Origin: Curvibacter sp. AEP1-3
Lineage (GTDB): Bacteria; Pseudomonadota; Gammaproteobacteria; Burkholderiales; Burkholderiaceae_C
Length of the DNA: 64,000 nt
Direction of reading: 5' to 3'
Assembly (NCBI RefSeq): GCF_002163715.1
Contig: NZ_CP015698.1
Location: 310,001-374,000, forward strand
The position numbers and the translations under genes were made by a program. Under the pieces are notes generated by a model. That model was not told the origin of the DNA. It saw only the letters and a program-made list of their open reading frames with translations, and ran no database searches. Positions 1 to 64,000 of this stretch are shown piece after piece (the stretch's first letter is position 1; each line of letters starts with the position of its first letter).

Positions 1-1
1 T

Positions 2-1692
2 CCCATGCGGCTGCGACGGGAGTGCGGTGTCTGGGAAATATTCCTTCCGCATGTGAGCAAGGGTGATCTCTACAAGTTCGAGATATGGAACGCCCGCGAT
101 GCCATCACTACCAAGGCAGACCCTTTTGCGTTTTCAGCGCAGCTTCGGCCTGATACTGCCAGCGTGGTTTGCGGCTTGTTGCCCCGCCTGCCCATGGGCA
201 GTGACCGCGTCTGCGCGAATGGCCTGCAGCAGCCACTCAGCATTTATGAAGTGCACTTGGGCTCTTGGCGTAAGGCCGATGGATGGCGCTGGCTGAATTA
301 CCGCGAGTTGGCCGACTCCTTGGTGCCCTATGCGCGTGAGATGGGTTTCACGCACTTGGAACTCTTGCCGGTGAGTGAGCACCCCTTTGACGGATCGTGG
401 GGCTACCAGCCCTTGGGGCTTTTTGCGCCCACTTCGCGTTTTGGGACGCCCGAGGATTTCAAGTATTTTGTGGATGCTGCCCACGCTGCAGGGCTGGGTG
501 TGATTTTGGACTGGGTGCCTGCCCATTTTCCGAGTGATGCACATGGCTTGGCCGAGTTTGACGGCACCCACTTGTATGAATACGCTGACCCTAAGGAAGG
601 CTTTCACCAGGACTGGAATACGCTGATTTACAACTTCGGTCGCACCGAAGTGCGCAACTTTCTGGTGAGCAATGCACTGTACTGGCTGGAGCGCTTTGGT
701 ATTGATGGCTTGCGGGTGGACGCGGTGGCATCCATGCTGTACCGGGACTACAGCCGGGCTGCAGGACAGTGGATTCCCAATAAACACGGTGGTCGAGAGA
801 ACCTGGAGGCGATTGAGTTTCTGCGCCGCATGAACCATGTGGTGGGTACCGAGCGTCCTGGAGCGATCACACTCGCAGAAGAATCCACTGCGTTCCCCGG
901 TGTGAGCCGTCCGCCGTCTCCGGACTTGCAGAGCGGTGGCCTAGGCTTTCATTACAAATGGAACATGGGCTGGATGCACGACACCCTGGAGTACGCCTCC
1001 ATGGACGGGGTACACCGCAAGTACCACCAGAACCAACTCACCTTCGGGTTGATGTACGCGTTCACCGAGAACTTCGTGCTCCCTCTGTCACACGACGAAG
1101 TGGTGCATGGCAAGGCGTCGTTGCTCGGCAAGATGTCCGGGGACGAATGGCAAAAGTTTGCGAATTTGCGTGCGCTGTACGGTTTCATGTGGGCCTACCC
1201 CGGCAAAAAATTGCTGTTCATGGGATGCGAGTTGGCCCAGCCCACAGAGTGGGCCGACGGCTCCCAGCTGCCCTGGCATCTGGAGCAACAAGCGCCGCAT
1301 CAGGGGGTGCAGCGTTTGGTGCGTGATCTGAACCGCGTGTACCGTGCGTTCCCTGCGTTGCATGAGCAGGATGTGCAGTCAGAAGGTTTTGAGTGGATTG
1401 CCCATGACGATTCCGCACAGTCCGTTATCGCCTTTCAACGGCGGGCGAAAGACGGCCGGGCGGTGGTGGTGGTCTGTAACTTCACACCTGTGCCTCGACC
1501 CGGGTACCGCATCGGCGTACCAGTGGCAGGGGCCTGGCGCGAAGTCATCAACACCGACAACGGTGTGTATGGCGGCAGCAGCCTGAGTTCGGGCGCGCGA
1601 AGCACCGAGCCGGTCGCAGCGCATCACTTGGGTCAGTCGCTGGTCATTACTTTGCCGCCGCTGGCATGCCTTGTGCTCATTCCCGGAGAAGA

Positions 1693-1696
<4 letters not shown>
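2..1696 (+). CDS. glgB: 1,4-alpha-glucan branching enzyme (5' end outside window)
   Basis: The branching enzyme cuts alpha-1,4 chains and rejoins them as alpha-1,6 branches in glycogen. The frame is open to the left edge, so the N-terminus lies upstream; about 564 residues are visible. The GH13 motifs are present in order: [15 protein letters not shown] carrying the nucleophile Asp (about residue 239 counted from the first visible Met), the TLAEEST acid/base Glu, and [11 protein letters not shown]. The stop overlaps the glgX start (ATGA at 1693-1696), which suggests translational coupling. It is the first visible gene of a six-gene glycogen operon. The family assignment is firm; only the missing 5' part is unknown. 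Confidence 0.96.
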
Positions 1697-5455
<3,759 letters not shown>

Positions 5456-5515
5456 GCCGCAGAAGCGCAGGCCTCACTCTCATCTCATCAAAACCAAGCG
5501 ACAGGAGACAAAACC

Positions 5516-6820
5516 ATGAGCACTACAGACAACGCCCGCAACCTCGCGCTCCAAGAGCGCCACATGCAGCCCCATATGCTGGTGCGACGCACCATCGCCC
5601 TGGTGCTGGCCGGTGGCCGCGGCTCGCGCCTCAAGCAGTTGACCGACCGCCGCGCCAAACCGGCGGTGTATTTCGGTGGCAAGTTCCGTATCGTTGACTT
5701 TGCGCTCTCCAACTGTGTGAACTCCGGTATCCGCCGCATCGGCGTGATCACCCAGTACAAGTCGCACTCACTGTTGCGCCACTTGCAGCGTGGCTGGAGC
5801 TTCTTGCGTGCTGAACTGAACGAGATGGTCGACCTTTTGCCCGCTCAGCAGCGGGTGGACGAGGAGCACTGGTACCGCGGCACGGCCGATGCGATCTATC
5901 AGAACCTGGACATCATCCAAAGCAGCAAGCCCGAGTACGTGGTGGTGCTGGCCGGCGACCACATCTACAAGATGGATTACTCGCTGATGCTCAAAGACCA
6001 CGTGGAGAGCGGCGCTGGCTGCACCGTGGGCTGCATTGAAGTGCCACGCGAAGAGGCCACTGCCTTTGGTGTGATGGCCGTTGACGGCACCAGAAAGATC
6101 ACCGAGTTTGTGGAAAAGCCTGCCAACCCGCCTGCCATGCCAGGCAACGACGCGGTGTCTCTGGCCAGCATGGGTATTTACATCTTCGACTCCAAGTATC
6201 TGTACGACCTGCTGGAAGACGATTTGGCCAACCCTGAGTCCAGCCACGATTTCGGCAAAGACGTGATTCCTCGCGTGGTGCGCGAGGGCAGGGCGGTGGC
6301 CCATCCCTTCTCCATGTCCTGTGTGTCATCCACTCCGGACGCCGTGCCTTACTGGCGCGATGTGGGTACCATCGACGCCTTTTGGGAAGCCAACCTCGAC
6401 CTCGCCTCGGTCACCCCTGAGCTGGATATTTACGACACCAATTGGCCCATCTGGACCAGCCAGCGCCAGTTGCCGCCTGCCAAGTTTGTGCAGGACGCAG
6501 ACGGCAAGCACGGCCAGGCCATTAACACCATGGTGTCGGGCGGCTGCATTGTGTCGGGCTCCATCGTCAGCAACTCGGTGTTGTTCAGTAGCGTTCGCAT
6601 CCATTCGTTCTGCGTGATTGACCAAGCCGTGCTGCTGCCGGAAGTCACCATCGGCCGTGGCTGCCGCTTGAGCCGTGTGGTCATTGACCGGGGTGTGGAA
6701 GTACCGGATGGTTTGGTGATCGGTGAAGACCCGGTGGCGGATGCGGCACGCTTTGAGCGCACCGACAACGGTGTGGTGCTGGTGACCAAAGACATGCTCA
6801 AGCGGCTGGAAGCCCAATAA
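5516..6820 (+). CDS. glgC: Glucose-1-phosphate adenylyltransferase (ADP-glucose pyrophosphorylase)
   Basis: It makes ADP-glucose from ATP and glucose-1-phosphate, the committed and usually allosterically regulated step of bacterial glycogen synthesis. It has 434 residues. The nucleotide-binding signature [13 protein letters not shown] (about 31-43) with the following [19 protein letters not shown] is intact, and the C-terminal half carries the left-handed beta-helix-like repeats. The ATG at 5516 is preceded by a strong GACAGGAGAC ribosome-binding site. The 60-bp gap after pgm contains no obvious terminator, so co-transcription is likely. Confidence 0.96.
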
Positions 6821-6843
6821 ATTAGTTCAACGAAAGACTGCCC

Positions 6844-8313
6844 ATGCGCATCCTGCAAGTCAGTGCCGAAATATTCCCTCTGCTCAAAACCGGAGGGCTG
6901 GCTGACATTGCCGGTGCGCTCCCGGCGGCTTTGCATGAAGCCGGCTGCGATGTGCGGGTGCTGCTGCCGGGTTTTCCGGCCATCGTGGCGGGTTTGCGCA
7001 ACCCCAGCCCGGTGGGCGCTTTTGTGATGCCGTGGGGCGAAATGGTGGAAGTTGTCTATGGCGACTTGCCGGCGCTCGCCCGCGGCGACATGCAGCAGGG
7101 CGCTTATGTGCTGATAGCGCCGGGCCTGTATGAGCGTCCGGGCAATCCGTATGAAGATGCCAACAAGCAGCCTTATGGCGACAACCACCGCCGTTTCGCG
7201 GCGCTAGGCCAAGCGGCGGCCCATCTCGCACATGGCATGGACAGCCTGTGGCGCGCCCAACTGGTGCACAGCCACGACTGGCACGCAGGTTTGGCCAGCG
7301 CCTACCTCAAGCTCTGGGCCGACCGCGGCGCCACGCGGGTACCTTCGGTATTTACCGTGCACAACCTGGCGTACCAAGGCGTATTTGGCCCTCAATACTT
7401 TGGCGACCTGGGCCTGCCGGGCGAAGCTTTTCACGTGCAGGGCATGGAGTTCCATGGCCAGCTCTCCTTCATGAAAGCCGGCTTGTTTTATGCCAGCCAC
7501 ATCACTACCGTGAGCCCCACCTATGCCCGCGAAATCCAGACGCCGGAGCAGGGCTGCGGGCTGGACGGCTTGCTGATGGCAAGGCGTGATGCCTTGAGCG
7601 GCATCCTGAATGCAGTGGATGACACAGTCTGGAATCCGACCAGCGACGCCTTGCTGGAACAAAATTTTGACGCCCGCCACATGGCAGGCAAAGCGATCAA
7701 CAAGGCCATGCTGCAAGGCGCCATGGGCCTTGCCATTGAGCCGGATGCGCCGCTCTTCGCTGTGGTGAGCCGCCTCACCGAACAAAAAGGCCTGCCGCTG
7801 GTGCTGGCCGGGCTGGACGAAATTGTGTCCCGTGGTGGCCAATTGCTGGTGCTGGGCAGCGGCGACACCTGGATGGAGCAGGCCTTCACCGAGCGCGCCA
7901 AAACCCACGCCGGCCGCGTGGCCGTGAAGCTGGGCTATGACGAATCTTTTGCCCACCGGGTATTCGCCGGTAGTGACGTGACCCTGGTGCCCTCGCGCTT
8001 TGAGCCCTGTGGCCTGACCCAAATGTATGGCCTCAAATACGGCAGCCTGCCTTTGGTGCGTCGTGTAGGCGGCTTGGCAGACACGGTGGTGGACAGCGAT
8101 CTCGAAACCCTGGAAGACCGCACCGCCACCGGCTTTGTATTTGATGCGTTTGACGAAACCGCCTACCGCAAAGCGGTGCGCCGCGCCTTTGCCCTCTATC
8201 ACCGTAAGGCGGAATGGAACCGCGTACGCCAAACCGGCATGAAGCTTGCCTTCGACTGGGCTACCGCCGCCGGGCACTACACCCACCTTTACCAAAGGTT
8301 GATTCAAGAATGA
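6844..8313 (+). CDS. glgA: Glycogen synthase (ADP-glucose type, GT5)
   Basis: It transfers glucose from ADP-glucose to the non-reducing end of alpha-1,4-glucan. It has 489 residues. The N-terminus begins [21 protein letters not shown], in which KTGGLAD is the ADP-glucose-binding motif of GT5 synthases. The C-terminal GT-B domain carries [22 protein letters not shown], containing the catalytic Glu region. It follows glgC by 23 bp and its stop overlaps the glgP start (ATGA at 8310-8313). Confidence 0.96.
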
Positions 8314-10790
8314 CCAACACCTCTTCCCCTACTGCGAGTGCCCCTGTGACTTTTGAATTTGATGCGCCCGGGCGCGACCTCGAATCCCTGAAACGCTCCA
8401 TCGCCAACAAACTGATGTTTGTGGTGGGCAAAGACCCGGAAGCAGCCCGCCCTGAAGACTGGTTGCACGCCGCCGCCTATGCCGTGCGCGACCAGCTGGT
8501 CGAGCGCTGGATGACCACCACCCGCGCCCAGTACGCTCAGGACGCCAAGCGCGTGTACTACCTCAGCATGGAGTTCTTGATCGGCCGCACCTTCAGCAAC
8601 GCCATGCTGGCCGTGGGCCTGCGCGAGCGGGTCAAGCAAGCCTTGGCTGACTTTGGGGTGGACATCGACGCGGTGACCGAGCTGGAGCCCGACGCTGCGT
8701 TGGGTAACGGTGGCTTGGGCCGCTTGGCCGCTTGCTTCCTGGACTCCATGGCCACGTTGAACATCCCCGGCTTTGGCTACGGCATCCGCTATGACTACGG
8801 CATGTTCAAGCAAACCATTGTGGACGGCCGCCAGGTGGAAGTGCCGGACTACTGGCTCACCCACGGCAACCCTTGGGAGTTTCCGCGCCCCGAGGTGAAC
8901 TACCGCGTGCAGTTCGGTGGCCATGTGGTGAAAGTGGGCGACGCCTACCAATGGGTGGACAGCCACGACGTGCAGGCCATGGCTTACGACACCATCATTC
9001 CCGGCTATGCCACCAAGGCCACCAATACCTTGCGTCTGTGGTCCGCCAAGGCTACCCAAGAGATTGATTTGGGCGCCTTCAACCGCGGCAACTACATGGC
9101 CGCTGTGGAGACGAAGAACCACTCCGAGAACGTGTCCCGCGTGCTCTACCCGGACGACTCCACGCCCTCCGGCCGCGAGCTGCGCTTGCACCAGGAATAC
9201 TTCTTCTGCAGCGCCAGCGTGCAAGACCTGTTGCGCCGCTACTTGCGCACCCACGACAACTTTGAGAGCCTGCCCGACAAGGTCAGCATCCACCTGAACG
9301 ATACCCACCCGGTGCTGGCGATTCCTGAGTTGATGCGCCTGCTGCTCGACGAGCACCACCTGCCCTGGGCGGATGCCTGGCGCCTTTGCCAGGGCGTGTT
9401 CAGCTACACCAACCACACTCTCATGCACGAGGCACTGGAGACCTGGCCAGTCGAGATGATGGGCCGCATCCTGCCGCGCCACCTGCAAATCATTTACGAC
9501 ATCAACGCCCAGTTTTTGCACCAGATATCGCTGCGCGGCGGCAGCCCCGAGCTGTTGCGCAAGGTCAGTTTGGTGGATGAAGCTGGCGAGCGCCGTGTGC
9601 GCATGGCCTACCTCGCGGTGGTGACCAGTCACTCGGTCAACGGCGTGTCGGCCTTGCACTCCGAGCTCATGAAGGAAAGCATCTTCTTTGACTTTGCCAA
9701 TCTTTGGCCTGAGCGCTTCAACAACAAAACCAACGGCATCACCCCGCGCCGCTGGCTGGCGCAGGCCAACCCGGCCTTGTCGGCCGTGCTGGACAAGCAG
9801 GTCGGCACCGGTTGGCGCCGAGACCTGACCCAGCTCAGCGGCCTGAATGCGGTGCTGACCAGCCCCAAGGTGATCGAGGCCTTCCAGGGCGCCAAGCTGG
9901 TCAACAAGCAGCGCCTGGCTGCCTGGGTGCAGGCCAACATGGGCCTGACCATCCCGACCGATGCGCTCTACGACGTGCAAGTCAAGCGCATTCACGAATA
10001 CAAGCGCCAGCTACTCAACGTGCTGCACGTGGTGACCCGTTACCTGCGCATCATCAACAACCCCGGCTCGGTGTCGGTGCCCCGTGTGGTGGTGTTTGCC
10101 GGCAAGGCGGCATCGGCCTACCATATGGCCAAGCAGATCATTCACCTGATCAACAACGTGGCCAGCGTGGTCAACAACGACCCCCGCGTGGGCAACCTGC
10201 TCAAAGTGGTGTTCATCCCCAACTACAGCGTGAGCTTGGCCGAGCGCATCATCCCCGCGGCCGATTTGTCGGAGCAAATCTCCACCGCGGGCACCGAAGC
10301 ATCCGGCACCGGCAACATGAAGTTCGCCCTCAACGGCGCGCTCACCATCGGTACGCTGGACGGTGCCAACGTCGAAATCCTGGAGAACGTGGGTGCCGAC
10401 AACATCTTCATCTTCGGTCTGACCACACCGCAGGTGGCCGCCACCCGCGCTGCAGGCTACCAGCCACGCGCGATTGCTGAGGGCAATCCCGAGCTGACTG
10501 TGGTGTTGGAAGCCATCCGCGATGGCGTCTTCAGCCCGGACGAGCCCGGCCGCTTCCAGAGCATTTACGACCTGCTGGTGAACTGGGGCGACCACTACCT
10601 ACTGCTGGCCGACTACGCGGCCTATATCGCTGCACAAGAGCAGGTGGATGTGGCCTACCAGAGCAAAGAGGCTTGGTCTGTCATGGCCCTGCGCAACGTA
10701 GCCGCCATGGGCCCGTTCTCTGCGGACCGCACGATCGGCGAATACGCTGACAAGATCTGGAAGAGCAAACCGCTGGAACTGGCTTCCTGA
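8310..10790 (+). CDS. glgP: Glycogen/maltodextrin phosphorylase
   Basis: This PLP-dependent phosphorylase releases glucose-1-phosphate from glycogen. It has 826 residues, typical of GlgP/MalP. The PLP lysine lies in [14 protein letters not shown] (Lys about 671). Other landmarks are [18 protein letters not shown] near residue 85 and [12 protein letters not shown] near 560. The start at 8310 is chosen for the ATGA overlap with glgA; the frame is open further upstream but that part is glgA sequence. Degradative and synthetic enzymes share this operon, so control is probably at enzyme level. A 13-bp hairpin lies just after the stop. Confidence 0.95.
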
Positions 10791-10798
10791 TAGGTGTG

Positions 10799-10829
10799 CA
10801 GAGGCGGATTTGAGCCAAATCTGCCTCTG
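10799..10829 (+). terminator. Hairpin after glgP, end of glycogen operon
   Basis: A 13-bp stem (10799-10811 with 10817-10829, one G-T wobble, five-base loop) starts eight bases after the glgP stop. There is no T-run after it, so it is either a weak intrinsic terminator or an mRNA-stabilising 3' hairpin. It also lies downstream of the convergent DUF1294 gene. Confidence 0.55.
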
Positions 10830-10854
10830 GCGCCCGTGTAATATGCGCGGGCAG

Positions 10855-11535
10855 CTATGAATTCAGGAGCGGTTTGATCCGGTCCCAGAATACGTAGGCG
10901 CCCAGTGCGGCGAGGTGTACCCACACCGTCAGCCAGTACATCGCCTGAAAACCGGGCTTGACGGTTTTGTGTCGCAACACTTGCTGCGCCAGTCTCGCAG
11001 CGGGCCAGCCACCGGACAAGCCGAACAGGTGCAGAGTGTCTTCTTTGGTTCGCCACTGGCCTTTGCGGGCGGCATGCTTGTCTACCCAGTAAGCAAAGAA
11101 GGTAAGGGCGTTAATGACGAATGCGCCTGCCAACGCAATAGGCGGGATGCGATGTTGTAGTGCGCCCCAAACCAACAAAAGCAGCCAGATCAAAGTCAAG
11201 CTGCCGACCCCCATGGCTGACGGAGCGGGTCCGTCCTGAGAAGTTGTCCTTCTGTGGGTCACATGGGGTGACCGTGATCTTGCTTGGTTGCGCAGCCTGT
11301 CGTGACGCGCAGCAGCCCCGGACGGGTAAGCCTGCATGGTCCGGACCGCCATGGCTCTGGGGCCCTTGCCGCCTACATGAATTTCTTCAAACTCAACGGT
11401 GGAATTGACGGGCGGTTGTATCCCGCCTGCGCAGTCCCGGATATGAAAAAAGATGTCCTGGCTGGTCGCATTGCAGCGTATGAAGCCGAACCCGCGCTGA
11501 TCGTCCCAGCGGACCACTTTGCCTTGCTTTTTCAT
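10855..11535 (-). CDS. Cold-shock domain / DUF1294 membrane protein
   Basis: The 226-residue protein fuses an N-terminal cold-shock nucleic-acid-binding domain (about 1-65, with RGFGFI as RNP1 and DIFFHI as RNP2) to a C-terminal DUF1294 membrane region (about 105-225, three to four hydrophobic segments, FFAYWVDKHAARKGQWRTKE). A basic linker (about 66-105) joins the parts. This fusion is a recognised architecture whose function is unknown; membrane-tethered RNA binding is only an inference. The ATG at 11535 has GGGAG upstream. It is convergent with the glycogen operon. Confidence 0.85.
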   Translation of the reverse strand: MKKQGKVVRWDDQRGFGFIRCNATSQDIFFHIRDCAGGIQPPVNSTVEFEEIHVGGKGPRAMAVRTMQAYPSGAAARHDRLRNQARSRSPHVTHRRTTSQDGPAPSAMGVGSLTLIWLLLLVWGALQHRIPPIALAGAFVINALTFFAYWVDKHAARKGQWRTKEDTLHLFGLSGGWPAARLAQQVLRHKTVKPGFQAMYWLTVWVHLAALGAYVFWDRIKPLLNS

Positions 11536-11591
11536 GAAACTCCCTGCCAGTGCCCGTCGCTATGCTGCGACGTGGCACTCTGAACAATTCG

Positions 11592-12305
11592 CTAACCTGC
11601 CAGCGCCACGTACACGTTTTGCACGTCGTCGTTTTCGTCGATGGCGGCCAGGAAGGCTTCCACTTCTTCCAGCGCTTCGGCGTTCAGGCTGGTGGGGTCG
11701 ACCGGGTTTTTGGCCTTGTAGCCCAGCTTCATCGAGAGCACGTTGAAGCCGAAATTAGGCAGGGCGCGAGCGACCAGGTCTAGGTCAGCCGGGTCGGTGT
11801 AGAACACGGTGTTGCCTTCTTCATCACCGGCTTCAAAGTCTTGTGCCCCGGCTTCGATGGCGGCCACTTCAGCGTCCGAGTCGGCCGCGGTAGGGGAGGC
11901 TTCGATCATGCCCAAGTGGTTGAAGTCCCATGCCACCGAGCCACTGGTGCCCAGCTGGCCTTTGCGGAACAACACGCGCATTTCAGGGGCGGTGCGTTTC
12001 ACGTTGTCGGTCAGGCACTCCACCATCACCGCTACCTGGTGCGGCGCAAAGCCTTCGTAGATAACGTGTTCGTAGTTGATGACCTCGCCTGTCAGTCCGG
12101 CACCTTTTTTGATGGCGCGCTCCAGCGTTTCCTTGGGCATGGAGACCTTGCGGGCCTGCTCGACCACCAAGCGCAGCTTGGCGTTGGCAGCGGGGTCCGC
12201 GCCGCCACGGGCGGCCACTGTAATTTCTTTCACCAGCTTGGTAAACAGCCGGCCCTTGGCATCGGCCACCAGGGCTTTGCCCTTTGCTTTCCATTGCGCG
12301 CCCAT
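11592..12305 (-). CDS. YebC/PmpR family protein (YeeN-like subgroup)
   Basis: The 237-residue protein matches the YebC/TACO1 family along its length: an N-terminal basic segment ([18 protein letters not shown]), a central domain with the signature [19 protein letters not shown] (about 83-101), and an acidic C-terminus ending [13 protein letters not shown]. Members have been described as transcription regulators and more recently as ribosome-associated factors easing translation of proline-rich stretches; which applies here cannot be read from sequence. The MGAQWK start resembles E. coli YeeN more than YebC. It is divergent from the sensor kinase across 85 bp. Confidence 0.88.
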
Positions 12306-12390
12306 AGCGAGTCTTTCCTTGAGTTGTAAGGCGCGATTTTACTTGGGCACTTATGCCATCCTGATACCCGCGGTGATACGCTGCTCCATC

Positions 12391-13905
12391 ATGACAAACA
12401 GCACCACGCTTACTCCCGATAACCGTACTGGCCGATATGCAGTTTGGCTCCTGGTGCTGCTGGCCGTGCCAACTGGCGTTGGTCTGTTGCTGGAAGCGCA
12501 CATCACCGTCATGACCCAGTCCATGTTGTATGTGCTGGCCGTGGTGGTCGGCGCCTACGTATTGCCAGCTGCTGCCTCCATGGCCTGCGCGGTGCTGGCG
12601 GTGGTGGGTTTGAATTTCTTTTTCGTGCCGCCGCGATGGACCTTTGCTGTGGACAGCCAGGAACACTTGGTGGCGCTGGTCGTCATGATGGTGGTGGCAC
12701 TGGTCATCAGCCAGCTCAGCCAGCGCCTGCGCCGCAACACGGCACTGGCCCGTTTGCATGCCCGCCGTGCCGAGCAGTTGCAAACCTTGGCGTCAGAGCT
12801 CGCGCTTTGCACTGACGCCGCTGCCGCAGCCCGCGCAGGCGCACGGCATGTGGCGCAGGCCTTTGACGGACCTACCGTGCTGGCTCTGCAATCTGACCGG
12901 CAACTGTCGGGAGTCGATGCCGCTACCGAGATCACGCCCTCGATGCAAGACGGTCTGCGTGCGGCCATGCGTGAAGCGGCAGTGTTGGGGCCCGGTACCG
13001 GTCGTTGGCCCGGCCTGAATGCCTGGTATCTGCCCTTGGGAAGCGGGCAGCAGATGCATGGAGCGGTTTGTGTGCAAAACATCGAGGCGTCGGATGATGC
13101 AGGACGGGAACATGCCCAAGCCCTCTGTGCTTTGATCGCCCAAGCCCTGGAGCGTTTGCGCTTGGGTCGTGAGATGGCCATGGCCGACGAGCGAAGCACC
13201 CGTCAGCAACTGCAAAACACCTTCCTGGCGGCCGTATCGCACGACTTGCGTACACCGCTCGCAGCCATGGTAGGCAATGCCAGTTCACTGCGCACCCAGC
13301 GCGACAAGATGACGACGGATGAGCAAGCCACCTTGCTGGACGGTATTGTGCTCTCGGCCACCCATTTGTCGCGCCTCACCGAAAACACCTTGCAGCTCGT
13401 GCAACTGGCCAACAGCGACCAGCCTCTGGCGCTGGATTGGGAATCGTTGGAAGAGATTGCCGGTGCTTGTGTGGCGCGTCAGCGGCAGGCGGGTGGAGGA
13501 ACACGCTTGCGCTTGCATTTGGCTGCGGGTCTCCCGCTGGTGCGGGTGAATGCCGTGTTGATAGCGCAGCTTCTGGACAACCTGTTGGATAACGCCCTGA
13601 AATACAGCGAAGACGCGGTGGACCTCAAAGTGCGCGTGTGTAACGGCCACATGCAGATCCTAGTGCAGGACCGTGGCCCTGTAATTCCCAAAGAATTGCA
13701 GACGCAAATCTTTGAACCTTATTCCCGCGGCGATCGGTCAGGAAAACAGGGCGCGGGCTTGGGTTTGGCGCTGTGCCGCGCTATTGCGCTGGCCCATGGC
13801 GGCCGCATCAGCCTGCGGGCCCGCCAGGCTGGGGGCAACAGCTTCCGGGTGTGCCTAACTTTGGCGGCAGAGCCACCCTTGGCCCCGCCGGGAGATGCCG
13901 TATGA
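12391..13905 (+). CDS. KdpD-like sensor histidine kinase lacking the N-terminal KdpD domain
   Basis: The 504-residue kinase has a DUF4118 four-helix membrane region (about 17-115, with NFFFVPPRWTFAV), a GAF-like region (about 130-255), HisKA with the phospho-acceptor His in FLAAVSHDLRTPL (His about 284) and HATPase_c with LLDNLLDNALKY and GAGLGLALCRAIALAHGG. This is the C-terminal half of KdpD; the roughly 400-residue cytoplasmic KdpD/Usp sensor part is absent. The ATG at 12391 starts just before the first membrane segment. It overlaps its regulator by ATGA (13902-13905). Its neighbour is kup rather than kdpFABC, so it probably senses envelope or potassium status for kup; that is inference. 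Confidence 0.88.
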   Translation: MTNSTTLTPDNRTGRYAVWLLVLLAVPTGVGLLLEAHITVMTQSMLYVLAVVVGAYVLPAAASMACAVLAVVGLNFFFVPPRWTFAVDSQEHLVALVVMMVVALVISQLSQRLRRNTALARLHARRAEQLQTLASELALCTDAAAAARAGARHVAQAFDGPTVLALQSDRQLSGVDAATEITPSMQDGLRAAMREAAVLGPGTGRWPGLNAWYLPLGSGQQMHGAVCVQNIEASDDAGREHAQALCALIAQALERLRLGREMAMADERSTRQQLQNTFLAAVSHDLRTPLAAMVGNASSLRTQRDKMTTDEQATLLDGIVLSATHLSRLTENTLQLVQLANSDQPLALDWESLEEIAGACVARQRQAGGGTRLRLHLAAGLPLVRVNAVLIAQLLDNLLDNALKYSEDAVDLKVRVCNGHMQILVQDRGPVIPKELQTQIFEPYSRGDRSGKQGAGLGLALCRAIALAHGGRISLRARQAGGNSFRVCLTLAAEPPLAPPGDAV

Positions 13906-14588
13906 GCTTGCAAGTCCTGGTGGTGGAAGACGATCGCAGCATCCGCGAGATGATGCGCCAGGCCCTGAGCCTGGAGGGTTTCACGGTGCGCACGGCGGTG
14001 TCGCTGAGCGAGGCCGGCTCCATGGTGGAGCACGCCACGCCTGACCTGATGTTGCTGGACTTGGGCCTGCCGGATGGCGATGGCGCTGCGCTCTTGCAGC
14101 GCGTCCGGCTGACGCACAACTTCCCGGTGCTGGTGGTATCGGCCCGACACCAAGAGGCGCAAAAAGTGCAGCTGCTGGATGCCGGGGCTGACGACTATCT
14201 GGTCAAACCCTTCAGCGTGGCAGAGCTGTTAGCCCGCATCCGCGTGGCGCTGCGCCACCGGGGCACCACCGTGGCCGCGGCGGTTACGCGCCACACCTTG
14301 GATGGGCTGGAGATCGACCTTGAAGCCCGCTCGGTGCACTTGGCAGGTGCGGAGCTGCACCTCACTCCCACCGAATTCAATCTCCTGGCCCGTCTGGTGC
14401 GCAGTGCGGGCAAAGTGGTGACCCACCGGCAACTGTTGCTGGATGTGTGGGGTGCCGAATTTGTGGACCACACCCACTACCTGCGGCTTTACATGGGCCA
14501 GTTGCGCGCCAAGCTGGAGCGCAACCCCGCGGAGCCCCGCCACCTGCTGACGGAAGTGGGCGTGGGCTACCGGCTGGCCACGGTGTAG
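13902..14588 (+). CDS. KdpE/OmpR-family response regulator
   Basis: The 228-residue regulator has a receiver domain with acidic pair Glu9-Asp10-Asp11, phospho-acceptor Asp53 in [11 protein letters not shown] and Lys102 in DYLVKPF, followed by an OmpR-type winged helix (about 130-226) with [12 protein letters not shown] and [17 protein letters not shown]. The C-terminal signature closely resembles KdpE. Start 13902 forms an ATGA overlap with the kinase stop, giving coupled expression. The next gene, 46 bp on in the same direction, is kup, the most obvious regulatory target. Confidence 0.92.
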
Positions 14589-14634
14589 CCCTCGCACCCG
14601 TTCCTTATGCGATCCTGATGCGTTCAGGCGCACA

Positions 14635-16542
14635 GTGAGAGTCCTTACAACTCTCAAAGAATGTATGCGGAATGCAGAACATCATGGCGGCACTGCCGCG
14701 CTGACACTGGGCGCACTGGGTGTGGTGTACGGCGACATAGGCACCAGCCCGCTCTACACCGTCAAGGAAATCTTCGGACCCGCCACGGGCATCCCGCTGG
14801 ATGCACAGCACCTCATAGGCGCGGTGTCGGTGGTGTTCTGGGGCCTCATGCTGGTGGTCACTCTCAAGTACGTGTTACTCATACTGCGTGCGGACAACAA
14901 CGGGGAGGGCGGCATCATGGCGCTCACCGCCCTGGCGGCCAAAGCGGCCGGTACCACGCCGCGCCGTCGCATCACGCTGCTGCTCATCGGGGTCATGGGG
15001 GCAGCCCTTTTCTATGGGGACAGTGTGCTGACGCCCGCCGTGTCGGTGTTGAGTGCGGTGGAGGGCTTGGAGGTGATAACCCCTGCGTTCAAGCCTTATG
15101 TGCTGCCTATCTGCACCGGTGTGTTGATCGCGCTGTTCGCATTCCAGCGATTCGGCACCTCGGCAGTAGGCAAATTTTTCGGACCGGTGATCGTGGTGTG
15201 GTTCGGCGTGTTGGCAGCGACGGGGGTGGCCCAGATTGCGCAGGAGCCAGCCATACTTGCGGCACTGAATCCTCTAAACGCATTCTCGTTTCTCGCGGCA
15301 CAGGGTTGGCACCTCTTTGTGGCTTTGGGTGCCATCGTTCTAGCTTTCACCGGCGCCGAGGCGCTGTACGCCGATATGGGGCATTTCGGCAAGCGTCCTA
15401 TCCAATGGGCGTGGACCGGCCTTGTACTGCCAGCGCTGGCCATCCACTACATGGGCCAGGGCGCTTTGCTGATGCGTGACCCTTCTGCCCTGGAAAGTCC
15501 GTTTTTCCGCATGTTTCCTGAAGCCTGGCTGATTCCTGCTGTGGTTCTGGCGACGCTCGCAACGGTGATTGCTTCGCAAGCCGTAATTTCCGGATGCTAT
15601 TCCATGACCCGCCAGGCCATGCAGCTGGGGCTTTTGCCACGCATGCAGGTCATCAACACTTCTGCCAAAGAGGCTGGCCAAATTTACATGCCCGGGGTGA
15701 ACTGGTTGCTGCTGGTGGCCGTATTGCTGGCGGTGTTCGGGTTCGGCAGCTCGTCGGCCATGGCTGCCGCCTATGGCATTGCAGTCACTGTGACCATGTT
15801 GATTACGACGGTGCTGACCTTCTTTGTGGTGCGCCAGGGCTGGCGTCTGCCCTTGCCGCTGGCGATCGCGTCGACTGCCTTTTTCATCATCGTGGACGGC
15901 ATGCTGGTGGTGGCTTGCTCGCTCAAGTTCTTTCAAGGTGGTTGGTTCCCCTTGGTCATGGGCGCGGCTATCTTCATGGTGATGGCCACATGGCGTCGCG
16001 GACGCGAACTCTTGTTGAGTTCCTTGCGTCAGGACGATCCTGAACTCTTGCCTTTTGTGCAGTCGCTGAGCCAGGATAGCATGCATCTGGTGCCCCGCAC
16101 CGCCGTGTACGCCGTGGCCAACCCGGACACGGTACCCCAAGCCTTGATGCATAACCTCAAGCACAACCAGGTGCTGCATGAGCGCAACATCATCCTGACG
16201 GTAGTCTTCCATGACGTGCCCTGGATTCCATTTGAAGAGCGCGTCAAGGTGCAGCCGCTGGTCAGTGGCTTCTGGCGGGTCGAGGTGCACTACGGTTTCA
16301 AAAACAACCCGGACATCCCGCAGGCGCTCGAGCTGTGCAAGGCGCATGGCATTGCCATCAACCTGTTTGAAACTTCGTACTTCTTGAGCCGGGAAATTGT
16401 GGTGCCCACCAAGGGGCACGGCATGGCCTTGTGGCGCGAGCGCATGTTTGCCCTCATGTCACGCAATGCCGGCAATGCAGCGGACTTCTTCCGCCTGCCC
16501 GACAACTGTGTGGTGGAGCTCGGAACCCGGGTGCAGATTTAA
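14635..16542 (+). CDS. kup: Low-affinity potassium uptake protein Kup
   Basis: Kup is an inner-membrane proton-coupled potassium symporter. The protein has 635 residues (E. coli 622), begins with the conserved [20 protein letters not shown] (residues about 24-43), contains about twelve hydrophobic helices to residue 450, and ends with a cytoplasmic domain containing ETSYFLSRE. The GTG start at 14635 has AGG seven bases upstream; ATG 14665 (residue 11) is an alternative and would also leave the first helix intact. It follows the KdpE-like regulator by 46 bp with no terminator. Confidence 0.94.
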
Positions 16543-16552
16543 GGGCGGGGGG

Positions 16553-17650
16553 TTAGGGGCGGGCCGTGGGGCCTTGCAGCACGGGCTTGGGCGCGCTGCG
16601 CCACTGCTCGATGCGCTGCTCCACCTGGGTGTGAAACAGGTAGCTCACGCCCAGCGCCACAAACCAGCTGCCGGCGATGAAGAACAGGGCGGCATCGCCG
16701 TCTTCCCAGCCCAACTCGGCCCAAGCGGCATTGGCCAACAGCAACACCGAGTAGTGCACCAGAAAGAGTGCATACGAAGTGCGGCTGAGTTGACCCACTA
16801 AGTAGTCCAGCCACCGGGGCAGCCGTAGCTGCCAACTGCCGAAGCTGGCCAGCACGGCTGACACGCTGATGGCCAGGGCCATGCGCTCGCGGAAGTTCAC
16901 GGTGAGCGATGCAAGGCCCGCGCTCAAGGCAGTGGCATACAGCACGATGGCATAGAGCCCGTGGCGAGCCCGCAGCCCGGCCCACCAGGCCAAGGCACCC
17001 AGGCCATAAGCACCGAAGAAGTACAAGGCCCACGCATCCCAGCTGGCATCGGTGTTGAACCAGGTTACCGAGGCGATACACAGCAGTGCCACCAAGCCCA
17101 TGCTGAGCCAGCGTTTGCCCCGGCTCACCCAGAGCAGCAATGCCAGAGCCGCGTACAGCTGGAAGTCAATGGCCACGTACCACACGCCCGCCGAGAGCGA
17201 CTCCACATCCAGCACGCTGTGCAGCAAGCTGGCGTGGGCCAAAAACTGGGTGAAAGTAGGCGCGGCGGGTACCACTGCCGTGTCCAGAAATGGACGTGCC
17301 AGCGCCGAGCACAGCACAGTGAGCAGCAATGCTGCAATAAAGGGGAACGCCAGCCGCACGTAGCGCTGCCACAGGCCCATCAGCATGGCGGTGGCGGGGC
17401 GTTTGGTCAGGGCGAAGCTGCGGGCGGCAAGGTAACCGGCCACCACTAGAAAGACTTGCACGGCCATGCGGGCGTTGTCATAGAGCCAGGCCATCACATC
17501 GGGCAGGGCGTCCGACGCGGCTTCAGACAAAGGCCCGTAGGCGGAAAAGTGATGCAGCACGATGCACTGGGCTGCAACGACTTTGAGGATATCGATCAGG
17601 CGGAACTGGTGGCGGGCGGGCAGGCGAACGGCGGTCATCAATGCAAGCAA
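16553..17650 (-). CDS. Acyltransferase-3 family membrane protein
   Basis: The 365-residue polytopic protein has about ten hydrophobic segments. It starts with the acyltransferase-3 (OafA/OatA-like) signature RLIDILKVVAAQCIVLHHF, which carries the conserved His pair (about 30-31). Such enzymes O-acylate cell-surface sugars, antibiotics or lipids; the substrate here is unknown. An internal Met at 17635 is an alternative start. It lies 20 bp downstream of the CoA-transferase gene, same strand, without evident functional link. Confidence 0.85.
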   Translation of the reverse strand: MLALMTAVRLPARHQFRLIDILKVVAAQCIVLHHFSAYGPLSEAASDALPDVMAWLYDNARMAVQVFLVVAGYLAARSFALTKRPATAMLMGLWQRYVRLAFPFIAALLLTVLCSALARPFLDTAVVPAAPTFTQFLAHASLLHSVLDVESLSAGVWYVAIDFQLYAALALLLWVSRGKRWLSMGLVALLCIASVTWFNTDASWDAWALYFFGAYGLGALAWWAGLRARHGLYAIVLYATALSAGLASLTVNFRERMALAISVSAVLASFGSWQLRLPRWLDYLVGQLSRTSYALFLVHYSVLLLANAAWAELGWEDGDAALFFIAGSWFVALGVSYLFHTQVEQRIEQWRSAPKPVLQGPTARP

Positions 17651-17670
17651 AAAGGGCCCCGCCGGCCTCT

Positions 17671-18579
17671 TTAAGCCAGCGTGAACAAGGGTATGTCTTT
17701 GGATGTGGCAAGCGCATCAAGCTGCTTGCGGGTTTTGCCGGCCACAAAAGCGGCAACGGCGGCATGGGTCTCTGGGGAGAACATGGCCAAGGGGTGCGAT
17801 TGTCGCAGACCCGCGGCCTCAGCCAGCGCCTTGGAAAAATGCGGCTCCAGCGCTGCAAGTGCCACGCGCCCGTCCTTGCAAGGGTAGACGCGGTAGCCTG
17901 CATGGCTTCCGCCCACTGCAGAACCCGGCAATGTCAGGCCCCAGCTGCGGGGCAGGGCGAGGTAAGCGGCCGCCTCGGAGAGGGCGACTTCCAGAAACAC
18001 TCCCTTACCTTTTTGGTGCTGGTGCAACCGGGTTTGCAGCACGGCTTCGCTGGTCATGAGCGAACCGCCCATGTCGGCATACAGGGTAGGGGGTAAGTCG
18101 AGGCCGGTTACCAAGCCGTTTTCAGCCAGGTAGGTGAGGTCGTGGCCGGGTTCCTCGGCGCGCTCGCCCGGTGCCCCCACGATGGCGACCATGGAGAGCT
18201 GGGGGTACTGCTTACGCAGGGCCTTCCATTCCAGCCCGAGTTTTCTGAGCGCACTGGGCCGGAAGGAGGTCAGCAGAACGTCGGCCTTGGCCAGTTCTTT
18301 GTGCAGTGCCTGCTGGCCTTTCTCGGTTTTGAGGTCGGCGGCCAGCACCCGCATGCCGCGGTGCATCTGGTCATAGGCTTTGCGGTTGTACAGGCCCATG
18401 GGGTCGCCGGAGGATCCGGCCGGTGCGCCTGCGGGGGCAGGAGGCTCCAGCTTGACGCAGGTCGCACCCATGTCGCAGCAGCGCATCAGCGCAGCGGGCC
18501 CCGGCAGGTTGAGTGCCAAGCTTAGTATGCGGGTGCCCTTGAGCGGGCGGATGGCTTTGGCGGCAATAGGTTCGGGCAT
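17671..18579 (-). CDS. CaiB/BaiF family (class III) CoA-transferase
   Basis: The 302-residue protein resembles class III CoA-transferases, including alpha-methylacyl-CoA racemase. Visible are RPLKGTRILSLALNLPGPAA at the N-terminus, the MGATCVKLEPP strand, DLKTEKGQQALHKELAKADVLLTSFRP, and GHDLTYLAENG, where the usual catalytic Asp-containing loop lies. It is shorter than the roughly 400-residue transferases but close to short racemase-like forms. Start 18579 begins the conserved part; the open frame upstream runs into the flavodoxin gene. A copy of the 48-bp repeat fills the gap between them. Confidence 0.82.
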   Translation of the reverse strand: MPEPIAAKAIRPLKGTRILSLALNLPGPAALMRCCDMGATCVKLEPPAPAGAPAGSSGDPMGLYNRKAYDQMHRGMRVLAADLKTEKGQQALHKELAKADVLLTSFRPSALRKLGLEWKALRKQYPQLSMVAIVGAPGERAEEPGHDLTYLAENGLVTGLDLPPTLYADMGGSLMTSEAVLQTRLHQHQKGKGVFLEVALSEAAAYLALPRSWGLTLPGSAVGGSHAGYRVYPCKDGRVALAALEPHFSKALAEAAGLRQSHPLAMFSPETHAAVAAFVAGKTRKQLDALATSKDIPLFTLA

Positions 18580-18585
18580 GATTTT

Positions 18586-18634
18586 GCTATCAAAAAAGAA
18601 GCTGCTCGCGCACATTCTGCCTGCGCTGGAGGCC
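18586..18634 (+). repeat. 48-bp bipartite palindromic repeat, copy a
   Basis: First of six ungapped copies in the window. Fixed landmarks, by repeat position, are GCTAY (1-5), AGCTGC (15-20), CGCA (24-27) and GCGCT (38-42), here followed by GGAGGCC. Copy a occupies almost the whole gap between the flavodoxin stop and the CoA-transferase start and is the only copy outside coding sequence. Confidence 0.8.
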
Positions 18635-18640
18635 TTTTTG

Positions 18641-19099
18641 TTAAGTAAGTGTCGCCAACTGGACGGCCCAGGTTTTGAGCCACTCCACTGCGTCTTCCTC
18701 GGGCTGCATCGTCTCCATCGCGTCAATCTCGCAGATGTCGCCCACTCGGCGGGCCCCCAAGTCTTGCAGCTTGGCGTCAAACTGTTTGCCGCCGCCAAGA
18801 AAGCTGTCGCCATAGCTGCTGTCACCCAAGGCGACCAGACCGTAACGGACATGGCCCAAGAACTTGGCCTCAGTGTCCAGGCTGTTGAGCAGGCCGGCGG
18901 CGTTGGGAGGCACATCGCCCACCCCGGTGGTGGACGTGCAAACGATAAAGACGCCAGGGGCATCGAACGCACTGATGGTGAGCCCATCCATGGGCAGGAT
19001 ATCGATGGTGGCGTCTATGTCGTCCGCACAGAATTGCAGGGCTTGGGCGACGCTGCTGGCGTTGCCATTGACGGTGCCGACAAGAATCGTGATTTGCAT
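18641..19099 (-). CDS. Flavodoxin, MioC-like
   Basis: The 152-residue protein has the FMN-binding start ITILVGTVNGNASSVAQ, the CTSTTGVGDVPPNA loop and LGDSSYGDSFLGGGKQFD, matching short-chain flavodoxins of the MioC type (about 147 residues). Such proteins shuttle electrons, for example in biotin synthase activation, but the partner here is unknown. Start 19099 is set where the flavodoxin fold begins. It is divergent from the exonuclease gene across 49 bp. Confidence 0.87.
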   Translation of the reverse strand: MQITILVGTVNGNASSVAQALQFCADDIDATIDILPMDGLTISAFDAPGVFIVCTSTTGVGDVPPNAAGLLNSLDTEAKFLGHVRYGLVALGDSSYGDSFLGGGKQFDAKLQDLGARRVGDICEIDAMETMQPEEDAVEWLKTWAVQLATLT

Positions 19100-19148
19100 G
19101 GCAGTAGTTGGGGGTGAAGGGCAGTTGGCAGCGATGATAGGGGCAATA

Positions 19149-20270
19149 ATGGCGGCCTCTCCCGGCAACGGGATTCCCGTCATTCGCAGGTGCCCCGTGA
19201 CCCAAGCCCCCCATCCCCAACTCGGCTTCTCTTTCTTGGCTGAATTGCCCACACTCGATCTGGAGCCGCCCAAGCGAGCCACTCGCAATTCCAAGGCAGC
19301 CAAAGTCGCCAAACACGTGACACCTGCAGCCACAGTGACGACGCCCATGGATGTGGAAGCCATGGCCCGAACGCTCGAGGCGCACCCGGACTACAAGCTG
19401 CAGCGCAGGTTGAAGCCTTGCCTGAATTGGCCCGGCGCAGCGCCGGGCGAGGTGAAAACCATTCTGGTGCTGGACACGGAAACCACAGGCTTGGATCAGG
19501 CCAAAGAAAAGATCATCGAACTCGCCCTATTGAGGGTGGATATCGACACCGCCACGGGCCTGCCCGTGGGCCCCGTGCAGGTGTATGACGGCTTGGAGGA
19601 CCCGGGCAAAGCCATTCCGCCCGATGTAGTGGCGATCACCGGGATTCAGGACGCAGATGTGCAGGGCCAAGCACTGGATGAGGCGCGCGTGGCAGAACTC
19701 ATGCAAGGGGTGGACGTGGTCATCGCCCACAACGCAGGGTTTGACCGTCCGTTTGTGGAGAGCCGCCTGCCGGCCTTTGCGGCGCTGCCCTGGGCGTGCT
19801 CGTTTGCTGATCTGGATTGGAAGTCAATGGGCCGCAGCTCCGCCAAACTGGAGAGCCTGGCGCAAGAGCTGGGCTTGTTTTACGACGCACACCGCGCTGA
19901 GATGGATTGCCACGCCTTGCTGGCAGTGTTGGCCGCCCCTTTGCCGCAAACCCAGTCAACGTCCCCGGGCGCAAACCGTACAGGCTTGGCCCATTTGCTG
20001 CAGTCCGCGCGCAACCCGAGCTATCGCTTAAGCGCGACGAACGCACCGTTTGAAGCCAAGGACCTGCTCAAAGCACGGGGCTACCGTTGGAATGCCGATC
20101 AGCGTGTGTGGGCCACCCGTTTGAGTGACGACGCTGCGTTACATGCAGAGTTTGATTGGCTGCGTCAGCAGGTCTATCACGGCCGGCACGCTGCGGTGCA
20201 GGTCGAGAAGATGGATGCATTGACGAAGTACTCCAGCCGCAGCGGTCAGACGACCCATCAACAGCTGTAA
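19149..20270 (+). CDS. DnaQ-type 3'-5' exonuclease
   Basis: A DEDDh exonuclease domain is visible: LDTETTG (metal-binding Asp-x-Glu), NAGFDRPFVESR, and HRAEMDCHALL supplying the His and last Asp. It resembles the proofreading epsilon/RNase T superfamily but is a stand-alone protein of about 373 residues with an uncharacterised C-terminal segment (LLQSARNPSYRLSATNAPFE onward). Start 19149 is preferred because AGGGG lies five bases upstream; ATG 19347 would remove a poorly conserved basic N-terminal stretch and remains possible. The nucleic acid it trims is unknown. Confidence 0.85.
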   Translation: MAASPGNGIPVIRRCPVTQAPHPQLGFSFLAELPTLDLEPPKRATRNSKAAKVAKHVTPAATVTTPMDVEAMARTLEAHPDYKLQRRLKPCLNWPGAAPGEVKTILVLDTETTGLDQAKEKIIELALLRVDIDTATGLPVGPVQVYDGLEDPGKAIPPDVVAITGIQDADVQGQALDEARVAELMQGVDVVIAHNAGFDRPFVESRLPAFAALPWACSFADLDWKSMGRSSAKLESLAQELGLFYDAHRAEMDCHALLAVLAAPLPQTQSTSPGANRTGLAHLLQSARNPSYRLSATNAPFEAKDLLKARGYRWNADQRVWATRLSDDAALHAEFDWLRQQVYHGRHAAVQVEKMDALTKYSSRSGQTTHQQL

Positions 20271-20281
20271 GGCGTCAGCGC

Positions 20282-20863
20282 ATGAACTGCCAACTGCTCA
20301 GTGTGCAAACCGGCACTGCCCGCAAGGTGCAGATCCAGGGGCGCAGCATTCTGACGGCGATCCGCAAAACCACGGTGACCGGCCCGGTGCCGGTGATGCC
20401 TCTGGGGCTGTTGGGCGACGAACAGGCCGACCCGTCGGTTCACGGGGGCTTGGACAAGGCGGTCTACGCCTATCCCTCAGAACACTACGAGTTCTGGCGC
20501 GAGGCGCGTCGGGAGGCGGGCGTGGCCGACATCGATGATCAACTGCCCCTCGGTGCCATGGGGGAGAACCTCACGTTGTCCGGTCTGCTGGAGCAGGATG
20601 TGTGGGTGGGCGATGTGCTGCGGTTTCAACACTGTGCCTTGCGGGTGGTGCAGCCGCGGGAGCCGTGCTTCAAGTTCAATGCGGCAATGGGCTTCAGCTC
20701 GGCGGTGAAAGCCATGGCCCTGAGCGGGCGCTGCGGGTTTTACCTTGCGGTGGATGTGCCAGGTACTGTGGAAGCGGGCGAGTCTTTCACAGTGCAGCCC
20801 GGGCCCCGGCAGATGGGCATCCCCGAGCTGTTCAAGGCCAAGTTGTTCAAGCACCTGCGCTAG
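20282..20863 (+). CDS. MOSC-domain protein (YiiM-like)
   Basis: The 193-residue protein carries the MOSC beta-barrel signatures DPSVHGGLDKAVYAYPSEHY (about 52-71) and GENLTLSGLLEQDVWVGDVL, and the conserved Cys in QPREPCFKF, the expected molybdenum-cofactor or sulfur ligand. The layout is that of E. coli YiiM, a molybdoprotein that reduces N-hydroxylated bases. Start 20282 follows the exonuclease stop by 11 bp, suggesting a shared transcript; both act around nucleic acids or bases, though a common role is inference. Confidence 0.86.
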   Translation: MNCQLLSVQTGTARKVQIQGRSILTAIRKTTVTGPVPVMPLGLLGDEQADPSVHGGLDKAVYAYPSEHYEFWREARREAGVADIDDQLPLGAMGENLTLSGLLEQDVWVGDVLRFQHCALRVVQPREPCFKFNAAMGFSSAVKAMALSGRCGFYLAVDVPGTVEAGESFTVQPGPRQMGIPELFKAKLFKHLR

Positions 20864-20875
20864 TGCGCAGGATGC

Positions 20876-21832
20876 TCAACCCCGGGTCAGGGTGGTGCTG
20901 ATCGCGTTGGCCAGTTCGTTGGGTTCGAACTTAGCGACATAGGCGTCCGCCCCCACACCACTGGCGTGGCCTTCACTGGCGCTGCCGGTGAGCGACGAAT
21001 ACACGATGACCGGAATGCCTGCAAAGCGGCTGTCATTCTTGATGCTGCGGGTGAGGGTGAAGCCATCCATCTCCGGCATTTCCAAGTCGGTCAGCACCAG
21101 GGCCACCTTGTCTTTGGCGCGCTTGCCATGGTTGACGGCATCGCTGTGGATTTGACCCAAGCGCTCCCACGCTTCTTTGCCGTTCTTCACTGCTGAATAA
21201 GCCACACCCATGGTCTTGAGGCTCTCTTCCACCAGCATGCGGGCAATGGCAGAGTCGTCCGCAAACAAGATGCTGGTGCCCTCGGGCAGCTTGATTTTCT
21301 GGATGTTGCTGTTGGCAGAGTCCGTTTGTGAATTTGGGAATACGTTGCGGATGATCTGCTCTACATCGAGCACCTGTGCGAGACGCGAATCCGCGACATC
21401 GCCATCAATCCGGGCCACGCCGGAGAGCAGACCTGAGCTGTTGTTGTCTGCGGCCAGAAGGTGTTTCCAGTCCAGCTGGATGATCTCTACCACTTCATCC
21501 ACCAGGAAGGCTTGGGTTGTGCGTGCGAACTCTGTAACCAGCACGATCTTGGAGTTGGTTTTGGGCACGCAACCGGACAAGGCGGGCAGGTCAATGACTG
21601 GAATCAATTGCCCCCGCACATTGGCCAAGCCCATGGCATGGGCCGGAGCATTGACGATGCTGGTGATTTCAGGGGCGACCACAATTTCACGCACCTTGAA
21701 CACATTGATGCCGAAGAGCTCGCTGCGCCCGCTGCCGGCAGAGTCACCGAGTCGGAAGAGCAGCAGCTGGAACTTGCTGTCGGCGGTGTGGCTGCTGCTA
21801 GGCGCTGTTTTGGTGTTGAGTGGCGTGCTCAT
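20876..21832 (-). CDS. cheV: Chemotaxis protein CheV
   Basis: The 318-residue protein joins an N-terminal CheW-like coupling domain (about 18-165, with NVRGQLIPVIDL) to a C-terminal receiver domain (about 187-316, acidic pair Asp192-Asp193, phospho-acceptor Asp249 in LTDLEMPEMDG). This is the CheV architecture, which couples chemoreceptors to the kinase CheA with phosphorylation-dependent adaptation. It stands alone here; no other che gene is in the window. It is convergent with the MOSC gene. Confidence 0.94.
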   Translation of the reverse strand: MSTPLNTKTAPSSSHTADSKFQLLLFRLGDSAGSGRSELFGINVFKVREIVVAPEITSIVNAPAHAMGLANVRGQLIPVIDLPALSGCVPKTNSKIVLVTEFARTTQAFLVDEVVEIIQLDWKHLLAADNNSSGLLSGVARIDGDVADSRLAQVLDVEQIIRNVFPNSQTDSANSNIQKIKLPEGTSILFADDSAIARMLVEESLKTMGVAYSAVKNGKEAWERLGQIHSDAVNHGKRAKDKVALVLTDLEMPEMDGFTLTRSIKNDSRFAGIPVIVYSSLTGSASEGHASGVGADAYVAKFEPNELANAISTTLTRG

Positions 21833-21870
21833 GGTCGTGCCTTTGGTAACTGGGGATGGGCACCTTCACT

Positions 21871-22719
21871 TTAACCCTTTCCGTGGACAGCGCTTTGGCT
21901 AAAAGACAGGGTTTTTGCAGCTTCTCTCAGGAACTGGCGCACTTGGGCGATATCAGGCCCCACGTGACGGTCAATCCGCCGGATGTAGGGGCAGGTCAAG
22001 GTCGCCAGCGCTGTGTTGTCCGGTCCCAGGATAGGGAATGAAACATCCGTCACGCCGAAAGTCTGCGCACTGTCCCGCTCCAGGTAACCTTGATCGCGGA
22101 TGGACTGCAGGGTGGCAGCAAGTTTTTCGTGCGAAATCGGGACCTCGCCATCCAGAGGGGTGTGCTCGGCCAGCATGCGCTGATAACTGTCGGGGTTGGC
22201 ATACGCCAGCAGCAAATGGCCGGACGCCGTGTCGAGCAAACCCACGCGCGCACCGCGTTGTACCGAAAAGCTCCATCCGCTGGGGCTGCTGATTTGGGCG
22301 CTGATGAGCACATTGCCGCGGTCATACACACCCATGTGGCAGCTTTGTTCGGCCTTGCGGGTGAACTCGTCCATGACCGGCAACGCCTGGTTAATCAGGC
22401 GGCTGAGGGGGGGGTGCATGTTCGCTAATGCAAACAGTTTGAGGCTGAGGGCATAGCGGTCACCGGACGGGTTGCGCATCACATACTGTCGCGCCACCAG
22501 GCGCTCCAGCATGCGGTAGATCTCGCTGGCGCTCCGGTCCATCTCTTTCACGATTTCCGCGCGGGTCAGGCCGTGGGCTTGACTCGCCAGCAGCTCCAGA
22601 ATGTCCAAGCCTTTGTCCAGGGCAGGGGCCCGGTAACGGTCCTCTGGGGGGAGGCCGGACTCATCAATCTCTTCGGTTTTGGGGCGTCTGCCACGGGGCT
22701 TCAATTCTTTGTCGGTCAT
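21871..22719 (-). CDS. IclR-family transcriptional regulator, probable fucose-pathway regulator
   Basis: The 282-residue protein has a winged-helix DNA-binding domain (about 30-95, LDILELLASQAHGLTRAEIV) and an IclR effector domain (about 110-275). It is transcribed divergently from the L-fucose operon across a 205-bp gap containing a 15-bp palindrome, so it is the likely regulator, with L-fuconate, a keto-acid intermediate or a sugar as effector. Whether it represses or activates cannot be told from sequence. Confidence 0.9.
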   Translation of the reverse strand: MTDKELKPRGRRPKTEEIDESGLPPEDRYRAPALDKGLDILELLASQAHGLTRAEIVKEMDRSASEIYRMLERLVARQYVMRNPSGDRYALSLKLFALANMHPPLSRLINQALPVMDEFTRKAEQSCHMGVYDRGNVLISAQISSPSGWSFSVQRGARVGLLDTASGHLLLAYANPDSYQRMLAEHTPLDGEVPISHEKLAATLQSIRDQGYLERDSAQTFGVTDVSFPILGPDNTALATLTCPYIRRIDRHVGPDIAQVRQFLREAAKTLSFSQSAVHGKG

Positions 22720-22878
22720 CGCTTGTCTCTGTTTTCGTGGTCTTGTCGTTATCGCACCAATTGCATGTCAACTCGCCGCTGTATTTTCAATGCAGGGTGC
22801 ACGTGTCAACTGTCTTCATAAATCTAGGGAAAGTACTGAGCGCAGGTTTTTACTTTCGAATTACAGTTTCTTCATCGG

Positions 22879-22893
22879 TGAATTATTTATTCA
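22879..22893. promoter_or_regulatory. Candidate IclR-type operator
   Basis: A perfect interrupted palindrome TGAAT-N5-ATTCA, 15 bp in total, lies in the AT-rich part of the regulator/operon gap, 31 bp upstream of the first fucose gene start. IclR-family operators are commonly palindromes of about this length. No second copy was noticed, so this is a suggestion. Confidence 0.4.
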
Positions 22894-22924
22894 TATTTGA
22901 ATTTAAGCAAACGGGGTGTCATCC

Positions 22925-23686
22925 ATGGGTGTAGGCAGGTTGGAAGGTAAAACGGTGTTGATCACGGCGGCTGCACAGGGCATAGGTCGTGCCAGTGCGC
23001 TGGCCTGTGCGCGGGAAGGTGCCCATGTCATCGCTACCGATATCAATGCAGCTTTTCTGGAGACGCTGGCTGCTGAGCATCCATCCATTCGTACTTCGGT
23101 GTTGGATGTGCGGAGCAACGAAGCCGTTTCTGCACTGGCAGCAAGCATGCCTGCATTGGATGCCTTGTTCAATTGCGCCGGAATGGTGGCCAACGGATCG
23201 GTGTTGGACTGCACCGAAGCAGACTGGGACTTGAGCTTCGACTTGAATGTGAAAAGCATGTTCCGGATGACGCGGGCATTCCTGCCGGGCATGCTGGCCA
23301 AGGCCGCTGCCGAGCAGGGCAGTGTGTCCATCATCAACATGGCATCCATGGCGTCCAGCATTAAAGGCTTTGCCAATCGTTGTGCGTATGGAGCCACCAA
23401 GGCCGCAGTGATCGGTTTGACCAAATCCCTTGCGGCAGACTACGTAAAGGCAGGCCTGCGTGCCAATGCCTTGTGCCCCGGCACGGTAGACACACCTTCT
23501 TTGCGGGGGCGCATTGCCTCTGCAGCAGACCCTGTGCAGGCGGAAAAGGACTTCATTGCCCGCCAACCCATGGGTCGTCTGGCGCTGGTGGAAGATATCG
23601 CGCCCATGGTGGTCTACCTTGCAAGTGATGAATCGCGTTTCGTGACGGGGCAAACGATGCTGGTGGATGGTGGTGTCACGATCTGA
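22925..23686 (+). CDS. SDR dehydrogenase, probable 2-keto-3-deoxy-L-fuconate dehydrogenase
   Basis: The 253-residue classical short-chain dehydrogenase has the nucleotide loop [13 protein letters not shown], the catalytic Ser in [10 protein letters not shown] and YGATK (Tyr/Lys). Its sequence is of the type (related to human BDH2/DHRS6) that oxidises the 4-hydroxyl of 2-keto-3-deoxy-L-fuconate in Xanthomonas. The assignment rests on family type plus its place at the head of a cluster encoding every other pathway step. Start 22925 has ACGGGG at a good distance; an in-frame GTG at 22916 is an alternative. Confidence 0.82.
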
Positions 23687-23696
23687 CGCCGGGTAC

Positions 23697-25226
23697 ATGA
23701 TGAGCAACTCCACCATGTCGACGGCGCCACTGATCGAGGTTCGTCAACTCAGCAAGTCATTCCCTGGAGTGAAGGCACTTGACCGTGTGCGCTTTGATCT
23801 GTTGGGCGGTGAAGTGCATGCCCTGATGGGCGAGAACGGCGCGGGTAAATCGACCCTGATGAAGATTCTGGCGGGCGTTTACCAGAAAGATGACGGTGAA
23901 GTGCTGGTGGATGGAAAGGCGGTGGACATTCACAGTCCAGCCCACGCGCAGTCGCTGGCCATCGGCATCATTCACCAGGAGCTGCATCTGATGCCGCATT
24001 TGACGGCGGCACAAAACATCTTTCTCGGGCGTGAGCCGCGCAAGGCGGGAGGTTGGTTGCTGGACGAGGCCAAACTCAACGAGGATACGCATGCATTGTT
24101 TGCGCGCCTGAATCTGCGCATGGAGCCATCGACCCGGATTGGGGACCTCACGGTGGCCAAACAGCAGATGGTGGAAATTGCGAAAGCACTCTCTTTCAAA
24201 TCGCGTGTGCTCATCATGGATGAGCCGACCGCCGCCTTGAACAATGCGGAGATTGAAGAGCTGTTCCGCATCATCCGCCAGCTCAAGAGCGAAGGTGTTG
24301 GCATCGTCTACATCTCGCACAAGATGGACGAGATTCAGCGCATTGCAGACCGCATCACCGTGATGCGGGACGGAAGTTACATCGACACCGTACCTGCAAA
24401 TACACCCATGTCTCAAGTGATAGCGATGATGGTGGGGCGCCAGCTGGAGCAATCGGACAAGCACATACCTGATACCTCTGCCAATGAGGTGCTGTTGGAA
24501 GTGCTGGCGCTCAACCGCGGTCGCGCCATCCGGGATGTGAGTTTTCGCGTACGCCGTGGCGAGATTCTGGGCTTTGCCGGGCTGATGGGTGCAGGTCGTA
24601 CCGAAGTGGCACGTGCCGTATTCGGTGCGGACCCCGTGGATTCGGGGGAAGTACGTGTCGCCGGCAAGCCAGTCCTATTGCGTTCACCGAAAGATGCGGT
24701 GAATGCAGGGATTGGCTACTTGTCGGAGGACCGCAAGCATTTCGGTTTGGCTACCGGCATGGACGTAGCGGCCAACATTACTCTGCCTAGTCTGTCACGC
24801 TGGTTACGTTGGGGCGTTTTCTTGAACCAGAGTGCCATCGCCGATGTTTCCCGCACGATGGTGGACAAGCTGCGCATCAAGACGCCCTCCATTCACCAGA
24901 TGTCCAAGTTGCTGTCCGGCGGTAACCAACAGAAGGTGGTGATCGCGAAATGGCTGGTGCAGGACTGTGAAGTACTGATTTTTGATGAGCCCACACGCGG
25001 TATCGATGTGGGGGCCAAAAGCGAAATCTACAAGTTACTGAATGATTTGGCCGCACAAGGGCGGGCGATTGTGGTGATCTCCAGCGAGTTGCCGGAGGTG
25101 CTGCTGCTGAGCCACCGCATCCTGGTGATGTGCGAAGGACGGATTACCGGTGAAGTGCGCGGCGATGAAGCCACTCAGGAAAACCTGATGGAACTCGCCA
25201 CGCGGAGGGAAACCATGGCGACTTGA
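23697..25226 (+). CDS. Sugar ABC transporter ATP-binding protein (RbsA/MglA family)
   Basis: A duplicated ATPase of about 509 residues. The first cassette has GENGAGKST (Walker A), [14 protein letters not shown] (signature region) and [11 protein letters not shown] (Walker B). The second has the degenerate [13 protein letters not shown], the signature [15 protein letters not shown] and [14 protein letters not shown]. This asymmetric pair is typical of CUT2 sugar importers. The start is uncertain among ATG 23697, 23700 and 23715, all just after the dehydrogenase stop. It powers uptake with the following permease and binding protein; L-fucose is the substrate implied by context. Confidence 0.93.
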
Positions 25227-25273
25227 GTGTCAACCATGGATCAGACTTATTTCGAATGGGACAGAACAGCGAT

Positions 25274-26272
25274 ATGAATGCCAAGAAAGACTCTACAGAA
25301 CCGGTTCGCGCGGGAGGAGGGCAGGCCAAGCAGAAACTGCTGGCCTTCGCCAGCCTGATTGCACTGATTCTGGTATTCACCGTGCTCAAGCCCGACGCCT
25401 TCATGACGCAGGACAACATCATCGGTATTTTGCAATCGACCACCGTGATCGGAGTTCTGGCGATCGCAAGTACCTTCATCATCATCACCTCAGGGATCGA
25501 CCTGTCGGTCGGTGTGCTGATGACCTTCTGCGCTGTGATGGCGGGGGTATTTATGGTGAACCTGGGCTTGCCGATGCCGCTGGGCATTGCGCTGGCAATT
25601 GGTATGGGGTGTGTTTGCGGCGCCCTGTCGGGACTTGCCATTACCAAACTGAAAGTACCTCCCTTTATTGCGACCCTGGGCATGATGATGTTGCTCAAAG
25701 GCGTTTCACTGATCATCACGAATACCCGTCCGATCTACTTCAGTGATGTGGAAGGCTTTGACCAGATCGCGCTGGGCTCACTGATCGGCGAGCTGATTCC
25801 CTCACTGCCCATTCCCAACGGTGTGTTGATCATGTTCATCGTGGCGGTGGTGTGTGCCATTGTGCTGAACAAAACTGCCTTGGGGCGCTACACCTTTGCA
25901 CTGGGCAGCAACGAAGAGGCCGTGCGCTTATCCGGCGTGAATGTGGACCGCTGGAAGGTCATCATCTACACCTTTGCAGGCGGCATCTGCGGCATTTCCG
26001 GTTTGTTGATTGCCTCGCGATTGAACTCTGCGCAGCCCGCTTTGGGGCAGGGTTATGAGCTGGATGCGATTGCCGCAGTGGTGATCGGCGGCACGTCGCT
26101 CAGCGGTGGGGTGGGCACGATTCTGGGCACCATCATTGGCGCCTTCATCATGAGTGTTCTTATCAATGGTCTGCGCATCATGTCGGTTGCCCAGGAGTGG
26201 CAGATGGTGTTGACAGGTCTCATCATCATTCTCGCGGTCTACACCGACAACCTGCGCCGCAACAAGAAATAA
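25274..26272 (+). CDS. Sugar ABC transporter permease (RbsC family)
   Basis: The 332-residue permease has eight to ten hydrophobic segments and the RbsC-type signature GQGYELDAIAAVVIGGTSLSGG near residue 255. Start 25274 (MNAKKDS) is preferred. An in-frame TTG at 25223 overlapping the ATPase stop and an ATG at 25256 would add a non-hydrophobic tail. It forms the membrane channel of the CUT2 importer and lies between the ATPase and the binding protein. Confidence 0.92.
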   Translation: MNAKKDSTEPVRAGGGQAKQKLLAFASLIALILVFTVLKPDAFMTQDNIIGILQSTTVIGVLAIASTFIIITSGIDLSVGVLMTFCAVMAGVFMVNLGLPMPLGIALAIGMGCVCGALSGLAITKLKVPPFIATLGMMMLLKGVSLIITNTRPIYFSDVEGFDQIALGSLIGELIPSLPIPNGVLIMFIVAVVCAIVLNKTALGRYTFALGSNEEAVRLSGVNVDRWKVIIYTFAGGICGISGLLIASRLNSAQPALGQGYELDAIAAVVIGGTSLSGGVGTILGTIIGAFIMSVLINGLRIMSVAQEWQMVLTGLIIILAVYTDNLRRNKK

Positions 26273-26362
26273 GGAGACCAGGCCGCCGATTACGCCAACA
26301 CCCTGTTTGAGTTTTTCGTGATTCCGTTGAAAGCAGTAAACCTATCCATCAGGAGACAAACC

Positions 26363-27307
26363 ATGAATGCAAAACGTCAATTGCTGGCACTGACCGCCGG
26401 CCTCGCACTGGCTGGCTTTTCCAGCTTCGCTACCGCACAGGAAATCTATATTCCCTTGATCTCCAAAGGCTTCCAGCACCAGTTCTGGCAAGCCGTGAAG
26501 CAAGGTGCTGACCAGGCTGCCAAAGACTACAAAGTCAAGGTAACTTTTGAGGGCCCGGAGACCGAGCAGCAAGTGGACAAGCAGATCGACATGCTCTCCG
26601 CTGCATTGGCCAAAAATCCCAAGGCTATCGGCTTTGCTGCACTGGATAGCAAGGCCGCCATTCCCCTGCTGAAAAAGGCTCAGGCTGCCAAGATTCCGGT
26701 CATTGCTTTTGACTCGGGTGTGGACAGCGACATTGTGGTGACGACTGCGCAAACTGACAGCAAGGCTGCAGCGGCTTTGGCGGCTGACAAGATGGCTGAA
26801 AAAATCGGTGGCGAAGGTGAAGTGGCAGTTATCGGGCACGACCAGACCAGCACCACCGGTACCGGTCGCCGCGACGGTTTTGTGGACCGGATCAAGGCCA
26901 AGTACCCCAAGATTAAGGTGGTGGATATCCAGTACGGCGGTGGTGACCACTTGAAGTCGGCTGAAATTGCCAAGACGCTGACCCAAGCCTATCCCAAGCT
27001 CAAGGGTATCTTCGGCACCAATGAAGGCTCCGCGATCGGCGCCGGCAAGGGCCTGAAAGAAGCCAAGAAAACTGGTGTAGTCATCATCGGTTTTGATTCA
27101 GGCAAAGCCCAGAAGGACATGATCAACGACGGCACCATTGCCGGCGCGATCACCCAGAACCCCGTGGGTATCGGCTACAAGACGGTAGAAGCAGCTGTGA
27201 AGGCGCTCAAGGGTGAGAAGTTGCCCAAGATCATCGACACCGGTTTCTACTACTACGACAAAACCAACATGAAGGACGCCAAGATCGCGGCCGTTCTTTA
27301 CGACTGA
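26363..27307 (+). CDS. Periplasmic sugar-binding protein (CUT2, RbsB-like)
   Basis: The 314-residue protein starts with a Sec signal peptide cleaved near ATAQ-E (residue about 26). Two periplasmic-binding lobes follow, with KGFQHQFWQAVKQGADQAAK, DSGVDSDIVVTT and FDSGKAQKDMINDGTIAGAI, the RbsB-family pattern. ATG 26363 has AGGAGAC nine bases upstream. As specificity component of the importer it probably binds L-fucose (inference from the cluster). A GC-rich hairpin follows the stop and may let this gene be expressed above its neighbours. Confidence 0.93.
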   Translation: MNAKRQLLALTAGLALAGFSSFATAQEIYIPLISKGFQHQFWQAVKQGADQAAKDYKVKVTFEGPETEQQVDKQIDMLSAALAKNPKAIGFAALDSKAAIPLLKKAQAAKIPVIAFDSGVDSDIVVTTAQTDSKAAAALAADKMAEKIGGEGEVAVIGHDQTSTTGTGRRDGFVDRIKAKYPKIKVVDIQYGGGDHLKSAEIAKTLTQAYPKLKGIFGTNEGSAIGAGKGLKEAKKTGVVIIGFDSGKAQKDMINDGTIAGAITQNPVGIGYKTVEAAVKALKGEKLPKIIDTGFYYYDKTNMKDAKIAAVLYD

Positions 27308-27312
27308 AATCA

Positions 27313-27369
27313 CCCCCTGAGCGGCTTTGCCGCTCCCCCCTCTCTCGCAAGCAGCGGGAAGGGGGCGTA
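27313..27369 (+). repeat. GC-rich intergenic hairpin element
   Basis: Shortly after the binding-protein stop, GAGCGG (27319-27324) pairs with CCGCTC (27330-27335) around a five-base loop. A C-rich tract after it can pair with the G-run near 27359-27366. There is no T-run. C-rich hairpin elements of this kind are common between genes in Comamonadaceae genomes as I recall them. Here it may act as a partial terminator or 3' mRNA stabiliser inside the operon. Confidence 0.5.
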
Positions 27370-27434
27370 CCCGGCGGTCTGGCAAAGCCACTTCCGCGGG
27401 TGCCCTGAATTTTGTTGACTGAAAAGGAAGAACT

Positions 27435-28289
27435 GTGAAACTAGTACGCTACGGATTGCCAGGCCAGGAAAAGCCCGGTGTGTTGGATGCCCAAGGCCGG
27501 GTGCGCGATCTGTCCGCACACATTACCGATGTCGGCGGTGCTGCCTTGCTGCCTGAAAGCCTTGCCCGTCTGCGTGGCGTAGTCGTTGAAGGTCTGCCTT
27601 TGGTAGATGGAATCCCCCAGAAAGATTTGCGCCTCGGTGCCTGTGTGGGTAACGTAGGCAAGTTCATTTGCATCGGGTTGAACTATTCCGATCACGCGGC
27701 GGAGAGTGGCATGCAGGTTCCACCGGAGCCTGTAGTGTTCAACAAATGGACGAGCGCCATCGTCGGGCCGGATGATGCGGTGGAGATTCCCCGTGGATCC
27801 GTGAAGACCGACTGGGAAGTGGAGCTCGGCGTGGTCATCGGCAAAGGCGGCCGGTACATTGACGAATCTGCTGCAATGTCCCATGTTGCTGGCTATTGCG
27901 TAGTGAACGATGTGTCTGAGCGCGAGTACCAGCTCGACCGCAGTGGTACCTGGGACAAGGGCAAGGGTTGCGATACCTTCGGTCCCACGGGCCCCTGGCT
28001 GGTGACCGCAGATGAGATACCCGATCCACAGGCTTTGTCCATGTGGCTGGACGTGGATGGCAAGCGTTACCAAAACGGAAGCACGTCCACGATGGTGTAC
28101 GGCGTGAAGTTCCTCATCTCGTATCTCAGTCGATTCATGAGCTTGCAACCCGGCGACGTGATTTCTACAGGTACCCCACCCGGCGTCGGCATGGGGCAGA
28201 AACCTCCGGTTTACCTGCGTGCAGGTCAAACCATTCACCTGGGCATCGAGGGCCTGGGAAGCCAAACACAGATAACCAAACAGGCCTGA
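27435..28289 (+). CDS. Fumarylacetoacetate hydrolase family, probable 2,4-diketo-3-deoxy-L-fuconate hydrolase
   Basis: The 284-residue protein has the FAH-fold core with GLNYSDHAAESG, the metal-binding Glu/Asp set around SVKTDWEVELGVVIG (about 120-134) and STGTPPGVGMG near the end. FAH-family hydrolases cleave C-C bonds of diketo acids; in the hydrolytic L-fucose route the product is pyruvate plus lactate. GTG start 27435 is supported by AAGGAAG eight bases upstream. It lies between the transporter genes and the L-fuconate dehydratase. Confidence 0.86.
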   Translation: MKLVRYGLPGQEKPGVLDAQGRVRDLSAHITDVGGAALLPESLARLRGVVVEGLPLVDGIPQKDLRLGACVGNVGKFICIGLNYSDHAAESGMQVPPEPVVFNKWTSAIVGPDDAVEIPRGSVKTDWEVELGVVIGKGGRYIDESAAMSHVAGYCVVNDVSEREYQLDRSGTWDKGKGCDTFGPTGPWLVTADEIPDPQALSMWLDVDGKRYQNGSTSTMVYGVKFLISYLSRFMSLQPGDVISTGTPPGVGMGQKPPVYLRAGQTIHLGIEGLGSQTQITKQA

Positions 28290-28290
28290 T

Positions 28291-29583
28291 ATGACCCAAG
28301 TCACCGGCATGCGCGTCGTGGACGTGCGCTTTCCTACGTCCCAACATTTGGATGGCTCGGATGCGATGAACCCGGATCCGGACTATTCCGCAGCCTACGT
28401 GATCCTTGAAACCGACCGTCCGGGCGTGGAGGGTCACGGCTTGACGTTCACCATCGGGCGCGGCAATGAGATCTGCTGTGCTGCGATCGAGGCCATGCGG
28501 CATCTGGTGGTTGGACTGGACATGGATTGGGTAGCTGCCGACATGGGGCGCTTCTGGCGCACCATCACCTCTGACAGCCAGCTGCGCTGGATTGGCCCGG
28601 ACAAGGGGGCCATTCACCTGGCGACTGGTGCAGTCGTGAATGCGGTTTGGGACTTGTGGGCCAAGCTCGAAGGTGTGCCGGTTTGGGAGCTGGTGGCGCG
28701 CATGAGCCCTGAAGAACTGGTCAAGCTGATTGACTTCCGCTACATCACTGACTGCGTTACGCCAGAGGAGGCGCTGGCCTTGTTGAGAGAGCGTGCTGTG
28801 GGGAAAGCAGAGCGCATGGAAACATTGCGACGTGAGGGCTATCCCTGTTACACCACCTCGGCAGGCTGGCTGGGTTATGACGACGACAAGCTGCGCCGCC
28901 TGTGCAAAGAGGCTACCGATGCGGGCTTCAACCACATCAAGCTCAAGGTCGGTCGCGACAAGGCGGACGATATCCGTCGCCTGCGCATCGCTCGCGAGGT
29001 GCTGGGGCCCGAGCGGCATTTAATGATTGACGCCAACCAGGTGTGGGAGGTGAATCAGGCGGTGGAATGGGTACGTGAGCTGGCCTTTGCCAAGCCATGG
29101 TTCATTGAGGAGCCCACCAGCCCGGACGACATTGAGGGGCACCGCGTCATTCGTGAGGGTGTACACCCCGTGAAAGTGGCCACCGGCGAGATGTGTCAGA
29201 ACCGCATCATCTTCAAGCAGCTGATCATGCGAGGTGCCATCGATGTGGTGCAAATTGATTCCTGCCGATTGGGTGGCGTGAATGAAATTCTGGCGGTCAT
29301 GTTGATGGCTGCCAAGTACAACTTGCCGGTCTGCCCGCACGCCGGCGGAGTCGGGTTGTGTGAGTATGTGCAGCACCTGTCCATGATTGATTACCTGTGC
29401 ATTGCCGGTACACGGGAAGGGCGGGTGATCGAGTTTGTGGACCATTTGCATGAGCATTTCCTCGAACCCTGTGTGATCGAGAACGCGGCCTACATGCCAC
29501 CCAAGGCGCCTGGTTTCTCCATCGAGATGAAGGCGGAGTCACTCCTTCATTACACCTACAAGCCCCGCATGGCGGCAGCATGA
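28291..29583 (+). CDS. L-fuconate dehydratase (enolase superfamily)
   Basis: It dehydrates L-fuconate to 2-keto-3-deoxy-L-fuconate. The 430-residue protein shows the mandelate-racemase-type catalytic set: KLK with Lys217/Lys219, metal ligands Asp247 (MIDANQ), Glu273 or Glu274 (FIEEPTSPDD) and Glu300 (ATGEM), Asp323 and the base His350 (VCPHAGGVG). These positions are one residue off those described for the characterised Xanthomonas enzyme, and the length is the same. It follows the hydrolase by one base; its stop overlaps the next gene by ATGA. Confidence 0.93.
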   Translation: MTQVTGMRVVDVRFPTSQHLDGSDAMNPDPDYSAAYVILETDRPGVEGHGLTFTIGRGNEICCAAIEAMRHLVVGLDMDWVAADMGRFWRTITSDSQLRWIGPDKGAIHLATGAVVNAVWDLWAKLEGVPVWELVARMSPEELVKLIDFRYITDCVTPEEALALLRERAVGKAERMETLRREGYPCYTTSAGWLGYDDDKLRRLCKEATDAGFNHIKLKVGRDKADDIRRLRIAREVLGPERHLMIDANQVWEVNQAVEWVRELAFAKPWFIEEPTSPDDIEGHRVIREGVHPVKVATGEMCQNRIIFKQLIMRGAIDVVQIDSCRLGGVNEILAVMLMAAKYNLPVCPHAGGVGLCEYVQHLSMIDYLCIAGTREGRVIEFVDHLHEHFLEPCVIENAAYMPPKAPGFSIEMKAESLLHYTYKPRMAAA

Positions 29584-30464
29584 AGATCGACACGCATCAG
29601 CACTATTGGCGTTACCGGCCTGCGGAGTTCCCTTGGATCAACGACGCCATGCCGGATTTGCAGAGGGACTGCATGCCTGTTGATTGCGAGGATGCAATGC
29701 GCGTCGCAGGTGTCGACGGTGTGGTGGCCGTCCAAGCACGCACCCTGGTGGATGAGACCGACTTTTTGCTTAAGGTCGCTGATAACCACCCTGAAGTTTT
29801 GGGTGTGGTGGGGTGGGCAGATCTGGCGGCGCCGGATCTTGAGGCACATTTGGAACGCTGGACCGCGCATCCCGCGATGCGTGGCATCCGCCACATCTTG
29901 CAGGACGAGGCCGACGTCAATGCCTGGCTCAACAATCCGGCAAATTCGAAGGGTCTGCGGGCTGTGCAACATGCAGGCCTGGTCTATGACGTGCTGGTTT
30001 TCGATCATCAGATGCCCGGTGTTGCATCCTTTTGTGCGAAACACGATGGTCATTGGCTGGTGTTGGATCACCTTGGAAAGCCGGCTATCAGGGACTGGAT
30101 AGCCAACCCCGAAGTCCCTTCACGATGGTTGAGCAGCATGCGCAGTCTCGCTACCCTGCCGCATGTGGTCTGCAAGTTATCAGGGCTCGTCACGGAAACT
30201 GATTGGAAGTCCGGTAAGGGCATCAGCCCGACCGACAGCAAGATCATGTGGACCTGTTTTGATCAAGCGCTGGAGGCTTTCGGGCCCCATCGTTTGATGT
30301 TCGGTTCTGACTGGCCGGTGTGTCAACTCGCTGCACCTTATGACGTCGTGCAAGGTTTGGTGCAGAAGTGGGCCAAAACCCGGCTCACTATGGCCGAGCA
30401 GGAAGCATTCTGGTCGGGCAATGCGATTCGCTGTTACGGTTTGAATGTGCATTCGGAAGCATGA
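29580..30464 (+). CDS. Amidohydrolase, probable L-fuconolactonase
   Basis: The 294-residue amidohydrolase-2 (COG3618-like) protein begins with the metal motif DTHQHYW and has VLDHLGKP (about 161-168), KLSG (about 200) and the C-terminal metal Asp in FGSDWPVC (about 241). COG3618 members hydrolyse sugar lactones such as L-fucono-1,5-lactone and L-rhamnonolactone. The start overlaps the dehydratase stop (29580-29583), implying coupling. The lactonase role is inferred from context and family. Confidence 0.86.
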   Translation: MKIDTHQHYWRYRPAEFPWINDAMPDLQRDCMPVDCEDAMRVAGVDGVVAVQARTLVDETDFLLKVADNHPEVLGVVGWADLAAPDLEAHLERWTAHPAMRGIRHILQDEADVNAWLNNPANSKGLRAVQHAGLVYDVLVFDHQMPGVASFCAKHDGHWLVLDHLGKPAIRDWIANPEVPSRWLSSMRSLATLPHVVCKLSGLVTETDWKSGKGISPTDSKIMWTCFDQALEAFGPHRLMFGSDWPVCQLAAPYDVVQGLVQKWAKTRLTMAEQEAFWSGNAIRCYGLNVHSEA

Positions 30465-30480
30465 GAAGCTTCGAATTTGA

Positions 30481-31610
<1,130 letters not shown>

Positions 31611-31646
31611 CGACTCCGCGATTGGATAGCCGAAGATTGACAATCC

Positions 31647-33842
31647 TTATTTGATAGTGACCGGAACTGTCGCCTGGCTGCTCAGACCGTTGTTGTTGGT
31701 GACTACTACTTTGAGGCTGTAGATTCCGGCAACAGGCTTGGCCCAGCTCGCGATGACGTTCATGCCACTCAATGAGAATGTCATACCCAGTGGAACTCCT
31801 GAAATGGAGATCCGGAAGGATGTAGCACTGGCATCACTGATGTTGATGCTGCTGCTTAGGGCCTTACCCACGGTGCCATTGATGGCCGCCGCGGTGATTA
31901 CCGGGCCTGCATTGGCTATTTTGACGGAGTAGACGGCTGTGCCGGTCAGCCCGGTTTTGGTGTCTTTGGCTGATACCGTGACGGAGTAAGTCCCCAGCGC
32001 GGGCGACGCCCAGGTCACCACGCCTGTGGTGTTGATGGTCATACCCGCAGGGTTGCCGCTAATGGCGTAGGTCACCGGGTTGCTGGACACGGCAGTCGCT
32101 GCAAAGGATAGGGCAACGCCGGGGCGCCCGATCACGCTTGTTGCTGTCAGGGTAGGCGCTTTGGCGCTTGCAATCGTTACGCTGTAGGTGCCTTGGCCGG
32201 TCAAACCAGTCGCAGTGTCCTTCGCTGTGATGACGGGGCTGTATGTGCCTACCAACGGCGTAGGCCAGGTGACAACACCCGCGTTGCTAATGGTCATGCC
32301 TGCTGGTCCGCCACTCAGGGTCCAGCTTACGGGGTTGGATGCATTCACCGATACGGTGAACGAAAGCGCAGTACCTACCGTTCCGCTAACGACTACCGAA
32401 GGTACGACCGGCGCAGCGCTGGCGTTGGTCCCAGTGAGGTTGTTCACCAAGCTGGTGGCATTGGGTGTCCCGAGGCCGGTAAGCTGGTCGTATCCCACCT
32501 TCGATGCACATGTGCTGCAGGTTCCATGGCTGCCCCGGGTAATGTCGGCGAAAGTGCTCGCGTAGGTGCCGGGCACAGTGGCGAGTTGGCTGTAAAGGGC
32601 AGTGTGAGGGAGGCCTAGTGCCGCTTTGGATGCCTGCGCGCGGCTCGCGTTGGCAATGGCAATCAGTCCGGCCCATTGGGGTGTCGACAGACTGGTGCCA
32701 CCCACACTCAACCAGTTCACCGTGGAGCTACCAGGCGTCATCACGGCAGTGTATTGGCCAGTGGCCGGGTCCGCGTTGAACGCCACATCTGCGACAACGC
32801 GACGGCTGGTAAATCCCATGCCCGGGACGGCATTCGATTGGTAGCCGGGCGTGGCGGAATAGGCGCTGATGCCGCCCCCGGTGCCGGACCAGCTCACTTC
32901 TGACCGTGGGCCTGTGCCGCTGTAGCTCAATGTGGTCCCGCCTACGGCCAATACATTCGGGGACACGGAAGGCCAGGAGACAGCCATGCCGGAGTCACCC
33001 GTCGCGGCGAGGTAGGTCATTTTGGGCGCGGTGAATACCGAGTCCACAGACGCAGTCCAATTGCCTTCCGCTGCGCCGAAGCTCATGGAAACAATTCCGG
33101 GCCCCATGGAGTTGGCCAGTTTGATGGCGCCCAACAAGCTGTTGAGGGAGGCGTCCGGCGCTTCGATCAAGACAATGCGCGCGAGCGGGGCGGTGGCATG
33201 CGCCCATTGCACATCGAGTGCAATTTCAGTGGCCCAGCCGGAGTTGTAAGCAGGCGCTGTCGCTGTCATGCCACCGGCGGCGGTGTTGTACACCACAGAG
33301 AATTCACAGGCAGTAGTTGATGCTGTAGCCAGCGGTAATGCTGCGGTGGGTGCTATGACTTTGGTAGCGCATGTGGGTAGCGCGAATTTCTGGTTGAACG
33401 CAGCTAACTCCGCAATCGCATTGGGGTTGTGGTACGCATTAACGATGTAGATGGTCTGTCCGGCACCCATTTGTGCGGCCTTTGCAGCGGTCACGGGTGT
33501 GCCACTGGCAGGGAGATCAGGAAGGCTGTAGGCAGCGCGTATCTGCGCAGGTGTGTAGGTTGCGGTAGTCGTTCCAGCCGCCATAGGCGTGAAAACGGGC
33601 TCTGAGTCCGGGCTGGGCACCGATTGAGAAAAAGGCGTTGCTACCTGCTCCGCAACTGCGCTGGGCAGCGTTGGCACGTCCATTTGCATGGTGACGGTGC
33701 CTGAAGCCACCTGATCGGCCGGATTGGAGCCGCCCCCACAGGCGCTGAGCATTGCAATTGCAGAAAGGCAAACTGCAGCCAATGACCACTTGATGTGGAC
33801 GCTTTGGTTTTGATAATTGCGTTGGGTTTCGAATCTCGTCAT
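31647..33842 (-). CDS. Lipoprotein S53 (sedolisin-type) serine-carboxyl protease with three Ig-like repeats
   Basis: The 731-residue protein has a lipoprotein signal with lipobox LSAC (Cys35). The S53 catalytic domain spans about 100-470: Glu206 and Asp210 in WATEIALD, oxyanion Asp283 in ATGDSG, nucleophile Ser384 in SVGGTSLSTPQWAG, and the calcium-site pattern DITRGSHG ... YDQLTGLGTPN. Three related beta-rich repeats follow (about 480-557, 564-643, 648-730), each with a PxGMT motif, as in putative Ig/cadherin-like modules. There is no room for the usual ~180-residue S53 propeptide. ATG 33842 has GGAG eight bases upstream. It is preceded by a c-di-GMP riboswitch, so its surface display probably follows the motile/sessile switch. 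Confidence 0.88.
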   Translation of the reverse strand: MTRFETQRNYQNQSVHIKWSLAAVCLSAIAMLSACGGGSNPADQVASGTVTMQMDVPTLPSAVAEQVATPFSQSVPSPDSEPVFTPMAAGTTTATYTPAQIRAAYSLPDLPASGTPVTAAKAAQMGAGQTIYIVNAYHNPNAIAELAAFNQKFALPTCATKVIAPTAALPLATASTTACEFSVVYNTAAGGMTATAPAYNSGWATEIALDVQWAHATAPLARIVLIEAPDASLNSLLGAIKLANSMGPGIVSMSFGAAEGNWTASVDSVFTAPKMTYLAATGDSGMAVSWPSVSPNVLAVGGTTLSYSGTGPRSEVSWSGTGGGISAYSATPGYQSNAVPGMGFTSRRVVADVAFNADPATGQYTAVMTPGSSTVNWLSVGGTSLSTPQWAGLIAIANASRAQASKAALGLPHTALYSQLATVPGTYASTFADITRGSHGTCSTCASKVGYDQLTGLGTPNATSLVNNLTGTNASAAPVVPSVVVSGTVGTALSFTVSVNASNPVSWTLSGGPAGMTISNAGVVTWPTPLVGTYSPVITAKDTATGLTGQGTYSVTIASAKAPTLTATSVIGRPGVALSFAATAVSSNPVTYAISGNPAGMTINTTGVVTWASPALGTYSVTVSAKDTKTGLTGTAVYSVKIANAGPVITAAAINGTVGKALSSSINISDASATSFRISISGVPLGMTFSLSGMNVIASWAKPVAGIYSLKVVVTNNNGLSSQATVPVTIK

Positions 33843-33912
33843 GGCAACTGCTCCGGTAAACAAGGGAGGGCCACAACGTTCAATGGAATGCGTGCGTAAA
33901 CATGTTCTCATT

Positions 33913-34010
33913 GGCGGCCCCGCTACCATGGCATTGCTGCTGTAGGTCGGTGGCTTTGTGTCCCCGTCTTTCAACGGGTTTACCCATAAGCACTGCCGGG
34001 CAGGCAGCAC
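33913..34010 (-). ncRNA. Cyclic-di-GMP-I (GEMM) riboswitch
   Basis: Reading the minus strand from about 33987: GGGTAAACC, then the P2 hairpin CCGTT-GAAA-GACGG with its GNRA tetraloop, then GGGGACACAAAGCCACCGAC, then a P3 hairpin (CCTAC ... GGTAG-like arms), then GCGGGGCCGCC ending at 33913. These are the conserved blocks of the GEMM-I aptamer in their usual order and spacing. An 8-bp leader hairpin (GTGCTGCC/GGCAGTGC with two wobbles) precedes the core and is included in the range. The expression platform in the following ~70 nt is uncertain; CTCC can pair with the GGAG ribosome-binding site, pointing to translational control. The protease gene begins at 33842. Confidence 0.85.
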
Positions 34011-34021
34011 TCGATCTGGTG

Positions 34022-34049
34022 ATTTTACCTTTTTTTGCGGAGTTGGCAA
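34022..34049 (-). promoter_or_regulatory. Sigma70-type promoter for riboswitch and protease
   Basis: On the minus strand the -35 element TTGCCA (34044-34049) and the -10 element TAAAAT (34022-34027) each match consensus at five of six positions, with a 16-bp spacer. Transcription would start near 34015, so the leader begins immediately before the riboswitch, separating the protease from the upstream J-domain operon. Confidence 0.65.
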
Positions 34050-34090
34050 ATATTGGCGGGTGTTTATCCCTCAACTCCGCCTTGACGCGA

Positions 34091-35308
34091 TCAGCTTTGG
34101 ATGTTGCATTCACGGCGCAACAAGGCTACCGCGTCATTGAAGGTGTAATCGTGGTCGCTGGTCAAAGTGCCGGAGGCTTCTTCGATGAAGTTGGTCCACA
34201 GGCTCGCATAGTCTTCCAGATGTTCTGCAGGTGCATGGTCCTGGATGAATTGCAGGGGAAGGGCGGTTTGCAGACCTGATTTGCGAATCTTCTTCACCAA
34301 GTTGGAGGCCGCTTTTTCGGTCAGTACGGTTTTCGCTGCACTGCCGGCGGCCATGCACAGGAAAAGGGTGAGTAGCGAGCTCTCGTCGTCATTCCCACCG
34401 GTGGCTTTGGCCCAGGCTTTGGAGACTGATCTATCAAATTGCTCCACTTCGCTGATGGCGTCTTCCACCCAGAAATAGCGGCCCATGAAGGCGGGAGTCT
34501 GGTCAAACAGTTTGCGGGCAGGGAGGGCCGACTCCAACCATTTTGCGGAGTCTTCCCAGACGGAATCACGCACGGACTCCACCACTGGAAGCCATTCGGA
34601 GGGCAGGTCTGCAGGCAGCGTCAGCGGCAGCTTGCCGGGTTTGTTCAGGTAGCGCTTGCGCAGCGCAAGAATCATCTTTTCAAAGGTAACCCAGTCCGGC
34701 AATGTGCTGCGTTTGCAGGCTATAGCAAGCAATGCGGTCCGGATCACGGCCTCAGCGTCTTTACCGGCTTCCTCCAGTTCGTCTGCATCCATTCCCAACC
34801 GGCCTGCAATCCAGATGGCGGCTTCGACCACAGCCGTCGCGTGGCTGCGGCTGGCCAGCTCTGCCTGGTAGTCGGCCAGCGGGCGCAGGCTCCATTTGGC
34901 CAACAGGGGAATGTGTTCGTCGCGAAAGCCACTGCGTTCATTCATACCGAAGTGGGTGGTCTGCGGCATGGTGATGAGCGCTTTCAACATGTCCGAGCCC
35001 GCTTTGGAACGGGACAGGAAGCTGTTGTCGCGCAGGAGCTCCGCCGCTTTTTGAAGGTCGCCCTGTGAGGTGTGTGCCAGGTGCAGGCTCACCAGATTGA
35101 CTATGCGGTCTTTGGCCAGTTCCAGCTCAGGCCGCAAAAACTCGGTGCCGAAATATCGGGCGATCTGCACCATGCCTTTGGGCGCATCGGCACAAATTGC
35201 ATCGAGTTTGTCTTGACCGATCAGGCCGTGGCGCACACCGTGGGCCAGAGCCTTCTCGAAAAATGGGCGATCGTCAAAAAGCGAAACGGCTTGCTGTGCG
35301 GCAGACAT
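34091..35308 (-). CDS. Conserved hypothetical protein, last gene of J-domain operon
   Basis: I do not recognise this 405-residue protein. It has no signal peptide or membrane segment and looks mainly alpha-helical, with runs such as AELLRDNSFLSRSKAGSDML and an Ala/Leu-rich segment LLTLFLCMAAGSAAKTVL (possibly buried helix) near 330. Start 35308 (MSAAQQAVSLFDDRP) is chosen because the region upstream is low-complexity basic and overlaps the previous gene. It lies 16 bp after the 249-residue gene, so it belongs to the same transcription unit. Confidence 0.75.
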   Translation of the reverse strand: MSAAQQAVSLFDDRPFFEKALAHGVRHGLIGQDKLDAICADAPKGMVQIARYFGTEFLRPELELAKDRIVNLVSLHLAHTSQGDLQKAAELLRDNSFLSRSKAGSDMLKALITMPQTTHFGMNERSGFRDEHIPLLAKWSLRPLADYQAELASRSHATAVVEAAIWIAGRLGMDADELEEAGKDAEAVIRTALLAIACKRSTLPDWVTFEKMILALRKRYLNKPGKLPLTLPADLPSEWLPVVESVRDSVWEDSAKWLESALPARKLFDQTPAFMGRYFWVEDAISEVEQFDRSVSKAWAKATGGNDDESSLLTLFLCMAAGSAAKTVLTEKAASNLVKKIRKSGLQTALPLQFIQDHAPAEHLEDYASLWTNFIEEASGTLTSDHDYTFNDAVALLRRECNIQS

Positions 35309-35324
35309 GGCGGGAAACTTTAGG

Positions 35325-36074
35325 TTAGATGGCTGATTCTTCGTCGTCTTCCCGGGCGGCAGGTGTGGCCTTGCCGCGGTCGGTATCGCCAGTTTCGACT
35401 TTGCCGTCGTCTTCCTCTTCGGGCATTTCCTCCTCGTCCAAGCCGAGATCAAATGCCCGGGCTTTGGCGCGCAGCACGATCAGCATTTCGATGAACAAGT
35501 CGGGTAGTTCATGGCGCAGCAACCACGCCATCTGCATCCAGTCCTGGTCGGCCACTTCGTCCAGATCCACCTTGGGGCGTACATAGGCAGATTGGTACAG
35601 GGCTTGCTCCGACAAGATTTCGCCGTCGTCTTCTACTGTTTCGAAGGTGCCGCTACGGGCAAAGGCTTCTACCCGGCTCCACTTTTCAGTGAAGTAGTCG
35701 GCCAGTGCCTCGCTTCCGCCTTCCAGATCGCCAATGGCGGTCAAGAACTCAATGGGATCCGCGTCTTCCCGGAAGATGACCGAATTCATCATGCCGCGCA
35801 GGTGGGTGCGGGTCAGGTCTTTGTATTGCTTTTCAATCACTACCGCATGGGCGAACTGCTGTGGAGTGATCAACAGATTGACGATGGATTCCCTGGAGTC
35901 GTCGTATTCGCGGATCACAGCCAAAATGTCTTTGGGCGGCAATTGCTCCAAGACAACCATCAAGGCACCATCCCCCTCGGCGTCGGCCAGTTCGGTTAAC
36001 ACCGATTCCGCACCGACGATATCGCCTGCAGCAATCAGTGCCTGGGTTTTTTCAATCAGGGCTAGTTGGCTCAT
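35325..36074 (-). CDS. Conserved hypothetical acidic protein of J-domain operon
   Basis: This 249-residue protein is unrecognised. It is helical and acidic, with no signal or membrane segment. The N-terminal part (ALIAAGDIVGAESVLTELAD) looks like a helical-repeat hairpin. The last 40 residues are almost entirely charged (LGLDEEEMPEEEDDGKVET), probably a disordered acidic tail. Start 36074 has GGAGAG upstream. Spacing is 31 bp from the previous gene and 16 bp to the next. Confidence 0.75.
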   Translation of the reverse strand: MSQLALIEKTQALIAAGDIVGAESVLTELADAEGDGALMVVLEQLPPKDILAVIREYDDSRESIVNLLITPQQFAHAVVIEKQYKDLTRTHLRGMMNSVIFREDADPIEFLTAIGDLEGGSEALADYFTEKWSRVEAFARSGTFETVEDDGEILSEQALYQSAYVRPKVDLDEVADQDWMQMAWLLRHELPDLFIEMLIVLRAKARAFDLGLDEEEMPEEEDDGKVETGDTDRGKATPAAREDDEESAI

Positions 36075-36105
36075 GGGGTGTTCTCTCCGGGTGACAGGTG
36101 TGTGA

Positions 36106-36660
36106 TCAGTCTTTGTGGTCGAAGCCTTGCTCAACCATCCAGGCGGCGCCTTCTTCCTCGCTCACGCGGCTCTGGCGCTCGTCTTCGTCCATGCCCTCAG
36201 GGTCGCGTTCGATGTCGTCACGGTCGCTCTCTTCGTCGTCGTCCGCATCATCAGCCTGGGCGAATCGGGCGTCCGGCTTGGTCAGCAAATACTCCAAGGC
36301 TGCGGCTACGCTCATGAACCAAGGGCCTGCGGGCTGTTGTAAGACTTGTTGCGCGAGGTTTTGAGCCCAGGGCATCAAGTCCACGGAATCGGCCAAGGTG
36401 TCCCATTCAGGCAAGTCCTCAGACTCCTGGCGCACCAAGTCTTCCATCACGGCGGTGCGCTTGAAGCGGAAGCCCTGGTGGAACACCACGGCCACCATTT
36501 CAGGGCTCAGTTCCAGCATGCTCATCAGGAAGCTGAGCTCTTTGCGACGTTCCGCCAGTTTCTTAGCAAGAACGTTGGTGCCCTCGGAATCTGAGGCCAG
36601 ATCGTCCAGCTCGGCTTGGTAGGCGCTGCGCAGATGGTGAAAGAAAGGAGAGAGGCTCAT
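36106..36660 (-). CDS. Conserved hypothetical protein with acidic tail, J-domain operon
   Basis: This unrecognised 184-residue protein has an N-terminal helical part (MSLSPFFHHLRSAYQAELDD; LAERRKELSFLMSMLELSPE) and an Asp/Glu-rich segment (about 135-170, DDADDDEESDRDDIERDPEG), a feature it shares with its downstream neighbour. Start 36660 lies 13 bp after the J-domain gene; the longer open frame upstream is that gene in another frame. It is likely a cytoplasmic partner of the co-encoded J-protein, as inference. Confidence 0.75.
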   Translation of the reverse strand: MSLSPFFHHLRSAYQAELDDLASDSEGTNVLAKKLAERRKELSFLMSMLELSPEMVAVVFHQGFRFKRTAVMEDLVRQESEDLPEWDTLADSVDLMPWAQNLAQQVLQQPAGPWFMSVAAALEYLLTKPDARFAQADDADDDEESDRDDIERDPEGMDEDERQSRVSEEEGAAWMVEQGFDHKD

Positions 36661-36673
36661 CGGGGTTGCCAAT

Positions 36674-36949
36674 TCAAAGAATGCGGGAGAAATAAGTGGA
36701 CCAGATGTCGCGGGCGGTATCGATCGGACTATCGAGCAGGCCACGCCTGCGATTGTCGTCATAGGCCTGGCGCTTGTCCGTGTCCGACAGCACATCGTAG
36801 GCTTCCTGCACTTCGCGGAAGTACAGCGCAGCGTTCGGGTCGGGATTGCGGTCCGGGTGAAATTGCGCAGCCTTTTGACGGAAGGCTTTTTTGACATCAG
36901 CCAAGGTGGCCGCGCTGTTCAATCCGAGACTGGAGTAATGGTCTTTCAT
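36674..36949 (-). CDS. Small J-domain protein (DnaJ-like co-chaperone)
   Basis: The 91-residue protein is little more than a J-domain: HYSSLGL at the start, basic helix II ([18 protein letters not shown] with His31-Pro32-Asp33) and [21 protein letters not shown]. The HPD loop needed to stimulate DnaK ATPase is intact. There is no Gly/Phe region, zinc finger or substrate-binding domain, so client choice may depend on the three downstream proteins. CAGGATAG provides the ribosome-binding site of ATG 36949. The tRNA-Asn terminator lies about 25 bp upstream, leaving little room for a separate promoter. Confidence 0.88.
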
Positions 36950-36973
36950 GCAGCAACTATCCTGCCGTAAAAG

Positions 36974-37006
36974 AAAAAACCCCACTGCATTCGCAGCGGG
37001 GTTTTT
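36974..37006 (-). terminator. Intrinsic terminator of tRNA-Asn
   Basis: On the minus strand an inverted repeat, CCCCGCTGC pairing with GCAGTGGGG around GAAT (one wobble), is flanked by A and T tracts and followed by six T residues. It ends the tRNA-Asn transcript and lies immediately before the J-domain operon, where read-through could feed that operon. Confidence 0.85.
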
Positions 37007-37027
37007 AAATACCCTTGCGGGTTGTTT

Positions 37028-37103
37028 TGGCTCCTCAACCTGGGCTCGAACCAGGGACCTACGGATTAACAGTCCGGCGCTCTACCGACTGAGCTATTGA
37101 GGA
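37028..37103 (-). tRNA. tRNA-Asn (anticodon GTT)
   Basis: The minus strand reads TCCTCAATAGCTCAGTCGG at the 5' end, anticodon loop CTGTTAATC with GTT, T-loop GGTTCGAGCCC, and an acceptor end GTTGAGGA-G-CCA. The 76 nt form a full cloverleaf, including an encoded CCA at 37028-37030. Confidence 0.97.
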
Positions 37104-37115
37104 ATGAAGCCTCAA

Positions 37116-37153
37116 ATTATAGCGTGTTTTTTCGGTGATTTTGGAAACACGCT
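37116..37153 (-). promoter_or_regulatory. tRNA-Asn promoter region overlapping a 9-bp inverted repeat
   Basis: A perfect TATAAT (37116-37121, minus strand) lies about 12 bp before the tRNA. The 9-bp inverted repeat AGCGTGTTT/AAACACGCT (37121-37129 and 37145-37153) fills the space where a -35 would be. The same repeat lies 18 bp after the reductase stop on the same strand and could terminate that operon; no good -35 is visible. Confidence 0.5.
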
Positions 37154-37171
37154 AAATTTTTGAATCTGACG

Positions 37172-38245
37172 CTAACTTTTTTCTTGGGTTCCAACACCTA
37201 GGAGCTGATGCAAACGCGGGCTCGTGGTGGTGTACTGCAAGAGGACTTTTTTCTCTGGAGAGATAAAGGCCATCGCGCCGAAGGCCGCTAGTGTAGCCTC
37301 ATGAAAGCCACTCAAAATCAATTTCCGCTTTCCGGGATAAAAATTTATATCCCCGACTGCAAAAATTCCGGGGAGCTCGCTTTGAAAGTTCTCGGTGTTG
37401 ACGGGAACCTGCTTGCGTTCCAAGGTCCAGCCCCAGTCGGCAATCGGGCCCATCTTCGGTGACACGCCCAAGCGCACGATCACATGGTCGGCAGGTACCG
37501 GGGTCTCTTTGCCTTCGGCAGTCAACACTTGCAGAGCGTGAAGCCTATCGCCCTCCGCCTCACAGCCCGTAACTTGCGCTGCCAGCACCTGAATCTTTCC
37601 TGCAGCGCGAGCAGCTTCCAACAATTGCAGGGTCGCGGGCTCACCAGTGAATACATCCCGACGGTGGATCAGGGTCACGCTAGCGGGGCCACGGGCATTT
37701 TCCGATGGCTGTGCAGCATCCAGTGCCGCCACGACGGCAGACTCATCGCCACCCAGTACGACAACATGGGCATCTGCCATGGTGCCATCCGGCAGCGCTG
37801 CGTCATGGGGGTAGTGCACCTGCCGGCCTTCAAAGGCTTCCAGCGCGGGAACGGGTGGTTTGCGGGCCACAAAGGCTCCCACGCCGGCTGCGACAAAAAG
37901 CGTCTTGGTAACGAAAGTGTTGCCAGTGTCCGTGACGAGGTGCAAGCGACCATCTTCCAAGCGGGTGACGGATTCGACTAACTGGGAGAAATGCATCTGC
38001 GCCTGAAAAGGCGCTATCTGCTGGAGCAGACTTTGCGTGAGGCCGCGGCCGGTGGTGACCGGTGTGCCGGGGATGTCGTAAATCGGCTTGTCGGCATAGA
38101 GCTCCATGCATTGGCCGCCTGCATAAGGTAAGGCATCAATGACATGGGCCTGCACTTCGTGCAGGCCCAGTTGGAACACTTGGAACAGGCCTACGGGACC
38201 TGCTCCGATGACGACGGCATCGGCTTCAATCACGGGAGCAGCCAT
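37172..38245 (-). CDS. Ferredoxin/flavodoxin-NADP+ reductase, thioredoxin-reductase-like type
   Basis: The 357-residue flavoprotein has an FAD Rossmann start DAVVIGAGPVGLFQVFQLG, the NADPH-binding VVVLGGDESAVVAALD (about 163) and the FAD-closing GIFAVGDINFYPGKRKLILS. It lacks the redox CxxC of thioredoxin reductase, as expected for the homodimeric TrxR-like FNR class. It moves electrons between NADPH and ferredoxin. Immediately upstream (13 bp) is the ferredoxin gene, its likely partner. Confidence 0.88.
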   Translation of the reverse strand: MAAPVIEADAVVIGAGPVGLFQVFQLGLHEVQAHVIDALPYAGGQCMELYADKPIYDIPGTPVTTGRGLTQSLLQQIAPFQAQMHFSQLVESVTRLEDGRLHLVTDTGNTFVTKTLFVAAGVGAFVARKPPVPALEAFEGRQVHYPHDAALPDGTMADAHVVVLGGDESAVVAALDAAQPSENARGPASVTLIHRRDVFTGEPATLQLLEAARAAGKIQVLAAQVTGCEAEGDRLHALQVLTAEGKETPVPADHVIVRLGVSPKMGPIADWGWTLERKQVPVNTENFQSELPGIFAVGDINFYPGKRKLILSGFHEATLAAFGAMAFISPEKKVLLQYTTTSPRLHQLLGVGTQEKS

Positions 38246-38258
38246 GCCGACTCTGTGA

Positions 38259-38588
38259 TTAGCGAATCAGCTGCGACAGCTTGCCAGTCTTGTCTTTCCA
38301 GTCGTCGGCATCCGGCAGGGGCGCCTTGCGCTTGGTGATGCTCTTCCAGCCGGGGAGGCGGGCGAGCTCTGCGTTCAGCGCGATCATGTGCTGCTGGTCT
38401 TTGGGTGCGTCTTCTTCGGCGTAAATCGCGTTCGCTGGGCACTCGGGAATGCAGACGGCACAGTCGATGCACTCATCCGGGTCGATCGTCAGAAAGTTGG
38501 GGCCTTCGCGGAAGCAATCCACGGGGCAAACGTCCACGCAGTCGGTGTATTTGCACTTGATACAGGCTTCGGTGACGATGTGTGTCAT
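38259..38588 (-). CDS. fdxA: Seven-iron ferredoxin (FdxA type)
   Basis: The 109-residue ferredoxin has [27 protein letters not shown] and [18 protein letters not shown], the cysteine arrangement of bacterial [3Fe-4S][4Fe-4S] ferredoxins, and a C-terminal helical extension. It is a small cytoplasmic electron carrier. Start 38588 gives the conserved N-terminus; a longer open frame upstream adds unrelated residues. It is co-transcribed with the NADP reductase. Proximity to the sulfite reductase operon hints that the pair may serve sulfite reduction. Confidence 0.93.
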
Positions 38589-38661
38589 GTTGTTTGAGAG
38601 CAGTAAATAAGAGGGCGGGCACTGAAATGCCAAGCCCTTGATTTTATTGGGTTTTGCAGAC

Positions 38662-38679
38662 GCCCCTTGTCACAGGGGC
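38662..38679 (-). terminator. Hairpin after cysN
   Basis: GCCCCT pairs with AGGGGC around a six-base loop, 18 bp after the cysN stop on the minus strand. No T-run follows, so it is a weak candidate for the end of the sulfate operon. Confidence 0.4.
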
Positions 38680-38696
38680 ATCTCCTTTGCGTTGTG

Positions 38697-40073
38697 TCAA
38701 CTCAGCAGCAGGGCGCCGGAGGTCTTGTGCGAGGCGGTGTCCACCAGAATAAGCGAGCCCAATACCCGGCTTTGCACATATGGAACGGCGGTAATTGCCT
38801 CTTGCAGCGCGAGCTCGATGTGGCCAATCGCGTTGGGCGCAATCTCAGTGGCATCGTGCTCTTCCAAGGTGTTGATGTCCAGGCTGTGGGCTATGCGCTT
38901 GACCTTGGCTTTGATCCAGCGGTGGCCATGCAGCGCCAGGTACACGCGGCCCGCAACCAGAGGCTCATCGTCCATCCAGGCCACAGTGGCCTTGATTTCA
39001 CGGGTGGCTTCGGCAAAAGCACGGGGCTTGGGCGTGTCGGCAAATTCGTCGTCCGGGTCTGCGGCGGGTGTGACCTGTGCCAACAGCCAGTCGCCACGGG
39101 ACACATCCACTTCGCGGTCCAGCGTGATGCCAGCGCCATGGCCTGCAGTGACGCTGCCAGGCACGCGGGCGTGGTTCACCACTTGCGCCACCACGGCGGC
39201 TTGGCCGCTGGGGTGGATGCTGATGGTGTCGCCCACCTGTACGGTGCCAGTGGCCACACGGCCCCAGAATACGCGGCGGCCTTGGGTGGTGTCGGCAGAG
39301 TTGTGGAACTTCTCCACCCACTGCACCGGGAAGGCGAAGGGCACATCGGTCTCTGCGGCGGTGACCGGCAGTGTTTCCAGCAAGGCCAACAGGCTAGGGC
39401 CTGTGTAGCCGCACCAGCCGGGCGTTGCTTCCACCACGTTGTGGCCCTTGAGGGCGGACATGGGGATGGTGGCCGTCACGGCAATGCCGGCTTGCTTTGC
39501 AAAGGCCTGCAGCGCTTCGCTGATTTTGGCAAACGCGGCGGTGGCGTCATTGCCCAAAGCGTCGAGCTTGTTGACGGCAAAGATGATGCCGGGCACGCGC
39601 AACAGGTTGACCAGCAGGCTGTGGCGGCGGGTCTGCGGCAGCAGGTCCACCAAGCCGTCTACATTCCACTTGAGCTTGGTGGCGTCTACCAGCACCACGG
39701 CGGCGTGGGCGCTGCTGGCGGCAGTGACCATGTTGCGGGTGTACTGCTCGTGGCCGGGGGCGTCACCAATGATGAATTTGCGGGTGGGCGTGGCGAAGTA
39801 GCGGTAGGCCACATCGATGGTGATGCCTTGCTCGCGCTCAGCGCTTAAACCGTCGGTGAACAAGGCCAGATCGGCCTCGCCGCTTTTGGAAACGTTGGCC
39901 AACTGGTCTTGCAGCACCGCCTTGCTGTCGACCAACAGGCGGCCGATCAGGGTGCTTTTGCCATCGTCCACGCTACCGCAGGTGATGAAGCGCAGTGCGG
40001 ATGAAGTGTCATTTGTGCTGCTAGCGCCCGTGGAATGTGCGGTAGCAGCTATATTATTTGTAGCGGTTGTCAT
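38697..40073 (-). CDS. cysN: Sulfate adenylyltransferase subunit 1 (GTPase)
   Basis: With CysD it makes adenosine 5'-phosphosulfate, driven by GTP hydrolysis. The 458-residue protein has the EF-Tu-like GTPase motifs GSVDDGKSTLIGRL, DAPGHEQYTRNM and NKLDALG, followed by beta-barrel domains. No APS kinase (CysC) domain is fused. The first about 20 residues are encoded by repeat copy b, so the natural N-terminus has been extended or rewritten by the repeat. It is separated from cysD by 129 bp occupied by a hairpin element. Confidence 0.95.
   Translation of the reverse strand: MTTATNNIAATAHSTGASSTNDTSSALRFITCGSVDDGKSTLIGRLLVDSKAVLQDQLANVSKSGEADLALFTDGLSAEREQGITIDVAYRYFATPTRKFIIGDAPGHEQYTRNMVTAASSAHAAVVLVDATKLKWNVDGLVDLLPQTRRHSLLVNLLRVPGIIFAVNKLDALGNDATAAFAKISEALQAFAKQAGIAVTATIPMSALKGHNVVEATPGWCGYTGPSLLALLETLPVTAAETDVPFAFPVQWVEKFHNSADTTQGRRVFWGRVATGTVQVGDTISIHPSGQAAVVAQVVNHARVPGSVTAGHGAGITLDREVDVSRGDWLLAQVTPAADPDDEFADTPKPRAFAEATREIKATVAWMDDEPLVAGRVYLALHGHRWIKAKVKRIAHSLDINTLEEHDATEIAPNAIGHIELALQEAITAVPYVQSRVLGSLILVDTASHKTSGALLLS
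40017..40064 (-). repeat. 48-bp bipartite palindromic repeat, copy b
   Basis: Copy b reads on the minus strand in the first codons of cysN and encodes ATNNIAATAHSTGAS. It keeps the family landmarks: GCTAC at 1-5, TAGCTGC at 14-20, CGCA at 24-27 and GCGCT at 38-42. It also forms the inner near-palindrome GCTGCTACCGC/GCGCTAGCAGC. It is read in the same frame as copies c and e. Confidence 0.8.
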
Positions 40074-40097
40074 GAAGCTTGTTAGCAGTGATGGCTA

Positions 40098-40193
40098 GGA
40101 TTAGGTAGGTTGGGTGCTTTGCGCAGTGAGGTCAAGGAGGAGGCCGCAGGCCGGGGGACACGAACGGAGCAGAGTGCCCAGCCTGCCTAATCC
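40098..40193 (+). repeat. Long hairpin element, copy 1 (cysD-cysN gap)
   Basis: Outer arms 40098-40122 and 40169-40193 form a 25-bp stem in which the five non-Watson-Crick positions are all G-U type. The interior carries the conserved blocks GTCAAGGAGGAG and GGGGGACAC...GGAGC around a small inner hairpin GGCC-GCA-GGCC. The same interior occurs twice inside hrpA. The orientation of the conserved interior is opposite to cysD/cysN transcription. Confidence 0.8.
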
Positions 40194-40202
40194 GGGTTGC
40201 GC

Positions 40203-41135
40203 TTAAAAGTAACCATCTTTCTTCCGCTTCTCCATGGAAGCCTCAGAAGTCTTGTCGTCCATGCGGGTGGCGCCACGCTCGCTCACGTCAGCCGCCAGCG
40301 TTTCGATCACGATGTCGGCAGCGGTGGCGGCCAAACTTTCCACCGGGCAGGTGCAGGTGATGTCACCCACAGTGCGGAATCGCACGTCGCGGCTCTCGAT
40401 GGTTTCGCCTTCCTTGGGTGGCGTCAGCTCCGTTACGGGAACCAGCAAGCCTTTGCGCTCGACCACGTCTCGCTTGTGCGTGTAGTACAGGCTTGGCAAG
40501 GCGATCTTTTCACGCTCGATGTACTGCCACACGTCCAGCTCCGTCCAGTTGCTGATGGGGAACACGCGGAAGTGCTCACCGGGCTGAAGGCGGGTGTTAA
40601 ACAGTGTCCACAGCTCAGGGCGCTGGGCCTTGGGCTGCCACTGGCCGAAGCTGTCGCGGTGCGAAAAGATGCGTTCCTTGGCGCGGGCCTTTTCTTCGTC
40701 GCGGCGGGCACCGCCAATCAAAGCGTCAAAGCGGAATTCGTCGATGGCTTCCAGCAGCGTGACGGACTGGTGCACATTGCGGCTCTCGCCGGGGTGGGCC
40801 AGGCGCACGGTGCCGCGGGCCATGGAGTCTTCCACGCTGCGCACGATGAGCTCGGCGCCCAGTTCCTTGGCACGGAAGTCGCGGAAGTCGGTCACTTCAT
40901 GGAAGTTGTGACCGGTGTCGATCATCAGCAGCGGGTAGGGGATGCGGCCTACGCCAAATGCCTTTTCCGCGCACTTGAGCATGACGAGCGAGTCTTTACC
41001 ACCCGAGAACAGCAGGGCGGGGCGCTCAAACGCAGCCGCCACCTCACGCAGGATGAAGATGGTCTCTTCCTCCAGCGCATCCAGATGCTGGTTGGAGAGG
41101 CGGTCGAAATGGGTGGGTTCAGTCATGGCGTTCAT
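40203..41135 (-). CDS. cysD: Sulfate adenylyltransferase subunit 2
   Basis: This catalytic subunit of ATP sulfurylase has 310 residues, with the PP-loop SGGKDS (about 44-49), DTGHNFHEVTDFRD and GGARRDEEKARAKER. It ends with the usual RKKDGYF tail. It overlaps the cysH stop by four bases (ATGA at 41132-41135), so it is coupled to APS reductase. A long hairpin element lies just after its stop and could reduce transcription into cysN. Confidence 0.95.
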   Translation of the reverse strand: MNAMTEPTHFDRLSNQHLDALEEETIFILREVAAAFERPALLFSGGKDSLVMLKCAEKAFGVGRIPYPLLMIDTGHNFHEVTDFRDFRAKELGAELIVRSVEDSMARGTVRLAHPGESRNVHQSVTLLEAIDEFRFDALIGGARRDEEKARAKERIFSHRDSFGQWQPKAQRPELWTLFNTRLQPGEHFRVFPISNWTELDVWQYIEREKIALPSLYYTHKRDVVERKGLLVPVTELTPPKEGETIESRDVRFRTVGDITCTCPVESLAATAADIVIETLAADVSERGATRMDDKTSEASMEKRKKDGYF

Positions 41136-41932
41136 GCTTTGGCTTCTTCATGTTTCACGTGCAGGCCGCATTCTTTGGCGGCTTCGTCTTCCCACCACCA
41201 GCGGCCGGAGCGGAAGTCTTCACCCAGGCTGATGGCGCGCGTGCAAGGCTCGCAGCCGATGCTGGGGAAGAACTGGTCGTGCAGGGGGTTGTAGTCCAGC
41301 TTGTGGGTCTGGATGTAGTGCCACACATCGCCCCAAGTCCAGTTGGCCAGGGGGTTGATCTTGATTCGGGGCTCAGAGCTGTCCACCAGGGGCACATCGG
41401 CACGGGCGCCGGACTGTTCGCGGCGCAGGCCGGTAATCCAGGCGTCTTTGCCTTTGAGCGCGCGCTCCAGCGGTTCCATCTTGCGGATGCCGCAGCAGGC
41501 TTTGCGCAGGGCGATGCTCTTGTACATCGCGTCTTTGCCTTCGCGGTCCACAAACTTGACCACCGATTCATTCACCGGCTGGTACACCGTAACCGCAGCG
41601 CGGCTCGATGCCTTGAAGCGCTCCAGCAGGTTCAGGGTTTCTTGGTGCAGGGCGCCGGTTTCCAGCACGAAAATGCCGATGTCCAGCTTCAAGCTGTTGA
41701 TCAGATGGCTGATGACTACGTCTTCAGCGCCCAAGCTGGACGCTTGGGTGACGGTAGCAGCATCACCATCTACACCCGCGTATTGGGCTGCGGCTTGGGC
41801 GAGCACACCTTGGGCTTCGGCCAGCTTGATGATGTATTCGCCGCTGGCTTCGGCATTGCGGGCCATGGCGCTGCCTGCAGGCTGCACTTGCACCGCAAAA
41901 CGGTTGCCTAAGGAGGAAGTTTCCGCGCTCAT
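41132..41932 (-). CDS. cysH: Assimilatory adenylyl-sulfate (APS) reductase
   Basis: The 266-residue reductase has the iron-sulfur ligand set Cys146-Cys147 (ACCGIRK) and Cys227/Cys230 (GCEPC) and the catalytic C-terminal ECGLH (Cys255). The CC...CxxC cluster distinguishes the APS-using class from PAPS reductases, which agrees with absence of a cysC domain in this operon. It reduces APS to sulfite and AMP using thioredoxin or glutaredoxin. Its start overlaps the stop of the DUF934 gene. Confidence 0.94.
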   Translation of the reverse strand: MSAETSSLGNRFAVQVQPAGSAMARNAEASGEYIIKLAEAQGVLAQAAAQYAGVDGDAATVTQASSLGAEDVVISHLINSLKLDIGIFVLETGALHQETLNLLERFKASSRAAVTVYQPVNESVVKFVDREGKDAMYKSIALRKACCGIRKMEPLERALKGKDAWITGLRREQSGARADVPLVDSSEPRIKINPLANWTWGDVWHYIQTHKLDYNPLHDQFFPSIGCEPCTRAISLGEDFRSGRWWWEDEAAKECGLHVKHEEAKA

Positions 41933-42318
41933 ACCGCTTCGCCTTCACGGGCAAAGTGGGGCTTCACGGTCACCGCGTCGCCTTGGTAGAAGCCGCGATA
42001 ACGGTCGAACTGGCGCTGTGCGAAGTCGATGTTCTGGTCAGCGCGCAGCACGGCCACGTCAAAGCCGGTGCGTTCCATTTGCACCAGTTGGTCGATCAGC
42101 ACGTCGCCAGTGGCGCGCAGTTCGCCGGTGAAGCCCAGGCGGCGGCGCAGCAAAAAGGCCTGGCTGTACGCGCGGCCGTCGGTGAACTTGGGAAAGTTCA
42201 GGTCGATGCGGGCGACGCCTGCGAGGTCCAGCGCGCGGGGGTCTTCGGTGTTTGCCAGTTCGATGACTCTTAGGCCCTCAGCGCCCGTGGAGTGTGCGGA
42301 AGCAGCTATCAATTTCAT
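41929..42318 (-). CDS. DUF934 protein of the sulfate assimilation operon
   Basis: The 129-residue protein belongs to DUF934, a small family regularly found between cysI and cysH in proteobacteria; visible motifs are RIDLNFPKFTDGRAYSQAFLLRRRL and GELRATGDVLIDQLVQMERTGFDV. The molecular role is unknown; support of sulfite reductase is the usual guess. The start codon and first about 15 residues come from repeat copy c, and the encoded AHSTGA is shared with the N-terminus of CysN. Confidence 0.88.
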   Translation of the reverse strand: MKLIAASAHSTGAEGLRVIELANTEDPRALDLAGVARIDLNFPKFTDGRAYSQAFLLRRRLGFTGELRATGDVLIDQLVQMERTGFDVAVLRADQNIDFAQRQFDRYRGFYQGDAVTVKPHFAREGEAV

Positions 42319-42321
42319 AGT
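42273..42321 (-). repeat. 48-bp bipartite palindromic repeat, copy c (contains a start codon)
   Basis: Copy c reads on the minus strand. The ATG of the DUF934 gene is repeat positions 4-6, so the repeat supplies the translation start. TAGCTGC, CGCA and GCGCT sit at the same offsets as in the other copies, and the end reads GAGGGCC. Confidence 0.8.
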
Positions 42322-42348
42322 GTTGTCTTTCTTTCGGCGTCCGGAGCT

Positions 42349-44166
42349 TCAGGCTTCTTGAGCGTCTTTGGCGTAGCCATCTTTTTTGGGCAGGGCGTGC
42401 AGGTCTTCGTGCTTGTCGGCCAGGCGGGCACTGTTGGCAGCCGCCTTGAAGGGGTCCATGCCTACACGCTTGAAGCAGTCGATAAAAGTCTCGCTGCCCA
42501 CGCGGTGCTGGCGGAAGGTGTCAAGTACTGCCTCAATCACACCGGGCACTTCGAGGGCGCCAAAGGAGGGGCCCACGACCTTGCCGGGGACTGCATCGCC
42601 ACTCAATGCGGATCCGTCGGAGCCGCCCAGTGACACCTGGTACCACTCCTTGCCGTCTTTGTCCACGCCCAGAATGCCGATGTGGCCGCTATGGTGGTGG
42701 CCGCAGGAGTTGATGCAACCGCTGATGTGCAGGTCGATCTCGCCCAGGTCGTGCAGCTCGTCCATGTCCTGGTAGCGCTCGGTGATCTGGGCGGCAATCG
42801 GGATGGAGCGGGCATTCGCCAGCGCGCAGAAATCGCCGCCGGGGCACGCAATCATGTCGGTCAGCAGGCGCACATTGCTGCGGGCCAGGCCGGCGTGGCT
42901 GGCGGCCACCCACAACGCGGGCAGGTCTTCTGCGCGCACCCAAGGCAGCAGCAGGTTCTGGTCGTGCGTCACCCGCACTTCACCGGCGGAGAACTCGTCG
43001 GCCAAAGCGGCAGCGGTGTCGAGCTGGTCGGCATCGGCATCGCCGGGGGCTTGGCCCAGACGCTTGTAAGACAAGGTGACGGCACGCAGAGCCGGGTTCT
43101 TGTGCGGTGCCACGTTTTGCTGCAGCCAGCGGTCGTAGTCTTTCTGGCGCTCGGCGGGAATTGCTACCGTTTTGATAGCTGCCGGCGCACGTTCGGTGAG
43201 CGCTGGGGGCACAAAACATGCCGTAACGCGGTCCAGCTCGGCCTGGCTGATGGTGTGGGGCGCTCCGTCGCGCGTGATGATTTGCTCGTACTCGGCTTCC
43301 ACCTCGTCGATATAGCGCTGGCCTTCGGCCTTCACCAGGATCTTGATGCGCGCCTTGTACAGGTTGTCGCGGCGGCCCCAGCGGTTGTACACGCGCACCA
43401 CCGCTTCCAGGTAATTCATGATCTGGTTCCAGGGCAGGAAGGCGCGGATTTCGGTGCTGATCACCGGGGTGCGACCCATGCCGCCGCCCACAAACACGCG
43501 GAAGCCCAGCTCGCCCGCGTCGTTCTTGATGAGGTGCAGGCCCACGTCGTGCCAACGCACCGCAGCGCGGTCGTTGGTGGCGCCGGTGATGGCAATCTTG
43601 AACTTGCGGGGAAGGAAAGCGAATTCAGGGTGCAGCGTGCTCCACTGGCGCATGATTTCGGCAAACGGGCGGGGGTCGGCAATCTCATCGACCGCCACAC
43701 CGGCCAGCTCGTCGCTGGTGATGTTGCGGATGCAGTTGCCACTGGTCTGGATGCCGTGCATGTTCACGGTGGCCAGCAGGTCCATCACATCAGCGCTTTT
43801 GGCCAGGGGAATCCAGTTGAACTGCACGTTCTGGCGGGTGGTGAAGTGGCCATAGCCCACGGGCAGGTGGGTAGTGCCCCAAGTGGCCTGGGTGCCTATG
43901 GCCTTGTCAAACACCTCTTTGCTGGGGTGATCGTACTCGCGGGCTATGCGTGCCAGCACGCGCAACTGGGCGCTGGAGAGCTCGCCATAAGGCACGGCCA
44001 CGCGCAACATGGGCGCATAGCGCTGGATGTACCAGCCGTTTTGCAGACGCAGGGGGCGGAACTCGTCATCGCTCAACGTGCCGGCCTGGTTGCGCTCCAG
44101 TTGGTCGCGGTGCTGGGCCGCGCGGGCGCGGATGAACTGGCGGTCAAATTCGGTGTATTGGTACAT
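42349..44166 (-). CDS. cysI: Sulfite reductase, siroheme/[4Fe-4S] subunit
   Basis: The 605-residue nitrite/sulfite reductase has two ferredoxin-like halves, TSGNCIRNIT in the first, and the siroheme-coupled cluster ligands in MIACPGGDFC (C-x5-C) and SGCINSCGHH (C-x3-C). It reduces sulfite to sulfide. There is no cysJ flavoprotein in the operon, so ferredoxin is a plausible donor; ferredoxin and its reductase lie a few kb downstream. Residues about 315-330 are encoded over repeat copy d in antisense orientation. Confidence 0.93.
   Translation of the reverse strand: MYQYTEFDRQFIRARAAQHRDQLERNQAGTLSDDEFRPLRLQNGWYIQRYAPMLRVAVPYGELSSAQLRVLARIAREYDHPSKEVFDKAIGTQATWGTTHLPVGYGHFTTRQNVQFNWIPLAKSADVMDLLATVNMHGIQTSGNCIRNITSDELAGVAVDEIADPRPFAEIMRQWSTLHPEFAFLPRKFKIAITGATNDRAAVRWHDVGLHLIKNDAGELGFRVFVGGGMGRTPVISTEIRAFLPWNQIMNYLEAVVRVYNRWGRRDNLYKARIKILVKAEGQRYIDEVEAEYEQIITRDGAPHTISQAELDRVTACFVPPALTERAPAAIKTVAIPAERQKDYDRWLQQNVAPHKNPALRAVTLSYKRLGQAPGDADADQLDTAAALADEFSAGEVRVTHDQNLLLPWVRAEDLPALWVAASHAGLARSNVRLLTDMIACPGGDFCALANARSIPIAAQITERYQDMDELHDLGEIDLHISGCINSCGHHHSGHIGILGVDKDGKEWYQVSLGGSDGSALSGDAVPGKVVGPSFGALEVPGVIEAVLDTFRQHRVGSETFIDCFKRVGMDPFKAAANSARLADKHEDLHALPKKDGYAKDAQEA
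43163..43210 (+). repeat. 48-bp bipartite palindromic repeat, copy d (antisense in cysI)
   Basis: The repeat reads on the plus strand inside the minus-strand cysI gene: GCTAC at 1-5, TAGCTGC at 14-20, CGCA at 24-27 and GCGCT at 38-42. The corresponding CysI segment (TERAPAAIKTVAIPAE) is an Ala/Pro-rich stretch between the two reductase halves. Confidence 0.75.
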
Positions 44167-44185
44167 AGACGTTGTGCAGCAAAAA

Positions 44186-44977
44186 TCAGAGAGCGATGAG
44201 TTTCAGACCGGCATAGGCCAGCAGCAATGACAACAGGGAGCGGATCACCCGCTCCGGCGTTTTGAACATCAGGTGCGAACCCACCCAGATACCGGGGAGC
44301 GAGCCTGCCAGCAGCTTGGCCAACATGGGCCAGTCCACCGAACCGAGGGACGCGTGGCCCATGCCAGCCACCAGGGTGAGGGGCACCGCATACGCAATGT
44401 CCGCCGCCACAATGCGCGGTAGGGGCAGCAAGGGGTAAAGCAGCATCAACACCGTGACGCCGATGGCTCCCGCACCGACGGACGTGAGTGTAACCAGCGT
44501 GCCTATGAGTGCGCCAAACAGCAGCGGCAGGCTCCAATGGCGGGGGCGTGCGGCTGCGGCCTCATGGCCAGCGGCGATGGTTTTGGGGCCGGTTTTGCCA
44601 CGAATGGCCTTGTACAAGGTGGCCGCCGCCGTGAGCAGGAGCGCAAAACCCAGGGTGGTGGTCATGATGTGTTGGACAGCGCTGCTGGTGGCGCCCAGCT
44701 CGTGCAACACATACAGAGTGATGAGCGCGGCGGGGATGCTGCCGGCGGACAGGTTCAAAACCACCGGCCAGTCGATGTGGCGGGAACGCGCCAGCTTGAT
44801 GGTGCCGCCCATTTTGGTAAATGCCGCAAACAGCAGGTCGGTCCCGACCGCCATGTAGGGCTTGACCCCGAAAAAGAAGATCAGGATGGGCGTCATCAAC
44901 GAGCCGCCCCCCACACCGGTGAGCCCCACGATGGAGCCCACAAAAAAGCCCGCCAATACAAACGCCAAATCTTGCAT
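44186..44977 (-). CDS. TauE/SafE family sulfite/sulfate-type membrane transporter
   Basis: The 263-residue protein has eight hydrophobic helices and the two family repeats starting VGSIVGLTGVGGGSLMTPIL and GALIGTLVTLTSVGAGAIGVTVL. TauE/SafE proteins are thought to move sulfite, sulfoacetate or related anions. As first gene of the sulfate operon (cysI follows by 19 bp) it probably exports excess sulfite or takes up sulfate. The 100-bp region upstream should hold the operon promoter and CysB-type sites; I could not define clean elements in it. Confidence 0.88.
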   Translation of the reverse strand: MQDLAFVLAGFFVGSIVGLTGVGGGSLMTPILIFFFGVKPYMAVGTDLLFAAFTKMGGTIKLARSRHIDWPVVLNLSAGSIPAALITLYVLHELGATSSAVQHIMTTTLGFALLLTAAATLYKAIRGKTGPKTIAAGHEAAAARPRHWSLPLLFGALIGTLVTLTSVGAGAIGVTVLMLLYPLLPLPRIVAADIAYAVPLTLVAGMGHASLGSVDWPMLAKLLAGSLPGIWVGSHLMFKTPERVIRSLLSLLLAYAGLKLIAL

Positions 44978-45079
44978 GGAGGCGAATGTAGGCGGGCCGG
45001 CTTAGATTGAAAACTACTTTTTGGCTATAGGGGTATGCGATCTGGGAATATAGAGCTGCAAACGTCGTTGTACCTTGCC

Positions 45080-45925
45080 TCAGTACTTTTTGCCACGCAG
45101 CTCTTCCATGCGTTCGTTGAAGTACTTTTCTACGGTGTAGCGCTCGGAGAGCACCACTTCACGCCGGGGGTGCAAAAACAGCGGCAGCGAAATGCGCGAC
45201 TTGGTCGCTCCTTCGCCGGTCGGGTTGAGCACCCGGTGCACGGTGCTGGGGTAGTAGCCGCCGGAGGCTTCGGCCAGCATGTCGCCGATGTTAACGATCA
45301 GCAGGCCAAAGTCGCAAGGCACATCGTGCCAGGCTTGGTCCTTGCCCAAGACCTGCAGGCCGGGCTCGGTAGCCGCCGGCAGGATGGTCAACAGGTTGAT
45401 GTCCCCATGGGCTGCAGCGCGCACTGCTCCGGGCTCTTCGTCGCCACGCAGGGGCGGGTAGTGCAGCACGCGTAGCAGGGTGTGGTCGCTGCCTTCGATC
45501 ATGGCAGGCAGGGGCATGGAATACCGTGCCTTCACATCTACTGGTGAGTTTTCTTCCACCCAGTTGAGCAGTGTGGCGGCAAGGCTAGCGCCTTCAGTGT
45601 AGTAGCGTCGGGCGGCGTCGCTCACCTCCGCAGGGTAACGGCCCCAAGGGTAGATGTGAAAGAACTCTTTCAAATCCTTTTTGGTGAAGTTCTTGGCCGT
45701 TTCTGACACGCTGGGCGAGAAGTAGCCGTCGTGCTTGACCGGGTCATTGGGGTACTTCGCCTTGGCTTCGGTTTTGAAAAAGCCCAGCCATTCGGTATAG
45801 ATGCTTTCTACCAGTTCCTGGCTCAAAGGGTGGTTCTTCAGGACGCCGAAGCCGGTCTCGTGCAGGCTTTTGCAAAACTCCTGAGGAGCGTTGGGGCTGG
45901 TGAAGTCAACGACGGGTAAGTGCAT
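45080..45925 (-). CDS. 2-Oxoglutarate/Fe(II) oxygenase, isopenicillin N synthase-like
   Basis: The 281-residue protein starts MHLPVVDF and carries the full facial triad His173-x-Asp175 (AAHGDINLLTIL) and His230 (YPSTVHRV), plus Arg244-Ile-Ser246, which binds 2-oxoglutarate. Such enzymes hydroxylate or desaturate small molecules; fungal thymine-7-hydroxylase has the same fold. Here it follows nucleoside hydrolase (38 bp) and ribokinase on the same strand, so a nucleobase or modified nucleoside is a reasonable substrate guess. The substrate is not shown by the sequence. Confidence 0.87.
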   Translation of the reverse strand: MHLPVVDFTSPNAPQEFCKSLHETGFGVLKNHPLSQELVESIYTEWLGFFKTEAKAKYPNDPVKHDGYFSPSVSETAKNFTKKDLKEFFHIYPWGRYPAEVSDAARRYYTEGASLAATLLNWVEENSPVDVKARYSMPLPAMIEGSDHTLLRVLHYPPLRGDEEPGAVRAAAHGDINLLTILPAATEPGLQVLGKDQAWHDVPCDFGLLIVNIGDMLAEASGGYYPSTVHRVLNPTGEGATKSRISLPLFLHPRREVVLSERYTVEKYFNERMEELRGKKY

Positions 45926-45963
45926 GACAGTTTCTCGCGCAATCAGATCGGTTGAGCAGGCGT

Positions 45964-46962
45964 TTACAGCCAGTTGGACATCAGGGTGGATTCAATCAGC
46001 TGCAAAGCCTCATCGGCCTTGAGCTGCAAGCAGGCGTGGGTGTCAGGCACTTCGTCGCCCCAACCGGGTTGGGGGTAGAAGATGTCCTTGCGGCGCATCA
46101 TGGTCTGGCCGTTGGCGGGGCCTTCCGTCGCCACGCGGATGCGGCCGGTCTGGATTTCAAACAGTTCGGGGTTGGTGAGCGCCACAAAGGCCAGCACGTC
46201 GTGTCCGAAGCAGCCGTGGATTTTGGCCACATGCGGGTAGATGCCGCTGTAGAAGTCCGCGTAGAAGCTTACTGCGTGGTGCAGAGTGTCGGTAGCGACG
46301 TGCTTGTGGTGGTCTGCCACTTTTTTGAACAGGGCCAAGGGCACGATCAGCTGATGGGTCACATCCAAACCCACCATGGTGAGCTTCCAGCCGGCGGTGA
46401 AAACAAAGTCGGCGGAGTGCGGGTCGTTCCAGATATTGGCTTCCGCCACGGGGGACACGTTGCCCGGCTCCACGATGGTGCCGCCCATGATGATGACTTC
46501 TTGCAGCAGCTGGGGCAGCTTCGGCTCCAGCTTGAGCGCAGTGGCGAGGTTACCCAAGGGGCCGACAGCGACCAGTGTGATTTCACCGGGATGGGCGCGG
46601 GCCATGTCCACGATGAATTGCGCGGACGGACGGGGGTCCAGCACACTGGTGGTCGCCACGCGGGAGGGCAGGTTGCCCAAGCCGTCGCCACCATGGATGA
46701 AGTCAGGAGGTGTGCCGGGCGCTTTGAGCCAGGGGGTTTTGACGCCCAGGGTCACTGGAATTTTGCGACCGGCAATCTCGGTCAGGTACAGGCCGTTGGT
46801 AGCTGCTTGCTCCACGGTGACGTTGCCAAAGGTGGTGGTGATGCCCACGACGTCGATGCCGGGGTGAGCCAGCGCGTAATAGAGAGCCATTGCATCATCG
46901 ACACCGGGGTCGGTGTCATAGATGACTTTGCGTGCGGCGAGCGCAGAGGAATTGGTGCTCAT
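45964..46962 (-). CDS. Inosine/uridine-preferring nucleoside hydrolase
   Basis: The 332-residue protein has the calcium-binding N-terminal YDTDPGVDDAMAL, VAVGPLGNLATAL, IIMGGTI and the late Asp in CFGHDVLAF, the nucleoside hydrolase family pattern. It hydrolyses N-glycosidic bonds of ribonucleosides to base plus ribose. Start 46962 (MSTNSS) is preferred over 46986. The ribose product would be taken by the ribokinase encoded 37 bp upstream, and the base may be passed to the downstream oxygenase. Confidence 0.93.
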   Translation of the reverse strand: MSTNSSALAARKVIYDTDPGVDDAMALYYALAHPGIDVVGITTTFGNVTVEQAATNGLYLTEIAGRKIPVTLGVKTPWLKAPGTPPDFIHGGDGLGNLPSRVATTSVLDPRPSAQFIVDMARAHPGEITLVAVGPLGNLATALKLEPKLPQLLQEVIIMGGTIVEPGNVSPVAEANIWNDPHSADFVFTAGWKLTMVGLDVTHQLIVPLALFKKVADHHKHVATDTLHHAVSFYADFYSGIYPHVAKIHGCFGHDVLAFVALTNPELFEIQTGRIRVATEGPANGQTMMRRKDIFYPQPGWGDEVPDTHACLQLKADEALQLIESTLMSNWL

Positions 46963-46999
46963 GGAGTGACTCTTTTCAAAAAGCAAAAATGGAGGGGTT

Positions 47000-47932
47000 T
47001 CAGTTCAGGCCGCAAAAGGCGCGCAATGCGAGTGCCTCTTCTGCGCTGGTCGAGGGCGTAGACGCCAAGAGGGCTTCGACCTCCGTGGTTTCTGGAATGC
47101 TGGACTGTGCGCCCCAGCGGGTGCACGCTATGGCGCTGGCGGCGCTGGCAAACCGAAGGGCGTCGGCCAGTGGCTGGCCCTGGCTGAGCGCGGCGACCAG
47201 GCTGCCGCAGAAGGTGTCGCCGGCACCCGTAGTGTCCACCGGTGAAATGGGGAATGCGCTTTGTAGCGCGAACGCACCGTTGTGGCGCGCGCAGCTTCCC
47301 CGGTGCCCCAAAGTGACCACCACGGTAGGCACCGCCACACGGGCCAGGCAGTCGGCAATGCTGCCTTCATGACCCGAAACCACGGCCAGTTCACCTTCGT
47401 TGACTACCAGTACATCTACCTGGGCCAACAGCTCTGATGGCAAAGCGCGGGCGGGTGCTGCGTTCAAAACGACCTGAACTCCTTGGGCGCGCGCGGCACG
47501 GGCGTATGACGTGACCGTGTCCAATGGGGTTTCGAGTTGGAGCAAAAGGTGTGTGAAGCCCGCCAAAGATGGCAAATGTTCCGGGCGCAACTCGGCATTT
47601 GCGCCCGGAGCCACCGTAATGGCGTTTTCCGCATCGTCCGAGACGCAGATAAAGGCGGTCCCGGTAGGTTGATCGGGTGTACGCACGATGTGCATCTGCA
47701 CGCCAGCCGATTGGAGGGAGTTTTCAAGCGGGGTCGCAAACGCGTCCTGACCCAAGCCGAGCAGCATGTGGGTGACGGCTCCGCCCGCCCGGGCACTGGC
47801 CACTGCCTGGTTGGCGCCTTTGCCTCCGGGGAAGGTTTGGAAATCGCGCCCGAGTACGGTTTCGCCCGGGGCGGGAATGTGATGGGCGCGGACCACAAAG
47901 TCCAGATTGGCAGAGCCAGCCACAAGTATCAT
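47000..47932 (-). CDS. rbsK: Ribokinase
   Basis: The 310-residue PfkB-family kinase has MILVAGSANLDFV, the ribose-binding GGKGANQAVASARAGG (about 38-53), NPxE-like LLQLETPLDTV and the catalytic-base signature DTTGAGDTFCGSL (about 240-252). These match RbsK specifically. It phosphorylates ribose released by the adjacent nucleoside hydrolase. Start 47932 begins the conserved strand; the open frame upstream extends into the divergent psuK promoter region. An 82-bp gap separates it from psuK. Confidence 0.92.
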   Translation of the reverse strand: MILVAGSANLDFVVRAHHIPAPGETVLGRDFQTFPGGKGANQAVASARAGGAVTHMLLGLGQDAFATPLENSLQSAGVQMHIVRTPDQPTGTAFICVSDDAENAITVAPGANAELRPEHLPSLAGFTHLLLQLETPLDTVTSYARAARAQGVQVVLNAAPARALPSELLAQVDVLVVNEGELAVVSGHEGSIADCLARVAVPTVVVTLGHRGSCARHNGAFALQSAFPISPVDTTGAGDTFCGSLVAALSQGQPLADALRFASAASAIACTRWGAQSSIPETTEVEALLASTPSTSAEEALALRAFCGLN

Positions 47933-48014
47933 CAACAGCACTCTCTGATTGCGAAACCGTCTATTTTGACGCCGAATTTGCAAGCCCCGGATAAGTTCTT
48001 TGATATAGACCCTA

Positions 48015-48956
48015 ATGACTTCTGTTGCGCCTGATGTTCTTTGCCCCGTCACCGTTGTCGGGGGCGCCAACATGGATATCAGTGCCAAAGCGGGCAGCGT
48101 CATGCGTGCGGGTGACTCAACGCCTGGCGCCATTCATTACTCACCGGGGGGCGTTGGCCGCAACATTGCCGAAAACCTCGCGCGCTTGGGTGTTTCCGTC
48201 GACTTGGTATCAGTAGTCGGTGATGACGCGTTTGGCAAACAACTGCTCGCCAGCACCGCCGCGGCGGGAGTAGGTGTTTCATCCGTAGTAACCGTGCCAG
48301 GCCGACGCACTGCAACCTACCTGGCCATGCACCAACCTGACGGCGAGGTGGCCATGGCCGTGAATGACATGGGCATTCTGGAAAGCCTGACACCATCAGC
48401 GTGCGCCCTTGCACCTGCGCTGAAAAACTCAGGTGCATGGCTGCTTCTCGATTGCAATTTGCCTGAGGCGACGATCGCTCACCTTCTGAGTCTTGGCCGA
48501 AAGGTGGCTGTGGATGGGGTATCGGTGGCCAAGTGCAGGCGCATTGCCGAGGCGCTGTCATCCATCCATTTGCTCAAGCTCAACCACTTGGAAGCTGCAG
48601 CTTTGAGCGGTCTTCCTGTGGGTACCCTTGAGCAATGCATTGCGGCGGTTCAGCATTTCCTTGATTCGGGCGTTAAGCGGGTACTTATCAGTTTTGGTGC
48701 ATCCGGATCAGCGTGGGGGCAGCGTGGGGAGGGGCCTGTATTCCGGCCGTCCCGTAGCGTTCCGGTGGTCAGCAGTACGGGAGCAGGGGACGCATTGTTA
48801 TCCGGGTTAGTGGCTTCCCTGGTGCGTGGTTCACCTATGAAAGATGCCGTGGATTACGGTGTGGCCTGCGCAGAGCTCACACTTTCAAGTACATTCGCCA
48901 ACTCTCCGGAATTGACACATGCCGCCGTGCGGCAGCAAATGGGCCTACCAGCATGA
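48015..48956 (+). CDS. psuK: Pseudouridine kinase (PfkB family)
   Basis: The 313-residue kinase has VTVVGGANMDISAKAG, SPGGVGRNIAENLARLG and the C-terminal base motif SSTGAGDALLSG. Its N-terminal motif is that of PsuK-type kinases, and its stop overlaps the start of psuG (ATGA at 48953-48956). It phosphorylates pseudouridine to the 5'-phosphate for cleavage by PsuG. It is divergent from rbsK. Confidence 0.92.
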   Translation: MTSVAPDVLCPVTVVGGANMDISAKAGSVMRAGDSTPGAIHYSPGGVGRNIAENLARLGVSVDLVSVVGDDAFGKQLLASTAAAGVGVSSVVTVPGRRTATYLAMHQPDGEVAMAVNDMGILESLTPSACALAPALKNSGAWLLLDCNLPEATIAHLLSLGRKVAVDGVSVAKCRRIAEALSSIHLLKLNHLEAAALSGLPVGTLEQCIAAVQHFLDSGVKRVLISFGASGSAWGQRGEGPVFRPSRSVPVVSSTGAGDALLSGLVASLVRGSPMKDAVDYGVACAELTLSSTFANSPELTHAAVRQQMGLPA

Positions 48957-49888
48957 CATTGAACCCCTATTTAGACATCGCACCCGAAGTGCGCCACGCC
49001 TTGGACCACGGGATTCCCGTGGTGGCCTTGGAGTCGACGATCATTTCCCACGGCATGCCTTATCCGCAAAACGTAAAGACCGCATTGATGGTGGAGGCCG
49101 AGGTTCGTGCGCATGGCGCGGTTCCTGCGACCATCGCCATCGTGAATGGCCGGCTTAAAGCAGGCCTGTCTGAAGCAGATATCGAGCAACTGGGCCGTAG
49201 CGGGCGCGAGGTGGTGAAGGTAAGCCGCCGTGATGTGCCCTTTATTGTGGCTGCCGGCGCCACGGGAGCGACCACTGTGGCATCCACCATGATCATCGCG
49301 GCGATGGCCGGCATTCGCGTGTTCGCCACAGGTGGCATCGGCGGTGTACACCGTGGCGCTCAAGAAAGTTTTGACGTGTCTGCAGACTTGCAGGAACTGG
49401 CTCGCACGCCGGTCGCCGTGGTATGTGCCGGCGCCAAGTCCATCCTGGATTTGCGCTTGACGCTGGAATACCTGGAAACGCACGGCGTACCCGTGGTGGG
49501 CTACCAGACCTCTTCACTGCCGGCCTTTTTCACACGCGATAGCGCGTTCCAAGTGGATTACCGCCTGGACACTCCCTCCGCAATTGCTCAAGTACTGCAC
49601 GCCAAGTGGAGTATGGGTCTGGACGGTGGCATGGTAATTGCAAATCCCATCCCTCCTGAATTTGCCATGCCGCGGGATGCGATTGACGCAGCTATTGAGC
49701 AGGCGCTTGCGGAAGCCAAGGCACAAGGCGTGGGTGGCAAAGAGTCCACTCCGTTTTTGTTGGCACGGGTTTGCGAGTTGACCGGCGGGGACAGTCTGGC
49801 GTCCAACATCCAGTTGGTGCTCAACAATGCCCGATTGGCGAGCGCGATCGGGACATCGTTGTTGGAGGCGGAGCGCAGAACTTTGTAA
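48953..49888 (+). CDS. psuG: Pseudouridine-5'-phosphate glycosidase
   Basis: The 311-residue enzyme cleaves the C-C glycosidic bond of pseudouridine 5'-phosphate to uracil and ribose 5-phosphate. Family signatures are intact: VVALESTIISHGMPYP (about 23-38), AGATGATTVASTM, FATGGIGGVHRG (about 124-135) and the catalytic Lys region CAGAKSILDL (about 163-172). It is translationally coupled to psuK. A 210-bp gap with a short ORF separates it from a nucleoside-type ABC importer. Confidence 0.95.
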   Translation: MTLNPYLDIAPEVRHALDHGIPVVALESTIISHGMPYPQNVKTALMVEAEVRAHGAVPATIAIVNGRLKAGLSEADIEQLGRSGREVVKVSRRDVPFIVAAGATGATTVASTMIIAAMAGIRVFATGGIGGVHRGAQESFDVSADLQELARTPVAVVCAGAKSILDLRLTLEYLETHGVPVVGYQTSSLPAFFTRDSAFQVDYRLDTPSAIAQVLHAKWSMGLDGGMVIANPIPPEFAMPRDAIDAAIEQALAEAKAQGVGGKESTPFLLARVCELTGGDSLASNIQLVLNNARLASAIGTSLLEAERRTL

Positions 49889-49918
49889 ACCGCCTGCATG
49901 GAAACCGGTTAAGGGGTG

Positions 49919-49936
49919 TATAACAATTAAGTTATA
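49919..49936. promoter_or_regulatory. Palindrome upstream of BMP importer operon
   Basis: TATAAC and GTTATA form a perfect 6-bp inverted repeat around AATTAA in the only AT-rich stretch of the psuG/importer gap. It could be an operator or part of a promoter; no regulator gene lies beside it. Confidence 0.3.
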
Positions 49937-49951
49937 TACGGAGAAGCCCTG

Positions 49952-50074
49952 ATGCAGACACTGGAGTCCGCTGTGATTCTTGAACTACAGTGTGGCGTTG
50001 TCTGCGGTAAGCGGCAAATGGGTGGAAAAGACGGCATTCCTGCCGTTGAATGGTTGGTAAAACTGATTTTTTAA
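49952..50074 (+). CDS. Possible 40-residue leader peptide ORF
   Basis: An ATG at 49952 with GGAG eight bases upstream opens a 40-codon frame (MQTLESAVILELQCGVVCGK onward, ending WLVKLIF) that stops 24 bp before the BMP binding-protein gene. A 6-bp hairpin ACGGCA/TGCCGT with a TTCC loop lies inside it at 50031-50046. I recognise no family. It may be a leader peptide, a small protein or chance. Confidence 0.3.
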   Translation: MQTLESAVILELQCGVVCGKRQMGGKDGIPAVEWLVKLIF

Positions 50075-50098
50075 CTTGATTGAGAACTGAGAGAAGCT

Positions 50099-51082
50099 AT
50101 GAACGTTAAATCTCCTGTACGCATGACACTGTTGGCCGCTACCTTGGCCGCCAGTTTCCAGGCTATCGCGGCAGACCCTGCCGTTGTGTTCGACATGGGC
50201 GGCAAGTTCGACAAGTCTTTCAACGAAGCGGCTTACAACGGTATCGAAAAGTGGAAAAAGGAAACAGGCAAGAAGTACCTGTCTTTCGAAATCACCAACG
50301 AGTCCCAGCGCGAGCAGGCCATCCGCCGCATGGCAGAGCGTGGCGCCAGCCCCATCATCGGCATTGGTTTCGGCCAGGCTTCCAGCATTGAAAAAGTGGC
50401 CAAGGAATTCCCCAAGCTGCAATTCGCCATCATTGACATGGTTGTAGACCTGCCTAACGTGCAGTCCGTCGTGTTCAAGGAGCAAGAAGGTAGCTTCCTG
50501 GTGGGTACGATCGCTGCTATGGCCAGCAAGACCGGCAAGGTCGGTTTCGTCGGCGGCATGGACATTCCCTTGATCCGCAAGTTTGAGTGCGGCTACAAGC
50601 AGGGCGCCCTGTTTGCCAACCCCAAGGCTGAAGTTGTCGGCAACATGACCGGCACCACAGGTGCAGCATGGAACGACCCCGCACGCGGCGGTGAATTGGC
50701 CAAAGCCCAATTCTCTCAAGGTGTGGACGTGGTCTTCGCGGCTGCCGGCGGCACCGGTATTGGTGTGTATCAAGCGGCCAAAGACAGCGGCAAGCTGGCG
50801 ATCGGTGTGGACAGCAACCAGAACCACCTGCAACCCGGCACCATGTTGACCTCCATGCTCAAGCGCGTGGATACCGCGGTGTACAACGTTGCCAAGGGCC
50901 ACAAGGCTGGCATGACTGTGTTGGGTCTGAAAGAAGGCGGCGTGGACTACGCTGTGGATGCCAACAACGCCAAGTTGATTACGCCTGAAATGAAGAAGAA
51001 GGTGGAAGCAGCCAAGGCTGACATCATCAGCGGCAAGATCAAGGTTGCAGACTTCATGGCAGATAACGCCTGCAAACTGTAA
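50099..51082 (+). CDS. BMP-family nucleoside-binding protein of an ABC importer
   Basis: The 327-residue protein has a signal peptide cleaved near AIAA-D (residue about 25) and a basic-membrane-protein/PnrA-like body: VVFDMGGKFDKSFNEAAYNG, AERGASPIIGIGFG, VVFKEQEGSFLVGTIAA and GVDSNQNHLQPGTMLTSMLKR. This family binds purine and pyrimidine nucleosides in the periplasm. It is followed by a hairpin terminator, then ATPase and two permeases, a typical importer order with the binding protein made in excess. Confidence 0.93.
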   Translation: MNVKSPVRMTLLAATLAASFQAIAADPAVVFDMGGKFDKSFNEAAYNGIEKWKKETGKKYLSFEITNESQREQAIRRMAERGASPIIGIGFGQASSIEKVAKEFPKLQFAIIDMVVDLPNVQSVVFKEQEGSFLVGTIAAMASKTGKVGFVGGMDIPLIRKFECGYKQGALFANPKAEVVGNMTGTTGAAWNDPARGGELAKAQFSQGVDVVFAAAGGTGIGVYQAAKDSGKLAIGVDSNQNHLQPGTMLTSMLKRVDTAVYNVAKGHKAGMTVLGLKEGGVDYAVDANNAKLITPEMKKKVEAAKADIISGKIKVADFMADNACKL

Positions 51083-51142
51083 TCCGACGGACTGTGGGCC
51101 TGCAGCTGTCATGCTCGCAGGTGCCAGTCCGGGTTCGATTTC

Positions 51143-51176
51143 AAAGCCCGCGGTGCTTGCACGTGCCGTGGGCTTT
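51143..51176 (+). terminator. Attenuating terminator between binding protein and ATPase genes
   Basis: An 11-bp stem (AAAGCCCGCGG with CCGTGGGCTTT, one wobble, 12-base loop) ends in a short T-run. Its place between the binding-protein and ATPase genes fits partial termination within the importer operon. Confidence 0.7.
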
Positions 51177-51184
51177 TCGCTTCA

Positions 51185-52765
51185 ATGCAAGAGCCTCTTG
51201 AGGAGCAGGATTTGAGTGTAGAGAGCACAACGCCAACGGCATCGACGCCACCGGCGATACATATGCAGGGTATCAACAAGCGTTTCGGCGCAGTTGCAGC
51301 CAATGCAGATGTGGATTTGCGTGTAGCCGCCGGTACGGTGCACGGGATCGTGGGCGAGAACGGCGCGGGCAAGAGCACCTTGATGTCCATTTTGTACGGC
51401 TTTTATCAGGCCGATAGCGGCGTGATTGAGGTGCAAGGCCGGCGCGTGATTATTCGCAATGCAGATGACGCCATTGCGCAGGGAATCGGCATGGTCCACC
51501 AGCACTTCATGCTCGTGGACACTTTGACGGCCTTGGAAAACGTCATGCTCGGTGCCGAGCCTCATTGGCTGCTCCAAAAGGCGGATGCCTCGGTGCGCAG
51601 CAAGCTGGATACCTTGATGCAGGCCACGGGTTTGCAAGTGCAGCTGGATAGTCTGGTTGCTGACCTGCCAGTGGGTGACCGGCAACGACTGGAGATTCTC
51701 AAGGCCTTGTACCGCGGCGCCAAAATTCTGATTCTGGATGAGCCCACTGCGGTGTTGACTCCGCAGGAAACTGAGCATTTGTTCAAGGTGTTGCGGGTGC
51801 TCCGCAGCCAGGGAACCACCATTTTGTTGATCACCCACAAACTTAAGGAAGTGATGGGTTTGTGTGACAACGTGACCGTCATGCGCGGTGGGCGGGTGGT
51901 TCAGGAATTGCCGATCGCGCAGGCCTCGGTGGAAAGTCTGGCTGAAGCCATGGTGGGCCGTAAGGTACACATGGGGCGGCTGGAGGGCGAAGCCCGCAAG
52001 GCTGGCGATACGCTGCTGTCCGTGCGCAATGTGGTGGTGAAAGACGCTCTGCAGGTCGTGCGCCTTCATGGTCTGAACCTGGACTTGCGTGCCGGCGAAA
52101 TTGTCGGTGTGGCTGGGGTTTCCGGCAATGGGCAGAGCGAGTTACTGGATGTGCTGTCCGGGTTGCTGACTCCAGATTCCGGCAGTTTGGTGCTGGGTGC
52201 GGCCCAGTTTGAGGCGCCCCGATGGCTGGATCCCCAAAAGGCACGAGAGCTGGGCCTGGCCCATGTGCCGGAAGACCGCCACGCGCGTGCCATGGTGATG
52301 GACTTCGTGGCCTGGGAATCTGCAGTGCTGGGCTACGATGGCCTGCCGGAGTACTCCAGCGGCGGCTGGATGTCGCATGCCGGCATGCGCAAAGCCACTG
52401 CGGCATTGATGGAGCGCTTTGATGTGCGCCCACGTGACCCTGAGCTCAAGAGCAGCAAATTCTCCGGTGGCAATCAGCAGAAGCTGGTGCTTGCGCGCGA
52501 ACTGGGGCAGGCGCCGAAAGTCTTGTTGGTCGGTCAACCCACGCGTGGGGTGGACATCGGTGCGATTGAATTCATATATTCCCAGCTGCGGGCCATGCGC
52601 GATGCCGGCTGCGCGGTGCTGGTGGTTTCGAGCGAACTGGACGAAATCCTGGCGCTTTCAGACAGAGTGATTGTGATGAACCAAGGTCGGGTGACGGGTG
52701 AGTTGGCCATTGAAGATTGCACCGAGGCAGGTATCGGCCTCTTGATGACGGGAGGCCCGCAATGA
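51185..52765 (+). CDS. Nucleoside ABC transporter ATP-binding protein
   Basis: The 526-residue duplicated ATPase has first-half [18 protein letters not shown] (Q-loop), LPVGDRQRLEILKAL and ILILDEPTAVLTPQE. The second half has GVSGNGQSELLDVLSG, FSGGNQQKLVLAREL and LLVGQPTRGVDIG, where Gly-Gln replaces the Walker-B Asp-Glu, as is usual in this nucleoside-transporter branch (YufO/NupO-like). ATG 51185 follows the attenuator; TTG 51212 is an alternative. Its stop overlaps the first permease start. Confidence 0.92.
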   Translation: MQEPLEEQDLSVESTTPTASTPPAIHMQGINKRFGAVAANADVDLRVAAGTVHGIVGENGAGKSTLMSILYGFYQADSGVIEVQGRRVIIRNADDAIAQGIGMVHQHFMLVDTLTALENVMLGAEPHWLLQKADASVRSKLDTLMQATGLQVQLDSLVADLPVGDRQRLEILKALYRGAKILILDEPTAVLTPQETEHLFKVLRVLRSQGTTILLITHKLKEVMGLCDNVTVMRGGRVVQELPIAQASVESLAEAMVGRKVHMGRLEGEARKAGDTLLSVRNVVVKDALQVVRLHGLNLDLRAGEIVGVAGVSGNGQSELLDVLSGLLTPDSGSLVLGAAQFEAPRWLDPQKARELGLAHVPEDRHARAMVMDFVAWESAVLGYDGLPEYSSGGWMSHAGMRKATAALMERFDVRPRDPELKSSKFSGGNQQKLVLARELGQAPKVLLVGQPTRGVDIGAIEFIYSQLRAMRDAGCAVLVVSSELDEILALSDRVIVMNQGRVTGELAIEDCTEAGIGLLMTGGPQ

Positions 52766-53889
52766 ACGCCAATTACACCTTGCCGCGTTGGGCGGATCTG
52801 GTGCTCTTGCCTGCGGTGTGTCTTGCCGTGGCTTTGTTGGCTGCGGCAGGCGTGGTCGCTTTGGTGGGGCAGGATCCTGCGGAAGTACTCTCGGTGCTGG
52901 TCAACGGCGCTTTCGGCAGCCAGCGGGGTATCAGCTATACCCTGTACTACGCCACTACTTTTATCTTTACCGGCCTCGCCGTTGCCGTGGCTTTCCACGG
53001 TGGCTTGTTCAATATCGGCGGTGAAGGTCAGGCGATTCTGGGAGGCCTGGGCACCGGTTTGGTTGCCCTGTGGCTATCAAACAGCCTTCCGGCTTGGGCC
53101 ATGTTGCCTTTGATGCTGGTGAGTGGTGCCTTGTTCGGTGCGGCGTGGGCTGCGGTACCCGCTTATCTGCAAGCCTATCGCGGCAGTCATGTGGTGATCA
53201 CGACCATCATGTTCAACTTTATCGCCAGCAGCTTGCTGGTTTACTTGTTGGTGAATGTGTTGCGCCCCGCCGGTTCCATGGCGGTGGAGACGGCGGCCTT
53301 TGCTGCATCGGCCAAATTGCCCAGCATGCAGGATGCGCTCGCTGCTTTGGGTATTGAGTGGGACGCTTCCCCTCTCAACACCAGTCTGATTCTGGCTCTG
53401 TTGGCCTCACTGGCGGTCTATCTGTTCCTCTGGCGTACGCGCGCTGGTTACCGTTTGCGGGCCGTCGGTTCCAGCCAAAGCGCTGCCGAGTATGCCGGCA
53501 TCAACGTACGCCACCAAATCGTCATTGCCATGGCGATTTCCGGGGCGCTGGCAGGTATGGTGGGTATGAACGAGATTGCGGGTGTCAACGGCAAGCTGCT
53601 GTTGGAGTTCGTCAGTGGTGCAGGCTTTACCGGCATCGCAGTGGCCTTGATGGGGCGTAACCATCCGGTGGGGATTATTTTTGCGAGCGTGCTTTTCGGA
53701 GCCTTGTTCCAGGGTGGCGCGGAAGTGGCGTTCGAAGTACCGGGTTTCAGCCGGGAGATGGTGGTCATGTTGCAGGGTTTTATTGTGTTGTTCTCGGGCG
53801 CCATGGTGTACGTCATCGCACCGGTTCTGGCTTGGGTTTTGGGCAAGACCTCGGTGATAGGCGTGAAGTCGGGGGTGCAACATGGATGA
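52762..53889 (+). CDS. Nucleoside ABC transporter permease 1
   Basis: The 375-residue membrane protein has about nine hydrophobic helices. Signatures of the BPD_transp_2 nucleoside branch are ATTFIFTGLAVAVAFHGGLF, NIGGEGQAILGG (about 92-103) and RAGYRLRAVGSSQSAAEYAG. Start 52762 overlaps the ATPase stop by ATGA. It overlaps the next permease by eight bases, so the two channel subunits are translated together. Confidence 0.92.
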   Translation: MNANYTLPRWADLVLLPAVCLAVALLAAAGVVALVGQDPAEVLSVLVNGAFGSQRGISYTLYYATTFIFTGLAVAVAFHGGLFNIGGEGQAILGGLGTGLVALWLSNSLPAWAMLPLMLVSGALFGAAWAAVPAYLQAYRGSHVVITTIMFNFIASSLLVYLLVNVLRPAGSMAVETAAFAASAKLPSMQDALAALGIEWDASPLNTSLILALLASLAVYLFLWRTRAGYRLRAVGSSQSAAEYAGINVRHQIVIAMAISGALAGMVGMNEIAGVNGKLLLEFVSGAGFTGIAVALMGRNHPVGIIFASVLFGALFQGGAEVAFEVPGFSREMVVMLQGFIVLFSGAMVYVIAPVLAWVLGKTSVIGVKSGVQHG

Positions 53890-54850
53890 GGCATTGTTTG
53901 CGGCCATGTTGGCCTCTACCCTGCGGGTGTCCACGCCGCTGATCTTGTGCGCTTTGGCTGGCATGTTCTCTGAGCGCTCCGGTGTAGTGGACATTGGCTT
54001 GGAAGGCAAGATGCTGTTCGCAGCATTCGCAGCCGGTGCAGCCGGCGCAGCGTACCAGTCCACCACCTTGGCTCTATTGCTGGGCGTCATGGTGGCTGTC
54101 GTTTTGTCCTGGATGCACGGGTTGGCCTGCGTCAGCCACAAGGGTGATCAGGTGGTCTCGGGCGTGGCGATCAACATCATCGCGGCCGGGATGACCGTCG
54201 TACTGGGAATTGCCTGGTTTGCACAAGGTGGACAGACACCGCCTGTGAGTACCGAGGTGCGCATCAAGGCCCTGTTCCCGGGCTTGCAAGAGGCGCTTGC
54301 CCAAGTTCCGTTTATAGGTCGCGTAGTGGGGGAGGGCTTGCTGAGCCATAACGCACTGGTGTACCTGGCGCTGGCGCTGGTGCCGGTGTCATGGTGGGTG
54401 TTGTTCCGCACTCGCTTCGGTTTGCGCCTGCGTGCGGTAGGCGAGAACCCGCAAATGGTGGACGCAGCCGGAGTCTCGGTCACCGGGCTTCGTTATGCGG
54501 CATTAACCATCAACGGTGTGCTCTGCGGACTTGCGGGTAGTTATCTCGTGTTGGCTCAAAGCGCCAACTTCTCAGCCAATATGACGGCAGGGCGTGGATT
54601 CATGGCATTGGCGGCGCTGATTTTCGGTCGCTGGCATCCGGTCGGGGCGTTCTGGGCATGTTTGTTGTTCGGATTCCTTGATGCAGCCGCGATCCGTCTG
54701 CAAGGTGTTCAGATCAGCGGCTTGGGAGAGGTTCCTGTGCAGCTGATTCAAGCCTTGCCCTATTTGTTGACAGTGATTCTGTTGGCAGGGTTCATTGGCA
54801 AGGCCGTGGCACCCCAAGCCTTGGGCCGTCCTTACTCCAAGGAGCGTTGA
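53882..54850 (+). CDS. Nucleoside ABC transporter permease 2
   Basis: The 322-residue permease begins with STLRVSTPLILCALAGMFSE and has VVDIGLEGKMLFAAFAA (about 35-51), FGLRLRAVGENPQMVDAAG, and eight to nine hydrophobic segments. It pairs with permease 1 to form the importer channel. It is the last transporter gene; the next gene starts 24 bp later on the same strand but is unrelated. Confidence 0.92.
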   Translation: MDEALFAAMLASTLRVSTPLILCALAGMFSERSGVVDIGLEGKMLFAAFAAGAAGAAYQSTTLALLLGVMVAVVLSWMHGLACVSHKGDQVVSGVAINIIAAGMTVVLGIAWFAQGGQTPPVSTEVRIKALFPGLQEALAQVPFIGRVVGEGLLSHNALVYLALALVPVSWWVLFRTRFGLRLRAVGENPQMVDAAGVSVTGLRYAALTINGVLCGLAGSYLVLAQSANFSANMTAGRGFMALAALIFGRWHPVGAFWACLLFGFLDAAAIRLQGVQISGLGEVPVQLIQALPYLLTVILLAGFIGKAVAPQALGRPYSKER

Positions 54851-54874
54851 GGCCTTCGCGGGTTTCGATTCGAC

Positions 54875-55615
54875 ATGGCAATCACAGTCTGGGTCAAAGT
54901 GGTGGGTTTCAGCGATGCCGAGCGGCATTCGCTGAACACCATCTTCCGGGTGTCGCGTGCCGACGGGCCGAATTACGTGCTTTGGAAGCCGGAAGACGCC
55001 GCGTCACCCAATGTGGCGGTGATTGATGTGGACAGCTATGAAGCCGGTCTGGACTTGGTGTCTCCGGGATTTAACCCGCACCTGAAAATGATTGCCGTCG
55101 GCGATTCAGTTCCGCTCGGCGCATGGCGTGCGTTGCAGCGACCTGTCGACTGGGCGGCGCTGGTGCAGATGCTGGACGAATTGTTCTCTAGCTCCCAGGA
55201 CGTCGACATAGACATTTTTGCGGAGGCGCCGCCCCCGCAAGCCCCTACACCGCCGGGTATCCGTTGTGCCTTGTTTGTAGGCATTCCGCTCGTTGGGGCA
55301 TATTACTTGCGCACACGCTTGGCCTTGGCCGGCCTGTTGGTCGTTGACGAGGTGAAATCCCTTGAGGACTGCGCGGACCGCCTGTCCAAGCGCCGCTATG
55401 ACCTAGCCATTGTGTACGTGGATCCGGTCACCCAAGACCCTTGGCGATATGCAAAATATTTTCAGGATCTCTCCGAGCCGTTGCCGAATGTCATCGGGGT
55501 GATGCCTCGCCCTGATTGGAAGTCGGTGCGGTTATCAGAGAGCATGGGGTGTTCGGCCTTGTTGGAAGTGCCTTTCAATCCCCAGCAGGTTCTCACTGCG
55601 TTTCAGAAGGTCTGA
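54875..55615 (+). CDS. Protein with two tandem degenerate receiver-like domains
   Basis: The 246-residue protein looks like two response-regulator folds in series (about 3-105 and 128-245) joined by an Ala/Pro-rich linker (EAPPPQAPTPPG). The first keeps an acidic strand end (VAVIDVDS) but has RPVDW where the Lys-Pro of receivers is expected. The second has VYVDPVT and VPFNPQQ with no Lys. The phosphorylation sites therefore look degraded, so it may be a phosphorylation-independent adaptor. I do not recognise a named family. Confidence 0.6.
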   Translation: MAITVWVKVVGFSDAERHSLNTIFRVSRADGPNYVLWKPEDAASPNVAVIDVDSYEAGLDLVSPGFNPHLKMIAVGDSVPLGAWRALQRPVDWAALVQMLDELFSSSQDVDIDIFAEAPPPQAPTPPGIRCALFVGIPLVGAYYLRTRLALAGLLVVDEVKSLEDCADRLSKRRYDLAIVYVDPVTQDPWRYAKYFQDLSEPLPNVIGVMPRPDWKSVRLSESMGCSALLEVPFNPQQVLTAFQKV

Positions 55616-55631
55616 GGCCTCGGGCTCAGCC

Positions 55632-57383
55632 CTAGGTGTTATCACTTTCCACTTCGCGTAAAGCGCGGCGTTTTCGTCGACGCTGAGAGTCCATGGAGCG
55701 GGCCAAACTTGATTCGACAGGCCAAGGCTCGCCACAGATACGGGCCGCGATCAGCTCCGCTCCCAATGCGGAGAAGGTGAGTCCACGGGCCCCCATGCCC
55801 ACCTGCATCCACAAACCATTGCGCCCCTGCGCATCCACGGGACCGGCCAGCGGCAAGCGATCGTGCGTGACACACCGTGTGCCCGACCAGCTGTCGGGTC
55901 CCCCGCCGCGGAACTGGGGAGTCAAGGTCTCGCCCACTTCTGGCAACAGCACATGCAGCCGGGCCAGGTTGTTGGCATGTTGTTCCGACAATGGTGCGAT
56001 TCGATGCAAGCCCATGGTTGCGGCAGTGGGTTCTGCGTCGGGCTCGAAGCTGGAGCCGGCCAGCCAAAAGGATGTATCACCCCTTTGCTGAATCGAGATA
56101 AAGCATCCATTGCCGTTGTGCGGCAGGGTACCCCACGCACGGGCTACGTCTTTCAGCACCGTTCCCAGGCTGGCGGTGCCATGCACGGCTTGCAGATCGC
56201 CCAGTGTGAGGGGTAGGGTCGCTGCTCTGTGGAGTGCCATCTCAGAGGCGCTGAGCATGGCTCGTGCACCATAGGCATTGGCAAACACCACCATGTCCGC
56301 ATCCAAAAGCTTGTCGCCTGCTGCATCCAATAGCGACCAAGTAGTATCTTGATGTTCCAAATGATGAACGTCGGCGCCATATCGCACCGTGATGCATGGA
56401 TGGGCGAGCCACGCACCTACCAAAGCACGGGGCTTGATCCAGCCTGCATGGGTATGCGACCGGTCAGGCCCCTCGCTGAACCGGTGCTCCAAGACTCCAC
56501 TCATGGCCCAGTCCGCGCCGTGACTTAGCAGCTCTTCTGCGTGTTGAAGCATCAGGCGGGCACCAACCCGCGACAACCGCGAGCGTGGACTGTCATCCGC
56601 CGAGATGTGAGGCACAACCAAACCTGCGGGTAGGCCTGATGCACCGCCTGCCGGATGTGCCGCTTTGTCCAGTACCGTCACTCGCCAACCCCTGCGTGCC
56701 AAGGCGTACGCCACACTGGCGCCGGAAATGCCGGCACCGACCACGCAACAGTGCGAGGTGGACGAAGAACGCAACTTCGCGACTGGCGGTTCTTTGGCGC
56801 CCAGTTTCCAAGGCGGGTCAAAAGTCGCCCGAAGAGCGTTCGATGTGGGTGTTGCGGCGATCTGCACAAAGCCCGCCTCTTGCAACCAAGCCGCATTCGG
56901 CCCCTCGGGAACGTGGGCGATCAGAGTCGCGCCACGGCGACAGAGACGTGCCAGTGCCTTGGCGGTCCATTTGTCCCAATCCAGAGGGAGGGCATCCACC
57001 CAAAGGGTGTCGGCAAACAGGTGGTGGTCTGCAAAGAAGGCTTTGCTATCGCCGATGCACAGAGTCAGTGAGATCTGACCTTTTTCAAGGAGCAGCCGGT
57101 GAATGCCCCGCGCCCGGTCTGATGCCGCTTTGTGAAGCGCCTGATATTGATCGGATGTACTGAGAGAGGGCTTCGAGAAATATTGCTCGTAGTCCTCAAG
57201 GCTGATGTGACCCACGTAGTGCAGCATGGTCGGCCGCTGCGGATCCGCCTGCCAAGCCAGCCAGGTGGCCATGAAGCGATCTCCGGCCCCGAAAGCGGTG
57301 TCCAGAACCGACCAGGCCCTTCGCTCGGCCCAAGCGGCGGGCAAGCCACTGGTTTGAAGCAGCGCAGACGCTGGGGCGTGCAT
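55632..57383 (-). CDS. mnmC: MnmC-like tRNA modification protein with degenerate methyltransferase domain
   Basis: The 583-residue protein has two parts. The N-terminal part (about 25-195) resembles the DUF752 methyltransferase domain of MnmC (FGAGDRFMATWLAW, ISLEDYE), but the motif normally reading DGF-P-NP--W is VDALPLDWDKW here. The C-terminal part (about 210-560) is an intact DAO-type FAD oxidoreductase (VVGAGISGASVAYALARRG, GGASGLPAGLVVPHIS, GARGLTFSALGAELIAA). In E. coli the oxidoreductase removes the carboxymethyl group of cmnm5s2U34 and the methyltransferase completes mnm5s2U. ATG 57383 lies 19 bp after the YggX-like gene; a longer frame would start with TTG inside that gene. Confidence 0.82.
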   Translation of the reverse strand: MHAPASALLQTSGLPAAWAERRAWSVLDTAFGAGDRFMATWLAWQADPQRPTMLHYVGHISLEDYEQYFSKPSLSTSDQYQALHKAASDRARGIHRLLLEKGQISLTLCIGDSKAFFADHHLFADTLWVDALPLDWDKWTAKALARLCRRGATLIAHVPEGPNAAWLQEAGFVQIAATPTSNALRATFDPPWKLGAKEPPVAKLRSSSTSHCCVVGAGISGASVAYALARRGWRVTVLDKAAHPAGGASGLPAGLVVPHISADDSPRSRLSRVGARLMLQHAEELLSHGADWAMSGVLEHRFSEGPDRSHTHAGWIKPRALVGAWLAHPCITVRYGADVHHLEHQDTTWSLLDAAGDKLLDADMVVFANAYGARAMLSASEMALHRAATLPLTLGDLQAVHGTASLGTVLKDVARAWGTLPHNGNGCFISIQQRGDTSFWLAGSSFEPDAEPTAATMGLHRIAPLSEQHANNLARLHVLLPEVGETLTPQFRGGGPDSWSGTRCVTHDRLPLAGPVDAQGRNGLWMQVGMGARGLTFSALGAELIAARICGEPWPVESSLARSMDSQRRRKRRALREVESDNT

Positions 57384-57402
57384 CTGCACCGCGGGCTGCC
57401 TG

Positions 57403-57675
57403 TCAGGCGCTGGGGGGAACGTAGCCTTGTGCAGCGTCGGCACCGTCGCCAAAGAAGTGGTTTTCCATCTGGCGTGCGAGGTACTGGCGGGCGCGGGCGT
57501 CGGCCAGGTTCAGACGGTTTTCATTGACCAGCATGGTCTGGTGCTTCAGCCAGGCCGCCCAGGCTTCTTTGCTCACGCTTTCCCAGATGCGTTTGCCCAG
57601 CTCACCGGGGTAGGGCGCAAAATCCAGGCCTTCAGCCTCTTTGCCCAGCTTGATACAGTTAACGGTGCGTGCCAT
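57403..57675 (-). CDS. YggX-like iron-sulfur / oxidative-damage protection protein
   Basis: The 90-residue protein matches the YggX family: [20 protein letters not shown] with the conserved Cys7, [18 protein letters not shown] and [10 protein letters not shown]. YggX protects Fe-S enzymes from oxidative damage and may traffic iron. It lies directly upstream of mnmC on the same strand. Confidence 0.93.
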
Positions 57676-57832
57676 GTGGAAACCTCATCGATGGTGTGAA
57701 AACGAAAGGCCGAATCTTATTCGCTTTGGACTCACCCACGGCAATTGCGGGAACTTCAGCGCCTAAGATGGCACCAAAATGCACAAAGCCAGCGCCCACC
57801 GCGGGCTGGGCTCAACCCACAAGGACACAATT

Positions 57833-58345
57833 TTGAATTTGGTTTACAGCTGGATGGACAACGCGCCCCGCCGCGCGTTCGGAATGGTGGCACTGGCCTG
57901 TGTGGCCATGCTGGTGTTTGGTCTGTATCTGCAACATGTGGTCGGCCTGGAGCCCTGTCCCATGTGCATCGTGCAGCGATATGCTCTCATTTTGGTAGCT
58001 GTTTGCGCAGCGCTGACGAGCGCTAGCAGTCGAAAAGGCTTGCATGTCACAGGTGGGGCTCTCATGGTTGTACTCGCCGTGGCTGGTGCCTATGTGGCGG
58101 CTCGCCAGAGTTGGCTGCAATGGTACCCACCCGAGGTGGTGTCCTGCGGGCGCGACCTCTACGGCATGATCGAGACCTTCCCTCTCAAGCGCGCATTGCC
58201 CATGATCTTCCGGGGTGGGGGCGACTGCAGCAAGGTGGATTGGACCTTCCTGGGTGGCACGATCGCCAACTGGTCCTTCGTGTGCTTTAGCGCCTTTGCC
58301 GTGTTCGGCAGCCTGATGGTCTGGCGCAGCGCCCGCAAGCGCTGA
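57833..58345 (+). CDS. dsbB: Disulfide bond formation protein B
   Basis: DsbB reoxidises periplasmic DsbA and passes electrons to quinone. From the TTG at 57833 (AAGGA seven bases upstream) the protein has 170 residues, four membrane helices, Cys42-Pro-Met-Cys45 in the first periplasmic loop and Cys105 and Cys132 in the second, as in E. coli. ATG 57779 and ATG 57854 are other in-frame starts. Residues about 51-66, in the second helix and following loop, are encoded by repeat copy e, an unusual site for a repeat. Confidence 0.92.
   Translation: MNLVYSWMDNAPRRAFGMVALACVAMLVFGLYLQHVVGLEPCPMCIVQRYALILVAVCAALTSASSRKGLHVTGGALMVVLAVAGAYVAARQSWLQWYPPEVVSCGRDLYGMIETFPLKRALPMIFRGGGDCSKVDWTFLGGTIANWSFVCFSAFAVFGSLMVWRSARKR
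57983..58029 (+). repeat. 48-bp bipartite palindromic repeat, copy e (within dsbB)
   Basis: Copy e reads on the plus strand inside dsbB and encodes ALILVAVCAALTSAS. GTAGCTG (13-19), GCGCA (23-27) and GCGCTAGCAG (38-47) keep the family spacing. The repeat is read in the same frame as copies b and c. Confidence 0.7.
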
Positions 58346-58354
58346 TTCGGGAAT

Positions 58355-58374
58355 CCGGCCGCGTTGGCGGCCGG
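58355..58374. terminator. Bidirectional hairpin between dsbB and argA
   Basis: A perfect 8-bp stem CCGGCCGC/GCGGCCGG with a GTTG loop lies between the convergent stops of dsbB and argA. There is no T-run on either side, so it is a probable but atypical terminator. Confidence 0.6.
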
Positions 58375-58392
58375 CAATGAGCCGAAGCGCTC

Positions 58393-59742
58393 TCAGCCCA
58401 GCTTCTTGACCAGCACTTGACTCTTGCGGTCCCAGTTGTATTTGCGTTTGCGCGCCTCGGGCAGCCAGTCCGGGTCCACCTGCACAAAACCGCGCTTGAT
58501 GAACCAGTGCATGGTGCGAGTGGTCAGCACAAAAATGCTGTCCAGCCCTGCTGCCTTGGCGCGCTGCTCCACGCGCTTCAACACACGTTCACCATCGCCT
58601 TGACCCTGTACATCAGGTGACACAGTGAGTGCCGCCATTTCGGCCGTTTTGGCTTCCGGGTAGGGGTAGAGCGCCGCGCAGGCGAAGATCACGCCATCGT
58701 GCTCGATGATGGTGTAGTTGCCGGCGTCCCGCTCGATCTCGGTGCGGCTACGCTTGACCAGCGTGCCATCCTTCTCGAAAGGCTCGATCAGTTGCAGGAT
58801 GCCGCCCACATCTTCCTCGGTGGCCTCACGAAGCTCTTCGAGCTTTTCATCGACCACCATGGTGCCGATACCATCGTGCACATACACTTCCAGCAGGATC
58901 GCACCATCCACCGCGAACGGGATGATGTGGCTGCGCTCCACGCCGTTTTTGCAGGCCTTCACGCAATGCTGCAAATAGAAGGTGGTGTCCGTGGGCAAGT
59001 TGGCGGTGGGCAGCTCTTTGAGCAATTTTTCTGCAGCGGCCAGCGGCAGCTCGGTGTCAATCGGGTTGTCTTCGCTGGCGGGAAGCGTCGGGTCCATGCG
59101 GATGCCGGGCACCTCGGTCAAAAAGATGAGCTTGTCCGCCTGCAAGGCGGTGGCCACACTGGTCGCCACTTCTTCCATGGTCAGGTTGAAGGCCTCGCCG
59201 GTGGGGGAAAAGCCGAAGGGCGAGAGCAGCACCATGGCGCCCATGTCCAGCGTTTTGGTGATGCCGGCAATGTCCACCTTGCGCACCAGACCGCTGTGCT
59301 GGAAGTCCACACCATCCACAATGCCCACCGGGCGCGCGGTGATGAAGTTGCCAGAAATAACCCGCACCGTGGAGTCCGCCATGGGTGTATTGGGCAATCC
59401 TTGACTGAAAGCAGCCTCAATTTCGTAACGCAGCTGGCCGGCAGCCTCCTGCGCGCAGTCCAGCGCCACTTCGTCAGTAATACGGATACCGTGGCTGTAT
59501 TTGGGGGTGTGACCCTTGGCCAAAAGCTGCTCATTGACCTGCGGCCGGAAGCCGTGCACCAACACAATCTTCACGCCCATGCTCTGGATCATGGCCAGGT
59601 CCTGGGCCAAGTGCGGCAGCTTGCCCGCCGCAATCGCTTCACCGGCAATGCCCACCACAAAGGTCTGGTTGCGGAACTTGTGGATGTAAGGCGCAACCGA
59701 ACGGAACCAGGGCACAAAGGTGAAGTTGAAGACAGAGGTCAT
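58393..59742 (-). CDS. argA: N-acetylglutamate synthase
   Basis: It makes N-acetylglutamate, the first step of arginine synthesis. The 449-residue protein has an amino-acid-kinase domain (about 25-295, QTFVVGIAGEAIA, MGVKIVLVHGFRPQVNEQL) and a C-terminal GNAT acetyltransferase domain (about 305-445, LTVSPDVQGQGDGERVLKRVE, FIKRGFVQ). This two-domain order and length match classical ArgA. It is probably feedback-inhibited by arginine through the kinase-like domain. It is divergent from hrpA. Confidence 0.95.
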   Translation of the reverse strand: MTSVFNFTFVPWFRSVAPYIHKFRNQTFVVGIAGEAIAAGKLPHLAQDLAMIQSMGVKIVLVHGFRPQVNEQLLAKGHTPKYSHGIRITDEVALDCAQEAAGQLRYEIEAAFSQGLPNTPMADSTVRVISGNFITARPVGIVDGVDFQHSGLVRKVDIAGITKTLDMGAMVLLSPFGFSPTGEAFNLTMEEVATSVATALQADKLIFLTEVPGIRMDPTLPASEDNPIDTELPLAAAEKLLKELPTANLPTDTTFYLQHCVKACKNGVERSHIIPFAVDGAILLEVYVHDGIGTMVVDEKLEELREATEEDVGGILQLIEPFEKDGTLVKRSRTEIERDAGNYTIIEHDGVIFACAALYPYPEAKTAEMAALTVSPDVQGQGDGERVLKRVEQRAKAAGLDSIFVLTTRTMHWFIKRGFVQVDPDWLPEARKRKYNWDRKSQVLVKKLG

Positions 59743-59814
59743 TGAGGGGCGGGGTAGGCCGGTAAGGGTTTGTCAGGACTGGGATAATCCGCAATTCTCT
59801 ACGAAGACCACGCC

Positions 59815-62800
59815 TTGACTGCCAGCCCCTTGCAAATCGAATTCCCAGAGTCGCTCCCGGTGTCGGGCAAACGCGACGAAATCATGGACGCCATTGCGGC
59901 GCACCAAGTGGTCATCGTCTGCGGGGAGACCGGCTCGGGCAAAACCACTCAGCTGCCCAAAATCGCGCTCGCCATGGGGCGCGGTCAGCGCCCCATTCCT
60001 GATGCTGGCGGGGCAAGCTCAACGACCCGCCCTCAGCGCGGCAAACTGATAGGCCACACCCAGCCCCGCCGCATTGCAGCCAGCAGCGTGGCCAAGCGCA
60101 TTGCAGAAGAGCTGAAAACTCCGCTGGGCGATGTAGTGGGCTACAAGGTGCGCTTTAACGACCGGCTGGGCAAGGACGCCTCGGTCAAGCTGATGACGGA
60201 CGGTATTTTGTTGGCCGAGACGCAGACGGACCCGCTGCTTAACGCCTACGACACCATCATCATCGACGAGGCGCACGAGCGCTCGCTCAACATCGACTTC
60301 CTGCTGGGCTATTTGCGCCAGATCCTGCCGCGCCGCCCGGACCTGAAAATTATCGTTACCTCAGCCACGATCGATGCGCAGCGCTTTGCGGACCATTTCA
60401 AGTCATCCAAAGGCCCTGCGCCGGTGATTTTTGTGTCCGGCCGCATGTTCCCGGTGGAGCAGCGCTACCGCCCGTTTGAAGAAAGCCGCGAGTACGACCT
60501 GAATGACGCGATTGCCGATGGCGTCGATGAGCTTTGGCGCGACCCGCACAACCAAGGCGACATCCTGGTCTTCCTGCCCGGCGAGCGCGAAATCCGCGAA
60601 GCGGCGGATCACCTGCGTAAACACCTGAGCCACCAGCCGGTGATGCGCAATGCAGAAGTGTTGCCCTTGTTTGCCCGCCTGAGCCCGGCCGAGCAGGACC
60701 GCATTTTTGACGGCCACACCGGCCGTCGCATCGTGCTGGCCACCAACGTAGCTGAAACTTCGCTCACGGTGCCAGGCACCCGATACGTCATTGACGCAGG
60801 CACAGCGCGCGTGAAGCGCTACAGTTTCCGTAGCAAAGTGGAGCAGCTGCTGGTAGAGCCCATCAGCCAGGCAGCAGCCAACCAGCGCGCTGGCCGTTGC
60901 GGGCGCGTGGCCAACGGAATATGCATACGCCTGTACGACCAAAAAGACTTTGATGGTCGCCCGCGCTTTACCGACCCGGAAATTTTGAGGTCCTCGCTGG
61001 CAGGCGTCATCCTGCGCATGAAGTCGCTGCACTTGGGCATCGTGGAAGATTTCCCCTTTTTGGAACGTCCCAGTGGACGTGCCATTGCCGATGGTTACCA
61101 GCTGCTCAATGAGTTGGGGGCCGTGGACGATGCCAACGAGCTGACGCCCCTGGGGCAGGAACTCAGCCGCCTACCGCTGGACCCGCGCGTAGGCCGCATG
61201 CTGCTCGAGGCCCGTGGCCGCGAAGCCTTGGACGAAGCACTGGTGATAGCCAGCGCCTTGAGCGTGCAAGACGTCCGTGACCGCCCCATGGAGGCCCAGC
61301 AACAGGCTGACCAAGCGCACCAAAAGTTTGATGACGAGAAGAGTGAATTCACCGGTTATCTGAAGTTGTGGAAGTGGATCCATGACGCAAGAGGCGGCTC
61401 CCCAGCACACCCGGGCGTTGAGGCGGCCGGGCGTTCTGCGCAGGTCAAGGAGGAGCCCGCGCAGCGGGCGGGGGACACGGAGCAGAGCGCCCGCCGACCC
61501 CAGCTCCCAGCGAGCGCACAAGGGTCGGCGCACACCGCCACCCATAAACTCACCAACCGCCAATACGAACAACTCCTGCGCCAAAACTTCGTCAACATCC
61601 GCCGTGTGCGCGAGTGGAAGGACATCTACACCCAGCTCCACACCGTGGTGGCCGAGCACAAATGGCGCCTCAACACCAAGCCCGCCAGCTACGAGCAGCT
61701 GCACCTGTCCATGCTGTCGGGCCTGCTGGGCAATGTGGGCTGCAAGCTCGAAGAGGGGCAAAACGGCGAATACCTGGGTGCCCGCAGCATCAAATTCTTT
61801 GCCCACCCCGGCGCCCACCTAACCAAAAAACCGGGCAAATGGATTGTGGCCAGCGAACTGGTAGAAACCACACGCCTGTTCGGCCGCGGCATCGCTGCCA
61901 TTGAGCCCCAATGGCTGGAGCAAGTAGGCGGCCATCTGCTCAAGAAACAGCTGCTGGACCCGCACTGGGAAAAGAAAGCCGCCGAGGTCGTGGCGCTGGA
62001 GCGGGCCACGCTCTACGGCATCGTGGTCTACAGCGGCCGGCGCGTGAACTACAGCCGTGTGGACATGGCCGGCGCGCGGGAAATCTTCATCCGTGAAGCG
62101 CTGGTGGGCAAAGAATGGGAGACCACGCTGCCTTTTCTGGCCGCCAACCACAAGCTCATCAAGCAAGTGGAAGAACTGGAACACAAAGCCCGCCGCCAGG
62201 ATGTGCTGGTGGACGACGAGCTGATCTACGCCTTTTACGACCAACAGCTACCAGCCGATGTGTGCAGCGGCTACAGCCTGGAGCGCTGGTACCGCGAAGA
62301 AGTCAAAAAGCAACCCAACCTGCTCAAGCTCACCCGCGAAGAGCTGATGCGCCACGAAGCGGCAGGCATTACTACCGCGTCCTTTCCCAAAACCATCCGT
62401 TTGGGTGGCGTGGACTGTGCCGCAACTTACCTCCATGAACCCGGCGATGCCCGTGACGGCCTGACCGTGACCGTGCCCTTGTTTGTTCTGAACCAGGTCA
62501 ACGACGAGCGATGCGAATGGCTGGTGCCCGGCATGCTCAAGGACAAGGTGCAGGCCCTGCTGAAGACCCTGCACCAACGGCCCCGCAGCCGCCTGGTTCC
62601 GCTGCCCGACACCGCCGCCAAGTTCGCCGAAGCCCTGAATGCGCCCGAAAAGTTTGGTAGTGGCGGCTTGGTGGAAGCCGTGCTTAAGCTGGTGCGGGAA
62701 GCAACCTCGCTGGACATTGTGAAAGCTGACATCAAGGTCGACATGCTCAGCCCGCACTTCTTCATGAACTTCCGCGTGGTGGACGAACACGGCCGCCAAC

Positions 62801-63984
62801 TCGGCCATGGCCGCAACCTGGGCGCGTTGAAGGCCGAACTGGGCAGCCAAGCACGGGGCGCATTCCAAGCACTTGCCAGCTTGAAGCTGGCGCAAAACCA
62901 GACGGCGAGCCAAGAACAAAGCAGCGCCCGAGGAAGCGGGATGACTGGGCATTCTGCGCAGGTCAAGGAGGAGCCCGCAAAGCGGGCGGGGGACACGGAG
63001 CAGAGTGCTCAGTCATTCCGCGTACTAGCGCCCGCCAACATTGCGCAACCAGCTACAAAATCCGTAGCAAATGCGAATACGGCCAGAGGCAGTGCCCCAA
63101 GCATCCTCGACGGCCGCTTCACCGCCTGGACCTTTGGCGAACTCCCCGAGCTGCTGGAAATCCGCAAAGGCGGCCAAACGCTGATAGGCTTCCCCGCGCT
63201 CATAGACGCCGGAGACGCGGTGACCGTGGAAGTGTTTGACGAACCTGAAGTAGCCGCCGCCAAGCACCGCGCCGGCCTGCGACGCCTGTTTGCCATCCAG
63301 ATTAAGGACGCACTCAAGTACCTGGAAAAAAACATCCCGGACTTGCAAAAAATGGCGGTGAGCTACATGAACGTGGGCAAGGCCGATAACGGAAGCGGTG
63401 GGGGAACGGTAGAAGAGCTGCGCGAGCAAATCATCGCGGTGGCGCTGGACCGTGCCTTCCTGCTGGACCCGCTGCCCACCGACGAATTCGCCTTCAAGCG
63501 GCGTATCGACGAAGGGCGCGGCCGCCTGACGCTGATCGCCAACGAAGTGGCCCGTATGGCGAGCGTGATCTTGCTCGAGTACGCCACCGCAGCCCGCAAG
63601 ATCAAGGACACCAAAAACGCGCCGGATGCCTCGAGTGACGCCCAGCAGCAGATCAACCGCCTGATCCCCAAGAAGTTTTTGCAGGCCACGCCTTGGGACC
63701 GGCTGCAGCACCTGTCCCGCTACCTCAAGGCCATCACGCTTAGGCTGGACAAGTACCGTGCCGACCCGGCCCGCGACGCTGCCCGACTGACCGAACTGCG
63801 CCCCCAGGAGCAACGCTACTGGCGGCTGGTGGCGGAGCGCAAAGGGGCAGTGGATGAGCGCATGCAAGAGTTTCGCTGGTTGCTGGAAGAGTTGCGTGTG
63901 AGCTTTTTTGCCCAAGAGTTACGCACGCCCCAGCCGGTGAGCGTGAAGAGACTGGACAAGGCCTGGGCGCAGATCCAGAGCTGA
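59815..63984 (+). CDS. hrpA: ATP-dependent RNA helicase HrpA (DEAH type) with repeat-derived linkers
   Basis: The 1389-residue helicase starts at TTG 59815 and shows GETGSGKTTQLP (37-48), TQPRR, DEAHERS (about 152), SATID and the HrpA C-terminal region ending ELRVSFFAQELRTPQPVSVKRL. HrpA acts on mRNA structure and stalled ribosomes. Relative to E. coli HrpA it has extra segments: residues about 58-75 (QRPIPDAGGASSTTRPQR), about 525-580 and about 1035-1085. The last two contain the same peptide (SAQVKEEPAQRAGDTEQSA and SAQVKEEPAKRAGDTEQSA) encoded by two copies of a hairpin element, and the third also carries repeat copy f. The stop lies 16 bp before the window end. Confidence 0.94.
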   Translation: MTASPLQIEFPESLPVSGKRDEIMDAIAAHQVVIVCGETGSGKTTQLPKIALAMGRGQRPIPDAGGASSTTRPQRGKLIGHTQPRRIAASSVAKRIAEELKTPLGDVVGYKVRFNDRLGKDASVKLMTDGILLAETQTDPLLNAYDTIIIDEAHERSLNIDFLLGYLRQILPRRPDLKIIVTSATIDAQRFADHFKSSKGPAPVIFVSGRMFPVEQRYRPFEESREYDLNDAIADGVDELWRDPHNQGDILVFLPGEREIREAADHLRKHLSHQPVMRNAEVLPLFARLSPAEQDRIFDGHTGRRIVLATNVAETSLTVPGTRYVIDAGTARVKRYSFRSKVEQLLVEPISQAAANQRAGRCGRVANGICIRLYDQKDFDGRPRFTDPEILRSSLAGVILRMKSLHLGIVEDFPFLERPSGRAIADGYQLLNELGAVDDANELTPLGQELSRLPLDPRVGRMLLEARGREALDEALVIASALSVQDVRDRPMEAQQQADQAHQKFDDEKSEFTGYLKLWKWIHDARGGSPAHPGVEAAGRSAQVKEEPAQRAGDTEQSARRPQLPASAQGSAHTATHKLTNRQYEQLLRQNFVNIRRVREWKDIYTQLHTVVAEHKWRLNTKPASYEQLHLSMLSGLLGNVGCKLEEGQNGEYLGARSIKFFAHPGAHLTKKPGKWIVASELVETTRLFGRGIAAIEPQWLEQVGGHLLKKQLLDPHWEKKAAEVVALERATLYGIVVYSGRRVNYSRVDMAGAREIFIREALVGKEWETTLPFLAANHKLIKQVEELEHKARRQDVLVDDELIYAFYDQQLPADVCSGYSLERWYREEVKKQPNLLKLTREELMRHEAAGITTASFPKTIRLGGVDCAATYLHEPGDARDGLTVTVPLFVLNQVNDERCEWLVPGMLKDKVQALLKTLHQRPRSRLVPLPDTAAKFAEALNAPEKFGSGGLVEAVLKLVREATSLDIVKADIKVDMLSPHFFMNFRVVDEHGRQLGHGRNLGALKAELGSQARGAFQALASLKLAQNQTASQEQSSARGSGMTGHSAQVKEEPAKRAGDTEQSAQSFRVLAPANIAQPATKSVANANTARGSAPSILDGRFTAWTFGELPELLEIRKGGQTLIGFPALIDAGDAVTVEVFDEPEVAAAKHRAGLRRLFAIQIKDALKYLEKNIPDLQKMAVSYMNVGKADNGSGGGTVEELREQIIAVALDRAFLLDPLPTDEFAFKRRIDEGRGRLTLIANEVARMASVILLEYATAARKIKDTKNAPDASSDAQQQINRLIPKKFLQATPWDRLQHLSRYLKAITLRLDKYRADPARDAARLTELRPQEQRYWRLVAERKGAVDERMQEFRWLLEELRVSFFAQELRTPQPVSVKRLDKAWAQIQS
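61429..61492 (+). repeat. Long hairpin element, copy 2 (in frame in hrpA)
   Basis: Arms GGGCGTTCTGC (61429-61439) and GCAGAGCGCCC (61482-61492) pair with one wobble. The conserved interior CAGGTCAAGGAGGAG and GGGGGACACGGAGC surrounds a perfect inner hairpin GCCCGC-GCA-GCGGGC. It adds an in-frame segment to HrpA near residue 540. Confidence 0.8.
62936..63021 (+). repeat. Long hairpin element, copy 3 (in frame in hrpA)
   Basis: Arms 62936-62957 and 63000-63021 form a 22-bp stem in which all three non-Watson-Crick positions are G-U type. The interior is nearly identical to copy 2 and has the inner hairpin GCCCGC/GCGGGC. The arms differ from those of copies 1 and 2 in sequence but keep pairing. 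It abuts repeat copy f. Confidence 0.82.
63021..63068 (-). repeat. 48-bp bipartite palindromic repeat, copy f (antisense in hrpA)
   Basis: Read on the minus strand: GCTAC at 1-5, TAGCTG at 14-19, GCGCA at 23-27 and GCGCTAG at 38-44, the same offsets as the other five copies. It adjoins the right arm of hairpin element copy 3, giving a composite repeat linker in HrpA (encoded peptide APANIAQPATKSVANA). Confidence 0.75.
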
Positions 63985-64000
63985 CTTGGCCCGTTCCCGA

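Follow-up and report, generated by a model that had tools for sequence, protein, structure and literature searches.

A c-di-GMP-I riboswitch aptamer precedes, and may control, the gene of a predicted surface S53 protease in Burkholderiales

Does c-di-GMP act through an RNA on the synthesis of a surface protease, and if so, does it turn the protease on or off? The question is raised by a locus of Curvibacter sp. AEP1-3 in the stretch of 64,000 nucleotides that we analyzed (positions 310,001 to 374,000 of contig NZ_CP015698.1, hereafter the window). Its minus strand carries, in this order, promoter-like hexamers, an aptamer, a 67-nt platform with a GGAG, and the ATG of a long reading frame (Table 1). 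The original prediction had read this leader as a promoter, a GEMM-I aptamer, and a CTCC facing the GGAG ribosome-binding site. The sequence blocks are each found where it had placed them, and the promoter is present as a match to the consensus; a scan of 371 bases gave two promoter-like sites (the other on the plus strand) against a mean of 0.4 in shuffles (sd 0.7). The covariance model RF01051 matches the aptamer over its whole length (E 2.8e-12), with a score twice the family threshold. At the level of sequence, the presence of a full c-di-GMP-I aptamer in front of the gene of a predicted S53 lipoprotein protease is confirmed.

Table 1. Features of the leader and of the protease gene, in positions of the window
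Feature	Position	Strand	Basis
Sigma-70-like promoter TTGCCA-16-TAAAAT	34022..34049	-	10/12 consensus matches; consensus match only
c-di-GMP-I (GEMM-I) riboswitch aptamer	33910..33994	-	RF01051 72.5 bits, cut-off 35, model 1-87
Aptamer 3' strand GGGCCGC (model 77-83), proposed partner of switching strand	33914..33920	-	complementary to GUGGCCC
Putative stem H1, CAAUG (33913-33909, from aptamer C84) with CAUUG (33885-33881)	33881..33913	-	weak alone
Proposed switching strand GUGGCCCUC, conserved block	33866..33874	-	conservation across leaders
Predicted sequestering hairpin, CGUUGUGGC with GCCAUGACG (contains start codon) and CUCC with GGAG	33837..33878	-	fold -14.9 kcal/mol, z -2.30
Shine-Dalgarno GGAG	33851..33854	-	sequence; 8 nt upstream of ATG
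Predicted S53 (sedolisin/kumamolisin-type) lipoprotein protease, 731 aa, C-terminal Ig-like repeats	31647..33842	-	ORF (ATG 33842 to stop 31647), profile

The product of the gene carries a lipobox (LSAC-GGG) and S53 motifs. Searches of the 731-aa protein with Pfam and NCBIfam returned no domain at E <= 1e-3. Its assignment to S53 comes from a phmmer match to tripeptidyl-peptidase 1 (1.5e-10) and from a family profile of 41 rows, which matches kumamolisin-As at 5.5e-27, tripeptidyl-peptidase 1 at 1.1e-16, and sedolisin at about 7e-16. Residues E206, D210, D283, and S384 are invariant in this alignment and align with the kumamolisin-As motifs; we take these Glu, Asp, Asp, and Ser to be the S53 catalytic residues. 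The lipoprotein protease that had been expected downstream of the aptamer is borne out by the lipobox, the motifs, and the profile match, and we regard the protein as a predicted S53 (sedolisin) peptidase with predicted proteolytic activity. A strict lipobox pattern is found in 43 of 67 S53 rows, distant ones included, and a looser one (LTAC) in several of the remaining rows. The C-terminal third consists of predicted Ig-like repeats (PF05345 in many relatives), and relatives (the best 120 of 3976) bear public names such as 'S53 family peptidase' or 'putative Ig domain-containing protein'. The 50 Foldseek matches listed for the AlphaFold model (mean pLDDT 67.4, pTM 0.47) are nearly all Ig or cadherin-like repeats, so the model is uninformative on the catalytic domain, for which the sequence profiles are informative. 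S53 enzymes usually have a long N-terminal propeptide. In the window protein, some 50-60 residues separate the lipobox Cys from the first invariant positions of the catalytic domain, probably too few for such a propeptide, and Pfam, which missed the catalytic domain as well, gave no match to the Pro-kumamolisin propeptide. If the propeptide is indeed missing, control of synthesis would outweigh zymogen control.

The aptamer accompanies the protease gene in many relatives. A collection of genome contigs held 18 matching loci, of which five match the repeat region only and 13 are betaproteobacterial orthologues; RF01051 lies upstream of 12 of these 13, the one without it being from Delftia sp. 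PS-11 (L012). When genomes of the order were sampled, 15 of 399 matched the S53 protein, and an aptamer was found in the Curvibacter genome itself and four close relatives (L051-L054), while nine more distant S53-like loci (L055-L061, L064, L067) had none; loci L062, L063, L066, and L068 match repeats only and were left out of this test. In the family, 39 of 399 genomes matched at E <= 1e-30, giving 42 loci, 40 of them testable since L093 and L103 are cut off ahead of the leader. An above-threshold aptamer precedes 27 of the 40, best matched by RF01051 in 25 and by RF03167 (the GGC variant) in two (L094, L106). The 13 others all extend 648 bases or more ahead of the frame, and one of them, L085, retains a 28.1-bit remnant to RF03167 (L085:3955-4039, minus strand) and has probably lost the switch recently. 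The class sample (369 genomes) added one further match (L098), without aptamer. These genomes are samples of their groups, and some species occur in two collections (L006/L051, L015/L052, L004/L072). On a tree of 65 S53 rows, built without L093 and L103, presence of the aptamer requires 4 label changes, where shuffled labels need 19.6 and none of 500 shuffles came as low. Near-copies add to this clustering, and the tree has 25 weak branches among its 61 inner ones. The main clade comprises 42 rows, 38 with the aptamer and one more with a decayed copy. Named relatives include members of Janthinobacterium, Undibacterium, and Delftia. Judged from these sequences, the pairing of aptamer and S53 gene is old.

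In the window, the upstream neighbor of the protease gene encodes a 453-aa protein without a Pfam match and the downstream one, on the opposite strand, an L-rhamnose mutarotase. A conserved partner gene was sought in the window and in L003-L015 and was rejected. Once ORFs overlapping the S53 gene itself are discounted, together with those shared only inside a genus or between a pair of species, just two protein families, both broad, are found in more than one genus: a transporter-like ORF in L004 and the Janthinobacterium loci and a chemotaxis-receptor-like ORF in L004, L014, and L015 (both by eye). No adhesin-like ORF common across genera was seen in these 14 loci, where ORFs were judged by eye. 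A tRNA gene lies about 3 kb upstream of the aptamer (37031-37103, minus strand, RF00005 68.7 bits), and tRNA matches are also present in the S53 loci L003, L070, L078, and L087.

The aptamer has the features expected of a c-di-GMP binder. In its alignment to the model it has G at position 11, AAA at 38-40, C83, and a GAAA loop (a GNRA tetraloop). In this family, the G at position 11 selects c-di-GMP over cyclic AMP-GMP, and an A-rich joining region and a conserved 3' C are characteristic of the aptamer. The c-di-GMP-I-GGC variant RF03167 belongs to the same clan, but RF01051 gives the window aptamer its best match, and this aptamer is the higher-scoring of the two c-di-GMP-I sites in its genome. 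We compared these positions in 40 of 42 leaders, leaving aside L072, a duplicate, and L085, whose aptamer is below threshold. C stands at position 83 in every one of the 40, and the loop is GAAA in 34, CGAAA in four, GUAA in one, and UAAA in one (L003); orthologous leaders, to which the original prediction had pointed for comparison, have thus largely kept both features. All 40 also have G at position 11 and AAA at 38-40, but the anchors themselves demand GG and CAAA there, so these counts show only that every row could be anchored. The RNA at 33994-33910 is on these grounds predicted to bind c-di-GMP.

How could ligand binding reach the start codon? The platform contains a 12-mer, GTGGCCCTCGCC, that recurs with at most 3 mismatches in 32 of 41 leaders (against 4.5% in base shuffles), at 26-43 nt upstream of the start codon in 31 of the 32; the remaining match, at 51 nt in L081, is probably due to chance. 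With at most one mismatch, 19 of the 41 S53 leaders contain it, and none of 63 leaders belonging to other genes. The block GUGGCCCUC is complementary both to the start codon and Shine-Dalgarno and to the aptamer's own 3' strand. In the first of these pairings it forms a hairpin, in which GUGG pairs with CCAU over the start codon and CUC with the GAG of the ribosome-binding site. CTCC (33868-33865) does face GGAG in the minimum-energy fold of the window platform, as had been proposed, with 6 of 200 shuffles equally stable. We folded 18 of the 41 leaders, picked among those with the block and including near copies (the window, L003, L069): z was negative in all 18 (mean about -2.2) and -2 or below in nine, L014, L053, and L078 were unremarkable (38-47 of 200 shuffles equally stable), and L008 folds differently. 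GCC is common ahead of ATG in the few background starts (4 of 18), so the GCC part of the hairpin is no evidence alone. An upstream ORF from the GTG of GUGGCC was rejected, since its distance to the start codon occurs in all three phases. A terminator model was also rejected for the window leader, whose minus strand has no terminator-like site. In one S53 relative, a GC-rich hairpin followed by T6 lies at L073:957-988 (plus strand), and the platform may have shifted there to transcription termination.

Between aptamer and block, many leaders have a stem of variable sequence, H1, rooted at the last C of the aptamer. In the window this is the short CAAUG/CAUUG stem, with p 0.223 against shuffles, and 14 of 40 S53 leaders reach p <= 0.05. 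Stems of score at least 5 starting at C84 are more frequent than in shuffles, being found in 28 of the 40 S53 leaders (5.8 expected) and in 8 of 12 leaders of S8 subtilase genes (1.7 expected; one of the 12, L041, is probably mis-anchored); six further sites without anchor, three of them S8, were excluded. Among the S53 and S8 stems, 26 different five-pair versions occur, and pairs 2-5 each exist in several pair types. Similar stems follow aptamers of other genes (19 of 45 leaders against 7.0 expected), hence H1 is not specific to proteases. RNAalifold gave no consensus pair on the aligned platform (27 rows); as the platform loops vary widely in length, anchored stem tests were used in its place.

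The likeliest explanation, in which we have moderate confidence, is that the riboswitch controls translation of the surface-anchored S53 protease as an OFF switch. With c-di-GMP bound, the aptamer would retain its 3' strand (positions 77-83) and last conserved C residues, leaving GUGGCCCUC free to mask the start codon and Shine-Dalgarno, and no protease would be made. When c-di-GMP is low, H1 would juxtapose GUGGCCC with the aptamer 3' strand; pairing of the two would open the aptamer and expose the ribosome-binding site. We infer the OFF direction and its action at translation from the two alternative partners of the block and from the openness of the start region in forced folds. The register that pairs GUGGCCC with positions 77-83 (GGGCYGC) is canonical at 98% over 21 distinct rows, against 10-68% in the other 14 registers. 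Within the main group there is no covariation between the two strands (permuted rows were as good in 1816 of 2000 cases); since the block scarcely varies, the register shows complementarity, not covariation. The duplex has p 0.010 against shuffles in the window, and 10 of 40 leaders have a duplex energy that beats shuffles at p<0.05; these p-values, like the others given here, treat related leaders as independent. These ten are the window clade (three), L007, L084, L091, L097, L081, in which the block is altered to GCGACCC opposite GGGUCGC, and the differently built L074 and L080. With the aptamer forced in the window leader, openness is 0.09 at the ribosome-binding site and 0.05 at the start codon, against 0.34 and 0.46 with the alternative helix forced. 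Across the related leaders this difference is modest: openness is higher in the alternative state in 30 of 41 for the Shine-Dalgarno and likewise in 30 for the start codon, and on each measure 11 of 41 tie or go in the opposite direction. In the absence of ligand, the alternative state of the window leader is the more stable (-57.0 vs -51.4 kcal/mol). As to supply of the signal, the genome has 48 GGDEF matches. Falling c-di-GMP would thereby allow synthesis of the protease, which may help cells to leave surfaces or to feed.

The opposite output, in which c-di-GMP exposes the ribosome-binding site and the protease works in the sessile state (in matrix remodeling or in capturing nutrients in the biofilm), seems unlikely to us. 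Very similar cyclic-dinucleotide aptamers with opposite outputs are known (PMC9262584), and the 11 leaders whose forced folds do not favor OFF are in its favor. Yet the dual complementarity of GUGGCCCUC, which predicts release of the start region only when the aptamer is open, speaks against it. Control might instead act on transcription or mRNA stability, for example by Rho access or premature termination, and leave the ribosome-binding site aside. The hairpin and T6 right after the aptamer of L073, seen by eye, show that platforms do change within the clade; this rival is nevertheless quite unlikely given the lack of a terminator-like site on the minus strand of the window leader and the start-region hairpin of the 18 folded leaders, L008 excepted. 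It is very improbable that the aptamer is a conserved relic that has ceased to switch the protease gene in this host. Decay does occur, as in L085, whose best match (28.1 bits) falls short of the cut-off whereas the aptamer of its sister L084 is intact (83.6 bits), but the window aptamer scores 72.5 bits, and in the three rows of the window clade both sides of pair 13-36 have changed, with U-A in place of C-G.

The OFF switch may be one case of a wider arrangement. Among 150 genomes of the family, 43 have RF01051 matches, at 71 sites. Taking as downstream gene the long ORF that starts near the aptamer (8 assigned by tblastn with the S53 protein, 49 by Pfam, and 14 by eye alone, so that some assignments may be wrong), 8 sites precede S53 and 15 precede S8 subtilase genes; serine proteases, with 23 of 71, are the largest class found, and S8 alone outnumbers every other single class seen. 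The S8 sites are L027, L028, L034, L036, L037, L039-L041, L044, L045, L049, L115, L124, L126, and L129, 14 assigned by Pfam and L124 by tblastn alone (49% identity), Pfam giving no family on its frames. A reprolysin-type metalloprotease follows one site (L127), and four sites precede related PKD-bearing proteins, that of L149 being at the reprolysin cut-off. The rest comprise 9 FliE, 4 chemotaxis receptors, 4 GGDEF proteins, and 26 others or unassigned, among them L048 with an S8 fragment as a later ORF. At the fliE sites (L125, L130, L132-L134, L136, L145, L043, L047) the aptamer lies several hundred bases ahead of the gene, identified by PF02049 in 9 of 9. The second c-di-GMP-I site of the Curvibacter genome (1896186-1896271; L002:1500-1585, minus strand), best matched by RF03167 (59.7 bits, cut-off 59), precedes a 159-aa protein, and the protein after the L143 site has a similar start (KPFGR).

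The S8 leaders lack the S53 block: the closest sequences in them differ from it by 2-5 mismatches, and many are located within the gene. In six of these leaders (L034, L036, L037, L040, L049, L126), as judged by eye, the ribosome-binding site is set within GGCCUC(G)-n-(C)GAGGC, and in the majority of the six the arm continues directly into a stem that has its root in the GCC of the aptamer. Chiefly on the basis of these S8 leaders, which have the same logic in other letters, we tentatively advance the possibility that the Burkholderiales c-di-GMP-I riboswitch chiefly controls surface and secreted proteolysis (by S53, S8, and probably metalloproteases), with a masking strand GGCCCUC or GGCCUCG that competes with a stem at the aptamer's last C. 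If true, an RNA would directly switch on surface proteolysis whenever c-di-GMP falls, a route that runs parallel to those of LapG and of C. difficile PPEP-1.

A fall in c-di-GMP is associated with the departure of bacteria from surfaces, for which surface proteases are one of the known means. Under the OFF model, c-di-GMP would act directly on protease synthesis, without a receptor protein, across a large bacterial group. The leaders provide a precise two-state model, and the protease genes behind this RNA are candidate dispersal or feeding enzymes in many genera. We found no report of a c-di-GMP-I riboswitch paired with an S53 protease in open-access full text, which misses most subscription papers. 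A survey of RNA-controlled regulons lists for GEMM 21 polysaccharide-degradation genes and 114 of unknown function, and a search of its main text found no mention of a protease or peptidase (PMC3766115), nor did one of a review of former orphan riboswitches (PMC7266159). As far as the open-access literature can tell, three things are new: the S53 protease as a target, the conservation of that target in Burkholderiales, and the platform that the leaders share.

Known systems share parts of this design. In LapD-LapG, low c-di-GMP also leads to cell-surface proteolysis, but a protein receptor acts there on the activity of the enzyme, whereas here an RNA would act on its synthesis. The Vc2 riboswitch of Vibrio cholerae is called translational, with repression by masking of the ribosome-binding site (PMC9262584), as predicted for the window leader; it differs in its gene, and the masking strand of the window extends over the start codon as well and has a further complement in the 3' strand of the aptamer. 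By analogy, the closest precedent is zmpI/PPEP-1 (CD2830) of Clostridioides difficile. There, a type I riboswitch, Cdi1_12, is associated with repression of the protease at high c-di-GMP, whereby adhesins stay on (PMC4591827), so the principle of a c-di-GMP-repressed protease was already known from this system. Both have a c-di-GMP-I riboswitch ahead of a secreted protease, with repression at high c-di-GMP, predicted in our case. However, PPEP-1 is a zinc metalloprotease controlled at transcription, with a neighboring adhesin substrate under a type II switch, while the window has an S53 serine protease lipoprotein with predicted translational control and no adhesin identified beside the gene.
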